Assembly: GCA_021555105.2 (NCBI GenBank)
Contig: CP134604.1
Coordinates: 3,774,001 to 3,838,000, forward strand
Direction of reading: 5' to 3'
Length of the DNA: 64,000 nt
Source: Thalassospiraceae bacterium LMO-JJ14
Lineage (GTDB): Bacteria > Pseudomonadota > Alphaproteobacteria > Rhodospirillales > Casp-alpha2
Part shown: positions 1-64,000 of the stretch, piece after piece
How the letters are laid out: every line of letters starts with the position of its first letter
How positions within the stretch are numbered: position 1 is the stretch's first letter
Notes under the pieces: generated by a model
What the model saw: only the letters and a program-made list of their open reading frames with translations
What the model was told of the DNA's origin: nothing
The model's database searches: none
Program-made: the position numbers and the translations under genes

Positions 1-1
1 A

Positions 2-196
2 GTCAGTGAAATCGCCCGCGAAATCGCTGAAACCGCTTCCCATCAGGCACTCGACGCGACGCACCGGCTACTCAACCAGTCGGAATATCTGCAAAATATG
101 CTGGACGATATCCTGAGCCGGGTGCACCCCGCCAAGCCCGGTGCACTGTCCGAACAGCGCGCCCCCCGGCGCTCCAACGATGACCCGTTTGCCTAA
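2..196 (+). CDS. C-terminal end of an unidentified protein (partial)
   Basis: An open frame enters from the left edge and ends at TAA 194-196, giving the last 64 residues of a protein whose start lies outside the window. The visible part is a polar, probably helical stretch ([20 protein letters not shown], then a [16 protein letters not shown] segment) followed by a basic, disordered tail ending in DPFA. The helix with regularly spaced Ala, Leu and Ile could be the end of a coiled-coil signalling domain such as that of a chemotaxis receptor, but this is only a resemblance. It converges on pgk and the two stop codons overlap by 4 bp. Confidence 0.55.
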
Positions 197-1389
197 TCGG
201 TCATGATGGCGGCGACGCCGGGCAGTTGCTTGCCTTCAATCCATTCCAGAAAAGCCCCGCCCGCGGCGGAAACATAGGAAAATCCTGCTTCCGCACCGGC
301 GTTGGCCAAGGCCGAGACCGTATCGCCACCACCGGCGACCGACAGCAAATTGCCAGCCTTCGTCAGTTCGGCAACCGTTTTCGCCACGGCATTGGTCCCG
401 GCATCGAAAGGATCTACTTCGAACGCACCCAGGGGACCATTCCACAACACCGTCTTCGCCGACTTCAGCCGCGTTTGCAGATCGGCAATGCTTTTTGGCC
501 CGATGTCGAGGATCATCATGTCATCGGGAACTTCACTCAATTCCGCTTGGGTTGCTTTCGCACCCGTTTCAAAAGCCTCGGCAATGACGACATCCAACGG
601 CAGCACGATTTCGCAGTTGGCGCTGGCGGCCATGTCGACGATGGCACGGGCTTCGTCGGCCATATCCTTTTCGCAAAGCGATTTGCCGATGCCGACACCA
701 TTGGCATACAGGAAGGTGTTGGCCATGCCGCCACCGATGACGATCTGGTCGACCTTTTCCGCAAGATGCCCCAGAACCGCCATCTTGGTTGAAACCTTGG
801 CCCCGCCGACGACGGCGATGACCGGGTGTGCCGGTGTTTCGAGCGCATTGGCGAGAGCTTCGATTTCGGCCTGCATCAGACGCCCGGCAGCCGAAGGTAA
901 ATGATGCGTGATCCCCTCGGTCGAGGCATGCGCACGGTGTGCGACGGAAAAGGCATCCGAGACGAAGGCATCCCCGTTCGCGGCAAGCGCCTTGGCAAAG
1001 TCCGGGTCGTTCTTTTCCTCGCCGCCATGAAAGCGCAGGTTTTCCAGCATCACAAAACCGCCTGCCGGTGCGGCATCGATCGCCGCCTTGGCGGCATCGC
1101 CAATGCAGTCTGCGGCAAATGTAACGTTTTTACCGGAAAGCCCGGCCAGCGCATCGGCGACCGGTTGCAGGCTCATGTCCGCATGCACCGTACCCTTGGG
1201 GCGGCCGAAGTGCGACAGGATGACGACCTTGGCGCCCTTGTCCGCCAGTTCGTTCAATGTTTCGAGCGCCCGGTCGATGCGCGTGGTATCGGTGATTTTA
1301 CCGTCCCGCATGGGGACGTTGAAATCGACGCGGACGAGAACCCGCTTACCGGCGACATCAAGATCATCAAGGGTTTTTAAATGAGCCAT
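193..1389 (-). CDS. pgk: phosphoglycerate kinase
   Basis: Catalyses reversible phosphoryl transfer between 1,3-bisphosphoglycerate and ADP in glycolysis and gluconeogenesis, in the cytosol. The protein (398 aa from this start) has the family hallmarks: the N-terminal [11 protein letters not shown] substrate loop, SHFGRPKG, the [14 protein letters not shown] segment, [10 protein letters not shown] at the hinge, and the C-terminal nucleotide loop [10 protein letters not shown] chose ATG 1389, preceded by GGGAAGGAAACC, over an upstream in-frame start because [20 protein letters not shown] matches the usual N-terminus. It lies 26 bp after the LysE-type gene and may be the last gene of that transcript. 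Confidence 0.97.
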
Positions 1390-1415
1390 GGTTTCCTTCC
1401 CGGGGAGAATTGAAA

Positions 1416-2042
1416 TCAGTTTCTGGTAGCGACGGCGCACCCGGCGGCAATCATCAGCGAACCGGCGCAACGGTTCATGTAGCGGACGGCACGCTCGGTA
1501 CGAAACAGCCGGCGCACCTGCGTTGCCGCCAGGGCATAGGTGACGAGGACACAGATCAGCACCGTCAGGACGGTCGTCACAATGGCAACGCCTTCGCCAA
1601 ACGTAAGGGTCTTCAGATCGGTGAAAGTCGGCAGAAAGCTCAGGTAAAAAATAATCACTTTCGGATTGCCGAGGGTCAGAAACAGCCCGCCCGCATAGCC
1701 ACGGGCATGACTGCCTTTTGATAAGTTAGCAGCCTCGCCGGATTGGGTGGGAAGCACGGCCGGCTGCCGCCAGGCCTTGATCCCCAGATAGATCAGATAA
1801 GCGGCACCGGTCCAGCGAACGAAAATGAACAGCTCGCCCAGCATTCCAGCAATCATGGACAGGCCGAATATGGCAAACAGAACATAAACCAGATCGCCGC
1901 TGGCAATGCCCAGAATGAACGGCAGGGTTGAGCGGAATCCAAAAGCCACGCTGCGGGCCGCCGTCGCGATAACACCAGGGCCCGGCGCCGCCATCCAGAC
2001 AAAGCTCGCAATCGCCAGCGCAAATATGACTGTAATGCTCAT
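1416..2042 (-). CDS. LysE/RhtB-family amino-acid exporter
   Basis: A 208-residue, very hydrophobic protein with about six membrane segments, the normal size and topology of the LysE/RhtB family of inner-membrane exporters. The N-terminal motif [20 protein letters not shown] is the conserved family signature with the Pro-Gly-Pro of helix 1, and [11 protein letters not shown] and [17 protein letters not shown] are the other two diagnostic stretches. The family exports amino acids, homoserine lactones or related metabolites; the substrate cannot be read from the sequence. It lies between ccmI and pgk on the same strand, 75 bp after ccmI, with no obvious functional link to either. Confidence 0.88.
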
Positions 2043-2117
2043 GTCAGCCCGTCTTCAGAGAGTTCAACACGCGGCGTTTATAAATGGCGATCACAGGCTT
2101 TTCCAGATATTCGCGTT

Positions 2118-3311
2118 TCAGTTGGCCTGAATCTCTTTCAGACGCTTTTTCGCCGCTTCGGCTTTTTCAGTCTCGCCCAGCACCTCGTAAGCGCGGATCA
2201 GCCGCTGCCAACCCGACGGATCGTTCGGATTTGCCTCAAGCTTCTCGGCCAGCCTCGCAACCATCGAGCGGATGAAGGCATTTTGTTCCTCACCCGTCAT
2301 CTGCTGTGCGGCCTCGACGTCTTCACGCGTTGGTCCGGGCGGCGCGGGGCTTGTGCTTTGTGCGCCGGGTGCCGGCGCATTACCGGAACTCAAGGCGGGA
2401 TTACCTGCGGCCAGTTTTCTGGCGTTTTCGCTCGGCTGTAGATCCGAAACGGCAAAGCCGCCATCTTCCGCGGCACGCTTGATCTGCGATCTAATAGCGC
2501 TCACGAAAGGCGCATCCTTGGGCTGGATCGCCAGCAGATCGGTCCAGATTTGCGCCGCCCCCAAAAGGTCGCCCCCCATGGCCTTGTCGAGACCGATGTA
2601 GAACCAGGGCTTGGGCAGCAGCGGGTTCTTTTCACGGGCTTCCAGAAAGTCCCCGAATATCTCCGGCGTGAAATTTCCGTCGCGTGCCATCAGCCGGGTT
2701 TCCGCCCAGTCCGCCAGCAATTCCGGATCTCGGCCGCTCAGTTCTACGGCACGTTGATACGCAGCGGCAGCGAGGCGCTGCTCGCCGAGCGTGCCGTAGG
2801 TTCTTGCCAGCAGTATCCAGCCATCCGCATCCCCGTCATTGGCACGAAGACGCGCTTCGAGCTGTGTCGCCAACTGCCGCATGGCATTGTTCTCGTCGCT
2901 GGCAGCCGCAGGGGCTTCCTTGAGATCGGTGCGTGCCGACATTGGGAAATCGGGCATACCCGGCGTACCGGTCTTCATATAAAGGCCAAGCGCAGCGAGC
3001 GGTACGATCAGGGCCGCGACGATGACCGTAAACCGTCCCTTGCCGGGTGCTGTCTCAACTGTTTCCTCGTTTTCCGCCGCATCGGCGGCGGCAAGCAGGC
3101 GGCGCTGGATTTCCAGACGCGCGGCATCGGCTTCCGCAACGGCGATCCGCCCCTCCGCCAGATCACGGTCCAGCTCGCTCAGTTGATCCTTGTAGACGGT
3201 GACGTCATATTCCGAGCGGCCCGCTAGCTGACGGGCTGCGCGAAACTGCGGCAAAAGCAGCGCCACCAACACAACAGCACTCAACAGTCCGGCAAATACC
3301 CAGAACGTCAT
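2118..3311 (-). CDS. ccmI: cytochrome c biogenesis protein CcmI
   Basis: Apocytochrome c chaperone of system I maturation. The 397-aa protein begins with a short membrane region (TFWVFAGLLSAVVLVALLLP), a Glu/Arg-rich cytoplasmic loop with the ELDRDLAEGRI motif typical of CcmI, a second membrane helix near residues 95-112, and a periplasmic tetratricopeptide domain (for example DADGWILLARTYGTLGEQRL and the C-terminal NDPSGWQRLIRAYEVLGETE). The TPR part binds the C-terminus of apocytochrome c and brings it to the CcmF-CcmH haem-ligation complex. Its start overlaps the ccmH stop by 4 bp (ATGA), so the two are translationally coupled. Confidence 0.92.
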   Translation of the reverse strand: MTFWVFAGLLSAVVLVALLLPQFRAARQLAGRSEYDVTVYKDQLSELDRDLAEGRIAVAEADAARLEIQRRLLAAADAAENEETVETAPGKGRFTVIVAALIVPLAALGLYMKTGTPGMPDFPMSARTDLKEAPAAASDENNAMRQLATQLEARLRANDGDADGWILLARTYGTLGEQRLAAAAYQRAVELSGRDPELLADWAETRLMARDGNFTPEIFGDFLEAREKNPLLPKPWFYIGLDKAMGGDLLGAAQIWTDLLAIQPKDAPFVSAIRSQIKRAAEDGGFAVSDLQPSENARKLAAGNPALSSGNAPAPGAQSTSPAPPGPTREDVEAAQQMTGEEQNAFIRSMVARLAEKLEANPNDPSGWQRLIRAYEVLGETEKAEAAKKRLKEIQAN

Positions 3312-3781
3312 GACTGATCCTCGTCGATCAATCGGGCAAGCTTCTGCTTCTCGGCCTCGCTCAATGCATTCGCCCCGGTGCCCGGTGAGACCTCACCTGT
3401 GCGGCGGCGGAAGAACAAAAAGATGGCAAACACACCGAATGCGATGATCACGCCCGGACCAAACCACAGCGCGTAGGTTTTCAGCTTGAACGGGGGATTG
3501 AGCAAAACGAAGTCGCCGTAACGCGACACCACGTAATCGATCACTTCGCGGTTGCTGTCCCCGGCAACAATCCGCTCACGGACCAGAACGCGCAGGTCGC
3601 GCGCCAGATCGGCATCGGAATCGTCGATGGACTGGTTCTGGCAAACCAGACAGCGAAGTTCCTTACCGACTTCTCGCGCGCGCGATTCCAGTGCCGGGTC
3701 CTTGAGAATTTCATCTGGTTGCACGGCAAGCGCCGGGACCGCCAGCAAGGCCAGAAATAATGCGGCGAGTACAAACCTCAT
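3308..3781 (-). CDS. ccmH: cytochrome c maturation thiol protein CcmH (CycL)
   Basis: Membrane-anchored thiol-disulfide protein that reduces the CXXCH cysteines of apocytochrome c before haem attachment. The 157-aa form starts with a signal sequence (MRFVLAALFLALLAVPALA), contains the invariant LRCLVCQNQSIDDSDADLA motif and ends with one membrane helix and a short charged cytoplasmic tail. A longer reading with 17 extra N-terminal residues is open, but ATG 3781 starts at the signal peptide and overlaps the ccmG stop as ATGA. It acts with CcmG, CcmF and CcmI encoded alongside. Confidence 0.95.
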   Translation of the reverse strand: MRFVLAALFLALLAVPALAVQPDEILKDPALESRAREVGKELRCLVCQNQSIDDSDADLARDLRVLVRERIVAGDSNREVIDYVVSRYGDFVLLNPPFKLKTYALWFGPGVIIAFGVFAIFLFFRRRTGEVSPGTGANALSEAEKQKLARLIDEDQS

Positions 3782-4323
3782 CCGCCCTGCTCCCGCAGAT
3801 GGGCAATTAACGGCTCCAACGTCCCATTCCACACTTCCTTGGTAATCGGACCGACATGTTTGTAACGGACGATCCCCTTTTTATCGACGACGAAGGTTTC
3901 CGGCGCGCCGGTAACGCCGAAAGAAATGGCGGCGATGGATCGCGGGTCGTCACCGGCCAGCGTATACGGATCGCCGTGGCGCCTGAGCCATGCAGGTCCT
4001 GCCTGACGATCCGGCTCGCGCCAGTCGATGGCGTGGATCGGCACCCAGCCGTTTTCCTTGATGGTCATCAGGAACGGATGCTCGACCCGGCACGCCACGC
4101 ACCAGGATCCGAAGACATTGACCAGCGAGACATCGCCCTGCAGGTCCGTATTCTTGAGTCCTTTTTCATCGCGGCCCTCAAGACCCGGCAGATCGAAGGC
4201 AGGGACCGGCTTGCCTTCCAACATGCTCGGCAGTTTTTGCGGATCAAGGCCAAGACCGATGGCCAGGTAAACACCGATCAGCAGAAAACCGGCCAGCGGC
4301 AGAATATACAAAAATCGTTTCAT
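3778..4323 (-). CDS. ccmG: thiol:disulfide interchange protein CcmG (DsbE)
   Basis: Periplasmic thioredoxin-fold protein anchored by one N-terminal helix (MKRFLYILPLAGFLLIGVYL); it passes reducing equivalents to CcmH and apocytochrome c. The active site WCVAC sits in FGSWCVACRVEHP, and the conserved acidic WREPD segment and the cis-proline region GVTGAPETFVVDKKG follow as in other DsbE proteins. The length from ATG 4323 is 181 aa, normal for the family. An in-frame upstream ATG would add 20 Arg-rich residues before the membrane anchor and is less likely. Gap to ccmF is 10 bp; overlap with ccmH is 4 bp. Confidence 0.95.
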   Translation of the reverse strand: MKRFLYILPLAGFLLIGVYLAIGLGLDPQKLPSMLEGKPVPAFDLPGLEGRDEKGLKNTDLQGDVSLVNVFGSWCVACRVEHPFLMTIKENGWVPIHAIDWREPDRQAGPAWLRRHGDPYTLAGDDPRSIAAISFGVTGAPETFVVDKKGIVRYKHVGPITKEVWNGTLEPLIAHLREQGG

Positions 4324-4333
4324 GTTTTGACCG

Positions 4334-6340
4334 TCATTCCGCCGGTTGCGCGCCGGCGGGGACGCTCGAGCGTTTCGGCGCACCGATCCGGAAACGCCGG
4401 TCCGACAGCGACAGCGCGCCGCCGACGACCATGGTCAGTGCACCGATCCACATCCATACGACGAGCGGATTGAAATAGATCCGTGTCACGTACGAGCCGT
4501 CGGCATTGGCATCGCCGATGACGGCATACAGATCGCCCGACAGTAGCGTATATATCCCGGCTTCGGTCGTCGGCATCTGGCGCACCGTGTAGATACGCTT
4601 TTCCGGCGCCAGTTCGGCGATCAGCCTGCCGTCCTTCGTCACCGTGAAACGGCCTTCGGTAATCAGGTAATTCGGCCCCTCTTTTTCCTGAGCGCCATCG
4701 AAACGGAACTCATAACCCGACACATTCACTGTTTCGCCGGGCTGCATGCTTTGCACGCTTTCGACCTTCCACACCCCGGCGCCGGTAATCCCGAACACGG
4801 CCAGCGCCAGACCGAAGTGCGCCAGCGTCATGCCCCAGTTGGCGCGCGGCAAATTGCCCAAACGGCGCAGCGACTGACCGACGGGAACGCGGAACAGGCG
4901 CACCCGCTCGGCTAGTTCGATCAGCGTGCCGATGGCGAGCCATGAGCCGATGGCGACACCGACGATTCCCCACGGCGATGCGCCGCTCTGCCAAGACCAG
5001 GTGGCAATCGCCAGCGCCAGTGCCAGCGCCATGCCGAGCCACAAGGTTTTCAGCGCACGCAACAGATCGCCGCGCTTCCACGCCAGCAACGGGCCGATGG
5101 CCATCGCCGCGACCATCGGCGTCATCAAAGGAATGAAGACCGCGTTGAAGAACGGCGGCCCGACGGAAATCTTGTCCTGCCCGTCGGAAATCGCATCGAT
5201 GAACAGAGGATAAAGCGTCCCCAGCAGAACCACGCCCGCCGCCGTTCCCATCAACAGGTTGTTCAGCAGCAGGGCCCCTTCACGCGAAATCGGCTGAAAT
5301 AGCCCGGTGCTCTTCAGTTGCGGTGCGCGCCAGGCATAAAGCGTGAACGAGCCGCCGATGACGATCAGCAAAAGCACGAGAATAAAAACACCCCGCTCGG
5401 GATCGGTTGCGAACGCGTGCACCGAGGTCAGCACCCCGGAGCGCACCAGGAACGTGCCCAGCAGCGAGAACGAAAATGCGACGATGGCAAGGAAGATGGT
5501 CCAGGCCTTCATGGTGTCGCGTTTTTCAACGACGACACAGGAATGCAACAACGCGGTGCCGATCAGCCACGGCATGAACGATGCGTTTTCGACCGGATCC
5601 CAGAACCAGAAACCGCCCCAGCCGAGTTCATAGTATGCCCACCAGGAACCAAGCGCGATACCGCCGGTAAGGAAGCACCATGCCGCCAGCGTCCAGGGCC
5701 GCACCCAGCGCGCCCACGCGGCATCGACGCGGCCTTCGATCAACGCCGCAATGGCGAACGAAAACGCCATCGAAAAACCGACATAGCCTAGATAGAGCAT
5801 CGGCGGATGAAACGCGAGGCCCGGATCCTGCAGCAGCGGATTCAGATCCTGGCCGTTGGCGGCCGGGGGAAACATCCGCTCGAACGGATTGGACGTCAGC
5901 AGGATAAACAGGTAGAAGCCGACCGCGATCAATGCCTGCACCGAAAGGGCACGCGCCTTGAGCGCTGGCGGCAGATACTTGCCGAACATGGCGACGGCGG
6001 CGCCGAAGATCGACAGGATCAGCACCCAAAGCAGCATTGAGCCTTCATGATTGCCCCACACACCGGAGACTTTATAAAGCATCGGTTTCGTGGAATGGGA
6101 ATTCTGCACCACATTGACGAGCGAGAAATCCGACGTCACGTAGGCATGCGTAAGACAGCCGAAACTGACTGCGACAAGACAGAACTGTACCAGTGCCGAG
6201 TGATTGGCGAAGGCCATCCACGCAGCGTTGCCGCGCTGCGCGCCGATCAGCGGAATGACGCCCTGCGTGCAAGCCACCATCAGGGCCAGAATTAACGCGA
6301 AATGACCAAGTTCAGCGATCAATTGCCACTTCCTTTCCAC
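4334..6340 (-). CDS. ccmF: haem lyase subunit CcmF
   Basis: Large polytopic inner-membrane protein (668 aa, about 15 helices) of the cytochrome c haem ligase. The tryptophan-rich haem-handling motif WGGFWFWDPVENASFMPWL is intact, with histidines in the flanking loops (NHSALVQFC near the N-terminus, GNHEGSMLLW, AFHPPMLYLGY, LLHSCVVVEKRD). A C-terminal periplasmic domain containing EKEGPNYLITEGRFTV precedes the last helix. It overlaps the 3' end of ccmE by 22 bp. CcmF receives haem from CcmE and attaches it to the cysteines of apocytochrome c held by CcmH and CcmI. Confidence 0.97.
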   Translation of the reverse strand: MERKWQLIAELGHFALILALMVACTQGVIPLIGAQRGNAAWMAFANHSALVQFCLVAVSFGCLTHAYVTSDFSLVNVVQNSHSTKPMLYKVSGVWGNHEGSMLLWVLILSIFGAAVAMFGKYLPPALKARALSVQALIAVGFYLFILLTSNPFERMFPPAANGQDLNPLLQDPGLAFHPPMLYLGYVGFSMAFSFAIAALIEGRVDAAWARWVRPWTLAAWCFLTGGIALGSWWAYYELGWGGFWFWDPVENASFMPWLIGTALLHSCVVVEKRDTMKAWTIFLAIVAFSFSLLGTFLVRSGVLTSVHAFATDPERGVFILVLLLIVIGGSFTLYAWRAPQLKSTGLFQPISREGALLLNNLLMGTAAGVVLLGTLYPLFIDAISDGQDKISVGPPFFNAVFIPLMTPMVAAMAIGPLLAWKRGDLLRALKTLWLGMALALALAIATWSWQSGASPWGIVGVAIGSWLAIGTLIELAERVRLFRVPVGQSLRRLGNLPRANWGMTLAHFGLALAVFGITGAGVWKVESVQSMQPGETVNVSGYEFRFDGAQEKEGPNYLITEGRFTVTKDGRLIAELAPEKRIYTVRQMPTTEAGIYTLLSGDLYAVIGDANADGSYVTRIYFNPLVVWMWIGALTMVVGGALSLSDRRFRIGAPKRSSVPAGAQPAE

Positions 6341-6756
6341 TCGCCCGATTTCTTGAGCGCATCGGCGACTTCGGGCGGCATGTAGTTCTCGTCATGCTTA
6401 GCCAGCACTTCGTCGGCAACGAACACGCCGTTCACGATACGGCCTTCGCAGACCACACCCTGACCTTCCCGGAACAGGTCCGGTAAAATGCCGGTGTAGG
6501 ACACGCTGACCGTTTCCGCCATATCGGTGATACGGAAAGTCACCGTCTCGCCGGCCGATTTGTCGACGCTGCCTTCCTCGACCAGACCGCCTAGACGAAA
6601 CCGCCGGTCTTCGCCGATTTTTCCGGCAACAACATCGCTCGGGCTCTGGAAGAAGACGATATTTTCCTCGAACGCGCTCAGGACCAATGCCGCCGCTCCC
6701 CCCAATAGCAGCAGCGCGACAAGCACGAATGTCAGGCGTTTGTGTTTACGTTTCAT
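6319..6756 (-). CDS. ccmE: haem chaperone CcmE
   Basis: Periplasmic OB-fold haem chaperone with an N-terminal anchor (LTFVLVALLLLGGAAALVL). From ATG 6756 it is 145 aa; the haem-binding His is His121 in LAKHDENYMPPEV and the axial tyrosine is Tyr125, both conserved. The chosen start begins with the Arg/Lys-rich MKRKHKR that normally opens CcmE. An upstream in-frame ATG would extend into ccmD and add 15 residues. The gene overlaps the end of ccmD by 11 bp and the start of ccmF by 22 bp, consistent with one polycistronic transcript. Confidence 0.95.
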   Translation of the reverse strand: MKRKHKRLTFVLVALLLLGGAAALVLSAFEENIVFFQSPSDVVAGKIGEDRRFRLGGLVEEGSVDKSAGETVTFRITDMAETVSVSYTGILPDLFREGQGVVCEGRIVNGVFVADEVLAKHDENYMPPEVADALKKSGEWKGSGN

Positions 6757-6928
6757 CGGATTCCTTCGGCATCGCGGCTTCGACCCGCTGTAATTCTTCA
6801 CGAGTTTTCCTGAGCGCGCGCAGGCTGACCGCGACCAAGCCGATCAGCAGAACGGCAGCAAGGACATAGCTCGGCCACACATATGCGCCATGTTTGGTCA
6901 TGCTCAGAATACTGTCGGTGTTATTCAT
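6746..6928 (-). CDS. ccmD: small membrane protein CcmD
   Basis: A 60-residue protein with a single helix (YVLAAVLLIGLVAVSLRAL) and a charged C-terminal tail. The preceding MTKHGAYVWPSYV matches the family's HG-YVW pattern. CcmD helps release haem-loaded CcmE from the CcmABC complex. The start at ATG 6928 puts the HGAYVWPSY motif at the usual distance from the N-terminus; a longer reading overlapping ccmC has no support. It sits between ccmC (10-bp gap) and ccmE (11-bp overlap), the standard position. Confidence 0.9.
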   Translation of the reverse strand: MNNTDSILSMTKHGAYVWPSYVLAAVLLIGLVAVSLRALRKTREELQRVEAAMPKESDET

Positions 6929-6938
6929 ATCGTCAACC

Positions 6939-7664
6939 CTAACCTGCCGCCGCCTGCCGGTGGCGCAGTGCACGCACTCGGTTGGACATGAGTTCACAGC
7001 GGATGCGGATCAGCAACAACCAGAAATAATATAGCTGAAAAGCAGCTGCCATCAGGAATAGCGGCGTCAGCATATCGGGGTGGATCGTCGGTCCCTGCAT
7101 GCGGAGCACACTGGACGGTTGATGCAGGGTGTTCCACCAGTCGACCGAGAACTTGATAATCGGCACGTTGACGAAGCCGACCAGCACCAGGATCGCCGAG
7201 GCCCGCGCGCCTCGCCCGGGCTCGTCGAAGGCATCGCGAAGCGCCATATAGCCCAGATACAGAAAGAAGAGCACCAGGACCGACGTCAGTCGCGCATCCC
7301 AGACCCACCAGGTGCCCCACATCGGTTTGCCCCAGAGCGACCCCGTAACCAGCGACAGGAACGTGAATGCCGCACCGATCGGTGCTGTCGCCTTGGCGGC
7401 GACATCGGCCAGGGCATGTTTCCAGATGAGGGCCACCGCCGCCGATACCGCCATGGCCGTATAACAAAACAACGCCATCCACGCCGCCGGCACATGGATG
7501 TACATAATCCGCACCGTATGCCCCTGCTGATAATCGACCGGGGATGCAAACAACGACAAATAAAGCCCGGCGGCAAAACAGATCAGCATCAGGCCTAGCA
7601 GCCACGGCTCGACACGGCGGCTCAGGCGCTGAAAACGGGTCGGGTTGGCGAAGTAATGCAGCAT
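6939..7664 (-). CDS. ccmC: haem export permease CcmC
   Basis: Six-helix inner-membrane protein (241 aa) that presents haem to CcmE. The WXWD haem motif is visible as WGTWWVWDARLTSVLVLFFLY, and histidine-bearing loops flank it (IMYIHVPAAWMALFCY and WWNTLHQPSSV). The N-terminal FANPTRFQRLSRRVEPWL is typical of alphaproteobacterial CcmC. It works with the CcmAB ABC transporter encoded just upstream; a 46-bp gap separates it from ccmB. Confidence 0.95.
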   Translation of the reverse strand: MLHYFANPTRFQRLSRRVEPWLLGLMLICFAAGLYLSLFASPVDYQQGHTVRIMYIHVPAAWMALFCYTAMAVSAAVALIWKHALADVAAKATAPIGAAFTFLSLVTGSLWGKPMWGTWWVWDARLTSVLVLFFLYLGYMALRDAFDEPGRGARASAILVLVGFVNVPIIKFSVDWWNTLHQPSSVLRMQGPTIHPDMLTPLFLMAAAFQLYYFWLLLIRIRCELMSNRVRALRHRQAAAG

Positions 7665-7710
7665 GTTATTTCCACGTTAATACTTTGGAGTTTATAGCAC
7701 CTGTTTCCGA

Positions 7711-8376
7711 CTATGCCACGGCTTCGCGTAGGGCTTGCGCAGTCGCCCAGGGCGTCAATGCCAGGGCCGCCAGAAGAACACCCCCCAGCAGCATGAGATT
7801 GGCCTTAGCACCTTCGCCGTACAGCACCGCATCGCCGGCGCCGGCAGCGAAAATCAGTACCGGGATAACCAGCGGCAGGATCAATAGCGACAACAATACC
7901 CCGCCACGCCGCGCCCCCAGGGTCAGTGCCGCGCCGATACTGCCGATCAGGCTGAGGACCGGTGTGCCGAGTAGCAGCGTCAGCAGCAGAACCGGCCAGA
8001 TCTCACCCGGCACATTCATCATCACAAATAATAACGGCGCCGCGCAGATCAACGGCACGCCGGTCGTCAGCCAGTGCACCAAAACCTTGATGCACACCGC
8101 CACTTCAAGGGCGACCGGAGACAGCACGAGAAGTTCCAGCGAGCCGTCCTCGTAATCCCCCATGAACATGCGGTCCATCGACAGCATCGCCGCCAGCAGC
8201 GCCGCGACCCAGATCACGCCCGGGCCGATCCTGGCCAGCATGTTGGGTTCCGGCCCGACACCGAACGGAAACAGCACCACGGCAATCACGAAAAAGGCAA
8301 TCACCATCAGGCTGTCGGCGCTTTGCCGCATGGCGAGACGCATTTCCCGGCGAAACAGGATCGAAACCGCGTTCAT
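7711..8376 (-). CDS. ccmB: ABC transporter permease CcmB
   Basis: Membrane component (221 aa, about six helices) of the CcmAB ABC transporter, which uses ATP to free holo-CcmE from CcmC. Diagnostic stretches include the N-terminal FRREMRLAMRQSADSLMVI, the cytoplasmic EDGSLELLVLSP loop that contacts CcmA, and the Pro/Leu-rich LLILPLVIPVLIF near the C-terminus. Its ATG overlaps the ccmA stop by 4 bp. Confidence 0.95.
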   Translation of the reverse strand: MNAVSILFRREMRLAMRQSADSLMVIAFFVIAVVLFPFGVGPEPNMLARIGPGVIWVAALLAAMLSMDRMFMGDYEDGSLELLVLSPVALEVAVCIKVLVHWLTTGVPLICAAPLLFVMMNVPGEIWPVLLLTLLLGTPVLSLIGSIGAALTLGARRGGVLLSLLILPLVIPVLIFAAGAGDAVLYGEGAKANLMLLGGVLLAALALTPWATAQALREAVA

Positions 8377-9002
8377 GCCGCCGCCCGCCGGGTCGCGGCA
8401 ATTGTCAGTGTATCTGCTGTTGATAGGCCGAGATCGGTGTGCGTAGAAATCACCGCCATGCCACCCGCGCTCAAATGCGCTTCAATCAGGACCTTGAGCG
8501 CATCCGTCGTGTCGGCATCGAGCGCCGTTGTCGGCTCATCGAGCAACCACAACGCCGCACCGGATGTCAGCATGCGTGTCAGCGTCACACGGCGGCGCTG
8601 GCCCGCAGACAGATAGCGTGCCGGCAAATCCGCAAGATGGCCGATACCGAGCGCCGCCAGCGCATCCGTAGCCGGCATCGCGGTGCTACCTGAAATCTCG
8701 GCCCAGAAGGTGACGTTTTCCATCACGCTCAGCGCCGGTTTGACGGCATCGGCATGGCCGATATAGGCAAGTCTGCGGTTATGCTCGACAGGGTCGTCGC
8801 GAATGTCTGCCCCGTCCCATGAAATGCTTCCGCTAACGGGTCGCATCAGCCCGGCCATCAAACGCAGCAGAGTCGACTTGCCGGCACCGTTGGCGCCTTT
8901 CAGAATCAAGGCATGGCCGCTGGTCACGGCAAAGCCGGTGCCGCTGAGCACCAGCCGCTCGCCTCTTATGCATTCGATATCCTGGCCACTGAATTCCGAC
9001 AT
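8373..9002 (-). CDS. ccmA: ATP-binding protein CcmA
   Basis: Cytoplasmic ATPase of the CcmAB complex and first gene of the maturation operon. At 209 aa from ATG 9002 it is a compact ABC domain with Walker A GANGAGKST, signature LSAGQRRRV, Walker B LWLLDEP and a terminal switch histidine in ISTHTDL. The signature reads LSAGQ rather than LSGGQ, as is common in CcmA. An upstream in-frame ATG would add 27 residues without family similarity. Its promoter should lie in the gap that also holds the candidate small RNA. Confidence 0.94.
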   Translation of the reverse strand: MSEFSGQDIECIRGERLVLSGTGFAVTSGHALILKGANGAGKSTLLRLMAGLMRPVSGSISWDGADIRDDPVEHNRRLAYIGHADAVKPALSVMENVTFWAEISGSTAMPATDALAALGIGHLADLPARYLSAGQRRRVTLTRMLTSGAALWLLDEPTTALDADTTDALKVLIEAHLSAGGMAVISTHTDLGLSTADTLTIAATRRAAA

Positions 9003-9099
9003 TTCATCCTCTGAAAATGCCCGGAAAACGTACCCGATGGCCGGTACTAAGGAAAGACGGAGGCGCATGTCTGTGAAATTCACGTTGCATCAAAACAAT

Positions 9100-9243
9100 G
9101 AAAATAAAACGGCCGGGTCGCTCCCTGGGGGAAGTCTGACCCGACCGGTTAGTTTCGGCGCTGAGCGCCGATAGGGGACCAGAGAGGGGGGTCTCTGGTG
9201 CATAGACGAGGAGGTCTATGATTACGAAATTAGACAAAGATTG
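9100..9243 (-). ncRNA. candidate trans-acting small RNA with anti-Shine-Dalgarno-like loops
   Basis: Read on the minus strand, this stretch folds into four consecutive hairpins. The first (9220-9201) has a perfect 7-bp stem CATAGAC/GTCTATG around a CUCCUC loop. The second (9198-9179) has a perfect 7-bp stem CCAGAGA/TCTCTGG around a CCCCCC loop. The third (9170-9156) is CGGCGC/GCGCCG around UCA. The fourth (9146-9111) pairs GGTCGGGTC with GACCCGGCC (8 of 9) and is followed by GTTTTATTTT, an intrinsic-terminator shape. A CATAAT -10-like element lies at 9256-9251, so transcription could begin near 9243. Loops of the CUCCUC type are known from alphaproteobacterial cuckoo and alpha-r14 sRNAs; membership here is inferred. 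It could also be the leader of ccmA, but the terminator argues for a separate transcript. Confidence 0.6.
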
Positions 9244-9259
9244 TGGCGCTATTATGGCA

Positions 9260-9282
9260 CCTAACATTACAAATTTGTTAGG
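9260..9282. promoter_or_regulatory. inverted repeat, possible operator
   Basis: CCTAACA (9260-9266) and TGTTAGG (9276-9282) form a perfect 7-bp inverted repeat. Nested inside it is the 10-bp palindrome ACAAATTTGT (9269-9278), on a different centre. It lies just upstream of the -10-like element proposed for the small RNA, where a repressor or activator site would be expected. A regulator cannot be named. It could also be a short transcribed hairpin. Confidence 0.35.
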
Positions 9283-9356
9283 TTGCCGGGCGTTGCTAAA
9301 TAACTGACAAAACAGCCGGCAAAACAGCTGGCCAGCATTCGATTCGCACCGGCAGT

Positions 9357-10595
9357 TCAGTTCGCGCGGGCGTCCTCGATAACCTTGCCGTCATTCGGCA
9401 GCGATCCTGCCGCGACGCATTCACACACACCCTTGAGCTTGCAAACGTTCTGGATCGTCTGGTTGATGGCATCCACAAGGGCCGGACCGCTGTCAGCGGT
9501 CTCACACCTGACGGTCATCACGTCGCTCTTGCCGTCATGGGTAACAACGACGCGGGCGCGGGCGATTTCCGGATGGCGGCGAACGATTTCCGCAACCTGG
9601 GCCGGATGCACGAACATGCCTTTGACCTTGGTCGTCTGATCGGCGCGGCCCATCCAGCCACGAAGCCGCATGTTGGTGCGCCCGCACGGGCTTTGACCGC
9701 CCAGGAATTGCGATAGATCGCCGGTGGCGAAACGGATCAGCGGGATGTCTTCCCTGAGCACCGTCACCACCACTTCGCCGACCTCGCCTTCGGCGACAGG
9801 ATCGCCGGTTCCGGGACGAACGATCTCGACGATATGGCGTTCATCGATAATCAAGCCTTCGCGTGCTTCGCTTTCATAGGCGATATTACCGATATCGGCC
9901 GAGGCATATACTTGGCCGCAATGAATGCCATGATCTTCAATTTCCTTGCGGAGCGCCGGCGGCAGCCCCTCGCCCGCGACACAGGCTTTCTTGAGACTGG
10001 ACGCGTCCTTGCCGAGCTCCTCGGCTTTTTCGAGGATCATTTTCAAAAAGCTCGGCGTCCCGGCGTAGCCCGTCGGCTTGATGTCATGAACCGCCTGTAC
10101 CTGTAGTTCGGTATTGCCGACACCGGCCGGGAACACGGCACAGCCCAGTGCATGGGCTCCGGCTTCCAGCATGACGCCGGCCGGCGTGAAATGATAGGCG
10201 AAGGTGTTGTGCATGATATCGCCGTTCCGAAAGCCGCTGGCAAAAAGCGCCCGCGCTGTCCCCCACCAGTCCTTGCCGAAGCCTTCGATATCATAAGTCG
10301 GCCCCGGCGACTGGAAGATACGCAGCATATGACCGGCAGGTACCGTCGTCATGCCGCCCAACGGGTCGCCTTCGGACTGTATGTTGACCAGCTCCGACTT
10401 ACGCGTCACCGGCAGCTTGGCAAGCGCCGCACGATCGGTAATTTCCGAAGGGTCGATCTCTTTAAGCAGTGTCTGGTAGTAAGGTGCATTGTCGCGGGCG
10501 TTCTGGACATGCGCCGACAGCGCACCCAATAGAGCGGCTTCGCGTCGCCCCGGATCCCTGATCTCGAGATCGTCGTAGAATGGACCCTGGCTCAT
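9357..10595 (-). CDS. phenylacetate-CoA-ligase-like (PaaK family) AMP-forming enzyme
   Basis: A 412-residue member of the adenylate-forming PaaK family, the usual length. Recognisable features are the N-terminal NARDNAPYYQTLLKE segment, the acceptor region KPTGYAGTPSFLKMILEK, GEGLPPALRKEIED, the YASADIGNIAYE motif, the acidic IRFATGDLSQF motif and the C-terminal RADQTTKVKGMFVHPAQV hinge. The phosphate-binding loop is unusual: where relatives have an SSGTTG-like sequence this protein reads FQSPGPTYDIEG, so activity or substrate may differ. It is the last gene of the Liv-transporter operon, 4 bp after livF, and probably activates the imported acid or a downstream intermediate. The substrate is unknown. 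Confidence 0.85.
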   Translation of the reverse strand: MSQGPFYDDLEIRDPGRREAALLGALSAHVQNARDNAPYYQTLLKEIDPSEITDRAALAKLPVTRKSELVNIQSEGDPLGGMTTVPAGHMLRIFQSPGPTYDIEGFGKDWWGTARALFASGFRNGDIMHNTFAYHFTPAGVMLEAGAHALGCAVFPAGVGNTELQVQAVHDIKPTGYAGTPSFLKMILEKAEELGKDASSLKKACVAGEGLPPALRKEIEDHGIHCGQVYASADIGNIAYESEAREGLIIDERHIVEIVRPGTGDPVAEGEVGEVVVTVLREDIPLIRFATGDLSQFLGGQSPCGRTNMRLRGWMGRADQTTKVKGMFVHPAQVAEIVRRHPEIARARVVVTHDGKSDVMTVRCETADSGPALVDAINQTIQNVCKLKGVCECVAAGSLPNDGKVIEDARAN

Positions 10596-10599
10596 TTTT

Positions 10600-11466
10600 T
10601 TACCCGAGCCAGCGCTTGCGGCGGCGGTAATGCTTTACATCGCGGAAGCTTTTACGCCCGGACGTCGAAATGCCGAGGTAAAATTCCTTCACGTCCTCGT
10701 TTTCACGCAATGTACTTGCCGGCCCGTCCATAACGACACGTCCGTTTTCAAGGATATAGCCGTAGTCGGCGTATTTGAGGGCGATGTTGGTGTTTTGCTC
10801 TGCAAGCAGGATGCTGACACCTTCCTTCTTGTTCAGTTCGTTGACGATATCGAAGATTTCCTCGACCAGCTGTGGGGCAAGGCCCATCGACGGCTCGTCG
10901 AGCAGGATCATCTTCGGGTTCGACATAAGGGCCCGGCCAATGGCGCACATCTGCTGTTCACCGCCGGATGTATATCCGGCCTGTGACGTGCGGCGCTCCT
11001 TGAGCCTGGGGAAATATGCATAAACTTTTTCAAGCGACTGATTAATGGCGGCATTGCCGTCGGCGCGCGTATAGGCACCGGTCAGCAGGTTTTCCTCGAT
11101 CGTCAAATGCTCGAAACAGTGACGGCCTTCCATGACCTGAATGACGCCGCGCTTCACCAGATCGTTCGGCGAGGATGCCTCGACTTTCTGTTCGTCATAG
11201 ATAATGGAGCCTTTGGTCACTTCACCGCGTTCCGCGTGCAGGAGATTGGATATCGCCTTCAGCGTCGTCGTCTTACCGGCACCGTTGGCACCGAGAATGG
11301 CGACAATCTGTCCCTTCGGCACCTCAAGCGAGACGCCTTTGAGCACCAGAATCACGTGGTCGTAAATGACCTCGATATTATTTACGGCGAGGAGAATGCC
11401 GGCACCCTCGGGATCACTCCCGAGGGCACCAGCGGTATCCTCCACCACTTGGGCGGAACTGCTCAT
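10600..11466 (-). CDS. livF: branched-chain-type ABC transporter ATP-binding protein LivF
   Basis: Second ATPase of a LIV-type (HAAT) importer. From ATG 11466 it is 288 aa with Walker A GANGAGKTT, the signature region SGGEQQMCAIGRALM, Walker B MILLDEPSMGLAPQ and the switch His region replaced by LAEQN, as is normal for LivF. It is longer than the usual 235 aa because of an acidic N-terminal extension (VVEDTAGALGSDPEG) and a basic C-terminal tail ending in RRRKRWLG. The gene starts immediately after the binding-protein stop codon. It should partner LivG, LivH and LivM encoded upstream on the same strand. Confidence 0.9.
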   Translation of the reverse strand: MSSSAQVVEDTAGALGSDPEGAGILLAVNNIEVIYDHVILVLKGVSLEVPKGQIVAILGANGAGKTTTLKAISNLLHAERGEVTKGSIIYDEQKVEASSPNDLVKRGVIQVMEGRHCFEHLTIEENLLTGAYTRADGNAAINQSLEKVYAYFPRLKERRTSQAGYTSGGEQQMCAIGRALMSNPKMILLDEPSMGLAPQLVEEIFDIVNELNKKEGVSILLAEQNTNIALKYADYGYILENGRVVMDGPASTLRENEDVKEFYLGISTSGRKSFRDVKHYRRRKRWLG

Positions 11467-11467
11467 A

Positions 11468-12787
11468 TTAATTGCAGGTCCGCGGCGTGATGTTGTTTTC
11501 TTTGGCAAAGTTCGCCGAGTCTTCTGCGATCAGTGCGTTAACAACGTCATGGTCCGGCTCATAAAAGTCGGAAACGAAGCTCCACTTCTTGGCTTTCGCA
11601 TCCCATTGCTGGAGTGCGACCTTGCCTGGACCCTGGTGGTTTTCGCAGGAGATCTTGACCGGATAGGTGAAACCTTCAAGGCCAAGAACGGCAAGACGTT
11701 TAGCATCGACATTCAGCGCCTCAAAACCGTCGCGAACCTGTTCGCTTGTCGGCTCCTTGGTGTTGTGGATACGCATGGCTGTGCGGATCGCTTCTGAGGT
11801 CCACATAGCGGCAACGAGGCCACGGTTGTAGAGCACTTCGCCGATACGGTCGCGGTCACCACCGCCCATACCCTTGTCGTAGACAAACTTCTTGATGTCA
11901 TCGTGCGCACGATAGTTATCACCGGCTGCATGGAAGGCACCCGACAGATAGCCATTGGCCGAAGCACCGGCCGGCAGCACGTCGTTTTCGGAACCCGACC
12001 ACCAGACACCGATGAAATGATCCATCGGGAACCGGATCGATGCGGCTTCTTTGACGGCGACCTGGTTCATGACACCCCAGCCCCACATCAAGACCCAGTC
12101 CGGGCGTTCACGGCGAACCTGAAGCCAGGTGGCTTTCTGTTCCTGACCCGGGTGATCGACAGCGAGTAGTTGCAGCTCGAAACCATGTTTCTTGGACAGC
12201 TCTTCAAGGGTGCGGATCGGTTCTTTACCGTACGCCGAGTTGTGATAGACCAGCGCGATCTTCTTGCCCTTCAGCTTGTCCATGCCGCCTTCTTTTTCAC
12301 CGATGTATTTGACGAAGACGGAAGCCTGATCCCAGTACGTGGCCGGGAAGTTGAAGATGTATGGGAACACTTTGCCGTTGGCAGCAGAGGTCCGGCCATA
12401 CCCCATCGAGAACACCGGGATTTTATCTTCCGTGGCTTTCGGGATCAGCTGGTAGGTAATCCCGGTCGACAGCGGCTGATATGCAAGCGCGCCTGACGGT
12501 GGTGTCGCTTTGGTGTTCTCATAGCACTCGACACCTTGCTTGGTGTTGTAAGCGGTTTCGCACTCAAGATACTTGATCTTGACGCCTTCGATACCGCCAT
12601 CGCGCTCGTTGAGCATCTTGTAGTAGTCACCATACCCGTTGGCGAACGGAATCCCATTCGGCGCATATGGACCGGTTCTGTAGACCGTGGCCGGGATCAC
12701 CAGTTCATAGGCGTCCGCGACGGCAGCTGTCAGCGGCATTGCGACCGCAGCGACAGCAAGTGCTTTCGTCAGTAGTTTAAGTCTCAT
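11468..12787 (-). CDS. periplasmic substrate-binding protein of a LIV-type ABC transporter
   Basis: A 439-aa secreted protein with a clear signal peptide (MRLKLLTKALAVAAVAMPLT, then AAVADA) followed by the two-lobed Peripla_BP_6 fold. Visible family stretches are FANGYGDYYKMLNERDGGIEG near the N-terminus, the KKIALVYHNSAYGKEP strand at the second lobe and KKHGFELQLLAVDHPGQEQ. It is larger than LivJ/LivK (about 370 aa), a size common among binding proteins for aromatic or other carboxylates, so leucine is not assumed as ligand. A GGTGGC/GCCGCC hairpin and the strong AGGGAGG ribosome site sit in the 101-bp gap after livM, which may raise its expression over the rest of the operon. Confidence 0.9.
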   Translation of the reverse strand: MRLKLLTKALAVAAVAMPLTAAVADAYELVIPATVYRTGPYAPNGIPFANGYGDYYKMLNERDGGIEGVKIKYLECETAYNTKQGVECYENTKATPPSGALAYQPLSTGITYQLIPKATEDKIPVFSMGYGRTSAANGKVFPYIFNFPATYWDQASVFVKYIGEKEGGMDKLKGKKIALVYHNSAYGKEPIRTLEELSKKHGFELQLLAVDHPGQEQKATWLQVRRERPDWVLMWGWGVMNQVAVKEAASIRFPMDHFIGVWWSGSENDVLPAGASANGYLSGAFHAAGDNYRAHDDIKKFVYDKGMGGGDRDRIGEVLYNRGLVAAMWTSEAIRTAMRIHNTKEPTSEQVRDGFEALNVDAKRLAVLGLEGFTYPVKISCENHQGPGKVALQQWDAKAKKWSFVSDFYEPDHDVVNALIAEDSANFAKENNITPRTCN

Positions 12788-12888
12788 GTTAGCCTCCCTT
12801 TTGAGGTTGTTTTGGCGGCTTTGCCACCGGTTAAGCCCTTGGATGTAAATATGTTAACGCGAGTTCCTTGTTTTTGATAGGGGCCACA

Positions 12889-13965
12889 TTAGTACGGGAA
12901 TGGCCACTTTCGCAGTTTCTCCTTCAGAATTTGCCACAAGCGTGCCAAACCATGCGGCTCGACGATCAGGAAAAAGATAATCAGGGTACCAAGCAGCATC
13001 ACTTCGGCATGCTTGGCCGCGCCAACGGCAAAACCCATGCCGTCGACCATGATGGTCTTCAGCGTGATCGGGATCAGCACCATGAACGCGGCCCCCATGA
13101 AGGAGCCCATGATGCTGCCTAGCCCACCGATAATGACGATGAACAGCACGAAGAACGACTGGTTGATGTCGAACGCCTCGGTCGGCTCGGCGGTCCCCAG
13201 CCAGACGTTGAAGTAAAGCGCCCCGGCAACACCGATGTAGAACGAACTGACGGCAAATGCGGTCAGCTTGGCTTCGAGGGGACGGATGCCGATCAGCTCG
13301 GCGGCGATGTCCATGTCGCGAATTGCCATCCAGCTGCGGCCGACTCGGCCACGAACGATGTTCTTCGCGGCCAATGCAAAGACCGTCACGAACGACAGGC
13401 AAAATAAATATCTGACGACCGGGCTCGCCTCCGGTCCGGTAACGAGGAAGCCGAATATCTCGCGCGGCGGTGACACGATCATGCCGGTCGGACTGTAGTT
13501 AAAGAACCAGCCGACCTTGTTGAACAGCCAAACCAGAAAAAACTGCGCCGCCAGCGTAGCGACAGCCAGATAAAAACCCTTGATCCTGAGCGACGGCAGA
13601 CCGAAGACGACACCGACGAGCGCCGTAATGCCGCCCGACAGCAGGATTGCAACGATGAAATTCATTTCCGGAAACGAGGTGACCAACTTGTAGGACGCAT
13701 AGGCGCCGACCGCCATGAACCCGCCGGTACCAAGTGACACCTGACCGCAATAGCCGGTCAGGATGTTCAAGCCGAGGGCCGCCAGCGCATAAACCAGGAA
13801 ATGGATCAGGATCGCATTGGCCCAGTAGTCATTGATGAAAAACGGCACAACGACAAAGGCAACAATCAGAAACAGACCGATGAAGAAACGGTCCTGGGTG
13901 ATCGTAAAGATCGCCTGATCGGCTTTGTAGCTGGTCTTGAACTGGCCTGCTTCACGGTAAAACAT
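12889..13965 (-). CDS. livM: branched-chain-type ABC transporter permease LivM
   Basis: Polytopic permease of 358 aa with about ten helices. The family hallmarks ALAALGLNILTGYCGQVSLGTGGFMAVGAYA, LRIKGFYLAVATLAAQF and the cytoplasmic ATPase-contact loop VGRSWMAIRDMDIAAELIGI are all present, as is GGLGSIMGSFMGAAF near the C-terminus. It forms the membrane pore with LivH, 6 bp upstream in the operon. The hydrophilic N-terminus (MFYREAGQFKTSYKADQAIF) is typical of the homologues that travel with acyl-CoA synthetases. Confidence 0.93.
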   Translation of the reverse strand: MFYREAGQFKTSYKADQAIFTITQDRFFIGLFLIVAFVVVPFFINDYWANAILIHFLVYALAALGLNILTGYCGQVSLGTGGFMAVGAYASYKLVTSFPEMNFIVAILLSGGITALVGVVFGLPSLRIKGFYLAVATLAAQFFLVWLFNKVGWFFNYSPTGMIVSPPREIFGFLVTGPEASPVVRYLFCLSFVTVFALAAKNIVRGRVGRSWMAIRDMDIAAELIGIRPLEAKLTAFAVSSFYIGVAGALYFNVWLGTAEPTEAFDINQSFFVLFIVIIGGLGSIMGSFMGAAFMVLIPITLKTIMVDGMGFAVGAAKHAEVMLLGTLIIFFLIVEPHGLARLWQILKEKLRKWPFPY

Positions 13966-13971
13966 GGACGG

Positions 13972-14895
13972 TTACACCCTCTCGATGATTTTTTCGCCGA
14001 ACAGGCCTTGCGGACGGATCAACAGGAACCCGAGCGCCAGCATGTAGGCAAACCAGTTTTCAATCGCACCGCCGACAAAAGGTCCGGCATATACTTCCGC
14101 AACCTTTTCGCCGACGCCGATAATCAAACCGCCGATAATAGCCCCCGGGACAGACGTAAAGCCGCCCAGGATCAGCACCGGCAATGCTTTAAGCGCGATC
14201 AACGACAGCGAGAACTGAATCCCCGACTTCGATCCCCACATGACGCCGGCGACCAGCGCCACAAAACCCGACACCGACCATACGATGACCCAGATTGTCC
14301 TGAGCGAAATGCCGACGCTGAGCGCCGCCTGGTGATCGTCGGCGACGGCGCGCAATGCGCGGCCAATACGTGTTTTCTGGAAGAAAATCGCTAAAACGAT
14401 GACCATCACCGCAGCAACTCCCGCAGCGACGATTTCCAGCTTCTCGATATAAAGATTATGTGTATCGAGCAGATAATCCCATGCGCCCTGCGGCAAGCCA
14501 ATATCGAGCGGCTTGACGTCGGAGCCGAACAGAACGTCGCCAAGACCTTCAAGGAAGTAGGCCAGACCGATGGTCGACATGAACAGGATAATCGGCTCCT
14601 GGTTGACGAGGTGGCGTAGCACCAGAAACTCAACCAGCCAGGCGACGATAACCATGACGCCCATGGTGGCGATGATGCCGAGCCAGACCGGCAGTACGAA
14701 ACCGAACAGTTCGTAAAACCATCCGTCGGTGGCGATGAAGTCGTATAATGCCAGCCCGGCGAACAGCGCAAAAACGCCCTGCGCAAAATTGAAGATCCCG
14801 GAAGCCTTGAAGATCAGCACGAAGCCAAGTGCGACAAGCGAGTACATAACCCCCGCCATCAGGCCGCTGATCACCGTCTCGAGTAAAAACAGCAT
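13972..14895 (-). CDS. livH: branched-chain-type ABC transporter permease LivH
   Basis: Second permease (307 aa, about eight helices). Signature stretches are SGLMAGVMYSLVALGFVLIFKASGIFNFAQG at the N-terminus, the GRALRAVADDHQAALSVGI loop that docks on the ATPases, and LILGGFTSVPGAIIGGLIIG near the C-terminus. It is 12 bp downstream of livG and 6 bp upstream of livM, and together they make a complete LivHM channel. Confidence 0.94.
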   Translation of the reverse strand: MLFLLETVISGLMAGVMYSLVALGFVLIFKASGIFNFAQGVFALFAGLALYDFIATDGWFYELFGFVLPVWLGIIATMGVMVIVAWLVEFLVLRHLVNQEPIILFMSTIGLAYFLEGLGDVLFGSDVKPLDIGLPQGAWDYLLDTHNLYIEKLEIVAAGVAAVMVIVLAIFFQKTRIGRALRAVADDHQAALSVGISLRTIWVIVWSVSGFVALVAGVMWGSKSGIQFSLSLIALKALPVLILGGFTSVPGAIIGGLIIGVGEKVAEVYAGPFVGGAIENWFAYMLALGFLLIRPQGLFGEKIIERV

Positions 14896-14907
14896 GTCTA
14901 TACCGCC

Positions 14908-15711
14908 CTATGCTTCTTCGTCATCATGTGAGACACCGAGATAGGCGTCGATCACATCCTGGTTGGCGCGCACTTCGTCCGGCGTCCCGTCGGCAAGTTT
15001 CTTGCCGTAATCGAGAACGACCACGCGATCGGAAATATCCATAACAACACCCATGTCGTGCTCGATCAGAACGATCGTGGTGCCGAATTCATCGTTTACA
15101 TCCAGGATAAAGCGGCACATGTCCTGCTTTTCCTCGATATTCATGCCGGCCATCGGCTCATCAAGCAAAAGCAGGTCCGGCTCGGCGGCCAGTGCCCGAC
15201 CAAGCTCGACACGTTTTTGCAAACCGTACGGCAAGGTGCCGACGGCCGTCTTGCGGATCGCTTCGATTTCAAGGAAGTCGATCACCTTTTCGACCACGGC
15301 GCGGTGTTCCATCTCTTCCTTTTCCGCCGGGCCGAACCGTAGCGCCTGCCAGAAGATGCCCTTGTTCATCTTGGTGTTGCGCCCGGTCATGATGTTGTCG
15401 AGCGTCGACATCCCCTTGAACAGCGCGATGTTCTGGAACGTCCGGGCAATGCCTTCGCGCGCCGCTTCGCTCGGGCGCACCTGACGGCGGGTTTTCCCCT
15501 TGAACGTAATGGTTCCTTCCTGCGGGTGATAAAAGCCGTTGATGCAGTTCAGCATCGAGCTTTTACCGGCACCGTTCGGTCCGATGATCGCGAACACTTC
15601 ATGCTCGTTGACGGAGAAGCTGATATTCGACAGTGCCTTGACCCCGCCGAACGACAACGAAATCTGATCTACAGCGAGGATCGTATCGCCGATTTTTCTT
15701 TCATGAGCCAT
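14908..15711 (-). CDS. livG: branched-chain-type ABC transporter ATP-binding protein LivG
   Basis: First ATPase of the importer, 267 aa. Walker A is GPNGAGKSS, the signature region reads LPYGLQKRVELGRAL (the degenerate LSxGxQ form usual in LivG), Walker B is LLLLDEPMAGMN and the switch region is VLIEHDMGVVMDISDRVVV. The LivG-type insert around FKGMSTLDNIMTGRNTKM is present. It is 12 bp after the acyl-CoA synthetase gene, indicating co-transcription. Confidence 0.94.
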   Translation of the reverse strand: MAHERKIGDTILAVDQISLSFGGVKALSNISFSVNEHEVFAIIGPNGAGKSSMLNCINGFYHPQEGTITFKGKTRRQVRPSEAAREGIARTFQNIALFKGMSTLDNIMTGRNTKMNKGIFWQALRFGPAEKEEMEHRAVVEKVIDFLEIEAIRKTAVGTLPYGLQKRVELGRALAAEPDLLLLDEPMAGMNIEEKQDMCRFILDVNDEFGTTIVLIEHDMGVVMDISDRVVVLDYGKKLADGTPDEVRANQDVIDAYLGVSHDDEEA

Positions 15712-15723
15712 TTTGATCGTCGC

Positions 15724-17691
15724 TTATTCCGCTGCCTGGGCTTGTTGGGGGTCGAAAATCTTCGCTTCGCGGATTTTCACATCGGCCTTGATTGTCCCGG
15801 TGCGGCCATCCTCGAACGTCACTGTTGCCTCGACCGGGCAGACATCCACGCCTGAATACAGTGCATTGATAAGATCGCCGTAACGTTCGGCAACCGTATT
15901 GCGGCGCACCTTGCGGGTCCGTGTCAGTTCCCCGTCATCGGCATCGAGAAGTTTGTGCAGGATCAGGAACCGTTTGATTTGCGACCCCGACAGTGCCGCA
16001 TCTTCGGACAGGTCCTTGTTGACCTTGTCGACGCATTCGGCGACGAGATCGTACACCTCGTCACGCATCGCCAGATCGGTATAGCCCGAATATGCGAGAC
16101 CGCGCCGTTCCGCCCAGTTGCCGACGGCTTCCAGATCGATATTGATGAAAGCCGCTGCGTAGTCTCTATCGTGACCAAACGCCACGGCTTCGGTAATAAA
16201 CGGGAAGAACTTGAGTTTGTTCTCGAGGTATTTAGGCGCAAACATGGTGCCGCTGTTGAGCTTGCCGACATCCTTGGCACGGTCGATGATCTTGAGGTGC
16301 CCGTCGTTGTCAAAGAAACCGGCATCGCCGGTCATGACCCAGCCTTCGTCGTTCTTGGTATCGCGGGTCGCTTCGTCGTTTTTGTAGTAGGCGACGAAAA
16401 CGCCGGGACTGCGGAACAGAACCTCGCCGTTGTCGGCGATCTTCAACTCGACATCAGTTGCCGGCGGGCCGACGGTGTCCGGTTTGACGTCGCCATCCAC
16501 CTGCATGCAGATGAACACCGACGCTTCGGTCGAGCCGTAAAGCTGTTTGATGTTGACGCCCAGCGAGCGGAAGAAATCAAAGATGTCCGGGCCGATCGCC
16601 TCGCCCGCCGTATAGGCGAGGCGAAAGCGCGAAAAGCCCAACTCGTTTTTCAACGGGCCATAGACCAGGAACTCACCAAGCCCATATAGCAGACGGTCGA
16701 TGAACGACACCCGCTTGCCATCGAGAATATTTGGACCAACCCGAAGCGCCACGTCCATGAAGTACTTATAAAGAAGCTGGTTGAGTTTCGAGGCGTCTTC
16801 CATGCGGATCGACACCTGGGTCAGGATATTTTCGAAAACCCGAGGCGGTGCGAAGAAATAAGTCGGACCGATTTCCTTGAGATCCAGCATAACGGTATCC
16901 GAACTTTCCGGACAACTGACGCAGAACCCGGCCACGTAGGACTGTGCATAGGAAAAAATATTGTCCCCGACCCACGCCATCGGCAGGTAGGCCAGCACTT
17001 CGTCCTTTTCGTCGAGCTTGTCCCACTTCACGCCGTTACGTGCGGTAATGATGAGGTTGTCGAAACTTAACATCACGCCCTTGGGGCGCCCTGTTGTGCC
17101 CGAGGTGTAAACCATAATGGCGATATCGTCGCCTTTACCCTTGGCGGCCTCGGCCTCAAACCAGCCCGGGTTTTCGGACAAGAACTTCCGCCCGGCTTCC
17201 ATCAGGCTATCGAGCGAGCGGACGAACGGCTGGTCGTAATGACGCATGCCGCGCGGGTCCTTGTAGACAATTTCCTTGAGCTTCGGGCAGCGATCCATGA
17301 CCTCAAGCAGCTTATCGGTCTGCTCTTGGTCCTCGACCACAGCGAAGCTGGCCTCGGCATGTTCGAGAACATACTGCATTTCGTCCGCGACCGCGTCCTG
17401 ATACATCGGCACCGGCGTGCCGCCCAATGCCTGCGCCGCCGTCATCGCCCAGTAAAGCTGCGGCCGGTTGTCGCCGACGATGGCCAGGCTGTCGCCACGC
17501 TCAAATCCATATAGCTTGAGACCCGCCGCCATGGCGGCGATCTCGTCCTTGACCTCTTGCCAAGTCCAGGACTGCCATATCCCCAGATCTTTTTCGCGGA
17601 TCGACGGTCGATCGCCGAAACGTCGCGCGTTATCAATCAGCAGTTTCGGAAACGTGTCGACGGCACCGCCAGCCGGTTTTGCGTCACCCAT
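15724..17691 (-). CDS. long-chain-type acyl-CoA synthetase (AMP-forming)
   Basis: Activates a carboxylic acid to its CoA thioester through an acyl-adenylate. The 655-aa protein from ATG 17691 carries the standard motifs: YTSGTTGRPKGVMLS (ATP binding), YGSTEASVF (adenine pocket), WVMTGDAGFFDNDGHLKIIDR, and a C-terminal KYLENKL hinge region. About 60 extra C-terminal residues (TFEDGRTGTIKADVKI and onward) form a small domain seen in the subgroup found with LIV transporters. As first gene of the operon it is preceded by AGGGAG and its leader contains the palindrome at 17853. It probably traps the imported acid as a CoA ester. Chain length or aromatic preference cannot be told from sequence. Confidence 0.9.
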   Translation of the reverse strand: MGDAKPAGGAVDTFPKLLIDNARRFGDRPSIREKDLGIWQSWTWQEVKDEIAAMAAGLKLYGFERGDSLAIVGDNRPQLYWAMTAAQALGGTPVPMYQDAVADEMQYVLEHAEASFAVVEDQEQTDKLLEVMDRCPKLKEIVYKDPRGMRHYDQPFVRSLDSLMEAGRKFLSENPGWFEAEAAKGKGDDIAIMVYTSGTTGRPKGVMLSFDNLIITARNGVKWDKLDEKDEVLAYLPMAWVGDNIFSYAQSYVAGFCVSCPESSDTVMLDLKEIGPTYFFAPPRVFENILTQVSIRMEDASKLNQLLYKYFMDVALRVGPNILDGKRVSFIDRLLYGLGEFLVYGPLKNELGFSRFRLAYTAGEAIGPDIFDFFRSLGVNIKQLYGSTEASVFICMQVDGDVKPDTVGPPATDVELKIADNGEVLFRSPGVFVAYYKNDEATRDTKNDEGWVMTGDAGFFDNDGHLKIIDRAKDVGKLNSGTMFAPKYLENKLKFFPFITEAVAFGHDRDYAAAFINIDLEAVGNWAERRGLAYSGYTDLAMRDEVYDLVAECVDKVNKDLSEDAALSGSQIKRFLILHKLLDADDGELTRTRKVRRNTVAERYGDLINALYSGVDVCPVEATVTFEDGRTGTIKADVKIREAKIFDPQQAQAAE

Positions 17692-18004
17692 AATGTATCT
17701 CCCTGTGCATCCTCCGGTCTTTAGTTGCCGGAGTTCTGCTTTCTGTGAAAAGAGGTTTGCAAAAGTCCCACCCGTCGACAAGTCAAAAGATGGTGAGAGT
17801 GAGTACCCCGTCTCTTCAATTCGCGCCGCCCTGCTAAGCGAACACTGCGATTACGTTTACGTAAACGTTATTATTGTCACGCTTCGTACCCGCCCCCTTC
17901 CGTCGCGTCAAGGCTTGAGCGTTACATGGCATGGACAAAGCCGCGAAAATGTGGAGATTCCACTGCAAATACTCAACGCTTGTACGACCTAGGAGGGCCG
18001 CAAC
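17692..18004. promoter_or_regulatory. divergent control region between the acyl-CoA synthetase operon and acnA
   Basis: A 313-bp gap without a convincing gene. It contains the ribosome site of the synthetase gene (minus strand), the 16-bp palindrome at 17853-17868 and the AGGAGGG ribosome site of acnA at about 17992. Promoters for both directions must lie here, but I cannot fix -35 and -10 elements with confidence. Confidence 0.6.
17853..17868. promoter_or_regulatory. perfect 16-bp palindrome, probable operator
   Basis: ACGTTTACGTAAACGT is a perfect palindrome with no spacer, about 160 bp upstream of the acyl-CoA synthetase start and 137 bp upstream of acnA. Sites built from ACGT half-sites around TTTACGTAAA resemble those reported for LiuR, the MerR-family regulator of branched-chain amino-acid and fatty-acid catabolism in proteobacteria. 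That would fit an operon of acyl-CoA synthetase plus LIV transporter. The assignment is inferred; a TetR-family regulator is the alternative. Confidence 0.6.
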
Positions 18005-20692
<2,688 letters not shown>

Positions 20693-20702
20693 AGGAAATC
20701 CC

Positions 20703-20730
20703 CGTCACCCCGGCGTAGGCCGGGGTGACG
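20703..20730. repeat. perfect 12-bp-stem palindrome, REP-like element
   Basis: CGTCACCCCGGC (20703-20714) and GCCGGGGTGACG (20719-20730) are exact reverse complements around a GTAG loop. Palindromes starting CGTCA(C/T)CCC are common dispersed elements downstream of genes in alphaproteobacteria. Degenerate relatives seem to occur near 30109 and 59124 in this window. It could also help protect the acnA mRNA 3' end. Confidence 0.6.
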
Positions 20731-20743
20731 ATATACGACAATG

Positions 20744-20773
20744 AAAGGGCGTCCCTCGGGGCGCCCTTTTGTT
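20744..20773 (+). terminator. intrinsic terminator of acnA
   Basis: A GC-rich stem (GGGCGTCCC from 20747 pairing with GGGGCGCCC ending at 20766) is preceded by AAA and followed by TTTTGTT, the form of a Rho-independent terminator. It lies about 50 bp after the acnA stop codon. Confidence 0.85.
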
Positions 20774-20811
20774 ATTCGGGCGTCATGCACCCCTGAGTTC
20801 AGCCATATAAA

Positions 20812-20835
20812 TATGATATTGACGTCATATTCATA
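20812..20835. promoter_or_regulatory. symmetrical operator-like site ahead of the TetR gene
   Basis: The core TGACGTCA (20820-20827) is a perfect palindrome and is flanked at equal distance (3 bp) by TATGA (20812-20816) and TCATA (20831-20835), so the whole 24 bp has dyad symmetry except for the two 3-bp spacers. It ends 18 bp before the start of the TetR-family gene, a typical place for an autoregulatory operator. Binding by that protein is inferred. Confidence 0.55.
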
Positions 20836-20853
20836 AATTGATCAAAATGGCGC

Positions 20854-21528
20854 ATGCATGCCACCAAAAATGCCCCGGTAGCGACGGATCTGAACTTCGG
20901 CCAGAATCTGATTGCCGAAAGCGCGCTGCACAGGAAAAGCGCGCGCACGCGTGCCTCGATCTGCCGCGCCGGGTGCGCGATCTTACGCGAGCGTTCGCTG
21001 ACGGCGCTGACGGTCCATGACATTTGCGAAGAAGCCGGGCTCGCGCACGGCACCTTCTATATTTATTTCAGCGATCGTCAGGCATTCATCGCCGAGTTGC
21101 TGGAGCAGTTCGTGACGTTCGTGCAGGACGTGATGCACAGGGCTTCGCAGCAGGAGAATCACGATCCGATCCGTGCGGCGACAGCCACATACTGTCGCCT
21201 TTTCGCTGAAAATCCCGGCATGATGAAGTGCCTTATCTTCCATCTGAACGAATTCCCGGCGGCGCGTGACGCATTCCAGCGACTTAACCGCCAGTGGGTC
21301 GCAACCGTCGTCGCTGCCGCCGCCCGCCAGTTGGAGAAATCCACACGGGCCGGGCTTGTTTCCCATGATGAACTTGTGCGGCGCGCTTATGCGCTGGGCG
21401 GCATGATCGATCAGTACCTGGCGTCTCTTTACCTGAGCAACGACCCCGGGCTGAGCGACGTTTCGGGCGACATGGACCAAGTCGTCGATACGCTCACCCA
21501 TATCTGGAAGCAGAGCCTGACGACATGA
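20854..21528 (+). CDS. TetR-family transcriptional regulator
   Basis: A 224-aa protein with an N-terminal helix-turn-helix of TetR type: RASICRAGCAILRERSLTALTVHDICEEAGLAHGTFYIYFSDRQAFIAELLE, with the GTFYIYF end of the recognition helix intact. The C-terminal ligand domain is about 150 residues and not diagnostic. Its stop overlaps the start of the PaaK-like gene (ATGA), so regulator and enzymes are co-translated; it probably represses this operon in response to a CoA ester or acid. The start at ATG 20854 has only a weak ribosome site. Confidence 0.88.
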   Translation: MHATKNAPVATDLNFGQNLIAESALHRKSARTRASICRAGCAILRERSLTALTVHDICEEAGLAHGTFYIYFSDRQAFIAELLEQFVTFVQDVMHRASQQENHDPIRAATATYCRLFAENPGMMKCLIFHLNEFPAARDAFQRLNRQWVATVVAAAARQLEKSTRAGLVSHDELVRRAYALGGMIDQYLASLYLSNDPGLSDVSGDMDQVVDTLTHIWKQSLTT

Positions 21529-22823
21529 TGGACGCAGCGGAAACGGCATCGCTTGCCGAACTCGGCACGTATCAGCAACAGGCCTGGCTGCGCCAGCGCC
21601 AACATCTGATCGCACATTCGGCATTTTACCAAAAGTTATGGCAAGGCCGGCCCCCGCCGACAAACCTGCAGGATCTGGTTGTGCTGCCGCTATCGGACAA
21701 ATCACAGTTACGCACGGCACAGGCCGCGTTTCCGCCATTCGGCGATTACCTCGCGGTGCCACGGAAAGGCATCCGCCGCCTTCACCGCACGTCCGGCACC
21801 ACTGGCCAGGCGATGAATCTTGCGCTCTCCGCACGCGACACCGAGATTACCGAAACCGTCGGTGCACGCGCGCAACGGGCAGCCGGACTGACGCCGGATC
21901 ATACGGTCGTTCACTGCCTCAATTATCAGATGTGGATGGGCGGCGTGAGCGACCACATGACGCTTGAGCGCACCGGCGCAACGGTCGTGCCGTTCGGTGT
22001 CGGCGGCACCGAGCTTTTGATCCGCACCATCCGCGAGATCGGCATCGATGCGATTTCATGCACCCCGTCTTATCCGGCAGTCCTGGAACGTGTGATCGAC
22101 GAACGGTTCCCCGGATTAAAGCCGGTGGACCTCGGTCTCAGGCTCGGGCTTTTCGGTGGCGAACCGGGATTGGACGACCCCGCTTTCCGCGCACGGTTAC
22201 AAGAAACCTGGGGGATGGTGCCGCGCAATGCCAACTATGGGGTATCGGATGTGTTCTGCAATTTCGCCGCCCAATGCGCCTCGGACGAACGGCTGCATTT
22301 CCTGGCCGGTGACGTCCTTTTTCCCGAACTCATCGATCCCGACACAGAAGCCCCGCTCGACATGCGCGCCGGGCAGCGGGGAGAACTCGTGCTCACCCAT
22401 CTGGAACGCGGCTGCCAGCCTCTGGTCCGGTTTCGAACCGGCGATATCATTGCCGTCGACGAAACCGCCCCCTGCTCGTGCGGCCGGACCGGCATGCGGT
22501 TCCGCGTTATCGGACGCAGTGACGACATGGTCGTGGTTCGCGGTCTCAATCTGTTTCCAAGCATGGTCGCCGCCGTCATCAGCAGCTTTACCGAACTTTC
22601 CGGCGACTACCGGATCGTCCTCGACACACCGCCGCCATACGATGTCCTGCCCGTGAACGTTGAGCTTGCGAAAGGGAAGCAGGGCGGCGCCGGCCTAGCG
22701 CACAGCGTCGAAGCCGCGATCAAGTCAGCGCTCGGCGCGACGGCGCGTGTCGAAGTGCTTGCGCCGAACAGCCTCGACATCACCGAGGGTAAAACCAAAC
22801 GTGTCGTAAGGAATTACACATGA
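21525..22823 (+). CDS. PaaK-family CoA ligase
   Basis: A 432-aa adenylate-forming enzyme related to phenylacetate-CoA ligase. Unlike the paralogue at 9357 it keeps the canonical phosphate loop (RLHRTSGTTGQAMNL). Further family stretches are AISCTPSYPAVLERVIDE, LGLFGGEPGLDDPAFR, NYGVSDVFCNFAAQC, VRFRTGDIIAVDE with the CSCGRTGMRFRVIGRSDD metal-site region, and a C-terminal VRGLNLFPSMV hinge. It probably activates an aromatic or similar carboxylic acid. It overlaps both neighbours by 4 bp, in a TetR, ligase, hydratase operon. Confidence 0.87.
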   Translation: MMDAAETASLAELGTYQQQAWLRQRQHLIAHSAFYQKLWQGRPPPTNLQDLVVLPLSDKSQLRTAQAAFPPFGDYLAVPRKGIRRLHRTSGTTGQAMNLALSARDTEITETVGARAQRAAGLTPDHTVVHCLNYQMWMGGVSDHMTLERTGATVVPFGVGGTELLIRTIREIGIDAISCTPSYPAVLERVIDERFPGLKPVDLGLRLGLFGGEPGLDDPAFRARLQETWGMVPRNANYGVSDVFCNFAAQCASDERLHFLAGDVLFPELIDPDTEAPLDMRAGQRGELVLTHLERGCQPLVRFRTGDIIAVDETAPCSCGRTGMRFRVIGRSDDMVVVRGLNLFPSMVAAVISSFTELSGDYRIVLDTPPPYDVLPVNVELAKGKQGGAGLAHSVEAAIKSALGATARVEVLAPNSLDITEGKTKRVVRNYT

Positions 22824-23581
22824 CGACTTTTTGCTATGAAACAGTCCTCAGCACGCTGAATGAAAGCGGCGTCCGCACCATCTGCCTGAACCGCCCGGGC
22901 AGCCTCAACGCCATGAACCGCAAGCTGGTCGACGATGTGGCTCGGGCATTCGACGACGCCAACGCGGACGAGGCGACACGCAGCATCATCTTTACCGGTT
23001 CGGGCCGCGCGTTCTGTGCCGGTGACGACCGCAAGGAGCACGTCCATCCCGAAAACGAAGAGGACGCACGTACCGTGGTCGACGCAATCCAGCGGGCAAC
23101 GCGCGCCATCGTGTTCGGCGAGAAGCCAGTGGTCGGCGCAATTAACGGCTGGGCCGTCGGCGGCGGATTTGAATGGGCGATCAACTGCGATTTTCCGATC
23201 TGGGGTGAAAGCGCAAAGGGCTTTTTCCCCGAGGTGTCGTTGAATGTCTTTGTCACCGGCGGCGTGACATCCTTGTTGCCGTCGCTGGTCGGTCTCAACA
23301 AGGCGCGGGAGATGCTTTTCCTCGGCGAGCAGTACAGTGCGCACGAACTGCTGGAAGCGGGCGTCGCCTGGCGGGTCGTCCCGGATGGCGAACTGATGGC
23401 GGAAGCGCACACTGTCGCCGCACGCCTGGCCGACTTGCCGCCGATGGCCGTCAGGGCGATGAAACGGGTTCTCAACCACGGCGCCGTAAACGATCTCGAA
23501 CATGCGATGACGCTGGAGACCGATGCCACGGTCGCCGGTTTTCTGAGCGCCGAAACCACGGCGCGGATGACCGACTTCTAG
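22820..23581 (+). CDS. enoyl-CoA hydratase/isomerase family protein
   Basis: A 253-aa crotonase-fold protein that should act on the CoA ester made by the ligase before it. The two oxyanion-hole regions are visible (GSGRAFCAGDDRKEH and AINGWAVGGGFEWAINCD), and a Glu in the FFPEVSLNVF segment occupies the usual catalytic region. The family covers hydratases, isomerases, dehalogenases and ring-opening enzymes, so the exact reaction is open. Its ATG overlaps the ligase stop by 4 bp. It ends 12 bp from the convergent membrane-protein gene. Confidence 0.88.
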   Translation: MTTFCYETVLSTLNESGVRTICLNRPGSLNAMNRKLVDDVARAFDDANADEATRSIIFTGSGRAFCAGDDRKEHVHPENEEDARTVVDAIQRATRAIVFGEKPVVGAINGWAVGGGFEWAINCDFPIWGESAKGFFPEVSLNVFVTGGVTSLLPSLVGLNKAREMLFLGEQYSAHELLEAGVAWRVVPDGELMAEAHTVAARLADLPPMAVRAMKRVLNHGAVNDLEHAMTLETDATVAGFLSAETTARMTDF

Positions 23582-23593
23582 CCCGGCCTGGCT

Positions 23594-24406
23594 TTACACA
23601 CTCTGCCGTTTCAGCCACCACCGGCTGAGTTGCGAATACCCGAACAGGTACACGGCCGCGACGATATACGCGACGAACGTCCCCCAGCCGAGATCCAGCG
23701 CCGGCAGGCTGTACGCCGCCGTCACGCAGAACGACACCACGCCGCCCAAGCCCATCGGTACGTGCTTGAGAACGGCGGCGATTTCGTTGCCCGAATACGT
23801 GATGTGAATGACCAGGATCAGCGGGAACAGAGTGATCGGAAAAGCCGTCAGGATACCGGTCCATTGCTCGCCGATGTTGCCGGCGATACCTGTGATGATC
23901 ATGATCGCCGCCGTCGCCATACCGGCGCGAAAAGCCATCACCCGCCAGCCGAACCGCACCCGCGCCATGATCGGCGTATTCGGCAGGTACGCCATCAGCT
24001 TCGAAGCACCGACGAGGCAGAGCGCGATCATCGGCACCGAATAAAACAGCGGCAACTGCGTGAAACTGACCAGCCAAGCGGCCGTCGCGTATCCGGCATT
24101 GGCCAGGAGCGAGGGCCACAGAACAGCGCGAATACCGCCGATGCCCTGCTTCGCGGCGACGGCGGCGTAGATATAGACGAACACCAGTGTTGTCACGAAC
24201 CCGGGCACCATGTGATGTGCCGAACGAGCGGCGAAATCCGCGCCCTGTTCGGCGCCGGTGAACATGATCACCATGCCCGCCCCCAGCGGCAGCCCGGTCA
24301 AAAGTCCGGCGACGCGTGGCCCGGCCCGTTCGGCGATCAACGACAGCGCAACCACGATCGAAATCGAAATCACGATCTTGAGAATGAACAGGGTATCGAT
24401 GAGCAT
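23594..24406 (-). CDS. polytopic membrane protein of unknown function
   Basis: From ATG 24406 a 270-aa protein with about eight to nine hydrophobic segments. The N-terminal half reads ALSLIAERAGPRVAGLLTGLP then LGAGMVIMFTGAEQG; the GLLTGLPLGAG stretch recalls small transporter-like families with an internal repeat. I do not recognise a defined family. There are no soluble domains or catalytic motifs. A longer reading adds 21 polar residues (SSRFRYQSRTVHDFSG) before the first helix and is less likely. It is convergent with the hydratase gene and divergent from the DUF1223 gene. Confidence 0.75.
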   Translation of the reverse strand: MLIDTLFILKIVISISIVVALSLIAERAGPRVAGLLTGLPLGAGMVIMFTGAEQGADFAARSAHHMVPGFVTTLVFVYIYAAVAAKQGIGGIRAVLWPSLLANAGYATAAWLVSFTQLPLFYSVPMIALCLVGASKLMAYLPNTPIMARVRFGWRVMAFRAGMATAAIMIITGIAGNIGEQWTGILTAFPITLFPLILVIHITYSGNEIAAVLKHVPMGLGGVVSFCVTAAYSLPALDLGWGTFVAYIVAAVYLFGYSQLSRWWLKRQSV

Positions 24407-24532
24407 CCGGGGCTGTTTTCCGCTGAAATCGTGAACCGTGCGCGATTGATAGCGGAATCGCGACGACAAGGAAACGCCGCACTCACCGGCTTGTGACTTG
24501 AGCGTGATTGCTAAAACCGCGTATCAGAAAGC

Positions 24533-25300
24533 ATGACAAATATCGCATTCCCGAGATGGCACGCCATTCTCCCCACACTCATGGTGGCGCTGGTGCTGAG
24601 CCTGCAGGCAATCACCGTGCACGCCGACGATGAAAAATCCGGCGAAATGTTGACCGTTGTCGAGCTTTACACATCTCAGGGGTGCTCTTCGTGCCCGCCC
24701 GCCGACGCCTATCTCGGCAAACTCGCCGAACGCGACGACATCCTGGCGTTGTCGCTACACGTGGATTACTGGGACTACATCGGCTGGAAAGATCCCTATG
24801 CACTTCCCGCCAACACCACACGTCAACGGGCCTACGCGAAAAACCTGGGCATGGGGTACGTTTATACCCCGCAGATGGTCGTGCAGGGCATGGCCCACAC
24901 CACCGGATCGAACAAGGGTGCCGTCGAACGCCTGATCAGCGACGTGCGTGGCGCCAAGCGGCTCGGTGTTTCAATCAAACATGCCGACGGCGGTCTCAGA
25001 ATCGATATCCCCGAGGGCGTTTTCGACGGGGAAACGGCACGCATCTATGTCGCCGCCTATGACGCCCGGCATGAAAACGACGTAACGCGCGGCGAAAACT
25101 CGGGCCATAAGCTGGCGCATTACAATGTCGTGCGTGACATGGTTGAAATCGGCTCGTGGTCCGGCGATGCCGTGACCATGACCGTCACCGACCAAACCAT
25201 CGAAATGGCTGGCCGCGACGGCTGCGCCGTACTGGTGCAATCGGTCAAGAACGGTCGCATTCTCGGCGCCGCCAGGATCGGCCTGACGCCGCACAGTTGA
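24533..25300 (+). CDS. DUF1223 secreted thioredoxin-like protein
   Basis: A 255-aa exported protein. A hydrophobic signal sequence (AILPTLMVALVLSLQAITV) is followed by the DUF1223 domain starting VVELYTSQGCSSCPPADAYL, in which Cys51 and Cys54 form a CXXC pair at the position of a thioredoxin active site. HVDYWDYIGWKDPY and YVYTPQMVVQG are further family signatures; the latter occupies the cis-proline position. The fold suggests periplasmic redox chemistry, but no substrate is known. It is a single gene with a short leader. Confidence 0.88.
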   Translation: MTNIAFPRWHAILPTLMVALVLSLQAITVHADDEKSGEMLTVVELYTSQGCSSCPPADAYLGKLAERDDILALSLHVDYWDYIGWKDPYALPANTTRQRAYAKNLGMGYVYTPQMVVQGMAHTTGSNKGAVERLISDVRGAKRLGVSIKHADGGLRIDIPEGVFDGETARIYVAAYDARHENDVTRGENSGHKLAHYNVVRDMVEIGSWSGDAVTMTVTDQTIEMAGRDGCAVLVQSVKNGRILGAARIGLTPHS

Positions 25301-25383
25301 AGGGTTTATTTAATCCGTCACCCAGCACTTGTTTGGGAATTTGAGCCCGGATCAGGTCCGCGCTGGCGTTGAGCAGACCAACA

Positions 25384-26373
25384 TCATTTCCGCCCGTGCC
25401 GGGCGATTTTCTCCGCCATCAGGCAGAGGATCTCGAACATCATGGTGACACCGACCAATGCGGTGTTGCCGGACGGGTCGAACGGCGGCGCGACTTCGAC
25501 CACATCGCCGCCGACGATATCGATACCCGACAGCCCGCGCAGCATGCGCTGTGCATCGTGGGTCGAGAAGCCGCCGATTTCAGGCGTACCGGTGCCGGGC
25601 GCATAGACGGGATCAAGGCCGTCGACATCGAAGCTGACATAAGCCGGGCCATTCCCGACGACGCGCCGCGCTTCCTCGGCGACCTTGTCGGGGCCAAGAT
25701 CGAAATATTCCTCGATCTCGATCACGCGGATGCCCTGGGCCAGTCCCCAGTCCTTGTCTTCGGGTGTGTAGAGCGAGCCCCGGATGCCGATCTGGATCGT
25801 CCGCTTCGGGTCCAGCAGACCTTCCTCGATGGCGCGGCGGAACGGTGTGCCGTGCGTGTATTTGTGGCCGCCGAAATACCTGTCCCAGGTGTCGGTATGG
25901 GCATCGAAGTGCACCATGCCGAGGGCGCCGCCCTTGGCGCCATCACCGACTATGCCGCGCATGATCGGCAGCGTGATCAGATGGTCGCCGCCCGCGGTCA
26001 ACGGCATCACGCCCGCAGCCTGCAGGTCCGTATAGAACGCGCCGACACGCTCCAGGGTATCCAGCAGGTCGACCGGATTGACCGACGTATCGCCGAGATC
26101 GGCACAACTCGCCAGATGGAACGGCATGGTGCCGGTGACGTGATGCACGTTTCTGACCATGGTCGAAAGGTCGCGCAACTGCCGGGGGCCGTGCCGGGCG
26201 CCAGCGCGGTTGGTGGTGCCGCCGTCCCACGGCACACCGATGATACCGATATCGACCTCACCGGCCGCCGTTTCCAGATCGACATGCGGCAAGCGCATGA
26301 ATGTCGGGATTCCGGCAAAACGTGGAACATCGGCACCGGATCGCGGCAGGTATTTCTTGTGCTTGTCGTCCAT
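25384..26373 (-). CDS. agmatinase-family ureohydrolase
   Basis: A 329-aa member of the arginase/agmatinase superfamily, which hydrolyses guanidino compounds to urea plus an amine at a binuclear Mn centre. All metal-ligand motifs are present: GGDHLITLP, HFDAHTDTW and SFDVDGLDPVYAPGTGTPE. The N-terminal GVPWDGGTTNRAGARHGPRQLR is also typical. The family includes agmatinase, guanidinobutyrase and guanidinopropionase, so the substrate is not certain. ATG 26373 has a well-placed AAGGAG; an alternative start 7 codons upstream would cover that site. It is monocistronic and divergent from the small gene at 26524. Confidence 0.9.
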   Translation of the reverse strand: MDDKHKKYLPRSGADVPRFAGIPTFMRLPHVDLETAAGEVDIGIIGVPWDGGTTNRAGARHGPRQLRDLSTMVRNVHHVTGTMPFHLASCADLGDTSVNPVDLLDTLERVGAFYTDLQAAGVMPLTAGGDHLITLPIMRGIVGDGAKGGALGMVHFDAHTDTWDRYFGGHKYTHGTPFRRAIEEGLLDPKRTIQIGIRGSLYTPEDKDWGLAQGIRVIEIEEYFDLGPDKVAEEARRVVGNGPAYVSFDVDGLDPVYAPGTGTPEIGGFSTHDAQRMLRGLSGIDIVGGDVVEVAPPFDPSGNTALVGVTMMFEILCLMAEKIARHGRK

Positions 26374-26523
26374 GATCGCTCCTTGTTTGAGCATACCCTA
26401 GCGGATCGGCCCGACATCGGAAATGGTCAAGCGCGCGTCATATCCGGGTCACATCAATGCCACGTTTACTCTGTATGCATTGTGCCGCGCCGGGGATGTT
26501 CCGGCATGAACCGGGAGTTCGCC

Positions 26524-26712
26524 ATGACGAAATCATATCCGTTTCCAGCCCGGGCCGGCATCGAACCCCCGCTGGCCGATCTTCTTTGCGATCCAGTACT
26601 GCATGCTTTGCTGCGTTACGATAAACTGAGCATTGATGACGTGCGGGCCTGTATTGCCGATTGGCGCAATCGCCACCTTGTTACACTGCAAGGGATCCCG
26701 GTTGCGGCCTGA
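26524..26712 (+). CDS. small conserved-looking protein (62 aa), function unknown
   Basis: ATG 26524 is preceded by GGGAG at a good distance, and the frame runs to a TGA at 26710. The product is soluble, begins with a proline- and aromatic-rich MTKSYPFPARAG and continues with LADLLCDPVLHALLRYDKLS and IDDVRACIADWRNR, two short amphipathic helices. Small alphaproteobacterial proteins with an L-x-DP-hydrophobic-x2-LL pattern are familiar to me as unassigned hypotheticals. A much longer reading through this stop exists, but most of it is antisense to the ureohydrolase. Confidence 0.6.
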   Translation: MTKSYPFPARAGIEPPLADLLCDPVLHALLRYDKLSIDDVRACIADWRNRHLVTLQGIPVAA

Positions 26713-26803
26713 GCCGTGATTTTCCCGTGTGACGGTTGAACCGCGCCGCCACAATCCCCATACTTTGCTTGTTGAATAATGACTGACAAGGAGAGCCCGA
26801 TCC

Positions 26804-27097
26804 ATGGCCAGCGACAATCTTCACGCACCGCGTGAGCGCCTCAGCAAAGAAACCCTTCACCTTCACCACGCCATCGTCTCGTTGATGGAAGAAATGGAAG
26901 CCGTCGACTGGTACCGCCAGCGCGCCGACGACTGCGAGGACGAGGAACTCAAGGAAATCCTGCTGCACAATATGCGCGAGGAGATGGAACACGCCTGCAT
27001 GGTATTGGAATGGCTGCGCCGCAATAACGAAGACTTCGCCAAGGAATTGAAAGAAAACCTCTTCAAGGAAGGTCCGATTTCCGGTCATCACGGCTGA
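26804..27097 (+). CDS. encapsulated-ferritin (EncFtn) family protein
   Basis: A 97-residue two-helix protein matching the EncFtn ferroxidase family, which forms annular decamers with di-iron sites at subunit interfaces. Helix 1 has SLMEEMEAVDWYRQR, giving Glu29, Glu32, Trp36 and Tyr37. Helix 2 has HNMREEMEHACMVLEWLRRN, giving Glu60 and His63. These correspond to the iron ligands and conserved aromatics of the Rhodospirillum rubrum protein. The product ends almost directly after the LFKEGPIS core, so the C-terminal tail that targets relatives into encapsulin shells seems absent, and no shell gene follows. It is monocistronic, with GGAG ahead of ATG 26804. Confidence 0.87.
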   Translation: MASDNLHAPRERLSKETLHLHHAIVSLMEEMEAVDWYRQRADDCEDEELKEILLHNMREEMEHACMVLEWLRRNNEDFAKELKENLFKEGPISGHHG

Positions 27098-27120
27098 TCT
27101 GCGCCAAACGCAAGCACACC

Positions 27121-27142
27121 CTCCTGAAGCACGCTTCAGGAG
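27121..27142. terminator. perfect 10-bp inverted repeat after the EncFtn gene
   Basis: CTCCTGAAGC and GCTTCAGGAG are exact reverse complements with only AC between them, 24 bp after the EncFtn stop codon. There is no T-run, so it may be a Rho-dependent end, an mRNA 3' stabiliser or a protein-binding site. Confidence 0.45.
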
Positions 27143-27167
27143 ATGGCTCCCCGTATCCGGCTAACAC

Positions 27168-27199
27168 AAAAAAAACCCCCCGGGGACGAACCCCGGGGG
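27168..27199 (-). terminator. strong intrinsic terminator on the minus strand
   Basis: On the minus strand a 9-bp all-GC stem (27199-27191 with 27185-27177, loop TTCGT) is followed by eight T residues (27175-27168). It is oriented to stop transcription coming from lysR or, more likely, from the hairpin-rich stretch directly upstream. Confidence 0.8.
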
Positions 27200-27372
27200 C
27201 GAGTTTTAAACAGGGAGGCTTCACGTCTGGGAGACGCGAGGGGCCGGAGACCGGTCCCTCTATTCCGGGCAGGGCGCCCGGAAACTGGTTGAAACCCTTG
27301 GTGTTCAGCGTTTTCAGCGCGATCAACCGGTTTCGAATTCCGTCTTCATTGTTGCAACGCAACATCGAATAC
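27168..27372 (-). ncRNA. candidate structured RNA ending at the minus-strand terminator
   Basis: Between a TATATA element at about 27383-27378 and the terminator at 27168, the minus strand carries a run of hairpins. These are GTTGC/GCAAC (near 27360), an AAACCGGTTGA/TCAACCAGTTT stem with one G-U pair (27331-27281), TTCCGGGC/GCCCGGAA (27282-27262), GAGGGACCGG/CCGGCCCCTC with one wobble (27260-27238), and CGTCT/AGACG (27236-27224). An unpaired CCTCCC follows before the terminator stem. The density of exact stems is far above that of ordinary spacer. It could be an independent sRNA or a long lysR 3' UTR. The start is only a guess from the TATATA box. Confidence 0.45.
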
Positions 27373-27391
27373 ATGATTTATATAGGGAGGC

Positions 27392-27446
27392 CCTGTTTGA
27401 AAACCAGAGCCAAACAGGAATTGCAGCTATGCATTTGACGCATAGC
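27392..27446 (-). other. two hairpins directly after the lysR stop
   Basis: Read from lysR, GCTATGC/GCATAGC (27446-27426, 7-nt loop) and then CCTGTTTG/CAAACAGG (27418-27392, 11-nt loop) are both perfect stems. Neither has a T-run. They may form the 3' end of the lysR mRNA and separate it from the structured stretch further down. Confidence 0.45.
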
Positions 27447-27459
27447 TCAAAGGGCCGCG

Positions 27460-28356
27460 CTATCTCTTGATAGGCGCCAATTTTTCAAGAATGAAATCCC
27501 GAAAAGCGATGATTCTGGCTGAATCCCTGAGCTCTTCGGGGTAGACAAAATACATGTTCAGTTCCGGCCCCTGCAATTCCGGCAACACTTCGACCAGATT
27601 GCCGATTTCCCGGCCCATGTATTCCGGCAGCGCGCCGACACCAAGGCCACTTTGCACTGCACGCAGAATACCGTAGATCGAATTAACCCTGAGTACCGGT
27701 TTGCGCGGCGCTCCATCGCGAGCGTGTTCGTTCAAAAGCCAGTTAAGGTTTGCCGCCGGCGGCCGTGCATCATCGCCGTAAACAACGATCCGGTGTTTAT
27801 CGAGGTCGCGGGCATTCTTCGGCATGCCGTTCTGCTGCAGATATTCCGGCGCCGCATAAACGCGGTAACGCAGCGTCATCAAGTGACGCTGAACAAGATC
27901 GGGCTGGGTCGGCGGGGTCAGACGGATCGCGACATCGGCCTGACGCATGGACAGATCCAGTTCGGTATCGGCAAGTACCAGCGAGACTTCGATATCCGGG
28001 TATCGGTTGACGAATTCCTTCATCCGCGATGCCAGAAACACCGAACCGAATGCGACCGTCGAGGAAATCTTCAGTGCACCCTGCGGCCGCTCCTTGTTCT
28101 CGGCCAGTTGCGCCTGAACCCTGGCCAACTGCGCAAAGACGGCGTGCGCGGTATCGAAAAGCGTTTCACCCTGCTCGGTCAGGATCAGCCCACGGGCGTG
28201 GCGGTGAAATAGCGGCGTGCCCAGGCTTTGTTCCAGCGCACTGACCTGACGGCTGACGGCAGACTGACTGAGATTGAGCGTTTCACCCGCATGGGTGAAG
28301 CTGCCGGCTTCGGCAACGGCATGGAACACCCTGAGTTTATCCCAATCGATCGGCAC
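27460..28356 (-). CDS. LysR-family transcriptional regulator
   Basis: A 298-aa LysR-type regulator. The winged helix-turn-helix is at the N-terminus (LRVFHAVAEAGSFTHAGETLNLSQSAVSRQVSALEQSLGTPLFHRHARG), followed by the two-lobed effector domain (ALKISSTVAFGSVFLASRMKEF onward). It is 68 bp after trxB on the same strand. A LysR gene beside trxB is, as I recall, a recurrent arrangement in alphaproteobacteria. The effector and targets are unknown. Confidence 0.93.
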   Translation of the reverse strand: MPIDWDKLRVFHAVAEAGSFTHAGETLNLSQSAVSRQVSALEQSLGTPLFHRHARGLILTEQGETLFDTAHAVFAQLARVQAQLAENKERPQGALKISSTVAFGSVFLASRMKEFVNRYPDIEVSLVLADTELDLSMRQADVAIRLTPPTQPDLVQRHLMTLRYRVYAAPEYLQQNGMPKNARDLDKHRIVVYGDDARPPAANLNWLLNEHARDGAPRKPVLRVNSIYGILRAVQSGLGVGALPEYMGREIGNLVEVLPELQGPELNMYFVYPEELRDSARIIAFRDFILEKLAPIKR

Positions 28357-28424
28357 TTCAGCCCCCCGGCCCGTGGCCCTGTTGGCCGGTCATCGTTGAC
28401 GGCCGTCCTATAGTAGCATCCGCT

Positions 28425-30091
<1,667 letters not shown>

Positions 30092-30146
30092 GCTCGGACT
30101 ACCTTCACCGTCATCCCCGCGAACGCGCGGTTATATCAGCCCTGGA

Positions 30147-30620
30147 TCAGACCCAGCTGACTTCGCAGACTTCATAGGATTTACCGCCGCCGGGCGTCGC
30201 CACTTCGACAACGTCGCCGATGGTCTTGCCGATCAGCGCGCGCGCCAAGGGCGAGGTCACGGAAATTTTGCCGTCATCCAGATTGGCTTCGAGTTGGCCG
30301 ACGATGCGGTACTTGGTTTCTTCGTCAGTATCGGTATCGGCGACCAGTACGGTCGCGCCGAAACGGACCGTGTCGCCGGACATTTCGGAGGTGTCAATGG
30401 CTTCTGCGCGGCTGGTCACATCTTCCAGCTCGGCGATCCGGCCTTCGATAAAGCCCTGCTTTTCACGCGCAGCGTGATACTCGGCGTTCTCCGACAGATC
30501 GCCGTGCTCGCGCGCCTCGGCAATCGCCTTGATCACCGCCGGCCGCTCTTCGGACTTAAGCCGTCTCAACTCCTGTTCGAGGGCCGCAAGGCCCTCACGC
30601 GTCATCGGCACACGTTCCAT
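30147..30620 (-). CDS. greA: transcription elongation factor GreA
   Basis: Stimulates RNA cleavage by stalled RNA polymerase. From ATG 30620 it has 157 aa, with an N-terminal coiled coil ([20 protein letters not shown], then [23 protein letters not shown] with the conserved acidic tip D-x2-E-N) and a C-terminal FKBP-like domain (TPLARAL-like [23 protein letters not shown]). An in-frame ATG 17 codons upstream is less likely. It follows carB by about 100 bp on the same strand. Confidence 0.96.
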
Positions 30621-30724
30621 GTTTTCCCCGGCCGGAAACCGGCCCTCCTCAATATCTCCCCGAAACGTCAATGCCCCTGATCACCGAAAGGCGATCACCG
30701 GAGCGGTATCAATTAAGGGGAAGC

Positions 30725-34072
<3,348 letters not shown>

Positions 34073-35275
34073 TTACGATTTCGCCTCGTCCATCAGCTTG
34101 GTGAAGCGCTCGAACAGGTAATGGCTGTCGGTCGGGCCGGGCGAGGCTTCGGGGTGATACTGCACCGAGAAGATCGGCTTGCCCTCGACGCGCACGCCTT
34201 CGTTCGAGCCGTCGAACAGCGAAACATGGCTTTCGACGACACCCGCCGGCAGGCTTTCGGTGTCGACCGCGAAGCCGTGGTTCTGGCTGGTGATCTCGAC
34301 GCGGCCTGTAGCCAAGTCCTTGACCGGCTGGTTGCCGCCGCGATGGCCTTGATGCATTTTCACCGTCTGCGCGCCAAGTGCGCGCGACAGTAACTGGTGG
34401 CCGAGGCAGATGCCGAAGATCGGCTTGCCGCTGTCGATCAGCACTTTCAGCACCGGCACCGCGTATTCCCCCGTCGCCGCCGGATCGCCGGGGCCGTTGG
34501 ACAGGAAGATGCCATCCGGCTCAAAGCTCAGGATATCTTCCGCGCTCGCCGTCGCCGGCACCACGGTGACGTTGCACCCGGCAGACGCCAGACAACGCAG
34601 GATGTTGCGCTTGATGCCGTAATCGATGGCGACGACGTTATATTTAGGGTCCTTCAGCGTGCCGTAGCCCTGACCGAGCACCCATTTCGTTTCGTCCCAT
34701 TTATATGTCTGCTTGCAGGTTACCTCGATGGCGAGGTCCATGCCCTCAAGCCCCGGCCATGCCTTGGCCTTTTCGATCAGTGCCGGAATATCGAAGGTAC
34801 CGTCGGGCGCGTGACAGATCACACCCGTCGGTGCGCCTGCGTCCCTGATCTTGCGGGTCAGGCTCCGCGTATCGACGCCCGAGATCCCCGGCAGGCCGTG
34901 TGACTTCAGCCACGCATCCAGATGCTGCGTCGCGCGCCAGTTGGCGGGCTCGGTGATGTCGGCCCTTAAAATACAACCCCGGGCGGCCGGGGTTATGGTT
35001 TCGATATCTTCGGGGTTCGTACCGACATTGCCGATATGCGGGAAGGTGAAGGTGATAATCTGCCCCGCGTAACTGGGGTCGGTCATGATTTCCTGATAGC
35101 CGGTGATGGAGGTATTGAAACAGACCTCGCCCACGGCTTCGGCGGCGGCGCCGACGCCCCGCCCCCAGAACAGGCTTCCGTCGGCCAGAACGATGACCGC
35201 TGTCGCCCCACTTGGGGCGCAGAAAGACTCCGCACCCTTGTGTTCGGGTGCAGCGGGTTCTACTTCATGTGTCAC
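34073..35275 (-). CDS. carA: carbamoyl-phosphate synthase small subunit
   Basis: Glutaminase subunit that supplies ammonia to CarB. About 400 aa, with the N-terminal CarA domain (VIVLADGSLFWGRG, CFNTSITGYQEIMTDPSYAGQI) and a class I amidotransferase domain: nucleophile Cys in IFGICLGHQLL and the His/Glu pair in FSVQYHPEASPGP. The start is uncertain. GTG 35275 gives a short non-conserved lead before the domain but has no clear ribosome site; longer readings start at rarer codons. Two GC-rich hairpins lie inside the first 25 codons (35251-35204), which may influence initiation. Confidence 0.93.
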   Translation of the reverse strand: MTHEVEPAAPEHKGAESFCAPSGATAVIVLADGSLFWGRGVGAAAEAVGEVCFNTSITGYQEIMTDPSYAGQIITFTFPHIGNVGTNPEDIETITPAARGCILRADITEPANWRATQHLDAWLKSHGLPGISGVDTRSLTRKIRDAGAPTGVICHAPDGTFDIPALIEKAKAWPGLEGMDLAIEVTCKQTYKWDETKWVLGQGYGTLKDPKYNVVAIDYGIKRNILRCLASAGCNVTVVPATASAEDILSFEPDGIFLSNGPGDPAATGEYAVPVLKVLIDSGKPIFGICLGHQLLSRALGAQTVKMHQGHRGGNQPVKDLATGRVEITSQNHGFAVDTESLPAGVVESHVSLFDGSNEGVRVEGKPIFSVQYHPEASPGPTDSHYLFERFTKLMDEAKS

Positions 35276-35460
35276 GATATTTGCCAGCCGGGGTCGGTTT
35301 AGACTGGCAGAGTAGATACGCAAAGCCCCCCGCCGCGTCAAGCGTTCAGGGCAATTATTTTATTCTTTTAAAATCAATGGGTTATAAAACTGAATCCGGT
35401 TGTCACGCGTGCCCCGATGCGATAACGTCCGGCCCTTCTGACCAATGAGGAGGAGATTCC

Positions 35461-35919
35461 ATGCTCCGTCAGCAGTTGAACGACATGCTCAAGGACGCGA
35501 TGCGCGCCAAGGAAGAGCGAAAAGTGTCAACGATCCGCCTGATCAACGCTGCCCTCAAGGACCGCGATATCCAGGCCCGATCCAAGGGAAACACCGATGG
35601 CATTGCCGACGAGGAAATCCTCGGCCTGATGCAATCCATGGTGAAACAGCGCCGCGACAGCATCGAAGCCTATTCCAAGGGCGGGCGTCCCGACCTGGCA
35701 CAGCAGGAAGCCGAGGAAATCTGCTGCATTGAGAGCTTTCTGCCGCAGCAGCTTTCCGACGAGGAACAGACCGCTGCCGTTGCCGAGGCCGTTGCAAAAA
35801 GCGGCGCCGAAAGCATCAAGGACATGGGCAAGGTCATGGCGTACCTGAAGGAAAATTACGCCGGTCGCATGGATTTCTCGAAGGCCGCCGGCAAGGTCAA
35901 GGCAGAACTCGGCGTGTAA
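35461..35919 (+). CDS. yqeY: GatB/YqeY domain protein
   Basis: A 152-aa protein of the YqeY family, related to the tail domain of the GatB amidotransferase subunit. It has the typical LRQQLNDMLKDAMRAKEERKVSTIRLI start, the central EILGLMQSMVKQRRDSIEAY and the C-terminal KDMGKVMAYLKENYAGRMDFSKAAGKVK. The family is thought to bind tRNA; its role is unclear. ATG 35461 is preceded by GAGGAGGAG. It is divergent from carA and lies upstream of dnaG as in many alphaproteobacteria. Confidence 0.92.
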   Translation: MLRQQLNDMLKDAMRAKEERKVSTIRLINAALKDRDIQARSKGNTDGIADEEILGLMQSMVKQRRDSIEAYSKGGRPDLAQQEAEEICCIESFLPQQLSDEEQTAAVAEAVAKSGAESIKDMGKVMAYLKENYAGRMDFSKAAGKVKAELGV

Positions 35920-36128
35920 TCCCCTCTCCCTTCACCCGTCGCCAATCCATTTGGTACGAACCAAAATGGAGAAGAGACTCACGGACGTCTCCTTTCTCAT
36001 CGGAGAATAGATCGCCGCCTGTGGATAAGTACCGTTAACTTGGGATAACTGAGTGATTTTGCCAACACCGGCACTTCCAAGCATGCCCGCGCAGGAGTAG
36101 ATTACGAGGTTCACAGCCGGAGCCGAAA

Positions 36129-37934
36129 TTGAGCACCTTTACCCCCGAATTCCTCGACGAGATCAGAAGGCGTGTTTCCATCGCCGAGGTCGTCGGCCGC
36201 ACGGTGCGCCTGAAGGAACGCGCACGTGGCGATTTCTGGGGCCTGTCGCCGTTCACCAACGAAAAAACGCCGTCCTTCCACGTCATGGAGGACAAGGGCT
36301 TCTATAAGTGCTTTTCGACGCAGAATTCAGGCGACGTGTTCACGTTCCTGATTGAGGTCGGCGGCATGAGTTTCCCCGAAGCGGTCGAACAACTCGCCGC
36401 CGAGGCCGGGCTGGAGATGCCGCAGAACACCCCCGAAGAGCGTCAGCGCTCTGAAAAGCGCAAGACCCTCGCCGACGTCAACGAACATGCGGCGGATTTC
36501 TTCGAAAAGATGCTGCGTATGCCGGAAGGCCGGGGCGCGCTTGAATACCTGAAAAGACGCGGACTTGACGATGCCACCATCAAAACGTGGCGGCTCGGCT
36601 TCGCACCTGATTCCCGGGGTGCACTGAAAGCCGCGCTGACGCGCGACGGCGTCGCCGAAGAACTGATGATCGAGGCCGGTCTGCTGCGGGTGCCCGACAA
36701 CGGCGATCCGTATGACTGGTTCAGAGGCCGCGTCATGTTTCCGATCCAGGACCGGCGCGGCGGCGTCATCGCCTTTGGCGGCCGGATACTCGGCGATGGC
36801 GAGCCGAAATACCTCAATAGTCCTGAAACGCCGTTGTTCCAGAAGCGCCACGCGCTTTATGGCATGCATCTGGCCGGCGCGCCGGCCCGCAAGGCCGGGC
36901 GCATGATCGTCTGCGAAGGCTATATGGATGTCATCGGTCTGGCCCGCGCCGGTATCGACAATGCCGTGGCGCCGCTGGGCACGGCACTCACCGAAGATCA
37001 GTTGAGGGACCTGTGGCGCGTCGTCAGGGAACCCGTGATGTGCTTCGACGGCGACGTTGCGGGTCAGAAAGCCGCTTTCCGTGCCGCCGAGCGTGCGCTG
37101 CCGATCATGCAGGCGGGCCATGCGCTGCGCTTTGCGATCCTGCCTGCGGGCGAAGATCCCGACAGCCTCGTCGCCGCAAAGGGCCGGGGCGCATTCGATG
37201 AACTGCTGACAAATGCCCTGCCGCTCTCCGAGATGATATGGCGCGAAGTGACCGGCGGGCGCATGCCGCAAAGCCCCGAGGACCGCGCAGATGTGCAGCA
37301 AAAGCTGGATCAGCGTGCGCGCGACATCTCCGATGCCACGTTCCGGCGGCATTTTTCCGATTACTTCTCGCGCAAACTCTGGGGCGAACGGGGCACACAG
37401 CCGCAAAGCCGCGGTGGCGGCAAGTTCACGCCCCGCAAGGGCTTCGGAAAAACCAAGGTTGAAGGCGCCGTGATGGCGGACGCGCGCGCCGAAACCAGCG
37501 CCGCCACGCCCGCCGATACGCTGCGTGAACGGATTTTGTTGTCGACTCTGATCAACCATCCGGAAATCTTCGACGAGATCGAGGAACACCTTGGAATGCT
37601 TGAGTTTTCGACGGTCGAGCTTGACAACGTGCGCCAGCGGGTCTTAAACACCCTCGCCCGGCATGAAAGCCTTGACTCCGAGGAACTTCGAAACCACCTC
37701 TCGGAGGAAGGTCTCGTTGCCGAAATTGGCATGCTATTAAGCAAAAGCGTCTATATGCATGCCCGGTTCGCGCGCGCGGACAGTGACGTTAAAGAAGCCC
37801 TGGAAGGGTGGTTGGACACCTACCAGCGGCTGACCGCGAAAGACCATGACACAGAGTTGCGTCAGGCCGAAGCGGCGTTGGGGGAAGATACGACGGAAAT
37901 GGCTTTTGGACGCATGAAAGCGTTGAAAGCCTAG
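36129..37934 (+). CDS. dnaG: DNA primase (degenerate zinc finger)
   Basis: Synthesises RNA primers at the replication fork. The 601-aa protein has an N-terminal zinc-finger-like domain, a TOPRIM catalytic core (IVCEGYMDVIGLARAGIDNA and MCFDGDVAGQKAAFRAAERA with the metal-binding Glu and Asp) and a C-terminal helicase-binding domain. The zinc site is degenerate: positions equivalent to Cys40, His43, Cys61 and Cys64 read Ser, Thr, Cys and Thr, so zinc binding is unlikely. Similar loss is known in other alphaproteobacterial primases. Translation starts at TTG 36129, with CGGAG about 5 nt upstream. It precedes rpoD by 56 bp. Confidence 0.95.
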   Translation: MSTFTPEFLDEIRRRVSIAEVVGRTVRLKERARGDFWGLSPFTNEKTPSFHVMEDKGFYKCFSTQNSGDVFTFLIEVGGMSFPEAVEQLAAEAGLEMPQNTPEERQRSEKRKTLADVNEHAADFFEKMLRMPEGRGALEYLKRRGLDDATIKTWRLGFAPDSRGALKAALTRDGVAEELMIEAGLLRVPDNGDPYDWFRGRVMFPIQDRRGGVIAFGGRILGDGEPKYLNSPETPLFQKRHALYGMHLAGAPARKAGRMIVCEGYMDVIGLARAGIDNAVAPLGTALTEDQLRDLWRVVREPVMCFDGDVAGQKAAFRAAERALPIMQAGHALRFAILPAGEDPDSLVAAKGRGAFDELLTNALPLSEMIWREVTGGRMPQSPEDRADVQQKLDQRARDISDATFRRHFSDYFSRKLWGERGTQPQSRGGGKFTPRKGFGKTKVEGAVMADARAETSAATPADTLRERILLSTLINHPEIFDEIEEHLGMLEFSTVELDNVRQRVLNTLARHESLDSEELRNHLSEEGLVAEIGMLLSKSVYMHARFARADSDVKEALEGWLDTYQRLTAKDHDTELRQAEAALGEDTTEMAFGRMKALKA

Positions 37935-37990
37935 TGATTTTGAGGTCGCCGGAGACCATCTTGGTACCGGGCGTTTAGGGGTTTTGTATA

Positions 37991-40045
37991 TTGGCCAAAG
38001 CACAAGCGAGCGAAGCGCGTACCACGTCCGAGGAAAGTTCCGACAGCCCTCTGCTGGATACCCTGAATGCCGCCGTCAAGAAGATGGTCACCAAGGGCAA
38101 GGAACGCGGTTACGTCACCTATGACGAACTGAATGCCGCGCTGCCGCCCGAGGATGTCTCCTCCGAACAAATCGAAGACACCATGGCGATGCTGTCCGAA
38201 ATGGGCATCAACGTGGTCGAGAACGAAGAACAGGAAGAAGCCGCCAACGACACCGCCTCGGAAGAAGAAGACGAAAAAACCGAGAAGTCTACCGCCGGCA
38301 ACGTAGACGAGAGCGACCTTGGCCGCACCGATGATCCGGTGCGTATGTATTTGCGTGAAATGGGTTCGGTCGAACTGCTGTCGCGCGAAGGCGAAATCGC
38401 CATCGCCAAACGGATTGAAGCCGGCCGCGACATGATGATCGGCGGCATTTGCGAAAGCCCGCTGACGATCCAGGCCATTGTCCGCTGGCATGATGCGCTG
38501 GTTGCCGAGGAAATCCTGCTGCGCGAAATCGTCGATCTCGACGCGACGCTCGGCGGCGGCCCGGGGCAGGCGCCACAGGGCGGCACCGAGGAAGAAGACG
38601 AAGAAAGTGAAGACGGCGCTGAAACACCGGCCCTGAAAGCCGTTGAGGAAAAACCCGCCGAGAAAACCGAAGAGGCGCCGAAGAAAGCCAAGTCCGATGA
38701 CGAGGACGGCGAGAAAAAGTCGGAAGACGGCGAAACCACCGACGACGATGACGATGAGGACGACGACGAGCAGAACAATATGTCGCTCGCTGCGCTTGAG
38801 GAAAAACTCAAGCCCGAAGTCATTGAAACATTCGAAGAGATCGCCAAAACCTACAAGAAATTCCAACGCCTGCAGATCACCCGCATGGAAGCCATGCAGG
38901 GTGTCGGCGAGTTCAAGGACTCCCAGGAAAAGCGCTACGTCAAACTGCGTCAGGAACTGATCGAGCTGATGGAAGGCGTTCATCTTAATAATGACCGCAT
39001 CGAAGCCCTCGTCGATCAGCTTTACGGCCTCAACCAGCGTCTGGTGCGCCTTGAAGGCAAGCTGTTGCGCCTCGCCACCACGTCGCGTATCCGCCGCGAG
39101 GACTTCCTCGAGAATTATCGCGGCTTTGAGCTCGATCCCGACTGGATCAAACGCTGCAAGAAGATGCCGACCAAGAACTGGCAGCGCTTCGCCGAGAAGT
39201 ACAAAGACGATGTGAAGGAAATCCGCGAGGAAGTCTCGAACGTGTCCGGCGCCGTCGGCCTGCCGATCGGCGAGTTCCGCCGCATCGTCGGCATCGTCCA
39301 GAAGGGTGAGCGCGAAGCCGCCAAGGCGAAAAAGGAAATGATCGAGGCCAACCTGCGTCTGGTGATCTCGATCGCCAAGAAATACACCAACCGCGGCCTG
39401 CAGTTCCTGGACCTGATTCAGGAAGGCAACATCGGCCTGATGAAGGCCGTCGACAAATTCGAATACCGCCGCGGCTACAAGTTCTCGACCTATGCGACGT
39501 GGTGGATCCGTCAGGCCATCACGCGCTCCATCGCCGATCAGGCGCGCACTATCCGTATTCCGGTGCACATGATCGAGACCATCAACAAGCTGGTCCGCAC
39601 GTCACGCCAGATGTTGCACGAAATCGGCCGCGAGCCGACGCCGGAAGAACTGGCGACGAAGCTTTCGATGCCGCTGGAAAAAGTCCGCAAGGTTCTGAAG
39701 ATCGCCAAGGAGCCGATCAGCCTCGAGACCCCGATCGGCGACGAGGAAGACAGCCATCTGGGCGATTTCATCGAGGACAAGCTGGCCGTGCAGCCGCTCG
39801 ACGCCGCCATTCAGGCCAACCTGCGCGAAACCACGACGCGCGTGCTGGCGTCACTGACGCCGCGCGAGGAACGTGTGCTGCGCATGCGCTTCGGTATCGG
39901 CATGAACACCGATCACACGCTGGAAGAAGTCGGCCAGCAGTTCTCGGTAACTCGCGAACGAATCCGTCAGATCGAAGCCAAGGCGCTGCGCAAGCTCAAA
40001 CATCCGTCGCGCTCACGAAAACTTAGAAGCTTCCTGGATTACTGA
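37991..40045 (+). CDS. rpoD: RNA polymerase housekeeping sigma factor
   Basis: Primary sigma-70 factor, 684 aa. Region 1.1 lies near residues 15-80, region 1.2 begins at [26 protein letters not shown], and a long non-conserved region with an extremely acidic, Glu/Lys-rich stretch spans about residues 195-265. Region 2 includes [20 protein letters not shown], region 3 follows with [16 protein letters not shown], and region 4 contains the helix-turn-helix [20 protein letters not shown] and the usual [11 protein letters not shown] end. The start is TTG 37991, poorly served by an AGGGG 12 nt upstream; MAKAQASEA resembles the usual N-terminus. It forms a block with dnaG and yqeY. Confidence 0.97.
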
Positions 40046-40128
40046 TCGGAAAGGCCGAATTCGGTCTGTTCTCTGCCGCCAAAAAAGGGTAATCAGTTGA
40101 CCCGCGCGGCCAACCACCGCGCCTTGGT

Positions 40129-40205
40129 GGGCCTGTAGCTCAACTGGTTAGAGCCGACGGCTCATAACCGTCTGGTTGCAGGTTCGAGTCCTGCCGGGCC
40201 CACCA
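40129..40205 (+). tRNA. tRNA with CAU anticodon, probably tRNA-Ile2
   Basis: A 77-nt cloverleaf: acceptor GGGCCTG pairs with CGGGCCC (one G-U), D arm GCTC/GAGC, anticodon stem GACGG/CCGTC around the loop CTCATAA (anticodon CAT), T arm with GGTTCGAGTCC, and the CCA end encoded. It is not the initiator, which lacks the first acceptor pair. The overall sequence resembles alphaproteobacterial tRNA-Ile2 (CAU modified to lysidine) more than elongator tRNA-Met, but the two are hard to separate by eye. Confidence 0.95.
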
Positions 40206-40246
40206 CTCTTTCCTCAAGATTTCTTCTCCACGGCTGACTGCCGCAA

Positions 40247-41074
40247 TTACTGTATGGTTTCGGCGGTATTGCCGCGCAGAAAACGCCGGCGTTGGCGCAG
40301 GGGATTGTCGCCCGTGGCGCTGTGCCATGTGCAGCGGTTATCCCAAACCAGCGTATCGCCCATGCGCCACTGATGGCGCGCCTGATAGCGGGACTGTCCG
40401 CACCACTCATACACTTCGTCCAGCAAGGCGACGGCCTCTTCATCCGGCATGCCGAGTATCCCGACCGTATGGATGGGGTTGACGAAAATCGATTCACGTC
40501 CCGTTTCCGGATGGCGGCGGATGACCGGATGATTGATCAGCGGCTTATCCCGGTCAGCGGGATCCAGTCGGTTTTGCACGTCATTGCTGCGCCCCCCGAA
40601 GCGGAATGTGCCGCGTAAGCCCTGCAAACGTTCCTTGAGTTCAGCCGGCATCTCCTCCAGCGCCAGATACATATTGGCGAACAGCGTGTCGCCCCCCTCG
40701 TCCGGGATTTCCAGCGGGTGCAACATGGTCGCCTTTGCCGGAACTTCGAGATAACACATATCCGAATGCCAGCCGAGACCGCGGCGGGATTCGAATTCGT
40801 CGACCTCGCCCTCGGCGTTGAGATTAGTCATGACGATCAGCTCGTCGATTTCCGGATGCCGGTATTTCTTCGTCACATGAATCAACGGCGTGCCGAACAC
40901 GCTTTCAAAGCGGACCATCTGTGCGGGTGTTAATTCCCGGTCCCGGAACACCAGCACACAGTGTTCCAGAAACGCCCGGTTGATGGCTTCGCGCGCATCC
41001 GCATCAAGCGGCTGCGAAATATCGATGCCCCGGACTTCGGCCAGCAGCGGTTCACCAAGCTTTACAATTTCCAT
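40247..41074 (-). CDS. TauD/TfdA-family Fe(II)/2-oxoglutarate dioxygenase
   Basis: Non-haem iron oxygenase of the taurine/2,4-D dioxygenase family. The facial triad is His105-x-Asp107 in GLGWHSDMCY and His253 in RCTWHSA, with Arg266 or Arg269 in RRRFLRG for 2-oxoglutarate (numbered from the first of two in-frame ATGs). The N-terminal AEVRGIDISQPLD and VLVFRDREL stretches are also typical. Family substrates are sulfonates, aryloxyalkanoates or other acids; none can be assigned. Two start codons 6 bp apart (41080 and 41074) lie within a tandem repeat. The second has AGG at the better spacing of 8 nt and is preferred. Confidence 0.88.
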   Translation of the reverse strand: MEIVKLGEPLLAEVRGIDISQPLDADAREAINRAFLEHCVLVFRDRELTPAQMVRFESVFGTPLIHVTKKYRHPEIDELIVMTNLNAEGEVDEFESRRGLGWHSDMCYLEVPAKATMLHPLEIPDEGGDTLFANMYLALEEMPAELKERLQGLRGTFRFGGRSNDVQNRLDPADRDKPLINHPVIRRHPETGRESIFVNPIHTVGILGMPDEEAVALLDEVYEWCGQSRYQARHQWRMGDTLVWDNRCTWHSATGDNPLRQRRRFLRGNTAETIQ

Positions 41075-41150
41075 CGTCATAACCTGCCATCGTCATAACC
41101 TGCCATCGTCATAACCTGCCATCGTCATAACCTGCCATCGTCATAACCTG
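41071..41150. repeat. five perfect copies of a 16-bp tandem repeat spanning the dioxygenase start
   Basis: CCATCGTCATAACCTG is repeated exactly five times without interruption. Read with the dioxygenase gene (minus strand) each unit is CAGGTTATGACGATGG, which carries an AGG ribosome-site element and two ATG codons. The last unit supplies the actual start codon. Because 16 is not a multiple of three, ATGs in successive units fall in different frames. A frame begun in the unit two steps upstream stops at a TGA overlapping the gene's first ATG. Copy number may vary by slippage. Confidence 0.95.
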
Positions 41151-41336
41151 TATGTATCAAGGATTTTGGCCGATCACCAGCGCCGGAAAGACCCACATTG
41201 CGGCTTAATTCGAAAAACGAACGCGCGTGCAGAGACAAGCATGGCGCCCACAATCACCGTCAATCCGGCAAGAGCATTCGGACATCTCCAGCAAACGGAT
41301 CAAATTCAACCGAAAGACCGCTGCCGCCTGTTAGGG

Positions 41337-41744
41337 TCAGGGGTAGGTTGTCGTCGCCGTCGCCGAAGCGATGGAGCCACTGAAAAAGCCGTCGCTCTCC
41401 TTGGCTTTGACCGACCACTCATAATCATGCGAACCGCTCGGCGGGCAAGGGCTCTTATACGTGAAAGCCCCCGGCTGGATAACATCCTGCCCGGTATATT
41501 CGATGGTTCCCCCGCCATGAGCGTATGACGGTTTATCAAGGTCGGTCAGCGTAAACGACAGGAACTTGGTTCCCGCAGGCACGTTTTTCAGCGTGAACGT
41601 CGGGTTGGGAACGGTATTCGGATTCCCCGTCGTGCACAGCGGAATATCGCCCCATTCGAAGGCCAGGGAGAAATCATCCGCCGCCGCATGCTACACCCCT
41701 GTCAGGGATACCAGAACGCTCAAGACACCCAGAGTTTTAAGCAT
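41337..41744 (-). pseudogene. PEBP-family (YbhB-like) secreted protein interrupted by a UAG in the signal peptide
   Basis: ATG 41744, with GGAG 7 nt upstream, opens a signal peptide (MLKTLGVLSVLVSLTGV) that runs into TAG at 41693-41691. The same frame then continues as HAAADDFSLAFEWGDIPLC and on to a TGA at 41337. The body resembles the phosphatidylethanolamine-binding/YbhB family: FTLTDLDKPSYAHGGGTIEY, then YKSPCPPSGSHDYEWSVKA. With a sense codon at position 18 the protein would be 135 aa with an Ala-x-Ala-type cleavage site. No usable in-frame start lies between the stop and the domain. I read it as a recent nonsense mutation (CAG to TAG would suffice); a sequencing error is the other explanation. 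Confidence 0.75.
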
Positions 41745-41858
41745 GTCGTGTCTCCTATACTTTGGTTTCTGGCCCATCGTTTCGCATATTCAATTCCCCT
41801 ACAAGTATAATATCTTTAGCCTGAGCGGACGACACGGCCCGAAACACGAGGAACCCCC

Positions 41859-43025
41859 ATGACCCATAACGATGCCTGTGATTTTTCCGGGCCGCTCCGG
41901 CTCCATCGCATTGACGCCTGGGCGTTCCGCATCGCCATCGAACGGCCGGTCGAAACATCGTTCGGCATCATGCGTAGCCGGCCCGCCGTATTCGTGCGAC
42001 TGGAAGCCGACGACGGCAGCTTCGGCTTCGGCGAAATATGGTGCAACTTCCCCGCCTGCGGTGCCGAACACCGGGTCATGATGGCGATTGAGGAACTGGG
42101 CCCGCTGTTGACGGCCGGTGAGTTTACATCCCCGCAGCAGGCCTTTGCGGCGCTCAGCAGAAAAGTCCATGTACGCATTCTACAAACCGCCGAACCCGGC
42201 CCTTATAATCAGGCCATTGCCGGCATCGATATTGCGCTTTGGGATCTGGCGGCCCGCCGCGCAGGGAAGCCTGTGCGAACGTTCATCGATCCCGATGCGC
42301 AGGACCGGGTGCCGGTCTATGCCAGCGGCATTCACATCGGCATCGCGGAAAGCGTGATTGACGAAGCGCGGGCGACGGGCATCCGCAACTTCAAGGTCAA
42401 GGTCGGTTTCGACACAGCCCAGGACCTGGCGGCGCTGGCACGCATCGCGCCGATGATCGGAAACGACGAGCGGCTGTTTTCCGACGCCAATCAGGCGTGG
42501 GATCTCGATCAGGCGCTCGAATTCACCAAGGGCGCGGCGGATGCCGGGCTTGGCTGGCTGGAAGAGCCGCTTTTGGCCGACGCGCCGTTTGAAGACTGGC
42601 AACGCCTTGCAGCCGAAGGCGGCGTTGCGCTGGCCGCCGGCGAGAACATCACAGGGCTTGCGAACTTTGAAGCCGCCATTGACGGCGGCTACCTGAGATT
42701 TGTTCAACCGGACATGGCAAAATGGGGCGGCTTCAGCGCAAACCTGGATGTGGCGCGCGCGATCATCGCAGGCGGCCTGACCTACTGTCCGCATTACCTG
42801 GGCGGCGGCATCGGCTTGGTTGCCTCGGCGCATCTGCTGGCCGCCGTCGGCGGCGACGGCATTCTCGAAGTCGACACCAATCCCAACCCGCTGAGGGAGA
42901 GTATCCCCGGCACGGCGATCACGGACGGAGATGTCGTGATGACGGACGCGCCGGGTCTCGGCATCGACGAGATTCCCGGCGGTCTCATGGAACATGTGAC
43001 CCTGCACCGGTACTGGCAGGACTGA
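41859..43025 (+). CDS. enolase-superfamily enzyme (mandelate racemase/muconate lactonizing type)
   Basis: A 388-aa sugar-acid or amino-acid racemase/dehydratase-type enzyme. The N-terminal capping domain covers about residues 15-135, and the barrel carries the base Lys179-x-Lys181 (KVKVG), the metal ligands Asp209 (FSDANQAWD), Glu235 or Glu236 (WLEEPL) and Glu262 (AGENITG), and a histidine at 312 in CPHYLGGGIG. KxK at the end of strand 2 places it in the MLE/MR group; the substrate is unknown. It stands alone on the plus strand, facing the aminotransferase operon with a shared terminator between them. Confidence 0.88.
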   Translation: MTHNDACDFSGPLRLHRIDAWAFRIAIERPVETSFGIMRSRPAVFVRLEADDGSFGFGEIWCNFPACGAEHRVMMAIEELGPLLTAGEFTSPQQAFAALSRKVHVRILQTAEPGPYNQAIAGIDIALWDLAARRAGKPVRTFIDPDAQDRVPVYASGIHIGIAESVIDEARATGIRNFKVKVGFDTAQDLAALARIAPMIGNDERLFSDANQAWDLDQALEFTKGAADAGLGWLEEPLLADAPFEDWQRLAAEGGVALAAGENITGLANFEAAIDGGYLRFVQPDMAKWGGFSANLDVARAIIAGGLTYCPHYLGGGIGLVASAHLLAAVGGDGILEVDTNPNPLRESIPGTAITDGDVVMTDAPGLGIDEIPGGLMEHVTLHRYWQD

Positions 43026-43034
43026 ACGCACGAA

Positions 43035-43064
43035 AAAGCGGATGACTATACGGCCATCCGCTTT
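43035..43064. terminator. bidirectional intrinsic terminator
   Basis: AAAGCGGATG (43035-43044) and CATCCGCTTT (43055-43064) form a perfect 10-bp stem with a 10-nt loop. The A- and T-rich ends make it usable in both directions. It lies between two convergent genes. Confidence 0.85.
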
Positions 43065-43091
43065 CTTCAAGTCTGACGTTCATTATCGCAT

Positions 43092-44282
43092 TCAGGCCGC
43101 GCTCTTGACCTCGCCCGCCTGCGCCTGGCCAAAGTGACGGACCGCAGCACCGACACCGGCACCCGGCTCGAACGGAATGCCGGTATCGTACATCGCCATC
43201 TCGGCACCGCCCAATGCCTGAAGCACCATAATCTCGTTAAGCCAGCCCAGATGACCGATCCGGAACACCTTGCCCGCGACCTTGCTCAGTCCGCCGCCGA
43301 GCGACAAGTCGTAGCGGTGGTACGCGGTCTTGATCACGTCATTGGCGTCAAACCCCTCCGGCACCACGACCGCCGTCACCGTGTCGGAATACCACTGCGG
43401 ACCCTGTGCGCAATTCGTCAGCCCCCAGGCATCGACGGCAGCGCGAACGGCGCCGGCCAGGCGATGATGACGCCGTGCGACATTGTCCATGCCCTCATCC
43501 AGCAGCATGTCGATCGACGCTCTCAGACCGCGTAACAGCGTTGTCGCCGGCGTGTAGGGAAAATAGCCCTGCGCATTGGCCTTCAGCATATCGTCGAAAT
43601 CGAAGAAGCATGCCGGCATGCCTGCGGTCTTCTTTGCTTCCAATGCCTTTTGGCTGACACCGACTATCGACAATCCCGTCGGCAGCATGAAACCTTTTTG
43701 CGAGCCCGATACCGCAACATCGACACCCCATTCCTGCATCCTGAATTCCAGCGAAGCGATGGTGCTGACGCCGTCGACAAACAAAAGCGCCGGATGGCCG
43801 AGACCGTCCAGAATACGCCGCACGCCGGCAACATCGCTGGTGACCCCGGTTGCGGTTTCGTTGTGACAGACCAGAACCGCCTTGATCTTGTGGTCCTTGT
43901 CCGCGGCAAGGTGCGCTTCGTATTCCTCAAGCGGCACCCCCTTGCCCCATTCTACATCGATGACGTCGACCGCGAGTCCGAAGCGTACACAAAGATCGAC
44001 CCAAAGGTGCGAGAACTGCCCGAAGTCCGCCGCCAGCACGGTATCGCCGCACGACAGAGTATTAGTGACAGCCGCCTCCCAGCCACCGGTCCCCGATCCC
44101 GGAAACACCAGGACATGGCCTGTTTCGGTACGAAAAACCTTCTTCAGGTCTGCCAAAAGTGGCAGCGTGAAGTCGGGAAAATCCGGTGCGCGGTGATCTT
44201 CCAATGCGACATCCATCGCCTGTCGGATTTGAAACGGCATGTTGGTCGGGCCCGGGATGGCCAACCCTTTGAAACCTGGCAT
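43092..44282 (-). CDS. serine/alanine-glyoxylate-type aminotransferase (class V)
   Basis: PLP-dependent aminotransferase of 396 aa, related to serine-glyoxylate and alanine-glyoxylate aminotransferases. It has the N-terminal IPGPTNMPFQIRQAM and LEDHRAPDF, the PLP-phosphate region FPGSGTGGWEAAVTNTLS, FVDGVSTIASLEFRMQEWGVD, and Lys196 in SGSQKGFMLP as the Schiff-base lysine. Likely role: transfer of an amino group to glyoxylate or pyruvate. It is 67 bp after the pantoate-reductase-like gene and probably co-transcribed, suggesting a shared pathway for an amino or hydroxy acid. Confidence 0.92.
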   Translation of the reverse strand: MPGFKGLAIPGPTNMPFQIRQAMDVALEDHRAPDFPDFTLPLLADLKKVFRTETGHVLVFPGSGTGGWEAAVTNTLSCGDTVLAADFGQFSHLWVDLCVRFGLAVDVIDVEWGKGVPLEEYEAHLAADKDHKIKAVLVCHNETATGVTSDVAGVRRILDGLGHPALLFVDGVSTIASLEFRMQEWGVDVAVSGSQKGFMLPTGLSIVGVSQKALEAKKTAGMPACFFDFDDMLKANAQGYFPYTPATTLLRGLRASIDMLLDEGMDNVARRHHRLAGAVRAAVDAWGLTNCAQGPQWYSDTVTAVVVPEGFDANDVIKTAYHRYDLSLGGGLSKVAGKVFRIGHLGWLNEIMVLQALGGAEMAMYDTGIPFEPGAGVGAAVRHFGQAQAGEVKSAA

Positions 44283-44349
44283 CTTGTTGTCTCCTCGAAT
44301 GGACGGTTTGATGTTTTTTGTGGCAGTCCGCGCCTGTTCCTCAGGCGAT

Positions 44350-45393
44350 TTACTGGTGATTGTTTTTCAACTGTGCATCGACGGTTTCGGCGATACGGGT
44401 GAATTCGGTGTTCTCCATGCCTAGAGATTTAGCGATGGCGCTGACCAGCAGATCGACGCGTTCAATGAACGGCGCACCGGCATCGATGGCACGCGCCGCC
44501 GATGACGGCTTCAGAAGATTTTCCGCTGCCTTGGCATATTTTTCGAACGGCACCGCATCGGCAAGGTCCGCACCGAGTTTTGCCGTCAAGGCATCGACGG
44601 CGGTATAGATTTCCCGTGAACGTTCGATATCAGTATGGACTGCATCGCGAATACTGATTGGGGCGGCATTGGTAATGCAGCGATAGTTGCCGGTCAGCAG
44701 CATGCTCCATTTGGCCAGCGGCACGAACAGCGAGCCGTAGACGCGAAGCTTGACGGGAACATCCTTTCCCTCGAGGCGCACCGCATCAATATCGGCTTCG
44801 AGCCGGTGCAGCATCTCGTTTTGCGCGACATCTCTGAACCGGGCGGCTTTGAAATTCGTCGGCAGACCGACGTGCAGGATGTTGGCGCCTTCTTCAGGTG
44901 GCCGAAATGCCTGCGGGTCGGGGCTGCATAGGGTCATCAGTTCGGGATCAAAACGGTCCCAGACACGCGAATTGGTGTAACTGCTTTCCAATGCACGAGT
45001 ATCAAGACCATCGATCCGTTTCAGATAACTCAGCGGCGGCATGTTCATGATCGACAAGCACGGCACGCACGCATCCGCAATTCGCACCATCAGAGTCCAG
45101 ATTTCATGCGCGGAATACTGCGGTTCCTGCATCGCCAGACAGACTAGGTCGTAGTCCTCGGGCTTGACCTGTTCCGGTGTCATAGCATCGAGATGCCCCG
45201 GCAGATCGCCGGAACGAATGGCCCGGTGCGCATCTTCGCCCTTCAATCTGATGCGAACTTCCGTGCCTTCGGTGTTGATCAACCGCGACGTTGCGCTACG
45301 GCAGACCAGCGTAACGTCATGACCCGCCATCAGCAGCTTTGTACCGAGCAGGGAGCCGTACGAGGCGCCGAGAATTAGAATTTTATAGGCCAT
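44350..45393 (-). CDS. ketopantoate-reductase-like dehydrogenase
   Basis: A 347-aa NAD(P)-dependent dehydrogenase of the 6-phosphogluconate-dehydrogenase-like fold. The N-terminus has a nucleotide-binding motif of the form G-A-S-Y-G-S (ILILGASYGSLLGTKLLMAG) and an early VCR segment as in 2-dehydropantoate 2-reductase (ApbA/PanE). The rest is divergent and longer than PanE (about 300 aa), so pantothenate synthesis is not assumed. Opine-type dehydrogenases share this fold. It is the first gene of a two-gene operon with the aminotransferase. Downstream enzyme and fold suggest a keto acid as substrate. Confidence 0.75.
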   Translation of the reverse strand: MAYKILILGASYGSLLGTKLLMAGHDVTLVCRSATSRLINTEGTEVRIRLKGEDAHRAIRSGDLPGHLDAMTPEQVKPEDYDLVCLAMQEPQYSAHEIWTLMVRIADACVPCLSIMNMPPLSYLKRIDGLDTRALESSYTNSRVWDRFDPELMTLCSPDPQAFRPPEEGANILHVGLPTNFKAARFRDVAQNEMLHRLEADIDAVRLEGKDVPVKLRVYGSLFVPLAKWSMLLTGNYRCITNAAPISIRDAVHTDIERSREIYTAVDALTAKLGADLADAVPFEKYAKAAENLLKPSSAARAIDAGAPFIERVDLLVSAIAKSLGMENTEFTRIAETVDAQLKNNHQ

Positions 45394-45586
45394 GACCGCT
45401 CTCCTGGCTGTTTCCTCGACCGCACCGCGCGTTATCTGAGAACGCTGTCCGTGCGATATATCCCAATCGCGGCACTCTATTCGGGCGGCACGGGCGGGGC
45501 ATTAGATTTCGTGTTTATGTGTTGATTGTATGAGTTACATTTTGTTATTTATGTTAAATTGTAAAATTTCCTTCATCAGGTGCTCC

Positions 45587-46999
45587 ATGCGTATTCGCAA
45601 AACTCTGGTTGGCCCGAGGCTCCGTCAGCTCCGCCGCCAGCACAATCAAACCCAAGCGGAGATGGCCAAGGCGCTGGGGATATCCACGGCCTATGTCAAT
45701 CTTCTGGAAAACAATCAGCGTTCGCTGTCCGTGCAGGTGCTGATGTCGCTTGCCGATGCCTACGGCGTCGACTGGCGCGACCTTATTAAGGATGAGGACT
45801 CGACCCTGCTGGCGGATCTTCGAAATGCCGTGCGCGATCCGGTGTTCGGCGAAGACCTGCCGGACCTGATGGAACTTCGCGCGGCCATCGACCATGCCCC
45901 CCGGCTGGTCAACCAGTTTCTGTTTTTATATCGTAGCCATCGCTCGGCGATCGATAAGCTGATGCATCTCGGTGGCGAACGCATGCCCGATAACTTGTTG
46001 ACATCAGCGCCGGAGACGGTGATCCATGATTTTTTCCGTAATCATTCAAATTATTTCGCCGAACTTGAAAAAGCGGCCGAACAGCTCCGCATAGCCGAGC
46101 CGTGCGATGCCGACGACGTTTACGCCGTGCTCAAAGCGCGGCTGCTGAACGACCACGGCATTAAAGTCACCACCGCCGCCGTCGAAGACATGAACGATGC
46201 GCTGAGGATCTATTCCGCCGGCGATGCGACAGTGCGTCTTTCCGAGGCGCTGGACCATCAGAACCGAATTTTCCAACTCGCCCATATCCTGTGCCTCGTC
46301 GAATTGCCCGATGTGCTGCAACGGCTGACCGCTGACAGCGGCGTGCGCTCGCCCTCCAGCGTTGCCCGTTGCCAGGCCGAGTTGGCGAACTACTTCGCGG
46401 CGGCATTCCTGATGCCCTACAAACCGTTTCACAGAACCGCCGAAGAAACGCATTACGATGTCGATCGTATCGCCGCTGCCTTCGGGGTCTCCTTCGAACA
46501 GGTCTGCCATCGCCTGACGACCCTGCAACGCAAAGGCGCCAAGGGTGTCCCCTTCTTCTTTCTGCGCGTCGACAAGGCAGGCAACGTCACCAAGCGGTTC
46601 AATTCAACGTCCTTCAATCTCGCGGAATACGGCGGCGCATGTCCTGTGTGGAACATCCACACCTCGTTTCGAACACCGGGAGTCATCGTGCCGCAGTTCG
46701 TCGAACTGCCGGAGGGTGAGCGCTTCTTCACTATCAGCCGTACCACCGAACGCCCGGTGTTCAGCCGCGATACCCAGGACCGCCGCCTCGCCATCTCGCT
46801 CGGTTGTGAAATGAAGCACGCGCACCGTCTCGCCTATGCTGCGCCTTTCAATACCGACGACGGCGGCCTATTCAGCCCGATCGGCATCAACTGCCATCTT
46901 TGTCCACGTCATGCCTGCTCGCAGCGTGCGCACCAACCGTTACTGATGGAACTGCCGATTGATGCCAACCGCCGCGGCACCACGAGATACGAAAGCTGA
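45587..46999 (+). CDS. ScfR/RamB-type short-chain fatty acyl transcriptional regulator
   Basis: A 470-aa XRE-family regulator of the ScfR type, known to control short-chain acyl-CoA and glyoxylate metabolism. An N-terminal Cro-type helix-turn-helix (RLRQLRRQHNQTQAEMAKALGISTAYVNLLENNQRSL) is followed by an IrrE-like DUF955 region (CQAELANYFAAAFLMPYKPF) and a DUF2083 C-terminal domain with cysteines in INCHLCPRHACSQRAH. ATG 45587 has AGGTG upstream and starts just before the DNA-binding domain; an earlier in-frame ATG would add 19 residues. It is divergent from the dehydrogenase-aminotransferase operon and may regulate it. Confidence 0.9.
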   Translation: MRIRKTLVGPRLRQLRRQHNQTQAEMAKALGISTAYVNLLENNQRSLSVQVLMSLADAYGVDWRDLIKDEDSTLLADLRNAVRDPVFGEDLPDLMELRAAIDHAPRLVNQFLFLYRSHRSAIDKLMHLGGERMPDNLLTSAPETVIHDFFRNHSNYFAELEKAAEQLRIAEPCDADDVYAVLKARLLNDHGIKVTTAAVEDMNDALRIYSAGDATVRLSEALDHQNRIFQLAHILCLVELPDVLQRLTADSGVRSPSSVARCQAELANYFAAAFLMPYKPFHRTAEETHYDVDRIAAAFGVSFEQVCHRLTTLQRKGAKGVPFFFLRVDKAGNVTKRFNSTSFNLAEYGGACPVWNIHTSFRTPGVIVPQFVELPEGERFFTISRTTERPVFSRDTQDRRLAISLGCEMKHAHRLAYAAPFNTDDGGLFSPIGINCHLCPRHACSQRAHQPLLMELPIDANRRGTTRYES

Positions 47000-47083
47000 C
47001 GTCGCAATGCGGAGCATGGGCGGCCAGCATTTATGCCGATATCTCGTCACCTGATGCACTCCCTAAATCAGAAAAATCTTAAT

Positions 47084-47098
47084 TAATAATGATTTTCA
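47084..47098. promoter_or_regulatory. Fur-box-like site 1
   Basis: TAATAATGATTTTCA matches 12 of the 14 fixed positions of the 7-1-7 Fur consensus TGATAATnATTATCA. It lies about 95 bp upstream of the first gene of the iron cluster. Confidence 0.6.
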
Positions 47099-47133
47099 CT
47101 TGCATTTAACAAATCCCTCCTCTACGAGTCAAT

Positions 47134-47165
47134 TGAGAATGATTATTAATCTCATTTATGAGATT
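47134..47165. promoter_or_regulatory. Fur-box-like site 2 with an overlapping palindrome
   Basis: TGAGAATGATTATTA (47134-47148) matches 12 of the 14 fixed positions of the 7-1-7 Fur consensus. It abuts AATCTCAT/ATGAGATT (47148-47165), a perfect 8-bp inverted repeat with a TT spacer. The pair lies 27-58 bp before the start codon at 47192, where bound Fur would block transcription when iron is plentiful. In alphaproteobacteria Irr, RirA or Mur-type relatives could use such sites instead. Confidence 0.7.
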
Positions 47166-47191
47166 CCAAGGTCCATCAGAGGAGAGCGATC

Positions 47192-48424
47192 ATGTGCGAA
47201 GCCTGCTCAAGCAACGGCAAATTCGCCGCCGCAAAGGCACAACGCCGCAAGATCTGGGAACTGAGCGATGGCTGGCATTGCTCGATCGTCGGCACCTGCC
47301 TGTCCCTCCGCGATCTTCGCGCACTCGGCCGTAAGCTCGATCTGGCCCCGAAACCGGGCTTCCCTGTCGATTACCAATTGCACGGTCACTTCGTCAGCCA
47401 TGCGGCGAGCCGCAACAAGACATCCAAATTCCTGAATACCCTGCTCGACCGAAAGCATGCCACAGCGATCCGTAAGCTCGTGAAAACGGTTTGCCCCGCA
47501 GAGCTTACCCTTGCTTGGGAAGAAGCACTTGAAGCCGGCGATATCCCGGGGCCGTTCTGGGCCCTGATGAGCCACCCGGACACGCCGGCAAAACTGGCGG
47601 AACGGATGTTCGCCGATGTGCACATGCTGTCGCATCTGGTCGGTGCCTCGAATCGCGCCGACATCCGCCGTCTGGGTGAGCTTGAGAACGATCTTGCCCA
47701 GGCGCGCGAGGACCGCGACCGCGAGCGGCGTCATCATGCCGAGCGCATGGCCGAGAAATCCCGCACCATCGAATCCCTGGAAAAGAAGCTTGCTCAGGGC
47801 AACGCGAAGACGACGTCGATCCACATTGCAGACTTCGGCAGCGTGGAAAACGATCCGGCGGAAACGGATGCCCTTATCAACGAGGCCCGCATGCTCCGCA
47901 GCAGGCTCGCGGCACGCGAGCGCGAAATCGAAAAGATGAACGAGGTCATCGCCGTACTCCGCGACGAGGCACGTGACGTCGAGGATGCGCTCAGCACAAT
48001 GCACCCGGACGAAAGGGACATGACCGATTCGAGCTGGTCATCGCCGGATCTGGCCGGCCGTTGCATCCTCTATGTCGGCGGCCGTCCACAATCTGTGAAC
48101 CGCTACCGCCAGCTCTTACAGAACTGGAACGCTGAGTTCCTGCATCACGACGGCGGCCAGGAAAAATCCATCCATGAACTGGCCAGTGCCATCGCGCGGG
48201 CCGACACCGTTGTCTTTCCGTGCGACTGCGTCAGCCATGATGCCGTCTGCAACGTCAAGAAGCTGTGCCGGCAGTTGATGAAAACGTATGTGCCGCTCCG
48301 CACAAGCGGTCTGGCGCCGCTGATGGCCGCCCTCAATGCAAAAGCCGGCGTTGAAGAAACCGACACCAACGATAGCGCGCCGGCACCGGAGGACATGCCT
48401 CACGAACGGGTCCGCATGATCTAA
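47192..48424 (+). CDS. DUF2325 protein with cysteine motifs, first gene of the iron cluster
   Basis: A 410-aa cytoplasmic protein. The N-terminal part starts MCEACSSNGKF (a CXXC) and continues with WHCSIVGTCLSLRDLRAL. A coiled coil fills roughly residues 165-270 (LGELENDLAQAREDRDRERR and following). The C-terminal DUF2325 domain is CILYVGGRPQSVNRYRQLL through ADTVVFPCDCVSHDAVCNVK and KLCRQLMKTYVPLR. The spread of Cys and His suggests metal or Fe-S binding; this is an inference. It has GAGGAG before ATG 47192, follows the Fur-like boxes and precedes the porin by 63 bp. A regulatory or iron-handling role is likely but unproven. Confidence 0.85.
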   Translation: MCEACSSNGKFAAAKAQRRKIWELSDGWHCSIVGTCLSLRDLRALGRKLDLAPKPGFPVDYQLHGHFVSHAASRNKTSKFLNTLLDRKHATAIRKLVKTVCPAELTLAWEEALEAGDIPGPFWALMSHPDTPAKLAERMFADVHMLSHLVGASNRADIRRLGELENDLAQAREDRDRERRHHAERMAEKSRTIESLEKKLAQGNAKTTSIHIADFGSVENDPAETDALINEARMLRSRLAAREREIEKMNEVIAVLRDEARDVEDALSTMHPDERDMTDSSWSSPDLAGRCILYVGGRPQSVNRYRQLLQNWNAEFLHHDGGQEKSIHELASAIARADTVVFPCDCVSHDAVCNVKKLCRQLMKTYVPLRTSGLAPLMAALNAKAGVEETDTNDSAPAPEDMPHERVRMI

Positions 48425-48487
48425 AACGGCGCATGCCGCGCCACCCCCAAGAACGACCAACCGAAGAAAGACGAGGAGAACGAAAAG

Positions 48488-49675
48488 ATGAAGCCTTTAA
48501 CGCGCACATTCCTGGGAAGCGCGCTTTGCGTGAGTGTATTCACGCTCGTCCTGGCATCGCCTGCATCTGCCCAGGAACCGAAACTCGGCGACCTGATCAA
48601 GCTAATCGAAAAACAGCAGCAGCAGATCAATTCCCTGCGGTCCCGTCTTGAGGCGACGGAAGGCAAAGCCGAACAGGCCGCTGCCAAAGCCGATGAAGCC
48701 GCCGCCAAGCCGTCGATCCTCGACAAGGTAACGTTGGGCGGCGTTGCCGAGGTTGAGATGACCAATACCGAAGCCTACAGCGGTGCCGATACCAGCGACA
48801 TCACCCTGGCCAAGGTCGAGTTCTTCGTCGATACCCAGCCGCACGAGTACCTCGCGACGCATGTGCAGATGCTCTACGAGGATGACGGCACAGAGACCAT
48901 CTCTCTCGACGAGGCGTTTGCGACCCTCGGTAACACCGAACAGTTCCCGCTCTATCTGCAGGCCGGCAAATGGGCCGGTCCGTTCGGCGGTTTCGATACC
49001 GCCATGAGCACCGATCCGCTGACCAAGAATCTGGGTGAAACCAAGGAAGCCTCGATCCTTCTCGGTGCGGCGAAGGGTGGGTTCGCGCTGGAAGGGTTCA
49101 TCTATAACGGCGACACCCAGAAAACCGGCGAAAGCAACAGGATCGATCAGTTCGGCTCCGCCCTCAGCTATGGCGGGGAAAACGGCGGCGTCGCCTTCAA
49201 CGGCGGCATTGCCTACCTCAACAACATGGCGGATTCCGATGGCCTGACGACGGCGCTCGGCACTAATGCTACCGCTATCAACAGTTATGTCTCAGGGTTC
49301 GAGGCGCATGGCGATGTCACGTTCTCCGGCATGACGCTGCTGGGCGGATACATGACGGCCCTGAAATCCTTCCAGAGCGGCGAAGTCGCCTTTAACGGAC
49401 AAGGTGCGAAGCCCGTCGCCTGGAACCTCGAAGCTGCCTACACGCTGCCGGTCATGGGCAAGGAAACGACCTTCGCCGCGACCGCACAGGGTACCAAGGA
49501 AGCACTCGCCCTGGGTCTGCCTGAAACCCGGTACGGCGCCGCCGTCACCGTCGCCATCGTCGATCATTTCTCGATCACCGGCGAATACCTGCATGACGAG
49601 GACTACGCGGTATCCGACGGCGGCACCGGCAACAGTGGCCACACGGCGACGCTGAAGCTTGCTGCCGAATACTGA
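48488..49675 (+). CDS. LbtU-like outer-membrane porin
   Basis: A 395-aa outer-membrane protein: signal peptide (LCVSVFTLVLASPASAQ), a periplasmic coiled coil (IKLIEKQQQQINSLRSRLEA with an Ala/Glu/Lys-rich continuation), then a beta-barrel rich in alternating aromatic and polar residues and ending with a C-terminal aromatic residue (LKLAAEY). The arrangement is that of the LbtU family, named after the Legionella legiobactin uptake porin. The substrate here may be a ferric siderophore or another iron compound. It is the second gene after the Fur-like boxes, and is followed by imelysin 26 bp downstream. Confidence 0.82.
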   Translation: MKPLTRTFLGSALCVSVFTLVLASPASAQEPKLGDLIKLIEKQQQQINSLRSRLEATEGKAEQAAAKADEAAAKPSILDKVTLGGVAEVEMTNTEAYSGADTSDITLAKVEFFVDTQPHEYLATHVQMLYEDDGTETISLDEAFATLGNTEQFPLYLQAGKWAGPFGGFDTAMSTDPLTKNLGETKEASILLGAAKGGFALEGFIYNGDTQKTGESNRIDQFGSALSYGGENGGVAFNGGIAYLNNMADSDGLTTALGTNATAINSYVSGFEAHGDVTFSGMTLLGGYMTALKSFQSGEVAFNGQGAKPVAWNLEAAYTLPVMGKETTFAATAQGTKEALALGLPETRYGAAVTVAIVDHFSITGEYLHDEDYAVSDGGTGNSGHTATLKLAAEY

Positions 49676-49701
49676 GGTCCCAAAAAAGACAACTGAGGAA
49701 A

Positions 49702-50973
49702 ATGACAATGTTCAGAAAACTTACCCTGGCGGCGACGGTGTTCCTGACACTGCCCGCCTCCGGCGCCCTGGCGTCGGACGCAAAAGCCATAGCCATGACT
49801 TACGCAGACATTGCGCACGCCATGTACGCAGACTCGCTGGCAACATCGGAAACACTGCGGAGCGCCGTCGGCAAACTCGCCGCAAGCCCCGGCGAGACGA
49901 CACTGCTGGCGGCACGGGCGGCTTGGCTGGCGGCCCGCAAACCTTATCAGCAGACGGAGGGTTTCCGTTTCGCCAACCCGGCCGTTGATGACTGGGAAGG
50001 CAAGGTCAACGCCTGGCCGCTGGATGAGGGCCTGATCGATTACGTCGACGCCTCATACGGGACCAGCGCCGACGCCAACCCCTATTACACCGCCAACGTC
50101 ATTGCGCACCCGAACCTGTCGATTGCCGGCAGGAATATCGATGCAAAGATGATCACCCCGGCGCTGTTGCGCGACACGCTTCAGGAACTTGACGGCATCG
50201 AAGCCAATGTCGCGACCGGCTATCACGCCATCGAATTCCTGCTTTGGGGGCAGGACCTGAACGGCACCGGCCCCGGTGCCGGCAAGCGTCCGGCGACGGA
50301 TTTCGACAACGCGAACTGCACCGGCGGCAATTGCGATCGCCGCGTTCAGTACCTGACGGCGGCGACCGACCTTCTGGTCGATGATCTGGCGGGAATGGTC
50401 GCGAAATGGGCGGAAGGCGGCGAGGCACGCACCCGTGTGACCGACGACCCGGCACTGGCCATCAGCGCGGTCATTCAGGGGCTGGGCAGCCTTTCCTATG
50501 GCGAGTTGGCTGGCGAGCGCATCAAACTCGGCCTGATGCTGCATGACCCCGAAGAAGAACACGACTGCTTTTCCGACAACACCCACAACTCTCACTACTA
50601 TGATCAGCTTGGGATGGTGGCGATTTATAACGGCCGTTATGTGCGCATTGACGGCAGTGTCGTCGAAGGTCCGGGCGTCGCTTCGCTGGTTGCCGCAAAG
50701 AATGCCTCTGTCGCCGCCATGATCGAAGGCGCGATGCAGAATGCGTCACAGAAAATGGCGATCATGAAAGCCAAAGCCGACAGCCGCACCATGGCTTATG
50801 ACCAGATGCTGGGTGAAGGCAATGCCGAGGGCAACGCGATCATTCAGGCCGTTGTCGACGGTCTGGTGGCGCAGGCCAAGGCCATCGAGAAAGCGGCGCC
50901 GGCACTTGGCGTGCAGGCGCTTGCTTTGGAAAGATCGGACAGTCTCGATAATCCGAATGCTGTCTTTAAATAA
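49702..50973 (+). CDS. imelysin-family iron-regulated protein (IrpA-like)
   Basis: A 423-aa periplasmic protein with a signal peptide (LTLAATVFLTLPASGALA) and an imelysin domain. The family motif GxHxxE is present as GYHAIEFLLWGQD (His175, Glu178). Imelysins were named for the Pseudomonas insulin-cleaving membrane protease but work on relatives points to iron binding and uptake, as for IrpA and the EfeO M75 domain. ATG 49702 and an ATG two codons later are both possible; GAGG is better spaced for the second. The next gene is 63 bp away. Confidence 0.9.
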   Translation: MTMFRKLTLAATVFLTLPASGALASDAKAIAMTYADIAHAMYADSLATSETLRSAVGKLAASPGETTLLAARAAWLAARKPYQQTEGFRFANPAVDDWEGKVNAWPLDEGLIDYVDASYGTSADANPYYTANVIAHPNLSIAGRNIDAKMITPALLRDTLQELDGIEANVATGYHAIEFLLWGQDLNGTGPGAGKRPATDFDNANCTGGNCDRRVQYLTAATDLLVDDLAGMVAKWAEGGEARTRVTDDPALAISAVIQGLGSLSYGELAGERIKLGLMLHDPEEEHDCFSDNTHNSHYYDQLGMVAIYNGRYVRIDGSVVEGPGVASLVAAKNASVAAMIEGAMQNASQKMAIMKAKADSRTMAYDQMLGEGNAEGNAIIQAVVDGLVAQAKAIEKAAPALGVQALALERSDSLDNPNAVFK

Positions 50974-51036
50974 CAACTGGCGGGTACGGTGCGGGCAGCA
51001 TGCTGTTCGCACCGCACATTCTCAAGAGAGCACGAT

Positions 51037-52518
51037 ATGACCCATACCCGAACATTCGCCAGTGCAGCGCTGGCGGCCCTGCTTCTGGCCACGACCGGCG
51101 CATATGCCGCCAACGAAGCCGAAATCCTGAAACCGGCGACGTCGTTCGCTGCCCCTGAGAAATTCGAAGCCATGTCTGCTGGCGCGGCAACGGTACGCCC
51201 GCGCGCCAATGCGGATGCCTTCTCGCAAAGCTCGGCGAACCTGACCCTTGAACAGGAAATGCGTTTCAAGATCGGTAACGGTTTCTTCAAGCGGCTGTGG
51301 GTTTCCGCCCCATCCTCGACGCAGTCCTCGGACGGGCTCGGCCCGCTGTTCAACGCGCGCTCCTGCCAGCGCTGCCACCTCAAGGACGGGCGCGGACATC
51401 CGCCGGAAAGCAACAATGCCCCCGCCGTTTCCATGTTTCTGCGTCTGTCGATTCCGCCCCGGGGCGACGCCGACAGGAAACTTTTGGACGAACACCGCGT
51501 CAATGTCATCAACGAGCCAACATACGGCGGGCAGTTTCAGGATTTCGCGGTCCAGGGCATCGACCCCGAAGGCCACATGCACATCACGTACACCGAACAG
51601 CACGTGAAACTCGCCGACGGCACCGTTATCAATTTGCGGAAACCCGAATACAGCGTCACCGATCTGAAATACGGGCCGATGCACCCCGACACCATGCTGT
51701 CGCCCCGGGTCGCGCCGCAGATGATCGGCCTCGGCCTGATCGAAATGATCGCGGCAGATGACATCCTCGCCCACGCCGATCCCGACGACGCCGATAATGA
51801 CGGCATTTCCGGCCGCGCCAATCTGGTCTGGGACAATGAAAGCGGCAAGGTCGTGCTTGGCCGCTTTGGCTGGAAAGCCGGCAATCCGTCCATTCGCCAG
51901 CAGTCCGGCGGCGCTTTTGCCGGCGACATCGGTATTTCCAATCCAGAGGCAAGCCGGCCCTGGGGCGACTGTACTTTGGCGCAGACGCCCTGTCGCGAGG
52001 CACCGCACGGCGCGAGCGCGCAAGACAAGAACCTCGAGGCGGACGAGGACGTCCTGCAGCTTGTCACGCACTATTCCCGAAATCTGGCGGTGCCCATGCG
52101 TCGTGACGTCGGCAAGAAGGACGTGCTCAAAGGCAAGCGCATATTCTATGAAAGCGGCTGCATCTCGTGCCACATACCGAAATACATTACCCGAACGGAA
52201 CCGTCCCGGCCCGAGCATTCGCACCAGTTGATCTGGCCATATACGGATCTTCTTTTGCACGACATGGGCGACGGCCTGGCCGACCATCGGCCCGAAGGCG
52301 CCGCCGACGGATACGAATGGCGCACGCCGCCGTTATGGGGCATTGGTTTGACGAAAACCGTCAGCGGGCATACGTATTTCCTGCATGACGGACGCGCGCG
52401 AAATCTTCTCGAAGCGATTCTGTGGCACGGTGGTGAGGCCGAAGCCGCAAAGAACAATGTTCGCGAACTGTCCGCCGAAGACCGCGACGCATTGATCAAA
52501 TTTCTGGAGTCACTCTGA
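51037..52518 (+). CDS. di-haem c-type protein of the DUF1111 (thiol oxidoreductase) family
   Basis: A 493-aa periplasmic protein with a signal peptide (FASAALAALLLATTGAYA) and two haem c sites: CQRCH (Cys110, Cys113, His114) and CISCH (Cys375, Cys378, His379). The C-terminal SGHTYFLHDGRARNLLEAILWHGGEA stretch is the family signature resembling di-haem peroxidases. Members accompany imelysins in iron clusters and may be electron carriers or peroxidases in iron reduction; the reaction is not known. Haem attachment needs the ccm system at 2-9 kb. The start at ATG 51037 opens the signal peptide. The stop overlaps the next start (TGATG). Confidence 0.92.
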   Translation: MTHTRTFASAALAALLLATTGAYAANEAEILKPATSFAAPEKFEAMSAGAATVRPRANADAFSQSSANLTLEQEMRFKIGNGFFKRLWVSAPSSTQSSDGLGPLFNARSCQRCHLKDGRGHPPESNNAPAVSMFLRLSIPPRGDADRKLLDEHRVNVINEPTYGGQFQDFAVQGIDPEGHMHITYTEQHVKLADGTVINLRKPEYSVTDLKYGPMHPDTMLSPRVAPQMIGLGLIEMIAADDILAHADPDDADNDGISGRANLVWDNESGKVVLGRFGWKAGNPSIRQQSGGAFAGDIGISNPEASRPWGDCTLAQTPCREAPHGASAQDKNLEADEDVLQLVTHYSRNLAVPMRRDVGKKDVLKGKRIFYESGCISCHIPKYITRTEPSRPEHSHQLIWPYTDLLLHDMGDGLADHRPEGAADGYEWRTPPLWGIGLTKTVSGHTYFLHDGRARNLLEAILWHGGEAEAAKNNVRELSAEDRDALIKFLESL

Positions 52519-53543
52519 TGGGCAAAAGCCTGATCACAGCTTTATTCTTCGGTGCCGTCCTGTTGCCGTCTCTGTCCGCTCAGGCCACTCAGCCCGATTA
52601 CGCAGCGATACGCACAGCGATTTATAATAATCAGATTGAACCCGGGTATGCACATTTCGCGGAAAGGGCCCATGTGCTTGAATACGAGACCACAGTGCAC
52701 TGCAAGAACATCCATGAAGCACCCGACATGCTGGCCATCCGCACAGCGTTTCACGACGCCATGGATGCCTGGCAGGCCGTACAGCATTTCCGCCACGGCG
52801 CAGTTGCCATGGACGACCGTCATGCACGGTTGCAGTTCTGGCCCGACAAGCGCGGCGTCACGGAACGGCATTTGCGGAAGCTTCTGGCGGAACCGGCCTC
52901 TCCCGGCCTTGCGCAGGGAATCGCCGGGGCCAGCGTTGCGTTGCAGGGCTTTCCGGCGCTGGAAAGGCTGCTGTTCGATGACGCACCGTTGTCCCAGCAT
53001 CTTGTCGGCGGCGAAAAAGCGGTCCGTTGCCGGGTTGCCGAGGCGATCACGCACAATATCGCCGGCATTGCCGCCGTACTGAAGGCGGAAAGCGGCGGAA
53101 CGGACGGAGACGCAAAGATCGACATCGCCAACACGGTGAACGATCTCGTCACTGCGCTGGAATTCATTCAATCCGTGAAATTAAAGCAGCCGGCCGGCAC
53201 GAAACGCCCCCGGCCGTTGCAGCTTGAAAACTGGCTGAGCGGCCGCAGCCTGAAAAATGTCGAAGTCAACATCCGTGCATTGCGCGAGCTTTATAAACTG
53301 CTGTACGCCGATGCGCCGGATGACGATCCCCAACACAAGCTGATCCTCGATCAATTCGACGAAGCCGAGGACGCCATCCGCGCCATGGGGGAAAACGGCA
53401 AGGTGCTGTTGAGCGAAGAGCTCGGCCCGGTTCGCTTTCGCGCCCTGGCCGGAACGCTGGCATCGCTGCGCGAGTTGATTGCGGAAAGCCTGCCCGAAAC
53501 CTTGCAGGTCAACCTCGGCTTCAACAATCTGGACGGCGATTGA
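52518..53543 (+). CDS. second imelysin-family protein (motif His replaced)
   Basis: A 341-aa secreted protein with signal peptide (LITALFFGAVLLPSLSAQA) and an imelysin-like helical domain. Where the first imelysin has GYHAIE this one reads GFPALERLLF, so the motif histidine is Pro while the Glu is kept. This variant is typical of the shorter second imelysin of such clusters. Conserved stretches include AFHDAMDAWQAVQHFRHGA and ADAPDDDP. It overlaps the di-haem gene stop and is followed by the DUF1513 gene 4 bp later, so the last three genes are tightly coupled. Confidence 0.88.
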   Translation: MGKSLITALFFGAVLLPSLSAQATQPDYAAIRTAIYNNQIEPGYAHFAERAHVLEYETTVHCKNIHEAPDMLAIRTAFHDAMDAWQAVQHFRHGAVAMDDRHARLQFWPDKRGVTERHLRKLLAEPASPGLAQGIAGASVALQGFPALERLLFDDAPLSQHLVGGEKAVRCRVAEAITHNIAGIAAVLKAESGGTDGDAKIDIANTVNDLVTALEFIQSVKLKQPAGTKRPRPLQLENWLSGRSLKNVEVNIRALRELYKLLYADAPDDDPQHKLILDQFDEAEDAIRAMGENGKVLLSEELGPVRFRALAGTLASLRELIAESLPETLQVNLGFNNLDGD

Positions 53544-53547
53544 TTGA

Positions 53548-54678
53548 ATGTCGAAATCAACCCTGAGCCCGCCTGTTTCCAGGCGCACCTTTACGGCGTC
53601 GATGCTGGCGCTCGGCTTCGGGGCATTCCTGCCCCGGACTGTCCGAGCCGCGGCAAATTCAGGTTTTCTTGCCACCGGCTATGACAAGCTCCGCGCCCAG
53701 CACATGGTTTCGCGGATCGGTCCGGACTTCGTCATCCGCTGGGACCTGCCCCTGCCGGGCCGCGGCCACGGCTCGACCGTGCGCCCGCATTCGAACGAGG
53801 GTCTTGTCGTCGCCCGCCGCCCCGGCAGGTTTGCCATCGTTTTCGATATTGATGAGGGGCGCGAACGCCACCGCCTGTCACCTGCCGCCGGGCGGCACTT
53901 TTATGGTCACGGCATCTACAGCCCCGACGGCAAGACGTTGTGGATGACGGAAAACAATTTCGACAACGGGCAAGGCGTGATCGGTGTTTACGATGCCGCC
54001 AACGGCTATGTCCGAACCGGCGAGTTCCCGAGCGGCGGAATCGGCCCGCATCAGTTACTTCTCACACCCGGCGGTCGCACGCTCGCGGTTGCCAACGGCG
54101 GCATCCTGACGCACCCCGACAATGGCAGGGAGAAGCTCAACATCGATACCATGCGGCCGTCACTTGCCTATATCGACGCCCGCAACGGCACGATCTCGAA
54201 CCAAATCTTCTTCTCCAAAGACCGCCTGCAGAAACTCAGCATCCGCCATATCGCCCTGACCGCCGACGGCAGCGTCTGCGTCGGGTGCCAGGATCAGCTC
54301 AGCGACGGGCGGAAACTACCCCTCGTCTATCTCCACAACGGCCAAGACAGCCGCCTTGCCGCCCTGCCCATGCCGCAGAACATTCTGAGCCGTTTCAACG
54401 GCTATTGCGGATCGGTCGTTTTCGATACGCCGGGCCGCACACTTGCGGTCTCGTCGCCGAGGGGCGGCCTGGTCGGTTTCTGGCGGCTGCCCGATGGAAA
54501 ATGGCAGGGCCATGTGGAACTGGCGGACGGTTGCGCTCTCGCCCCGTCAGCCGGCGGGATGGTGGTGTCCAGCGGCAACGGAACGATTGAGACCCTGAGC
54601 ACCGCATTTCTGCCAATAAACGCCGAACGTCATGCGTTCCGCAGGTGGGACAATCACATGACGCCCATCGCCGGCTGA
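53548..54678 (+). CDS. Tat-exported DUF1513 protein
   Basis: A 376-aa protein with a twin-arginine signal (SRRTFTASMLALGFGAFLP) and a domain rich in beta-propeller-like repeats (RPGRFAIVFDIDEGRERHR, YSPDGKTLWMTENNFDNGQ, LTPGGRTLAVANGGILTHPD). DUF1513 proteins are found beside imelysin and di-haem genes and may hold a cofactor, since Tat export implies folding before transport. No catalytic residues can be named. It is the last gene of the cluster, ends 57 bp before a convergent gene, and I see no clear intrinsic terminator. Confidence 0.88.
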   Translation: MSKSTLSPPVSRRTFTASMLALGFGAFLPRTVRAAANSGFLATGYDKLRAQHMVSRIGPDFVIRWDLPLPGRGHGSTVRPHSNEGLVVARRPGRFAIVFDIDEGRERHRLSPAAGRHFYGHGIYSPDGKTLWMTENNFDNGQGVIGVYDAANGYVRTGEFPSGGIGPHQLLLTPGGRTLAVANGGILTHPDNGREKLNIDTMRPSLAYIDARNGTISNQIFFSKDRLQKLSIRHIALTADGSVCVGCQDQLSDGRKLPLVYLHNGQDSRLAALPMPQNILSRFNGYCGSVVFDTPGRTLAVSSPRGGLVGFWRLPDGKWQGHVELADGCALAPSAGGMVVSSGNGTIETLSTAFLPINAERHAFRRWDNHMTPIAG

Positions 54679-54734
54679 TATGATGATGTAGCGGTCTCTG
54701 AAAGCCGACACCTGATCTAAGGTATCGCGCCCCG

Positions 54735-55655
54735 TCAGCCCGTGTGGCTGTACATCCGCCGCCCCGGCACCGGCATCTTCGCGCGTGCGATCACACCCGC
54801 GTCCGATACCGTAATGAACAGCTCGTCGTTGTTCACCCCACCGAAAGCCAGGTTCGTCGTGGTGCGGCCGATATGGCGGCAGTCGACGGTCAGGATGTCC
54901 TCGCCGTGTTCGTCAAAGGCATAAATCCGCCCCCGGCTGGCGTGACAGACATAAAGATTCCCGCGTTCGTCCAGCGCCATGCCGTCCGGCCCGATGACCC
55001 CCGCCGGCAGACGTGCGAACAGGCCGACCTTGTTCGGGCCTTCCGGATACAGCGGCACGCGCCAGACAGCAGCGGCACGAGTCATGGCGACGTACAGCAC
55101 CTTGTCCTCGAGACCGGTGACGAGACCATTCGGGCTCGGCCCGTTCGAGATCAGGCGTTCCAGCACTTCGTTGCCGTCCGGGCGCACGCGATAGACGCGC
55201 CCGCTCGGGTCGTGCAGGCCGGTCGTGCCCTGATCGGTGAAATACAGCGTGCCGTCGGCGCCGAAGAACAAATCGTTGCAGCCCTTGAAGCCCTCGCTTC
55301 GGTTCGAACCGAAGCGATCACGCACATCGCCCGTCTTCGGATCGAGGATGATAATGCCGCGCTTATAATCGGCGATCTGGATGGTGCCGTCGGGCATCAC
55401 CCGCAAGCCGTTCGGCCAGCCGCCGTAATCGGCCCCGACCGACCATTCCCCCGATGGCGTGACCCGGAAAATACGTCCCCACGGAATATCGACGCACCAC
55501 AGATTACCGCCCCTGTCGAACGACGGTCCTTCAAGAAACGACGGCACGTCTGCGCCCGGCTTGTTGGCATTCACCCAGTCGGACGGCTGTCCGAAAACCC
55601 GATGCTCTTCAGGCATTGCCGAAAAAACTTCGGCGCGAATTTCTGTGACGCTCAT
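54735..55655 (-). CDS. SMP-30/gluconolactonase-family protein
   Basis: A 306-aa six-bladed beta-propeller of the SMP-30/gluconolaconase/LRE family. Blade motifs include GPSFDRGGNLWCVDIPWGRI, NDLFFGADGTLYFTDQGTTG (with the Asn-Asp pair that binds the metal), GPSPNGLVTGLEDKVLYVA and PDGMALDERGNLYVCHAS. The family hydrolyses sugar lactones; the substrate is unassigned. ATG 55655 has GGGAG upstream, and an in-frame start 36 codons earlier has no domain support. It is divergent from the aldo/keto reductase gene. Confidence 0.88.
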   Translation of the reverse strand: MSVTEIRAEVFSAMPEEHRVFGQPSDWVNANKPGADVPSFLEGPSFDRGGNLWCVDIPWGRIFRVTPSGEWSVGADYGGWPNGLRVMPDGTIQIADYKRGIIILDPKTGDVRDRFGSNRSEGFKGCNDLFFGADGTLYFTDQGTTGLHDPSGRVYRVRPDGNEVLERLISNGPSPNGLVTGLEDKVLYVAMTRAAAVWRVPLYPEGPNKVGLFARLPAGVIGPDGMALDERGNLYVCHASRGRIYAFDEHGEDILTVDCRHIGRTTTNLAFGGVNNDELFITVSDAGVIARAKMPVPGRRMYSHTG

Positions 55656-55778
55656 GAATGCTTCTCCCTGTCGGCCGTTGTCAGGCGCTAGAAAACCCGC
55701 ACCCGGGGACGAACGCAAGCCTCGAAATATGGCGCTACACTTCCTATCTTTCAGAAGAAGCAACCGTGGAGACCGCAG

Positions 55779-56705
55779 ATGTCATGCCTCCATATCGACC
55801 GCCGCCGCTTTATGGGCCTTGCTGCCGCTGGTGCCGCACTTGGTGCGGGCGGCCTGCCGGCGTTCGCCGCCGGCCCTGACATCCTGACAAAACCGATCCC
55901 GCGCACGGGCGAGCGCATTCCCGCCATCGGCATGGGCACGTGGATCACGTTCAACGTCGGTGAAGACCGGCGCTTGCGCGATGCACGCACAAAGGTGCTG
56001 GCCCGATTCTTCGAGATGGGCGGCGGGATGATCGATTCCTCGCCCATGTACGGCTCGTCCGAGGAAGTGGTCGGCTATGCCCTGGAACAACTGAATACCC
56101 CGAGCACCCTGTTTTCGGCGACCAAGGTATGGACACCGTCAACCCTGCATGGCCGCGAGCAGATTGAAAACGCACGGCGGCTTTGGGGCGTACAGCGTTT
56201 CGATCTTTATCAGGTGCACAATCTGCTGAACTGGGAAGCACACCTAGAAACGCTGCGTGCGGAAAAGGTCGCCGGCCGGGTCCGCTACATCGGCATCACC
56301 ACCTCGCACGGCATGCGGCACAGCGGCATGGAAGACATCATGAAAACGCAAGACATCGACTTCGTGCAGCTCACATACAATGCCGTCGACCGCGAGGCCG
56401 AAGACCGGCTTTTGCCGTTGGCCACCGAGCGAGGCATCGCCGTGATCTGCAACCGGCCGTACCGGCGCAAACAACTGATCGATTTCGTGCAGGATCACCC
56501 GTTGCCCGCATGGGCAGCGGACGCGGGTGCCGCCAACTGGCCCGAGTTCCTGCTGAAGTTCATCATTTCACACCCCGCTGTCACCTGCGCCATTCCCGCA
56601 ACATCCAGCGTCGAACACATGAGCGAGAATATGAACGCCATGCGCGGGCCGCTGCCGGATACCAAAACGCGCCGGCGCATGGCCGACTATGTGGCAGGCT
56701 TATAG
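55779..56705 (+). CDS. Tat-exported aldo/keto reductase
   Basis: A 308-aa aldo/keto reductase fold with a twin-arginine signal (DRRRFMGLAAAGAALGAGGLP). The catalytic tetrad region is visible: Asp and Tyr in GGGMIDSSPMYGSSEEVVG, Lys in STLFSATKVW, and a His in DLYQVHNLLNW. The C-terminal cofactor region AIPATSSVEHMSENMNAM differs from the classic cytosolic enzymes. Export by Tat would allow NADPH or another cofactor to be carried folded into the periplasm; the physiological reaction is unknown. It is 3 bp before the DUF6064 gene. Confidence 0.87.
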   Translation: MSCLHIDRRRFMGLAAAGAALGAGGLPAFAAGPDILTKPIPRTGERIPAIGMGTWITFNVGEDRRLRDARTKVLARFFEMGGGMIDSSPMYGSSEEVVGYALEQLNTPSTLFSATKVWTPSTLHGREQIENARRLWGVQRFDLYQVHNLLNWEAHLETLRAEKVAGRVRYIGITTSHGMRHSGMEDIMKTQDIDFVQLTYNAVDREAEDRLLPLATERGIAVICNRPYRRKQLIDFVQDHPLPAWAADAGAANWPEFLLKFIISHPAVTCAIPATSSVEHMSENMNAMRGPLPDTKTRRRMADYVAGL

Positions 56706-56708
56706 ACC

Positions 56709-57353
56709 ATGGACCGGCTGATCCCGTTTTCGCCTGATGTCTATGTCGGTATGTTCGGCCGCTACAACGAAACGTACTGGCCGGCCTTGCTCGTCGCCGT
56801 CGCTCTCGGCGGTGTCTTGCTGTATTGCCTGAAGCGCGCCGACAGTTCCGCCGGACGGATACTGGCCTTGATCGTCGGCACATTCTGGATCTGGACCGGC
56901 TGGGCATTTCATATTGAAACCTATGCCGATCTGAACTGGGCCGCCGTGCCGTTCGGCGTACTGTTCATTGTGCAAGGGTTGCTGAGCGTGCTTTGGGGGG
57001 GGCTGCTCGGGCGTTTCGAGATCATCGCCGGGCGCACCCGCTCGCACGAGATCGGTGTCGTGCTCCTGTTCGCCGCACTCGTCCTGCCCCCCCTGTTGAC
57101 GTTCTTCATGCATATGCCGATCGAAACAACGCACGGTTTCGCCATCACACCGGCGACGGTCGCGCTGATCAACGTTGCCGTCCTGTTCACGGTGTATGGC
57201 CGGGCTTCGTTATGGCTGCTCGCCTGGCCGATGCTATGGAGTGCCTGGGATCTGGCGTCCGCCGCGACGATGGATCTCTGGCGCGATGCGGCCCTGCCTG
57301 CGCTGGCGCTGGCGGCGTCGGTGTTTCTGATCCTGTCGCGAACGCGCCGCTGA
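56709..57353 (+). CDS. DUF6064 membrane protein
   Basis: A 214-aa polytopic inner-membrane protein with about six to seven helices. It starts MDRLIPFSPDVYVGMFGRYNE, the pattern typical of DUF6064, and contains FWIWTGWAFHIETYADLNW and WPMLWSAWDLASAATMD. Function is unknown. It immediately follows the Tat-exported reductase (3-bp gap) and may form a membrane partner for it. It precedes ettA by 82 bp. Confidence 0.8.
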   Translation: MDRLIPFSPDVYVGMFGRYNETYWPALLVAVALGGVLLYCLKRADSSAGRILALIVGTFWIWTGWAFHIETYADLNWAAVPFGVLFIVQGLLSVLWGGLLGRFEIIAGRTRSHEIGVVLLFAALVLPPLLTFFMHMPIETTHGFAITPATVALINVAVLFTVYGRASLWLLAWPMLWSAWDLASAATMDLWRDAALPALALAASVFLILSRTRR

Positions 57354-57435
57354 ACACTTACAGGCGTTGCCTAATGCGGCCGAAAACGATATCACAACGC
57401 CAAATCCAGACACGTTTTCAAGGGGCAGACCGCAG

Positions 57436-59115
57436 ATGGCCAGTTATCAGTATTCGTATGTCATGCAGGGCGTTTCCAAGACGTTCCCGGGCGGCAAGGA
57501 AATCCTCAAGAACATCACCCTTTCGTTTCTCCCGGACGCCAAGATCGGCGTACTCGGCCCGAACGGTGCCGGGAAATCGACACTGATGAAGATCATGGCC
57601 GGGATCGATACCGAATTCACCGGCGAAGCCTGGGCCGCCAAGGGCGTGCGCGTCGGTTATCTGGAACAGGAACCACACCTCGACCCGACCAAGACCGTCG
57701 GCGAAAACGTGACGGACGGCCTCGGCGGCGTGAAAGATCTGCTCGACCGCTTCAACGAAATCTCCGCCAAGTTCGCCGAACCGATGGACGACGATGAAAT
57801 GAACGCCGTCATCGCCGAACAGGCCGAACTGCAGGAACAGATCGATGCCGTCGACGGCTGGGATCTGGACCGCACCGTCGAGATCGCCATGGACGCGCTT
57901 CGCTGCCCGCCCGCCGACAGTGCCGTCGACAAACTGTCGGGTGGCGAACGCCGCCGTGTCGCGCTGTGCCGGCTTCTGCTGCAAAAGCCGGAAATGCTGT
58001 TGCTCGATGAGCCGACCAACCACCTGGATGCGGAATCCGTGGCGTGGTTACAGCACCACCTTTCGGCCTATGCCGGGACCGTCGTCATGGTGACGCACGA
58101 CCGTTATTTCCTCGATAACGTCACGGGCTGGATACTCGAAATCGACCGCGGCCGCGGCATTCCGTATGAAGGCAATTACTCGTCCTGGCTGGAACAGAAA
58201 CAGAAACGCCTGGCCCAGGAAGAACGTGAAGAATCTGCCCGCCAGCGTACGCTGTCGGAAGAACTTGAATGGATTCGTCAGAGCCCCCGTGCCCGCCAAG
58301 CGAAGTCCAAGGCGCGTATCACCGCGTACGAGGATTTGCTGGCCAAGTCACAGGACATCGCACCGGGTTCGGCACAGATCGTCATACCCGCCGCGCCGCG
58401 TCTCGGCGGACTGGTGATAGAAGCCAGCGACCTTCGCAAGGGCTTCGGCAATCATCTTCTGATCGATGCCCTTTCATTCAAAATCCCGCCCGGCGCCATC
58501 GTTGGGATCATCGGGCCGAACGGTGCCGGCAAGACGACGCTGTTCAAGCTGATCACCGAGCAGGAAAAACCCGACGGCGGCGACATCCGCATCGGTGATA
58601 CGGTCAAACTCGGCTATGTCGATCAGTCGCGGGATGCCTTGAACGACAACAAGACGGTGTGGGAGGAAATCTCCGGCGGTCTCGACGAGATCGACCTCGG
58701 CAAACGCAAGATGCAGTCCCGCGCCTATGTCGCACAGTTCAACTTCAAGGGCGGCGACCAGCAAAAGAAAGTCGGACAACTCTCAGGCGGTGAACGCAAC
58801 CGCGTGCATCTGGCGAACATGCTCAAATCCGGCGCCAACGTCCTCATGCTCGATGAGCCGACCAACGATCTGGATATCGACACGCTGCGTGCGCTCGAAG
58901 AAGCCATCGCCGATTTCGCCGGCTGCGTACTGATCACGTCGCACGATCGCTGGTTCCTCGACCGTCTGGCGACGCACATTCTCGCCTTCGAAGGCGACAG
59001 CCACGTCGAATGGTTCGAGGGCAACTACGAGGATTACGAAGCCGACAAGAAACGTCGCCTCGGCGACGACGCACTCGAACCGCACCGCATCAAGTACAAG
59101 CCGCTGACGAGATAG
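57436..59115 (+). CDS. ettA: energy-dependent translational throttle EttA (ABC-F ATPase)
   Basis: An ABC-F protein of 559 aa that binds the ribosomal E site and couples the first translocation step to energy state. Two ATPase domains have Walker A GPNGAGKST and GPNGAGKTT, signatures LSGGERRRV and LSGGERNRV, and Walker B LLLDEPTNHLD and LMLDEPTNDLD. The EttA arm and inter-domain linker (SARQRTLSEELEWIRQSPRARQ) are present. ATG 57436 gives the family N-terminus MASYQYSYVMQGVSKTFPGG; an in-frame ATG 23 codons earlier is less likely. There are no membrane segments. Confidence 0.95.
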   Translation: MASYQYSYVMQGVSKTFPGGKEILKNITLSFLPDAKIGVLGPNGAGKSTLMKIMAGIDTEFTGEAWAAKGVRVGYLEQEPHLDPTKTVGENVTDGLGGVKDLLDRFNEISAKFAEPMDDDEMNAVIAEQAELQEQIDAVDGWDLDRTVEIAMDALRCPPADSAVDKLSGGERRRVALCRLLLQKPEMLLLDEPTNHLDAESVAWLQHHLSAYAGTVVMVTHDRYFLDNVTGWILEIDRGRGIPYEGNYSSWLEQKQKRLAQEEREESARQRTLSEELEWIRQSPRARQAKSKARITAYEDLLAKSQDIAPGSAQIVIPAAPRLGGLVIEASDLRKGFGNHLLIDALSFKIPPGAIVGIIGPNGAGKTTLFKLITEQEKPDGGDIRIGDTVKLGYVDQSRDALNDNKTVWEEISGGLDEIDLGKRKMQSRAYVAQFNFKGGDQQKKVGQLSGGERNRVHLANMLKSGANVLMLDEPTNDLDIDTLRALEEAIADFAGCVLITSHDRWFLDRLATHILAFEGDSHVEWFEGNYEDYEADKKRRLGDDALEPHRIKYKPLTR

Positions 59116-59300
59116 GCTTTCTCGTCACCTTGGTGACAATCAGGGTTCCGGACATTTGGATTGACGCTTGCCGCGCTGAATTCAGGCAGGAACCTAAATT
59201 CGCGGAGGCAAGTGCGGGAATGACAGATCCGTTTATGCAACTGTCGCTACCCCCGGCTTCGCAACCGAAACACGGCGCGGCTTATTCAGGTACAAGCCGA
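59116..59300. other. intergenic stretch with degenerate palindromes
   Basis: A 185-bp gap between two convergent genes. GTCACC/GGTGAC (59124-59137) is a 6-bp hairpin right after ettA, and CTTGCC near 59166 faces GGCAAG near 59206 as part of a long imperfect inverted repeat ending in GCGGGAATGACAG. The composition recalls dispersed palindromic elements of alphaproteobacteria. Confidence 0.35.
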
Positions 59301-59903
59301 TCAGATGAAGTCCGGGCCGTGTATCCAGGTTACCAGTGAAAGCCTATTTCCTGACACCACCGGAGCCACGCAGTGCAGCGTATGCGCCGGGAACACGATC
59401 ATCGCCCCCTGATCGACGGGGGCCTGAAAGGGATGCCCGTCGGCGTTCAGTTCGAGTTCGCCGCCCACATATTCTTCCGGATCGGTCAGCTGTACGGACA
59501 AGGTCAACTTGCGCCGCCCGGCGACAGCGCCACGGCCACGGTCGATATGCCAGTTGTAATAGTGACCGGGGCCGTAACACGCGAGCTGCAGCTGTTCTTC
59601 AAAACCGTCGATCACGTATCGGAAAACATCCCGGTTGGCGTCACCCGCCAAACGGGTCATGCGTTGCACCACCCATTCAAACGCGTCCTCTTCCGGCAAC
59701 CACACGAGGGCCGACTGGCGCACTTTCTGGTCGAATCGTCCCGCGACCAACCCGCCCTCTTGAGCATCCAATTCCTGAAATGCAGCCTTTAGGCGTTCAC
59801 ATTCATAGCGTGAGAAAGCATCCTCGATGACGACCCAATGGCGCGGCGGTTTCCCGCCACCCGGACCGGGCGGAACCTGAGAAGCCGTTGTTGTTTGAGA
59901 CAT
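59301..59903 (-). CDS. Fe(II)/2-oxoglutarate oxygenase (prolyl-4-hydroxylase-like)
   Basis: A 200-aa jelly-roll oxygenase. The metal ligands are His119 and Asp121 in YYNWHIDRG and His177 in FPAHTLHCVAPV; Arg187 in NRLSLVTW should bind 2-oxoglutarate. YVGGELEL and the preceding KLTLSVQLTDPEE are typical of the PKHD/prolyl hydroxylase class. Length and layout match small bacterial hydroxylases; the substrate (protein residue or small molecule) is unknown. It is the second 2-oxoglutarate oxygenase of the window, from a different family than the TauD-type one. Confidence 0.85.
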   Translation of the reverse strand: MSQTTTASQVPPGPGGGKPPRHWVVIEDAFSRYECERLKAAFQELDAQEGGLVAGRFDQKVRQSALVWLPEEDAFEWVVQRMTRLAGDANRDVFRYVIDGFEEQLQLACYGPGHYYNWHIDRGRGAVAGRRKLTLSVQLTDPEEYVGGELELNADGHPFQAPVDQGAMIVFPAHTLHCVAPVVSGNRLSLVTWIHGPDFI

Positions 59904-59996
59904 TCAAAGCGCCTGCATCAGCCTGCATCACTATTGCACACGCTTCCTATAGGCTCATTTGCAGAGCTTGGATAGATGGAAAGATGTGGGACGTAT

Positions 59997-60617
59997 TCAC
60001 GCAGGCGCCGCCGGGATTGCGCGATTGGATGTCTGCGCATTTTCGAGCAGGCGCGCGACCATCATTTTCGTCACATAGAGACCGAATTCCGGATTTTCAG
60101 CATACAGCTGGAGCGTTTTATCTTCGGTAATGCGCATCAGTTTACAGTCTGTCTCGCACTTGATTGTTTGTGTCCGGGTCTTGTCCGGCGCGAACATGGC
60201 GATCTCACCGACGAGCTGGCCGGCTTGTATCTGAAGATTGAGTTCCTCGATCCGCAATGTGCCATCCATCAGATAAAAAATGTCTCTCGCGTTGTCCCCA
60301 CGCTGAAAGAGAAAGCTACCGACGCTTCGCTCGACCGGTGACATAAAAGGGAGCAACGATCCGGGATCAAAAGCCGAATGCGCCATTTCGTGCAGCCGCT
60401 TTCTAAGCATCACCGCCTGGTATAACCGGAACAGGTTCAGCGGCAACAGCGAACCATGCAGCAGGATGATATTCCCAAGCTCTGAATTGATCCCATAACC
60501 TAAGTACAAAGCATTGCCGGCAAGGGCGACGAGCCGAAGCGGTATGATCGTTTTCATCCAGAACGTGACAAACACTGCGCCTGAAGCGATGTACCCCAGA
60601 ATTTCCAACCAACTCAT
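59997..60617 (-). CDS. membrane-anchored cyclic-nucleotide-binding protein without HTH
   Basis: A 206-aa protein with about two to three N-terminal membrane segments (LEILGYIASGAVFVTFWMK, LVALAGNALYLGYGI, IILLHGSLLPLNLFRLYQA) and a C-terminal cyclic-nucleotide-binding fold (GSFLFQRGDNARDIFYLMDGTLRIEELNLQIQAGQLVGEIAMFAPDKTRTQTIKCETDCKL). The phosphate cassette core QLVGEIAMFAPDKTRTQTI is present. There is no helix-turn-helix, so it is not a Crp-like transcription factor but could sense a cyclic nucleotide at the membrane. The N-terminal half resembles YgjV-type small membrane proteins in layout. Confidence 0.82.
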   Translation of the reverse strand: MSWLEILGYIASGAVFVTFWMKTIIPLRLVALAGNALYLGYGINSELGNIILLHGSLLPLNLFRLYQAVMLRKRLHEMAHSAFDPGSLLPFMSPVERSVGSFLFQRGDNARDIFYLMDGTLRIEELNLQIQAGQLVGEIAMFAPDKTRTQTIKCETDCKLMRITEDKTLQLYAENPEFGLYVTKMMVARLLENAQTSNRAIPAAPA

Positions 60618-60755
60618 TATTGTACCCTGCTTAAGTCTCTGTTCGACGCCGTTTATGTATACTGATTACTATATTATGCAAAGCCTGACACCCCACCCGA
60701 AAGGGTCTGCCGTGGTCCTTGAATTTAAAATAGTGCTAAGCCGTCGACGGCACTG

Positions 60756-60776
60756 TTAAAACCGCCTCCGGCGGCC
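60756..60776 (-). terminator. intrinsic terminator of the DMT transporter gene
   Basis: On the minus strand CCGCC/GGCGG (60774-60762) with a GGA loop is followed by TTTTAA. It begins about 30 bp after the transporter stop codon. The stem is short but GC-only. Confidence 0.6.
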
Positions 60777-60804
60777 TCTCCCGAGGCATAGGTATCCCGC
60801 TATC

Positions 60805-61695
60805 CTATTTTGGCGTGCTTTTGAGGGTATTGCGGCGCATCGTATAGAGCGTACTGGCGACGATGATCCCGGCACCTGACAGGGTCCAGACGGTCGGCGT
60901 CTCGGCAAAGAAAACGATCCCGATGATCCCGGCATAGAGCAGGCGTACGTATTCCATCGGCGCAATTGCCGCTGCCTCCCCGACCTTCAGAGCCTGGATG
61001 AACATCCATTGCATCAGCGACATCAACGAGCCGATCATGACGATAAAAATCATTTCATCGATGCTCGGCATGATCCACTGGATATAGGCCGGGATAGCCA
61101 TGACAAGGGTAATAGTGACGGAATGAAAGACCAGGATGGTCGACGGTTTATCGATTTGTGACAGCTTGCGCAGAATGATCTGAACGGCGGACACGAACAG
61201 AGCCGAGGTGACCGCCATCAGGGCATAGATATTAATATTGTCCGGGTCGGGCCGGATGATCACCAGCACGCCGACAAAGCCGATGATGATGCTGGTCCAC
61301 CGGCGCAGGCCGATGACCTCGTTCAGGAATATGATGGCCAGAATGGTGGTGAACAGGATGCGTGCAAAGGAAATCGCCGTCACTTCGGCGAGCGGCATGT
61401 TGACGACCGCGGAAAACCCTAGATACATGGCGAAGATCGAGAGCGACGCACGCAGGAAATGCATGCCATAAATGTTGGACTTGAACACCGTTGCACGGTT
61501 TTTGAAAATCACCGGAGAGATGATGATCAGTACCAGGATCTGACGCACGAACAGGATTTCTATGACCGGAATCGTCTGGCCCACCTGCTTGATCAGAGAA
61601 GACATGATCACGGAAACCAGTGACGCGATCAGAACGATGATCGAGCCGCGAATGTTGCCGGACAGCGCCTGCCAGCGTTGAAAATAGTTTTGCAT
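60805..61695 (-). CDS. EamA/DMT-family transporter
   Basis: A 296-aa protein with ten predicted helices in two five-helix EamA repeats. N-terminal repeat features include SSLIKQVGQTIPVIEILFVRQ and the MPLAEVTAISFARILFTTILAIIFLNEVIGLRRW end of repeat 1; repeat 2 ends with AAIAPMEYVRLLYAGIIGIVFFAETPTVWTLSGAGIIVAS. Members export amino acids, nucleotide sugars or other metabolites. The substrate cannot be assigned. It stands alone on the minus strand. Confidence 0.9.
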   Translation of the reverse strand: MQNYFQRWQALSGNIRGSIIVLIASLVSVIMSSLIKQVGQTIPVIEILFVRQILVLIIISPVIFKNRATVFKSNIYGMHFLRASLSIFAMYLGFSAVVNMPLAEVTAISFARILFTTILAIIFLNEVIGLRRWTSIIIGFVGVLVIIRPDPDNINIYALMAVTSALFVSAVQIILRKLSQIDKPSTILVFHSVTITLVMAIPAYIQWIMPSIDEMIFIVMIGSLMSLMQWMFIQALKVGEAAAIAPMEYVRLLYAGIIGIVFFAETPTVWTLSGAGIIVASTLYTMRRNTLKSTPK

Positions 61696-62025
61696 ATTGC
61701 GTCATTACTGCCGGATGCCGGCTCGAAACGAGCCGAACTGAAAATTGATTTACTGAATATCTCCCACAGATTTGAGGAACCGGCAACGGCCGGGAAAAAT
61801 TCAGATCTTTTTGTCGCCTTACGCGGGCGTCTATTAACCCCACAATGCCGCTTCACTTTGGGCGTATCTAGAGCAAGCCGCCCGCGTGCTGCCGGGAGAG
61901 GTCTGGTATTGCTGAACGCAGCGCCCTGTATAGCTCGCATCCGCATCTAAGCGCTGAAGTGATGCATGGCTGAATCACCAAAATTCTGCTAAAATGTTCC
62001 TGTCAAAGCGGACGAGGCCCTTGCC
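61696..62025. other. 330-bp divergent intergenic region, no gene seen
   Basis: Between the DMT transporter and the TPR protein, which are transcribed away from each other. I see no convincing coding frame, RNA or strong repeat. Both promoters must be here but I cannot place them reliably. Confidence 0.5.
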
Positions 62026-63876
62026 ATGGCCCGAAATCAGATACTCCCGGTGTTGATTCTTTCGGTTGCGTGTCTCTACACAGTCAAAGTCTCGGCACAG
62101 GTCCTTCCCGATACCGCCGCCAACCGGGCGCGGGGGGTGGTCGGGTGCGTGCAAAGCTCAAGCGGAATCACATGCGGCAACAGTGGCAGCCGCAGTGGCG
62201 GCGCAAGCGCCTATTACCAGCATCAGCAATTCATGAACCAGATGATGGCGAACACGATGCAGGGCCTGATGAGCAATTTCTGGGCCGGGTATCAACGGGG
62301 CCTTGAGCTGCGCCGGCGGCGGCAGGCGGCCCTCAACCTCAATAACGCGGGCATCGCCTATGCCAACAAGGGCAACTGGACGGCCGCCGTCAGCAGTTTC
62401 CAAAACGCGCTCGGGTATTCCGATGATCCCGTGATCCGCAAGAATCTGGCCTGGGCCGAGGACGAGCGCTCCGGCCGTGCCGAGGCGCGCCGCCAAGCGG
62501 AACGCGAACGTCACCAGCGGATCAATCAGATCATCGGCCGCCTGTCCGATAAGCTGAAGGCCCCGGCCACGGCACCGGCCGCCACAGGCGCGAAAAACGA
62601 GCTCGACTTTCTGACGCCGAAGGGAACCGCCTTTTTCGGCCAGGGTGGGGAGGCCCCGCCGCCGGTCGATTTACGCGACCAGACGCCCGATGAAAATGGC
62701 CTGGCGTTCATCCGGCCGGGTGGACAAGACGCCGCGCCAGCCCCACGCCCGAGCCCTGGCCCGGAACCCGATCCCGCACCCGGAGCGTCCAGAACCGGGG
62801 ACCTTCAGGTGGCGAACAACGAAGGCGAGCTGCAATTCCTGTCCCCGGACGCGGTGATCGGCGACGTTCCTGCGGCGGCCCCCGCAAATGCTTCGGCACA
62901 CCCGGACGCGGCAAGCCCCATGGCGGCCATGCTGCTCGATGCGCTGGCCTTCGGCGGCCGGGACTGGGACAAGAGCCGGGGCTATCTGCGCGGATTGCAA
63001 AAGCGCTATCCCAAAGACGAGAATATCTCGGACGCGATTGACGAACTCGACCGGATCCGCGCACTCACCAAAACCCACGACGACCGGCCGCCGCCGCCAA
63101 CGCCTCATGTCGCCGAGCTCGAAGAGAAGGGTCGCCAACTGATCCGCGAAGGCAAATTCCTCGACGCGCGCGGCGTTCTGGGCCGCGCCTATTGGGAGGA
63201 CCCTTCGCAAGCCGAAATCGGCGAGCTTCTGCAAGCGACTCATCTGATTTTGGTCAAAGAAGCCGATGCGTACAAAAACCAGGCCCGCGATGCCGTACGG
63301 CGCGGCAGTTACGCAGAAGCGGAAATGTTGCTGCGGGCAGCCGGAAAACGCGCACCCAATGACGGCGCGGTCCCGGTGCGACTCAGCGCGATCCGCACGT
63401 TCGATCCGCACGATGAAGCCATGATGCGCCTTGTATCCGGCCGCGAGAGCGACCTGCCGATCAAGCCCATGATGCTGGTGCGCGACGCCGACACGTTAAC
63501 GGCAGCGCGGGACTACCCGGCGGCCCTGCAGAAGCTCGACGAGGCCGCCCGTTTAGCGCCGGACGACCGGGGTCTGCGCGCGCAATACTTCAAGACACGG
63601 GGGCTTCTCGACGCCGAGCAAAAGACGTTTGGTCAGGGCTACGCAAACCTTGAGCAGAACCATCCTTACGGCATTCGATCGGATAACGCGCCGAGGCAGG
63701 TCAGCGCCACGACCGCGCAACTGATCGATCATGCCGACAAGGCGCTACTGGCGGGCGACATACAGACCGCCATCGCCGACGCCCGCGAGGCGCAGATGTA
63801 CGAACCCGGCAACGCCGGGCTTGTGGACTACATCAACTATCTTCAGGGATTGATGGATTTCTCATCGGCGCGATAG
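62026..63876 (+). CDS. secreted TPR-repeat protein
   Basis: A 616-aa exported protein: signal peptide (ILPVLILSVACLYTVKVSAQ), a Gly/Ser-rich stretch with two cysteines (GCVQSSSGITCGNSG), then a first TPR unit (LNLNNAGIAYANKGNWTAAV), a basic coiled region (EARRQAERERHQRINQIIG), a Pro/Ala-rich linker (around residues 225-270) and C-terminal TPR-like helices (ARDAVRRGSYAEAEMLLRAA, TAARDYPAALQKLDEAARLA and others). No enzymatic motif is visible. It may organise a periplasmic complex. The start is unambiguous. Confidence 0.83.
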   Translation: MARNQILPVLILSVACLYTVKVSAQVLPDTAANRARGVVGCVQSSSGITCGNSGSRSGGASAYYQHQQFMNQMMANTMQGLMSNFWAGYQRGLELRRRRQAALNLNNAGIAYANKGNWTAAVSSFQNALGYSDDPVIRKNLAWAEDERSGRAEARRQAERERHQRINQIIGRLSDKLKAPATAPAATGAKNELDFLTPKGTAFFGQGGEAPPPVDLRDQTPDENGLAFIRPGGQDAAPAPRPSPGPEPDPAPGASRTGDLQVANNEGELQFLSPDAVIGDVPAAAPANASAHPDAASPMAAMLLDALAFGGRDWDKSRGYLRGLQKRYPKDENISDAIDELDRIRALTKTHDDRPPPPTPHVAELEEKGRQLIREGKFLDARGVLGRAYWEDPSQAEIGELLQATHLILVKEADAYKNQARDAVRRGSYAEAEMLLRAAGKRAPNDGAVPVRLSAIRTFDPHDEAMMRLVSGRESDLPIKPMMLVRDADTLTAARDYPAALQKLDEAARLAPDDRGLRAQYFKTRGLLDAEQKTFGQGYANLEQNHPYGIRSDNAPRQVSATTAQLIDHADKALLAGDIQTAIADAREAQMYEPGNAGLVDYINYLQGLMDFSSAR

Positions 63877-63888
63877 CCGCGTGCATGT

Positions 63889-63999
63889 CTAAATCAGCGG
63901 ATCGGTATGCGGCGGCAATGCGCCCGGGATCTCGCACTTGTCATTGCCGGCGTTCCCCGACGCCTGCGACATCTTGCGAAACTCTTCGAGTTTGTCGTC
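63889..63999 (-). CDS. C-terminal end of an unidentified protein (partial)
   Basis: An open minus-strand frame enters from the right edge and stops at TAG 63891-63889, giving the last 36 residues of a protein (DDKLEEFRKMSQASGNAGND, then KCEIPGALPPHTDPLI). It is hydrophilic with one Cys. The family cannot be recognised from this piece. It converges on the TPR gene with a 12-bp gap. Confidence 0.5.
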   Translation of the reverse strand, partial: DDKLEEFRKMSQASGNAGNDKCEIPGALPPHTDPLI

Positions 64000-64000
64000 A

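Follow-up and report, generated by a model that had tools for sequence, protein, structure and literature searches.

The DNA upstream of ccmA in Thalassospiraceae bacterium LMO-JJ14, within the 64,000-nt stretch analysed here (positions 3,774,001 to 3,838,000 of contig CP134604.1; hereafter, the window), raises the question of what is encoded between this gene and a paaK-like gene, its neighbours on the two sides. A preliminary description, made from the sequence, had proposed a trans-acting sRNA of the cuckoo or alpha-r14 kind with Shine-Dalgarno (SD)-complementary loops. We have asked whether there is an RNA gene at this locus, how widely it is conserved, what may activate it, and to which of the known sRNAs it is comparable.

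A Free-Standing RNA Gene Upstream of ccmA

The minus strand of positions 9101-9220 encodes a free-standing sRNA gene, with its own promoter, four hairpins and a terminator (Table 1). All four hairpins of the preliminary description, and its U-rich tail, are present at that place and on that strand, both in the sequence and in the fold, and its coordinates (9100-9243) are correct, the promoter reaching further, to about position 9256. The C-rich anti-SD-like loops and the intrinsic terminator, which had been read as those of an alphaproteobacterial sRNA, are also supported. A 181-nt stretch folds with a minimum free energy (MFE) of -64.8 kcal/mol, whereas 200 dinucleotide shuffles give -41.9 +/- 4.1 kcal/mol (z = -5.62), and 0/200 shuffles reached that MFE. 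A DNA search of its own genome found the sRNA as a single copy.

Table 1. Coordinates of the sRNA, its parts, its predicted promoter elements and ccmA in the window.
Feature	Positions	Strand	Evidence or remark
sRNA, predicted, ~120 nt	9101..9221	-	5' end deduced from the -10 element
HP1: CAUAGAC-CUCCUC-GUCUAUG, loop CUCCUC	9201..9220	-	Fold; double changes at 6/6 consensus pairs, 57 sequences
HP2: ACCAGAGA-CCCCCC-UCUCUGGU, loop CCCCCC	9178..9199	-	Fold; core common to the second group
Linker CCCCUA between HP2 and HP3, single-stranded, C-rich	9172..9177	-	C-rich motif in 49/57
HP3: UCGGCGC-UCA-GCGCCGA	9155..9171	-	Fold; 57-row alignment
HP4, terminator hairpin with small internal mismatches	9110..9147	-	Fold
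U-rich tail UUUUAUUUU after HP4 (HP4 and tail form the intrinsic terminator, 9101..9147)	9101..9109	-	
Predicted -10 TAATTT, 16 nt from the start of CGCCACA; family YTNAAT	9227..9232	-	
Activator site CATAATAGCGCCACAAT, predicted; half-sites spaced 11 bp, proposed regulator ChvI	9240..9256	-	Promoter consensus; chvI promoters
ccmA, syntenic, downstream of the sRNA and outside the proposed RNA	8373..9002	-	TIGR01189, 221 bits (cut-off 131.6)

The comparison with Rfam, also suggested beforehand, placed the sRNA in no Rfam family. At the gathering score, the search of the whole window gave no match for the sRNA, and with the local stretch at E values up to 10 the best one was Scr3202 (19.1 bits; cut-off 52), with ar7 at 12.4 bits (cut-off 60); Rfam may have no alpha-r14 model.

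The gene order around the sRNA is also conserved. By tblastn, 57 of 66 loci have ccmA downstream and in the orientation of the sRNA, at no more than 202 nt in 46 of them, and the upstream neighbour is either the paaK-like gene, as in the own family and in some others, or, in other families, acnA in divergent orientation.

Conservation and Covariation Within the Order of the Host

Homologues of the sRNA were found by DNA search in 48 of 100 relatives, all seven congeners included. The first-group relatives that carry titles (24 stretches) are MAGs labelled Rhodospirillales, Rhodospirillaceae or Proteobacteria. In a MAFFT alignment of 25 homologues (A1), with a structure obtained by RNAalifold, HP1 (AUAGACCUCCUCGUCUAU) and HP2 (CCAGAGACCCCCCUCUCUGG) are near-invariant, stems included, and HP3 and HP4 differ among the members, with compensation. 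This alignment holds 38 double-change cells, whereas shuffling gives 12.8 and the slid controls never exceed 9.

The model R1 extended the sRNA to many families of the order, with matches in 117 of 297 genomes, a figure that is too high; when 40 regions with weaker matches were read, four of them (L120, L122, L123, and L124) were rejected, and the other 36 have a similar architecture, several distant ones folding differently. From 60 loci supplied, 57 could be fitted to R1 at E <= 0.001 (A3), showing double changes at 27 of 28 pairs and 207 double-change cells, against 39.7 when shuffled and at most 32 in slid controls, in a model-fitted alignment that is biased toward the structure. In distant families the HP1 stem has been swapped (e.g., AUGCGGCAUCCCAUGCUGCAU, AUAAACAAACCCCCUCGUUUAU, AUCAGGCCUCCUGAU) and its loop is still C-rich. 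Over the same 57 rows, the C-rich motif is found in 42 HP1 loops, 52 HP2 loops, and 49 linkers, as well as in 7 HP3 loops and 22 loops of the HP4 terminator. Compensatory stem changes with the C-rich loops kept, which the preliminary description had named as its own test, are seen in the relatives.

In L106 and L108, HP3 is enlarged into a long hairpin, and the remaining layout of the RNA is unchanged. The own genome also contains a second, unrelated C-rich sRNA candidate (L123, G000:C1:2537328-2537416, minus strand), with relatives at L120 and L124; it has a conserved CCCTTCCCTCAAGAGCA and a terminator, and it has no match in Rfam.

A class-wide search with the model R2 gave matches in 40 of 385 genomes at E <= 0.001. 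We have read by eye 26 of the 29 non-own loci, and they are either simple terminators or RNAs of other kinds, several of them with GGGCGUUUCCUCCCU; in none of these 26 was the promoter site found, nor a match to ccmA, ccmB, paaK or acnA. Several class-wide loci (L168, L170, L171, L179, L182, L184, and L187) are a different sRNA family, of the alpha-R8/SisA-D/MmgR kind: ahead of a terminator they carry GGGCGUUUCCUCCC, which is similar to UUUCCUCCCU, the core of alpha-R8.

A Homologue in a Second Group of Alphaproteobacteria

A search for CcmA, covering 76 genomes of the class, gave a list of 30 loci. Among the 29 that are not the own locus, R1 matched four at E <= 1, all of them just upstream of ccmA. 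With one of these four, L150 (genome G324), as DNA query, matches were found in 40 of 78 genomes. The hairpin GGAGACUUCCCCUCUCUG is present in all 30 second-group loci that were read, exact in 29 of them and with two changes in the other one, and it aligns with HP2 of the window (AGAGACCCCCCUCUCUG). The sequence of a core hairpin, GAGAC-YYCCCC-UCUC, is kept across both groups. Downstream of the hairpin, ccmA is found in 19 of the 30 loci, many have a paaK-like gene upstream, and in 27 of the 30 a permissive pattern detects a TCACAAT-N2-CGCC-type site that precedes the hairpin by 61-64 nt. The second group carries a homologue of the sRNA at this locus. A search of the plasmid collection for this second group gave no match.

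Other lineages have multi-hairpin C-rich RNAs and TCACA-type repeats upstream of ccmA (L136, L143, and L158), too divergent for a good alignment. The L158 homologue, used as query against 76 genomes, retrieved only itself and one 30-nt match.

The sRNA Promoter and the Search for Its Regulator

The promoter of the family can be written as CATAAtNTCGCCACA(A/T)T-N7-YTNAAT, with two half-sites 11 bp apart, i.e., one helical turn, and it is found in 58 of 60 loci. In the -10 region of these 58 loci, T occupies position +16 in 78% and position +21 in 81%; since the anchoring allowed up to three mismatches, a small number of rows could be wrongly placed (the matrix gives 2 of 59 a negative score). 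Direct repeats overlapping the -35 region are typical of OmpR-family activators. The activator site is the sole perfect match in the own genome, where nine sites were found at up to two mismatches against eight for the reversed control, and thus no wider regulon is visible by motif. The exact promoter pattern was found in 0 of 385 genomes class-wide, a weak negative, since the pattern also missed the copy of the window itself.

The own genome encodes ten Trans_reg_C (OmpR-type) proteins, whose loci we have scored with a promoter matrix built from 59 sites. Only one of the ten has a tandem pair, with sites of 11.9 and 10.5 bits separated by 22 bp, on the coding strand and immediately upstream of the regulator gene (L232 / L266, G000:C1 near 991150), and these tandem sites before chvI are the basis of the regulator assignment. 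The operon encodes the response regulator, a ChvG-like kinase, an HPr kinase domain, RapZ, EIIA-man, and a PEP-utilising (EI-like) enzyme. The kinase matches NF058527 (4.7e-137, 458 bits), under the model cut-off of 740, and for the regulator no ChvI model was matched in NCBIfam. The name ChvI rests on the operon, arranged as chvIG-hprK, and on the sequence of ChvI. Such a chvIG-hprK arrangement has been described (PMC6237742).

The assignment was then tested as a prediction. ChvI was found in 91 of 100 genomes. A site of at least 8 bits lies within 330 nt upstream in 22 of the 30 chvI loci listed, against 0 of 174 downstream control stretches, 2 of 52 upstream regions of window genes (one of the two belongs to the sRNA described here), and none of the 9 other regulators. 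The corresponding Fisher p value of 2.4e-11 is overstated, since many of the chvI loci belong to close relatives and are not independent. The second half-site alone passes in 16 of 30 chvI promoters and in 6 of 52 upstream regions of window genes, so the enrichment is not due only to the TATAAT -10 box. The remaining 8 of the 30 listed chvI promoters score under 8 bits, L262 clearly so, and among 48 family members the association between the presence of the sRNA and that of ChvI was not significant (p 0.11).

The site of the window, GCC-ATAATAGC-GCC, agrees with the N-GCC-N8-GCC consensus of S. meliloti ChvI, as cited in PMC9731502, and departs from the motif TTGC-N3-GCAA proposed for Caulobacter ChvI. 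ChvI has been reported to bind its own promoter in Caulobacter, by ChIP-seq (PMC9731502), and its own upstream region in S. meliloti (PMC3687685), and in Caulobacter it has been reported to control the sRNA ChvR (PMC6237742). We infer with good support that ChvI controls the sRNA described here, as far as promoter sequences can tell. On the plus strand of the window, a strong matrix site of 14.5 bits, CGGAATATCGCCCCATTC, occupies positions 41640-41657; the ORF that starts at 41858, about 200 nt further downstream, is a possible further target of the same regulator.

Proposed Mechanism and Alternative Explanations

With this structured and conserved gene, and a promoter site that it has in common with chvI, the locus probably encodes a ChvGI-activated, Hfq-type trans-acting sRNA that blocks SD sequences, a mechanism in which we have reasonable confidence. 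Phosphorylated ChvI, from the ChvG/ChvI envelope-stress two-component system, would bind the two half-sites overlapping the -35 region, leading to transcription from a start near position 9220, and the RNA of about 120 nt would stop at its own terminator. The rigid stems would hold open the HP1 and HP2 loops (CUCCUC and CCCCCC), which, together with the CCCC of the linker, would pair with the SD sequences of the targets (AGGAGG, GGGG) and block their translation, the targets being probably envelope or transport genes. The sequence features of an Hfq-dependent trans-acting sRNA are found, i.e., its own promoter, an intrinsic terminator, and an Hfq gene in the same genome. A target scan over the 52 gene starts of the window gave generic SD pairing only.

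The same trans-acting sRNA might answer to another OmpR-type regulator that also controls chvI (CenR, PhoB or an unknown one), which we consider somewhat unlikely. Direct repeats at 11 bp are generic in the OmpR family, and the CenR motif TGA-N8-TGA, as given in PMC9275681, reads in reverse as TCA-N8-TCA, which occurs in some of the promoters; however, that the site is present in the chvI promoter alone among ten OmpR-type regulators fits autoregulation. The mode of action could also be different, with the RNA titrating an RNA-binding protein or a G-rich partner RNA in place of pairing with SD sequences. In the own family HP1 and HP2 are near-invariant down to their stems, beyond the needs of loop display, and Caulobacter is reported to have a sponge of C-rich sRNAs, CrfA (PMC12559287), but other families change the stems and keep the C-rich loops, and we regard titration as unlikely.

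The proximity of ccmA on the same strand in most loci would suit a cis-acting leader or attenuator of ccmABCD, in which a signal-dependent refolding would let transcription read through the terminator. In 9 of the 66 loci, however, ccmA is absent downstream; two of these are too short to tell (L022 and L088), and the other seven (L023, L024, L029, L099, L102, L116, and L118) have 1.4-3 kb of room and yet lack it. In 11 further loci ccmA lies more than 500 nt away, and in L085, L087, and L089 the nearest intervening ORF is called on the opposite strand. With ccmA missing or distant in these loci, the RNA is not simply a ccmA leader, and no alternative fold excluding the terminator was noticed in a search that was not systematic, which makes this explanation improbable. 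It is hardly credible that the stretch is instead a small protein gene: an 87-aa frame is open at 9004-9267, but it is broken in relatives by indels of many lengths that leave the stems intact. We retain the ChvGI-activated, SD-blocking sRNA as the preferred explanation.

Significance

The literature searched, outside whose scope lay the original cuckoo and S. meliloti ChvI-consensus papers, describes no sRNA at ccmA. Two published studies gave no evidence of its expression: the main text of an A. brasilense sRNA paper (PMC7685610) does not contain 'ccm', and an M. gryphiswaldense paper (PMC9549626) names one sRNA, BjrC80. We have classified the RNA as a new sRNA family of a known kind, absent from Rfam, to which it would add a family supported by covariation. 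In enterobacteria, envelope-stress regulators are paired with conserved sRNAs, such as MicA and RybB with sigma-E, and CpxQ with CpxR.

ChvGI is conserved through the alphaproteobacteria, symbionts and pathogens included, and ChvR, which is reported to occur in C. crescentus only (PMC6237742), is the one ChvGI-controlled sRNA of which we found a description. Whether the sRNA at ccmA is a conserved arm of the alphaproteobacterial ChvG/ChvI system is, in our estimate, an evenly balanced question: it would be an undescribed family that occurs in at least two order-level groups (taken as separate orders solely from the kinship label 'same class') and is located between acnA or the paaK-like gene and ccmA, with the species-specific ChvR as a functional analogue only. 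If true, ChvGI would gain, through a widespread sRNA whose promoter is of the ChvI type, a conserved post-transcriptional arm and a testable regulon.

Comparison With Known sRNAs

The sRNA resembles alpha-r14, NfeR1, and cuckoo in its C-rich anti-SD loop motifs and in being a standalone gene with a conserved promoter, and NfeR1 is reported to silence ntrB via the anti-SD motifs of its loops (PMC10746234). That paper defines alpha-r14 by CCUCCUCCC in each of three hairpins, by stems that differ strongly, and by a promoter controlled by LsrB and NtrC. In contrast, the loops in the window are CUCCUC, CCCCCC, and UCA, and CCUCCUCCC is absent from HP1, HP2 and the linker in the 57 rows; HP3 is not C-rich, and the gene is single-copy by DNA search. 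The promoter also differs, since over 58 loci it is without CTTAGAC-N17-CTATAT and that of alpha-r14 is reported to have an LsrB site (PMC10746234), and these known sRNAs are reported from other families (PMC10746234, PMC7143759). The membership of the cuckoo or alpha-r14 kind put forward in the preliminary description is thus not borne out, given the lack of a CCUCCUCCC loop, HP1 and HP2 near-invariant in the own family, and another promoter.

The alpha-R8/SisA-D/MmgR sRNAs have in common with our sRNA a C-rich anti-SD signature and a terminator, but the core of alpha-R8, UUUCCUCCCU, is reported as single-stranded (PMC12559287). GsrN of Caulobacter likewise exposes a C-rich loop, but it is described as SigT-driven, with homologues usually near the general stress locus (PMC5869019). 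Our sRNA has no EcfG/SigT promoter and is not near phyR-nepR-ecfG. CcsR1-4 of Rhodobacter, with their C-rich loop motif, are similar as C-rich alphaproteobacterial stress sRNAs. They differ in their reported co-transcription with ccaF1, RpoHI/HII promoter and processing by RNase E (PMC10253847), whereas our sRNA is not downstream of a DUF1127 gene, its neighbours being the paaK-like gene and ccmA.

ChvR of Caulobacter is also a standalone sRNA with several stem-loops; it is under ChvI and our sRNA carries a site common to chvI promoters. It acts on chvT through its stem-loops (PMC6237742). It differs in being reported as C. crescentus-specific, upstream of recF/gyrB and pairing with chvT (PMC6237742), whereas our sRNA sits at ccmA with acnA or the paaK-like gene. 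The best reading is that this sRNA works like NfeR1/cuckoo and ChvR while belonging to neither family.

Follow-up and report, generated by a model that had tools for sequence, protein, structure and literature searches.

Mycobacterial MIRUs, for example at senX3-regX3, are inserted at start codons, and an internal ORF of the element is coupled to the gene by a −4 nt spacing while the gene stays expressed (PMC12548453). Where MIRUs stand in tandem, the make-up of the copies varies between strains (PMC4213456). In Moraxella catarrhalis, the (AGAT)n tract of uspA2 and the poly-G tract of uspA1 are located between promoter and start, and expression was shown experimentally to be graded with the copy number (PMC4679880). 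In marine Beggiatoaceae, TAACTGA heptamers form direct repeats that cover the ribosome-binding region and end beside start codons (PMC4679880). In phase variation of the Haemophilus lic2A type the repeat number selects the in-frame start among several, with differing expression levels (PMC4235727).

A repeat at the start of a gene is also found in the 64,000-nucleotide stretch of the LMO-JJ14 genome analysed here (the window), where five perfect 16-bp tandem copies of CAGGTTATGACGATGG occupy 41071-41150 of the minus strand, with no partial copy on either flank. Each unit carries an AGG and two ATGs, as the earlier note had described, and the ATGs are spaced by 6 nt. Tandem Repeats Finder confirmed the repeat as the top-scoring array of the window (41071-41150, period 16, 5.0 copies, 100% matches, 0 indels), and a search for the exact 16-mer found no copy in the window besides these five. 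The features of the locus are, from upstream to downstream:

41151-41858, minus strand: new upstream DNA with no match in the genus; the sister genomes have GNAT, BON-domain and PhyH genes there.
41135-41150, minus strand: unit 5, the most upstream, with an AGG, the first ATG at 41144 and the second at 41138; opens the chain of units 5, 3 and 1.
41119-41134, minus strand: unit 4; opens the chain of units 4 and 2, which ends out of frame within the gene.
41103-41118, minus strand: unit 3; the unit-5 frame stops here in an ATGA overlap.
41087-41102, minus strand: unit 2; its frame closes at a TGA 16 nt beyond the array.
41071-41086, minus strand: unit 1; provides the AGG and the start of the dioxygenase gene; the unit-3 frame stops here.
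41072-41074, minus strand: second ATG of unit 1, at the orthology boundary with the sister genomes G005 and G002; AGG spacing 8 nt.
40247-41080, minus strand: intact TauD/TfdA-type dioxygenase gene (PF02668), 277 aa from the first ATG and 275 aa from the second.

In bacterial VNTRs or minisatellites, a unit of at least ~10 bp is repeated head to tail in nearly identical copies, and the array has this make-up. When up to three mismatches were allowed, the 16-mer gave 6 matches in the window compared with a mean of 0.37 in window shuffles, which excludes an origin of the array by chance. A repeat protein was considered as a product and rejected, since no frame on either strand stays open across the array: the minus-strand frames are closed by TGA, those of the plus strand by TAA.

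To follow the reading frames, every ATG was translated in arrays ranging from one to six copies. The starts of units 5, 4 and 3 each encode MTMAGYDDGRL, and the closing TGA overlaps the first ATG of the next unit but one. The start of unit 2 encodes the 14-residue MTMAGYDDGNCKAW, whose out-of-frame stop is reached 16 nt into the gene, and the frame of the dioxygenase itself begins in unit 1. ATGA overlaps link units 5, 3 and 1 into one chain; units 4 and 2 make up another, which ends out of frame. The self-terminating frames, the overlaps, the 5-3-1 chain and the different parity of even and odd units had all been proposed in the earlier note, together with the claim that a change in copy number leaves the gene unbroken, and at the level of the sequence the translations bear out each of these points. 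As the sequence TGACGATG shows, only 2 nt separate the closing TGA from the second ATG of the unit that receives it, which would make reinitiation possible at either ATG of that unit. Predicted pairing with the anti-SD is weak to moderate, amounting to −3.2 kcal/mol at unit 5 and −6.2 kcal/mol at units 4 to 1. Termination-reinitiation at sites where stop and start codons overlap is established in bacteria (PMC6728339), and a contribution of units 5 and 3 by reinitiation is plausible, provided that the transcript covers both.

With these frames the locus can be set beside the described systems. The array resembles MIRUs in that the TGA of the unit-3 frame and the first ATG of unit 1 share an ATGA; this likeness is one of sequence only, and with the second ATG the spacing becomes +2 nt. 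The statement that no example of this geometry had been described was therefore too strong, because in MIRUs an overlap of −4 nt couples a repeat ORF to the start of a gene (PMC12548453). However, MIRUs are 53-77 bp long, dispersed and apparently mobile, whereas the array has a 16-bp unit at a single locus and is not a dispersed element, and its coupling skips alternate units, unlike that of MIRUs. The leader repeats of Moraxella belong to surface-protein genes and have units without start codon or ribosome-binding site, while the units of the array carry both. With the Beggiatoaceae heptamers the array shares a unit length that is not a multiple of 3 and repeats at the ribosome-binding region, but those heptamers occur as 169 sets in one genome and have neither SD character nor an ATG, in contrast to the single locus seen here. 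In the Haemophilus lic2A type the repeat comes after the starts, and most frames leave the gene off, whereas the array has starts in every repeat and its gene always keeps one. A short unit with a binding site and a start of its own, and with a frame that closes two units downstream, was not found described in the open-access literature. Judged by its sequence, the array appears to be a variant of known repeat types, with a function that is at most putative.

The downstream gene matches the PF02668 profile over nearly its whole protein (E 6.6e-63, residues 10-269), as expected of a whole-protein family member. Comparison with the sister orthologues gave dN of ~0.14 and dS of ~1.3, and on sequence grounds the gene is judged intact and constrained. 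The earlier note placed the start of the dioxygenase in the last unit, and indeed unit 1 opens its frame, but the exact codon needs correction. Orthology with the two sister genomes (80-81% protein identity) ends exactly at 41074, i.e. at the second ATG of unit 1, and the G002 orthologue begins at the equivalent codon (MDIIKL...). Moreover, the AGG of unit 1 is 8 nt from the second ATG but only 2 nt from the first, which is too close. Because of the orthology boundary and the better AGG spacing, the second ATG (41074-41072) is the likelier start, and a protein of 275 aa is more likely than one of 277 aa.

In both sister genomes the orthologue is the middle gene of a PhyH-TauD-TauD operon; in G002 it starts 5 nt past the PhyH stop, and in both genomes a second TauD-type gene follows. 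The LMO-JJ14 genome keeps only the middle one of the three clustered dioxygenase genes and has no orthologue of PhyH or of the second TauD, the best matches being paralogues at 33% and 35%, and as judged from this comparison the operon partners have been lost in the LMO-JJ14 lineage. At the sister loci (L109 and L110) the conserved cluster adjoins a metal-binding-protein-like gene whose histidine-rich repeats vary in length, with an 18-bp period at L109 11897-11999.

Upstream of unit 1, 772 bases have no relative in the genus. A PEBP-like ORF is located here at 41337-41744 of the window (minus strand), with a good ribosome-binding site and a weak PF01161 match just under the cut-off; it has an in-frame TAG at codon 18 (41693-41691), within an apparent signal peptide, and is probably a pseudogene or the product of a sequencing error. 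Beyond it lies a divergent mandelate-racemase-type gene that is common to LMO-JJ14 and its sisters, indicating that the DNA between this gene and the dioxygenase was replaced, or lost, in one lineage. The sisters share no conserved leader, and synteny breaks at the dioxygenase gene. Since orthology ends at the second ATG and the DNA upstream is unrelated, the array falls precisely on the junction of the two. Scans of the region for promoters (sigma-70 consensus sites only) and terminators found nothing.

In the 3.89-Mb genome of LMO-JJ14, a search for the 16-mer with up to two mismatches returned only three isolated matches outside the array, which is unique there. A pattern of two units, with up to three mismatches allowed, occurred in 0 of 296 other genomes of the order, and there was no exact match among the IMG/VR viral contigs. 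The four closest orthologues (59-81% identical) lack the array and have unrelated leaders, so that the repeat is not retained at orthologous genes. Other tandem arrays were surveyed in a 744-kb sample of the LMO-JJ14 genome that included the window, and this yielded a second perfect non-coding array with a non-triplet period (13 bp × 3.5 copies). The latter (ACAATGCCCTGTT; L133 18968-19013, corresponding to C1:468968-469013 of the genome) is followed, after ~90 bp, by a 161-aa ORF, a putative YbaK/ProX-type deacylase. In a Porticoccaceae MAG (L064 2304-2377), the last copy of an imperfect 14-bp array (CTATAAACCCCGAA, 5.3 copies) runs into the ATG of a 340-aa ORF, as an independent case of a repeat meeting a start codon. 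Arrays that meet start codons are not confined to the LMO-JJ14 dioxygenase locus, and the 13-bp and 14-bp arrays indicate that such arrays arise without a special system.

The array, its frames and uniqueness, the orthology boundary at the second ATG and the lost partners are directly established. They are best explained by a young, local minisatellite expansion over the ribosome-binding site and start, which is tolerated and would have modest, unselected effects as a leader; we give this reading a probability of about 0.7. A recent local origin follows from the five identical copies and from their absence elsewhere in the genome, in the 296 genomes of the order and, as an exact match, in IMG/VR. 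A 16-bp segment with the ribosome-binding site and start codon would have been duplicated locally at a dioxygenase gene with lost partners and new 5' DNA, either alongside the upstream rearrangement or later, and further copies may have arisen by replication slippage or unequal recombination. The term "slippage-prone" used in the earlier note is plausible given five identical copies. The array would be tolerated because any copy number keeps one intact AGG and start beside the gene. Translation most likely begins at the second ATG of unit 1. If the transcript begins upstream of the array, the upstream copies would act as a short leader at which some ribosomes initiate; those from units 5 and 3 would end within a few nucleotides of the next start of their chain and may reinitiate, while those from units 4 and 2 would terminate inside the gene and be lost. 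Overall, expression would probably be changed only modestly and, we infer, without selection for this effect. As a counterpoint, a maintained functional array would also give identical copies and exact placement over the start, and the parity of the frames and that of the opening of the start point the same way.

The latter parity arises from RNA folding. GUUAUGAC pairs with another copy of itself through six Watson-Crick and two G-U pairs, and two units are predicted to form an 8-bp hairpin (−8.6 kcal/mol). With an even copy number all units could pair, while an odd number leaves one free, so that the last start would be more open at odd numbers. Indeed, the predicted cost of opening it is ~2-4 kcal/mol higher at even copy numbers with every flank choice tried (a wider opening window was also run). 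In the model, folding gives another effect of parity, which acts the same way as that of the reading frame. However, 40% of arrays built from shuffled units were as stable and 12% had an equally large parity swing, so the predicted swing is within the range of shuffled units and is no proof of selection. A notable RNA structure was likewise rejected, since the z of −2.6 against dinucleotide shuffles of the region is ordinary when compared with shuffled-unit arrays and mostly reflects periodicity.

Both parities enter the reading that the array tunes initiation, as the earlier note had suggested; by this reading slippage would change the copy number and set the supply of ribosomes to the gene through the chained ATGA starts and the pairing of units; odd units would be productive and even ones not, and pairing would close the last start at even copy numbers. 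The frames verified for one to six copies, the predicted difference in opening cost, the established reinitiation at ATGA overlaps and the graded leader repeats of uspA2 are consistent with such tuning. By contrast, the repeat is absent from the four closest orthologues and from the 296 genomes of the order, shuffled units often fold as stably and sometimes swing as much, no promoter was located, and a metabolic enzyme is an unusual contingency gene. Tuned expression is possible but unsupported, and we consider this reading unlikely. A self-duplicating start cassette, in which every 16-bp unit would comprise a weak but complete ribosome-binding site with its start, and the gain or loss of a unit would flip both frame parity and last-start pairing to give a reversible two-level setting of the enzyme that is never off, is quite improbable.

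An array of operators is similarly doubtful. Here a repressor or activator would bind over the start region to the imperfect palindrome GTTATGAC, which recurs every 16 bp; identical, evenly spaced sites with a quasi-palindromic core would suit such a protein, but a spacing of 16 bp, roughly one and a half turns of the helix, places adjacent sites on opposite faces, the repeats extend into the coding sequence, and the genome has no single or double sites at other promoters, its further matches being the three isolated ones with two mismatches. That the real copy number is not five, or that the array is partly a sequencing artefact, is very improbable: the stop in the adjacent PEBP-like ORF is of a kind that base-calling errors might cause, but the genome is a single contig, at 80 bp the array can usually be spanned even by short reads, and five identical copies with clean edges are atypical of an artefact.

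If the copy number varies and sets expression by parity, the array would provide a compact means of reversible expression at two levels, neither of which is off. Even if neutral, it shows that a duplicated start region can persist, with the gene translatable at every copy number, at a gene that is without its former operon partners.
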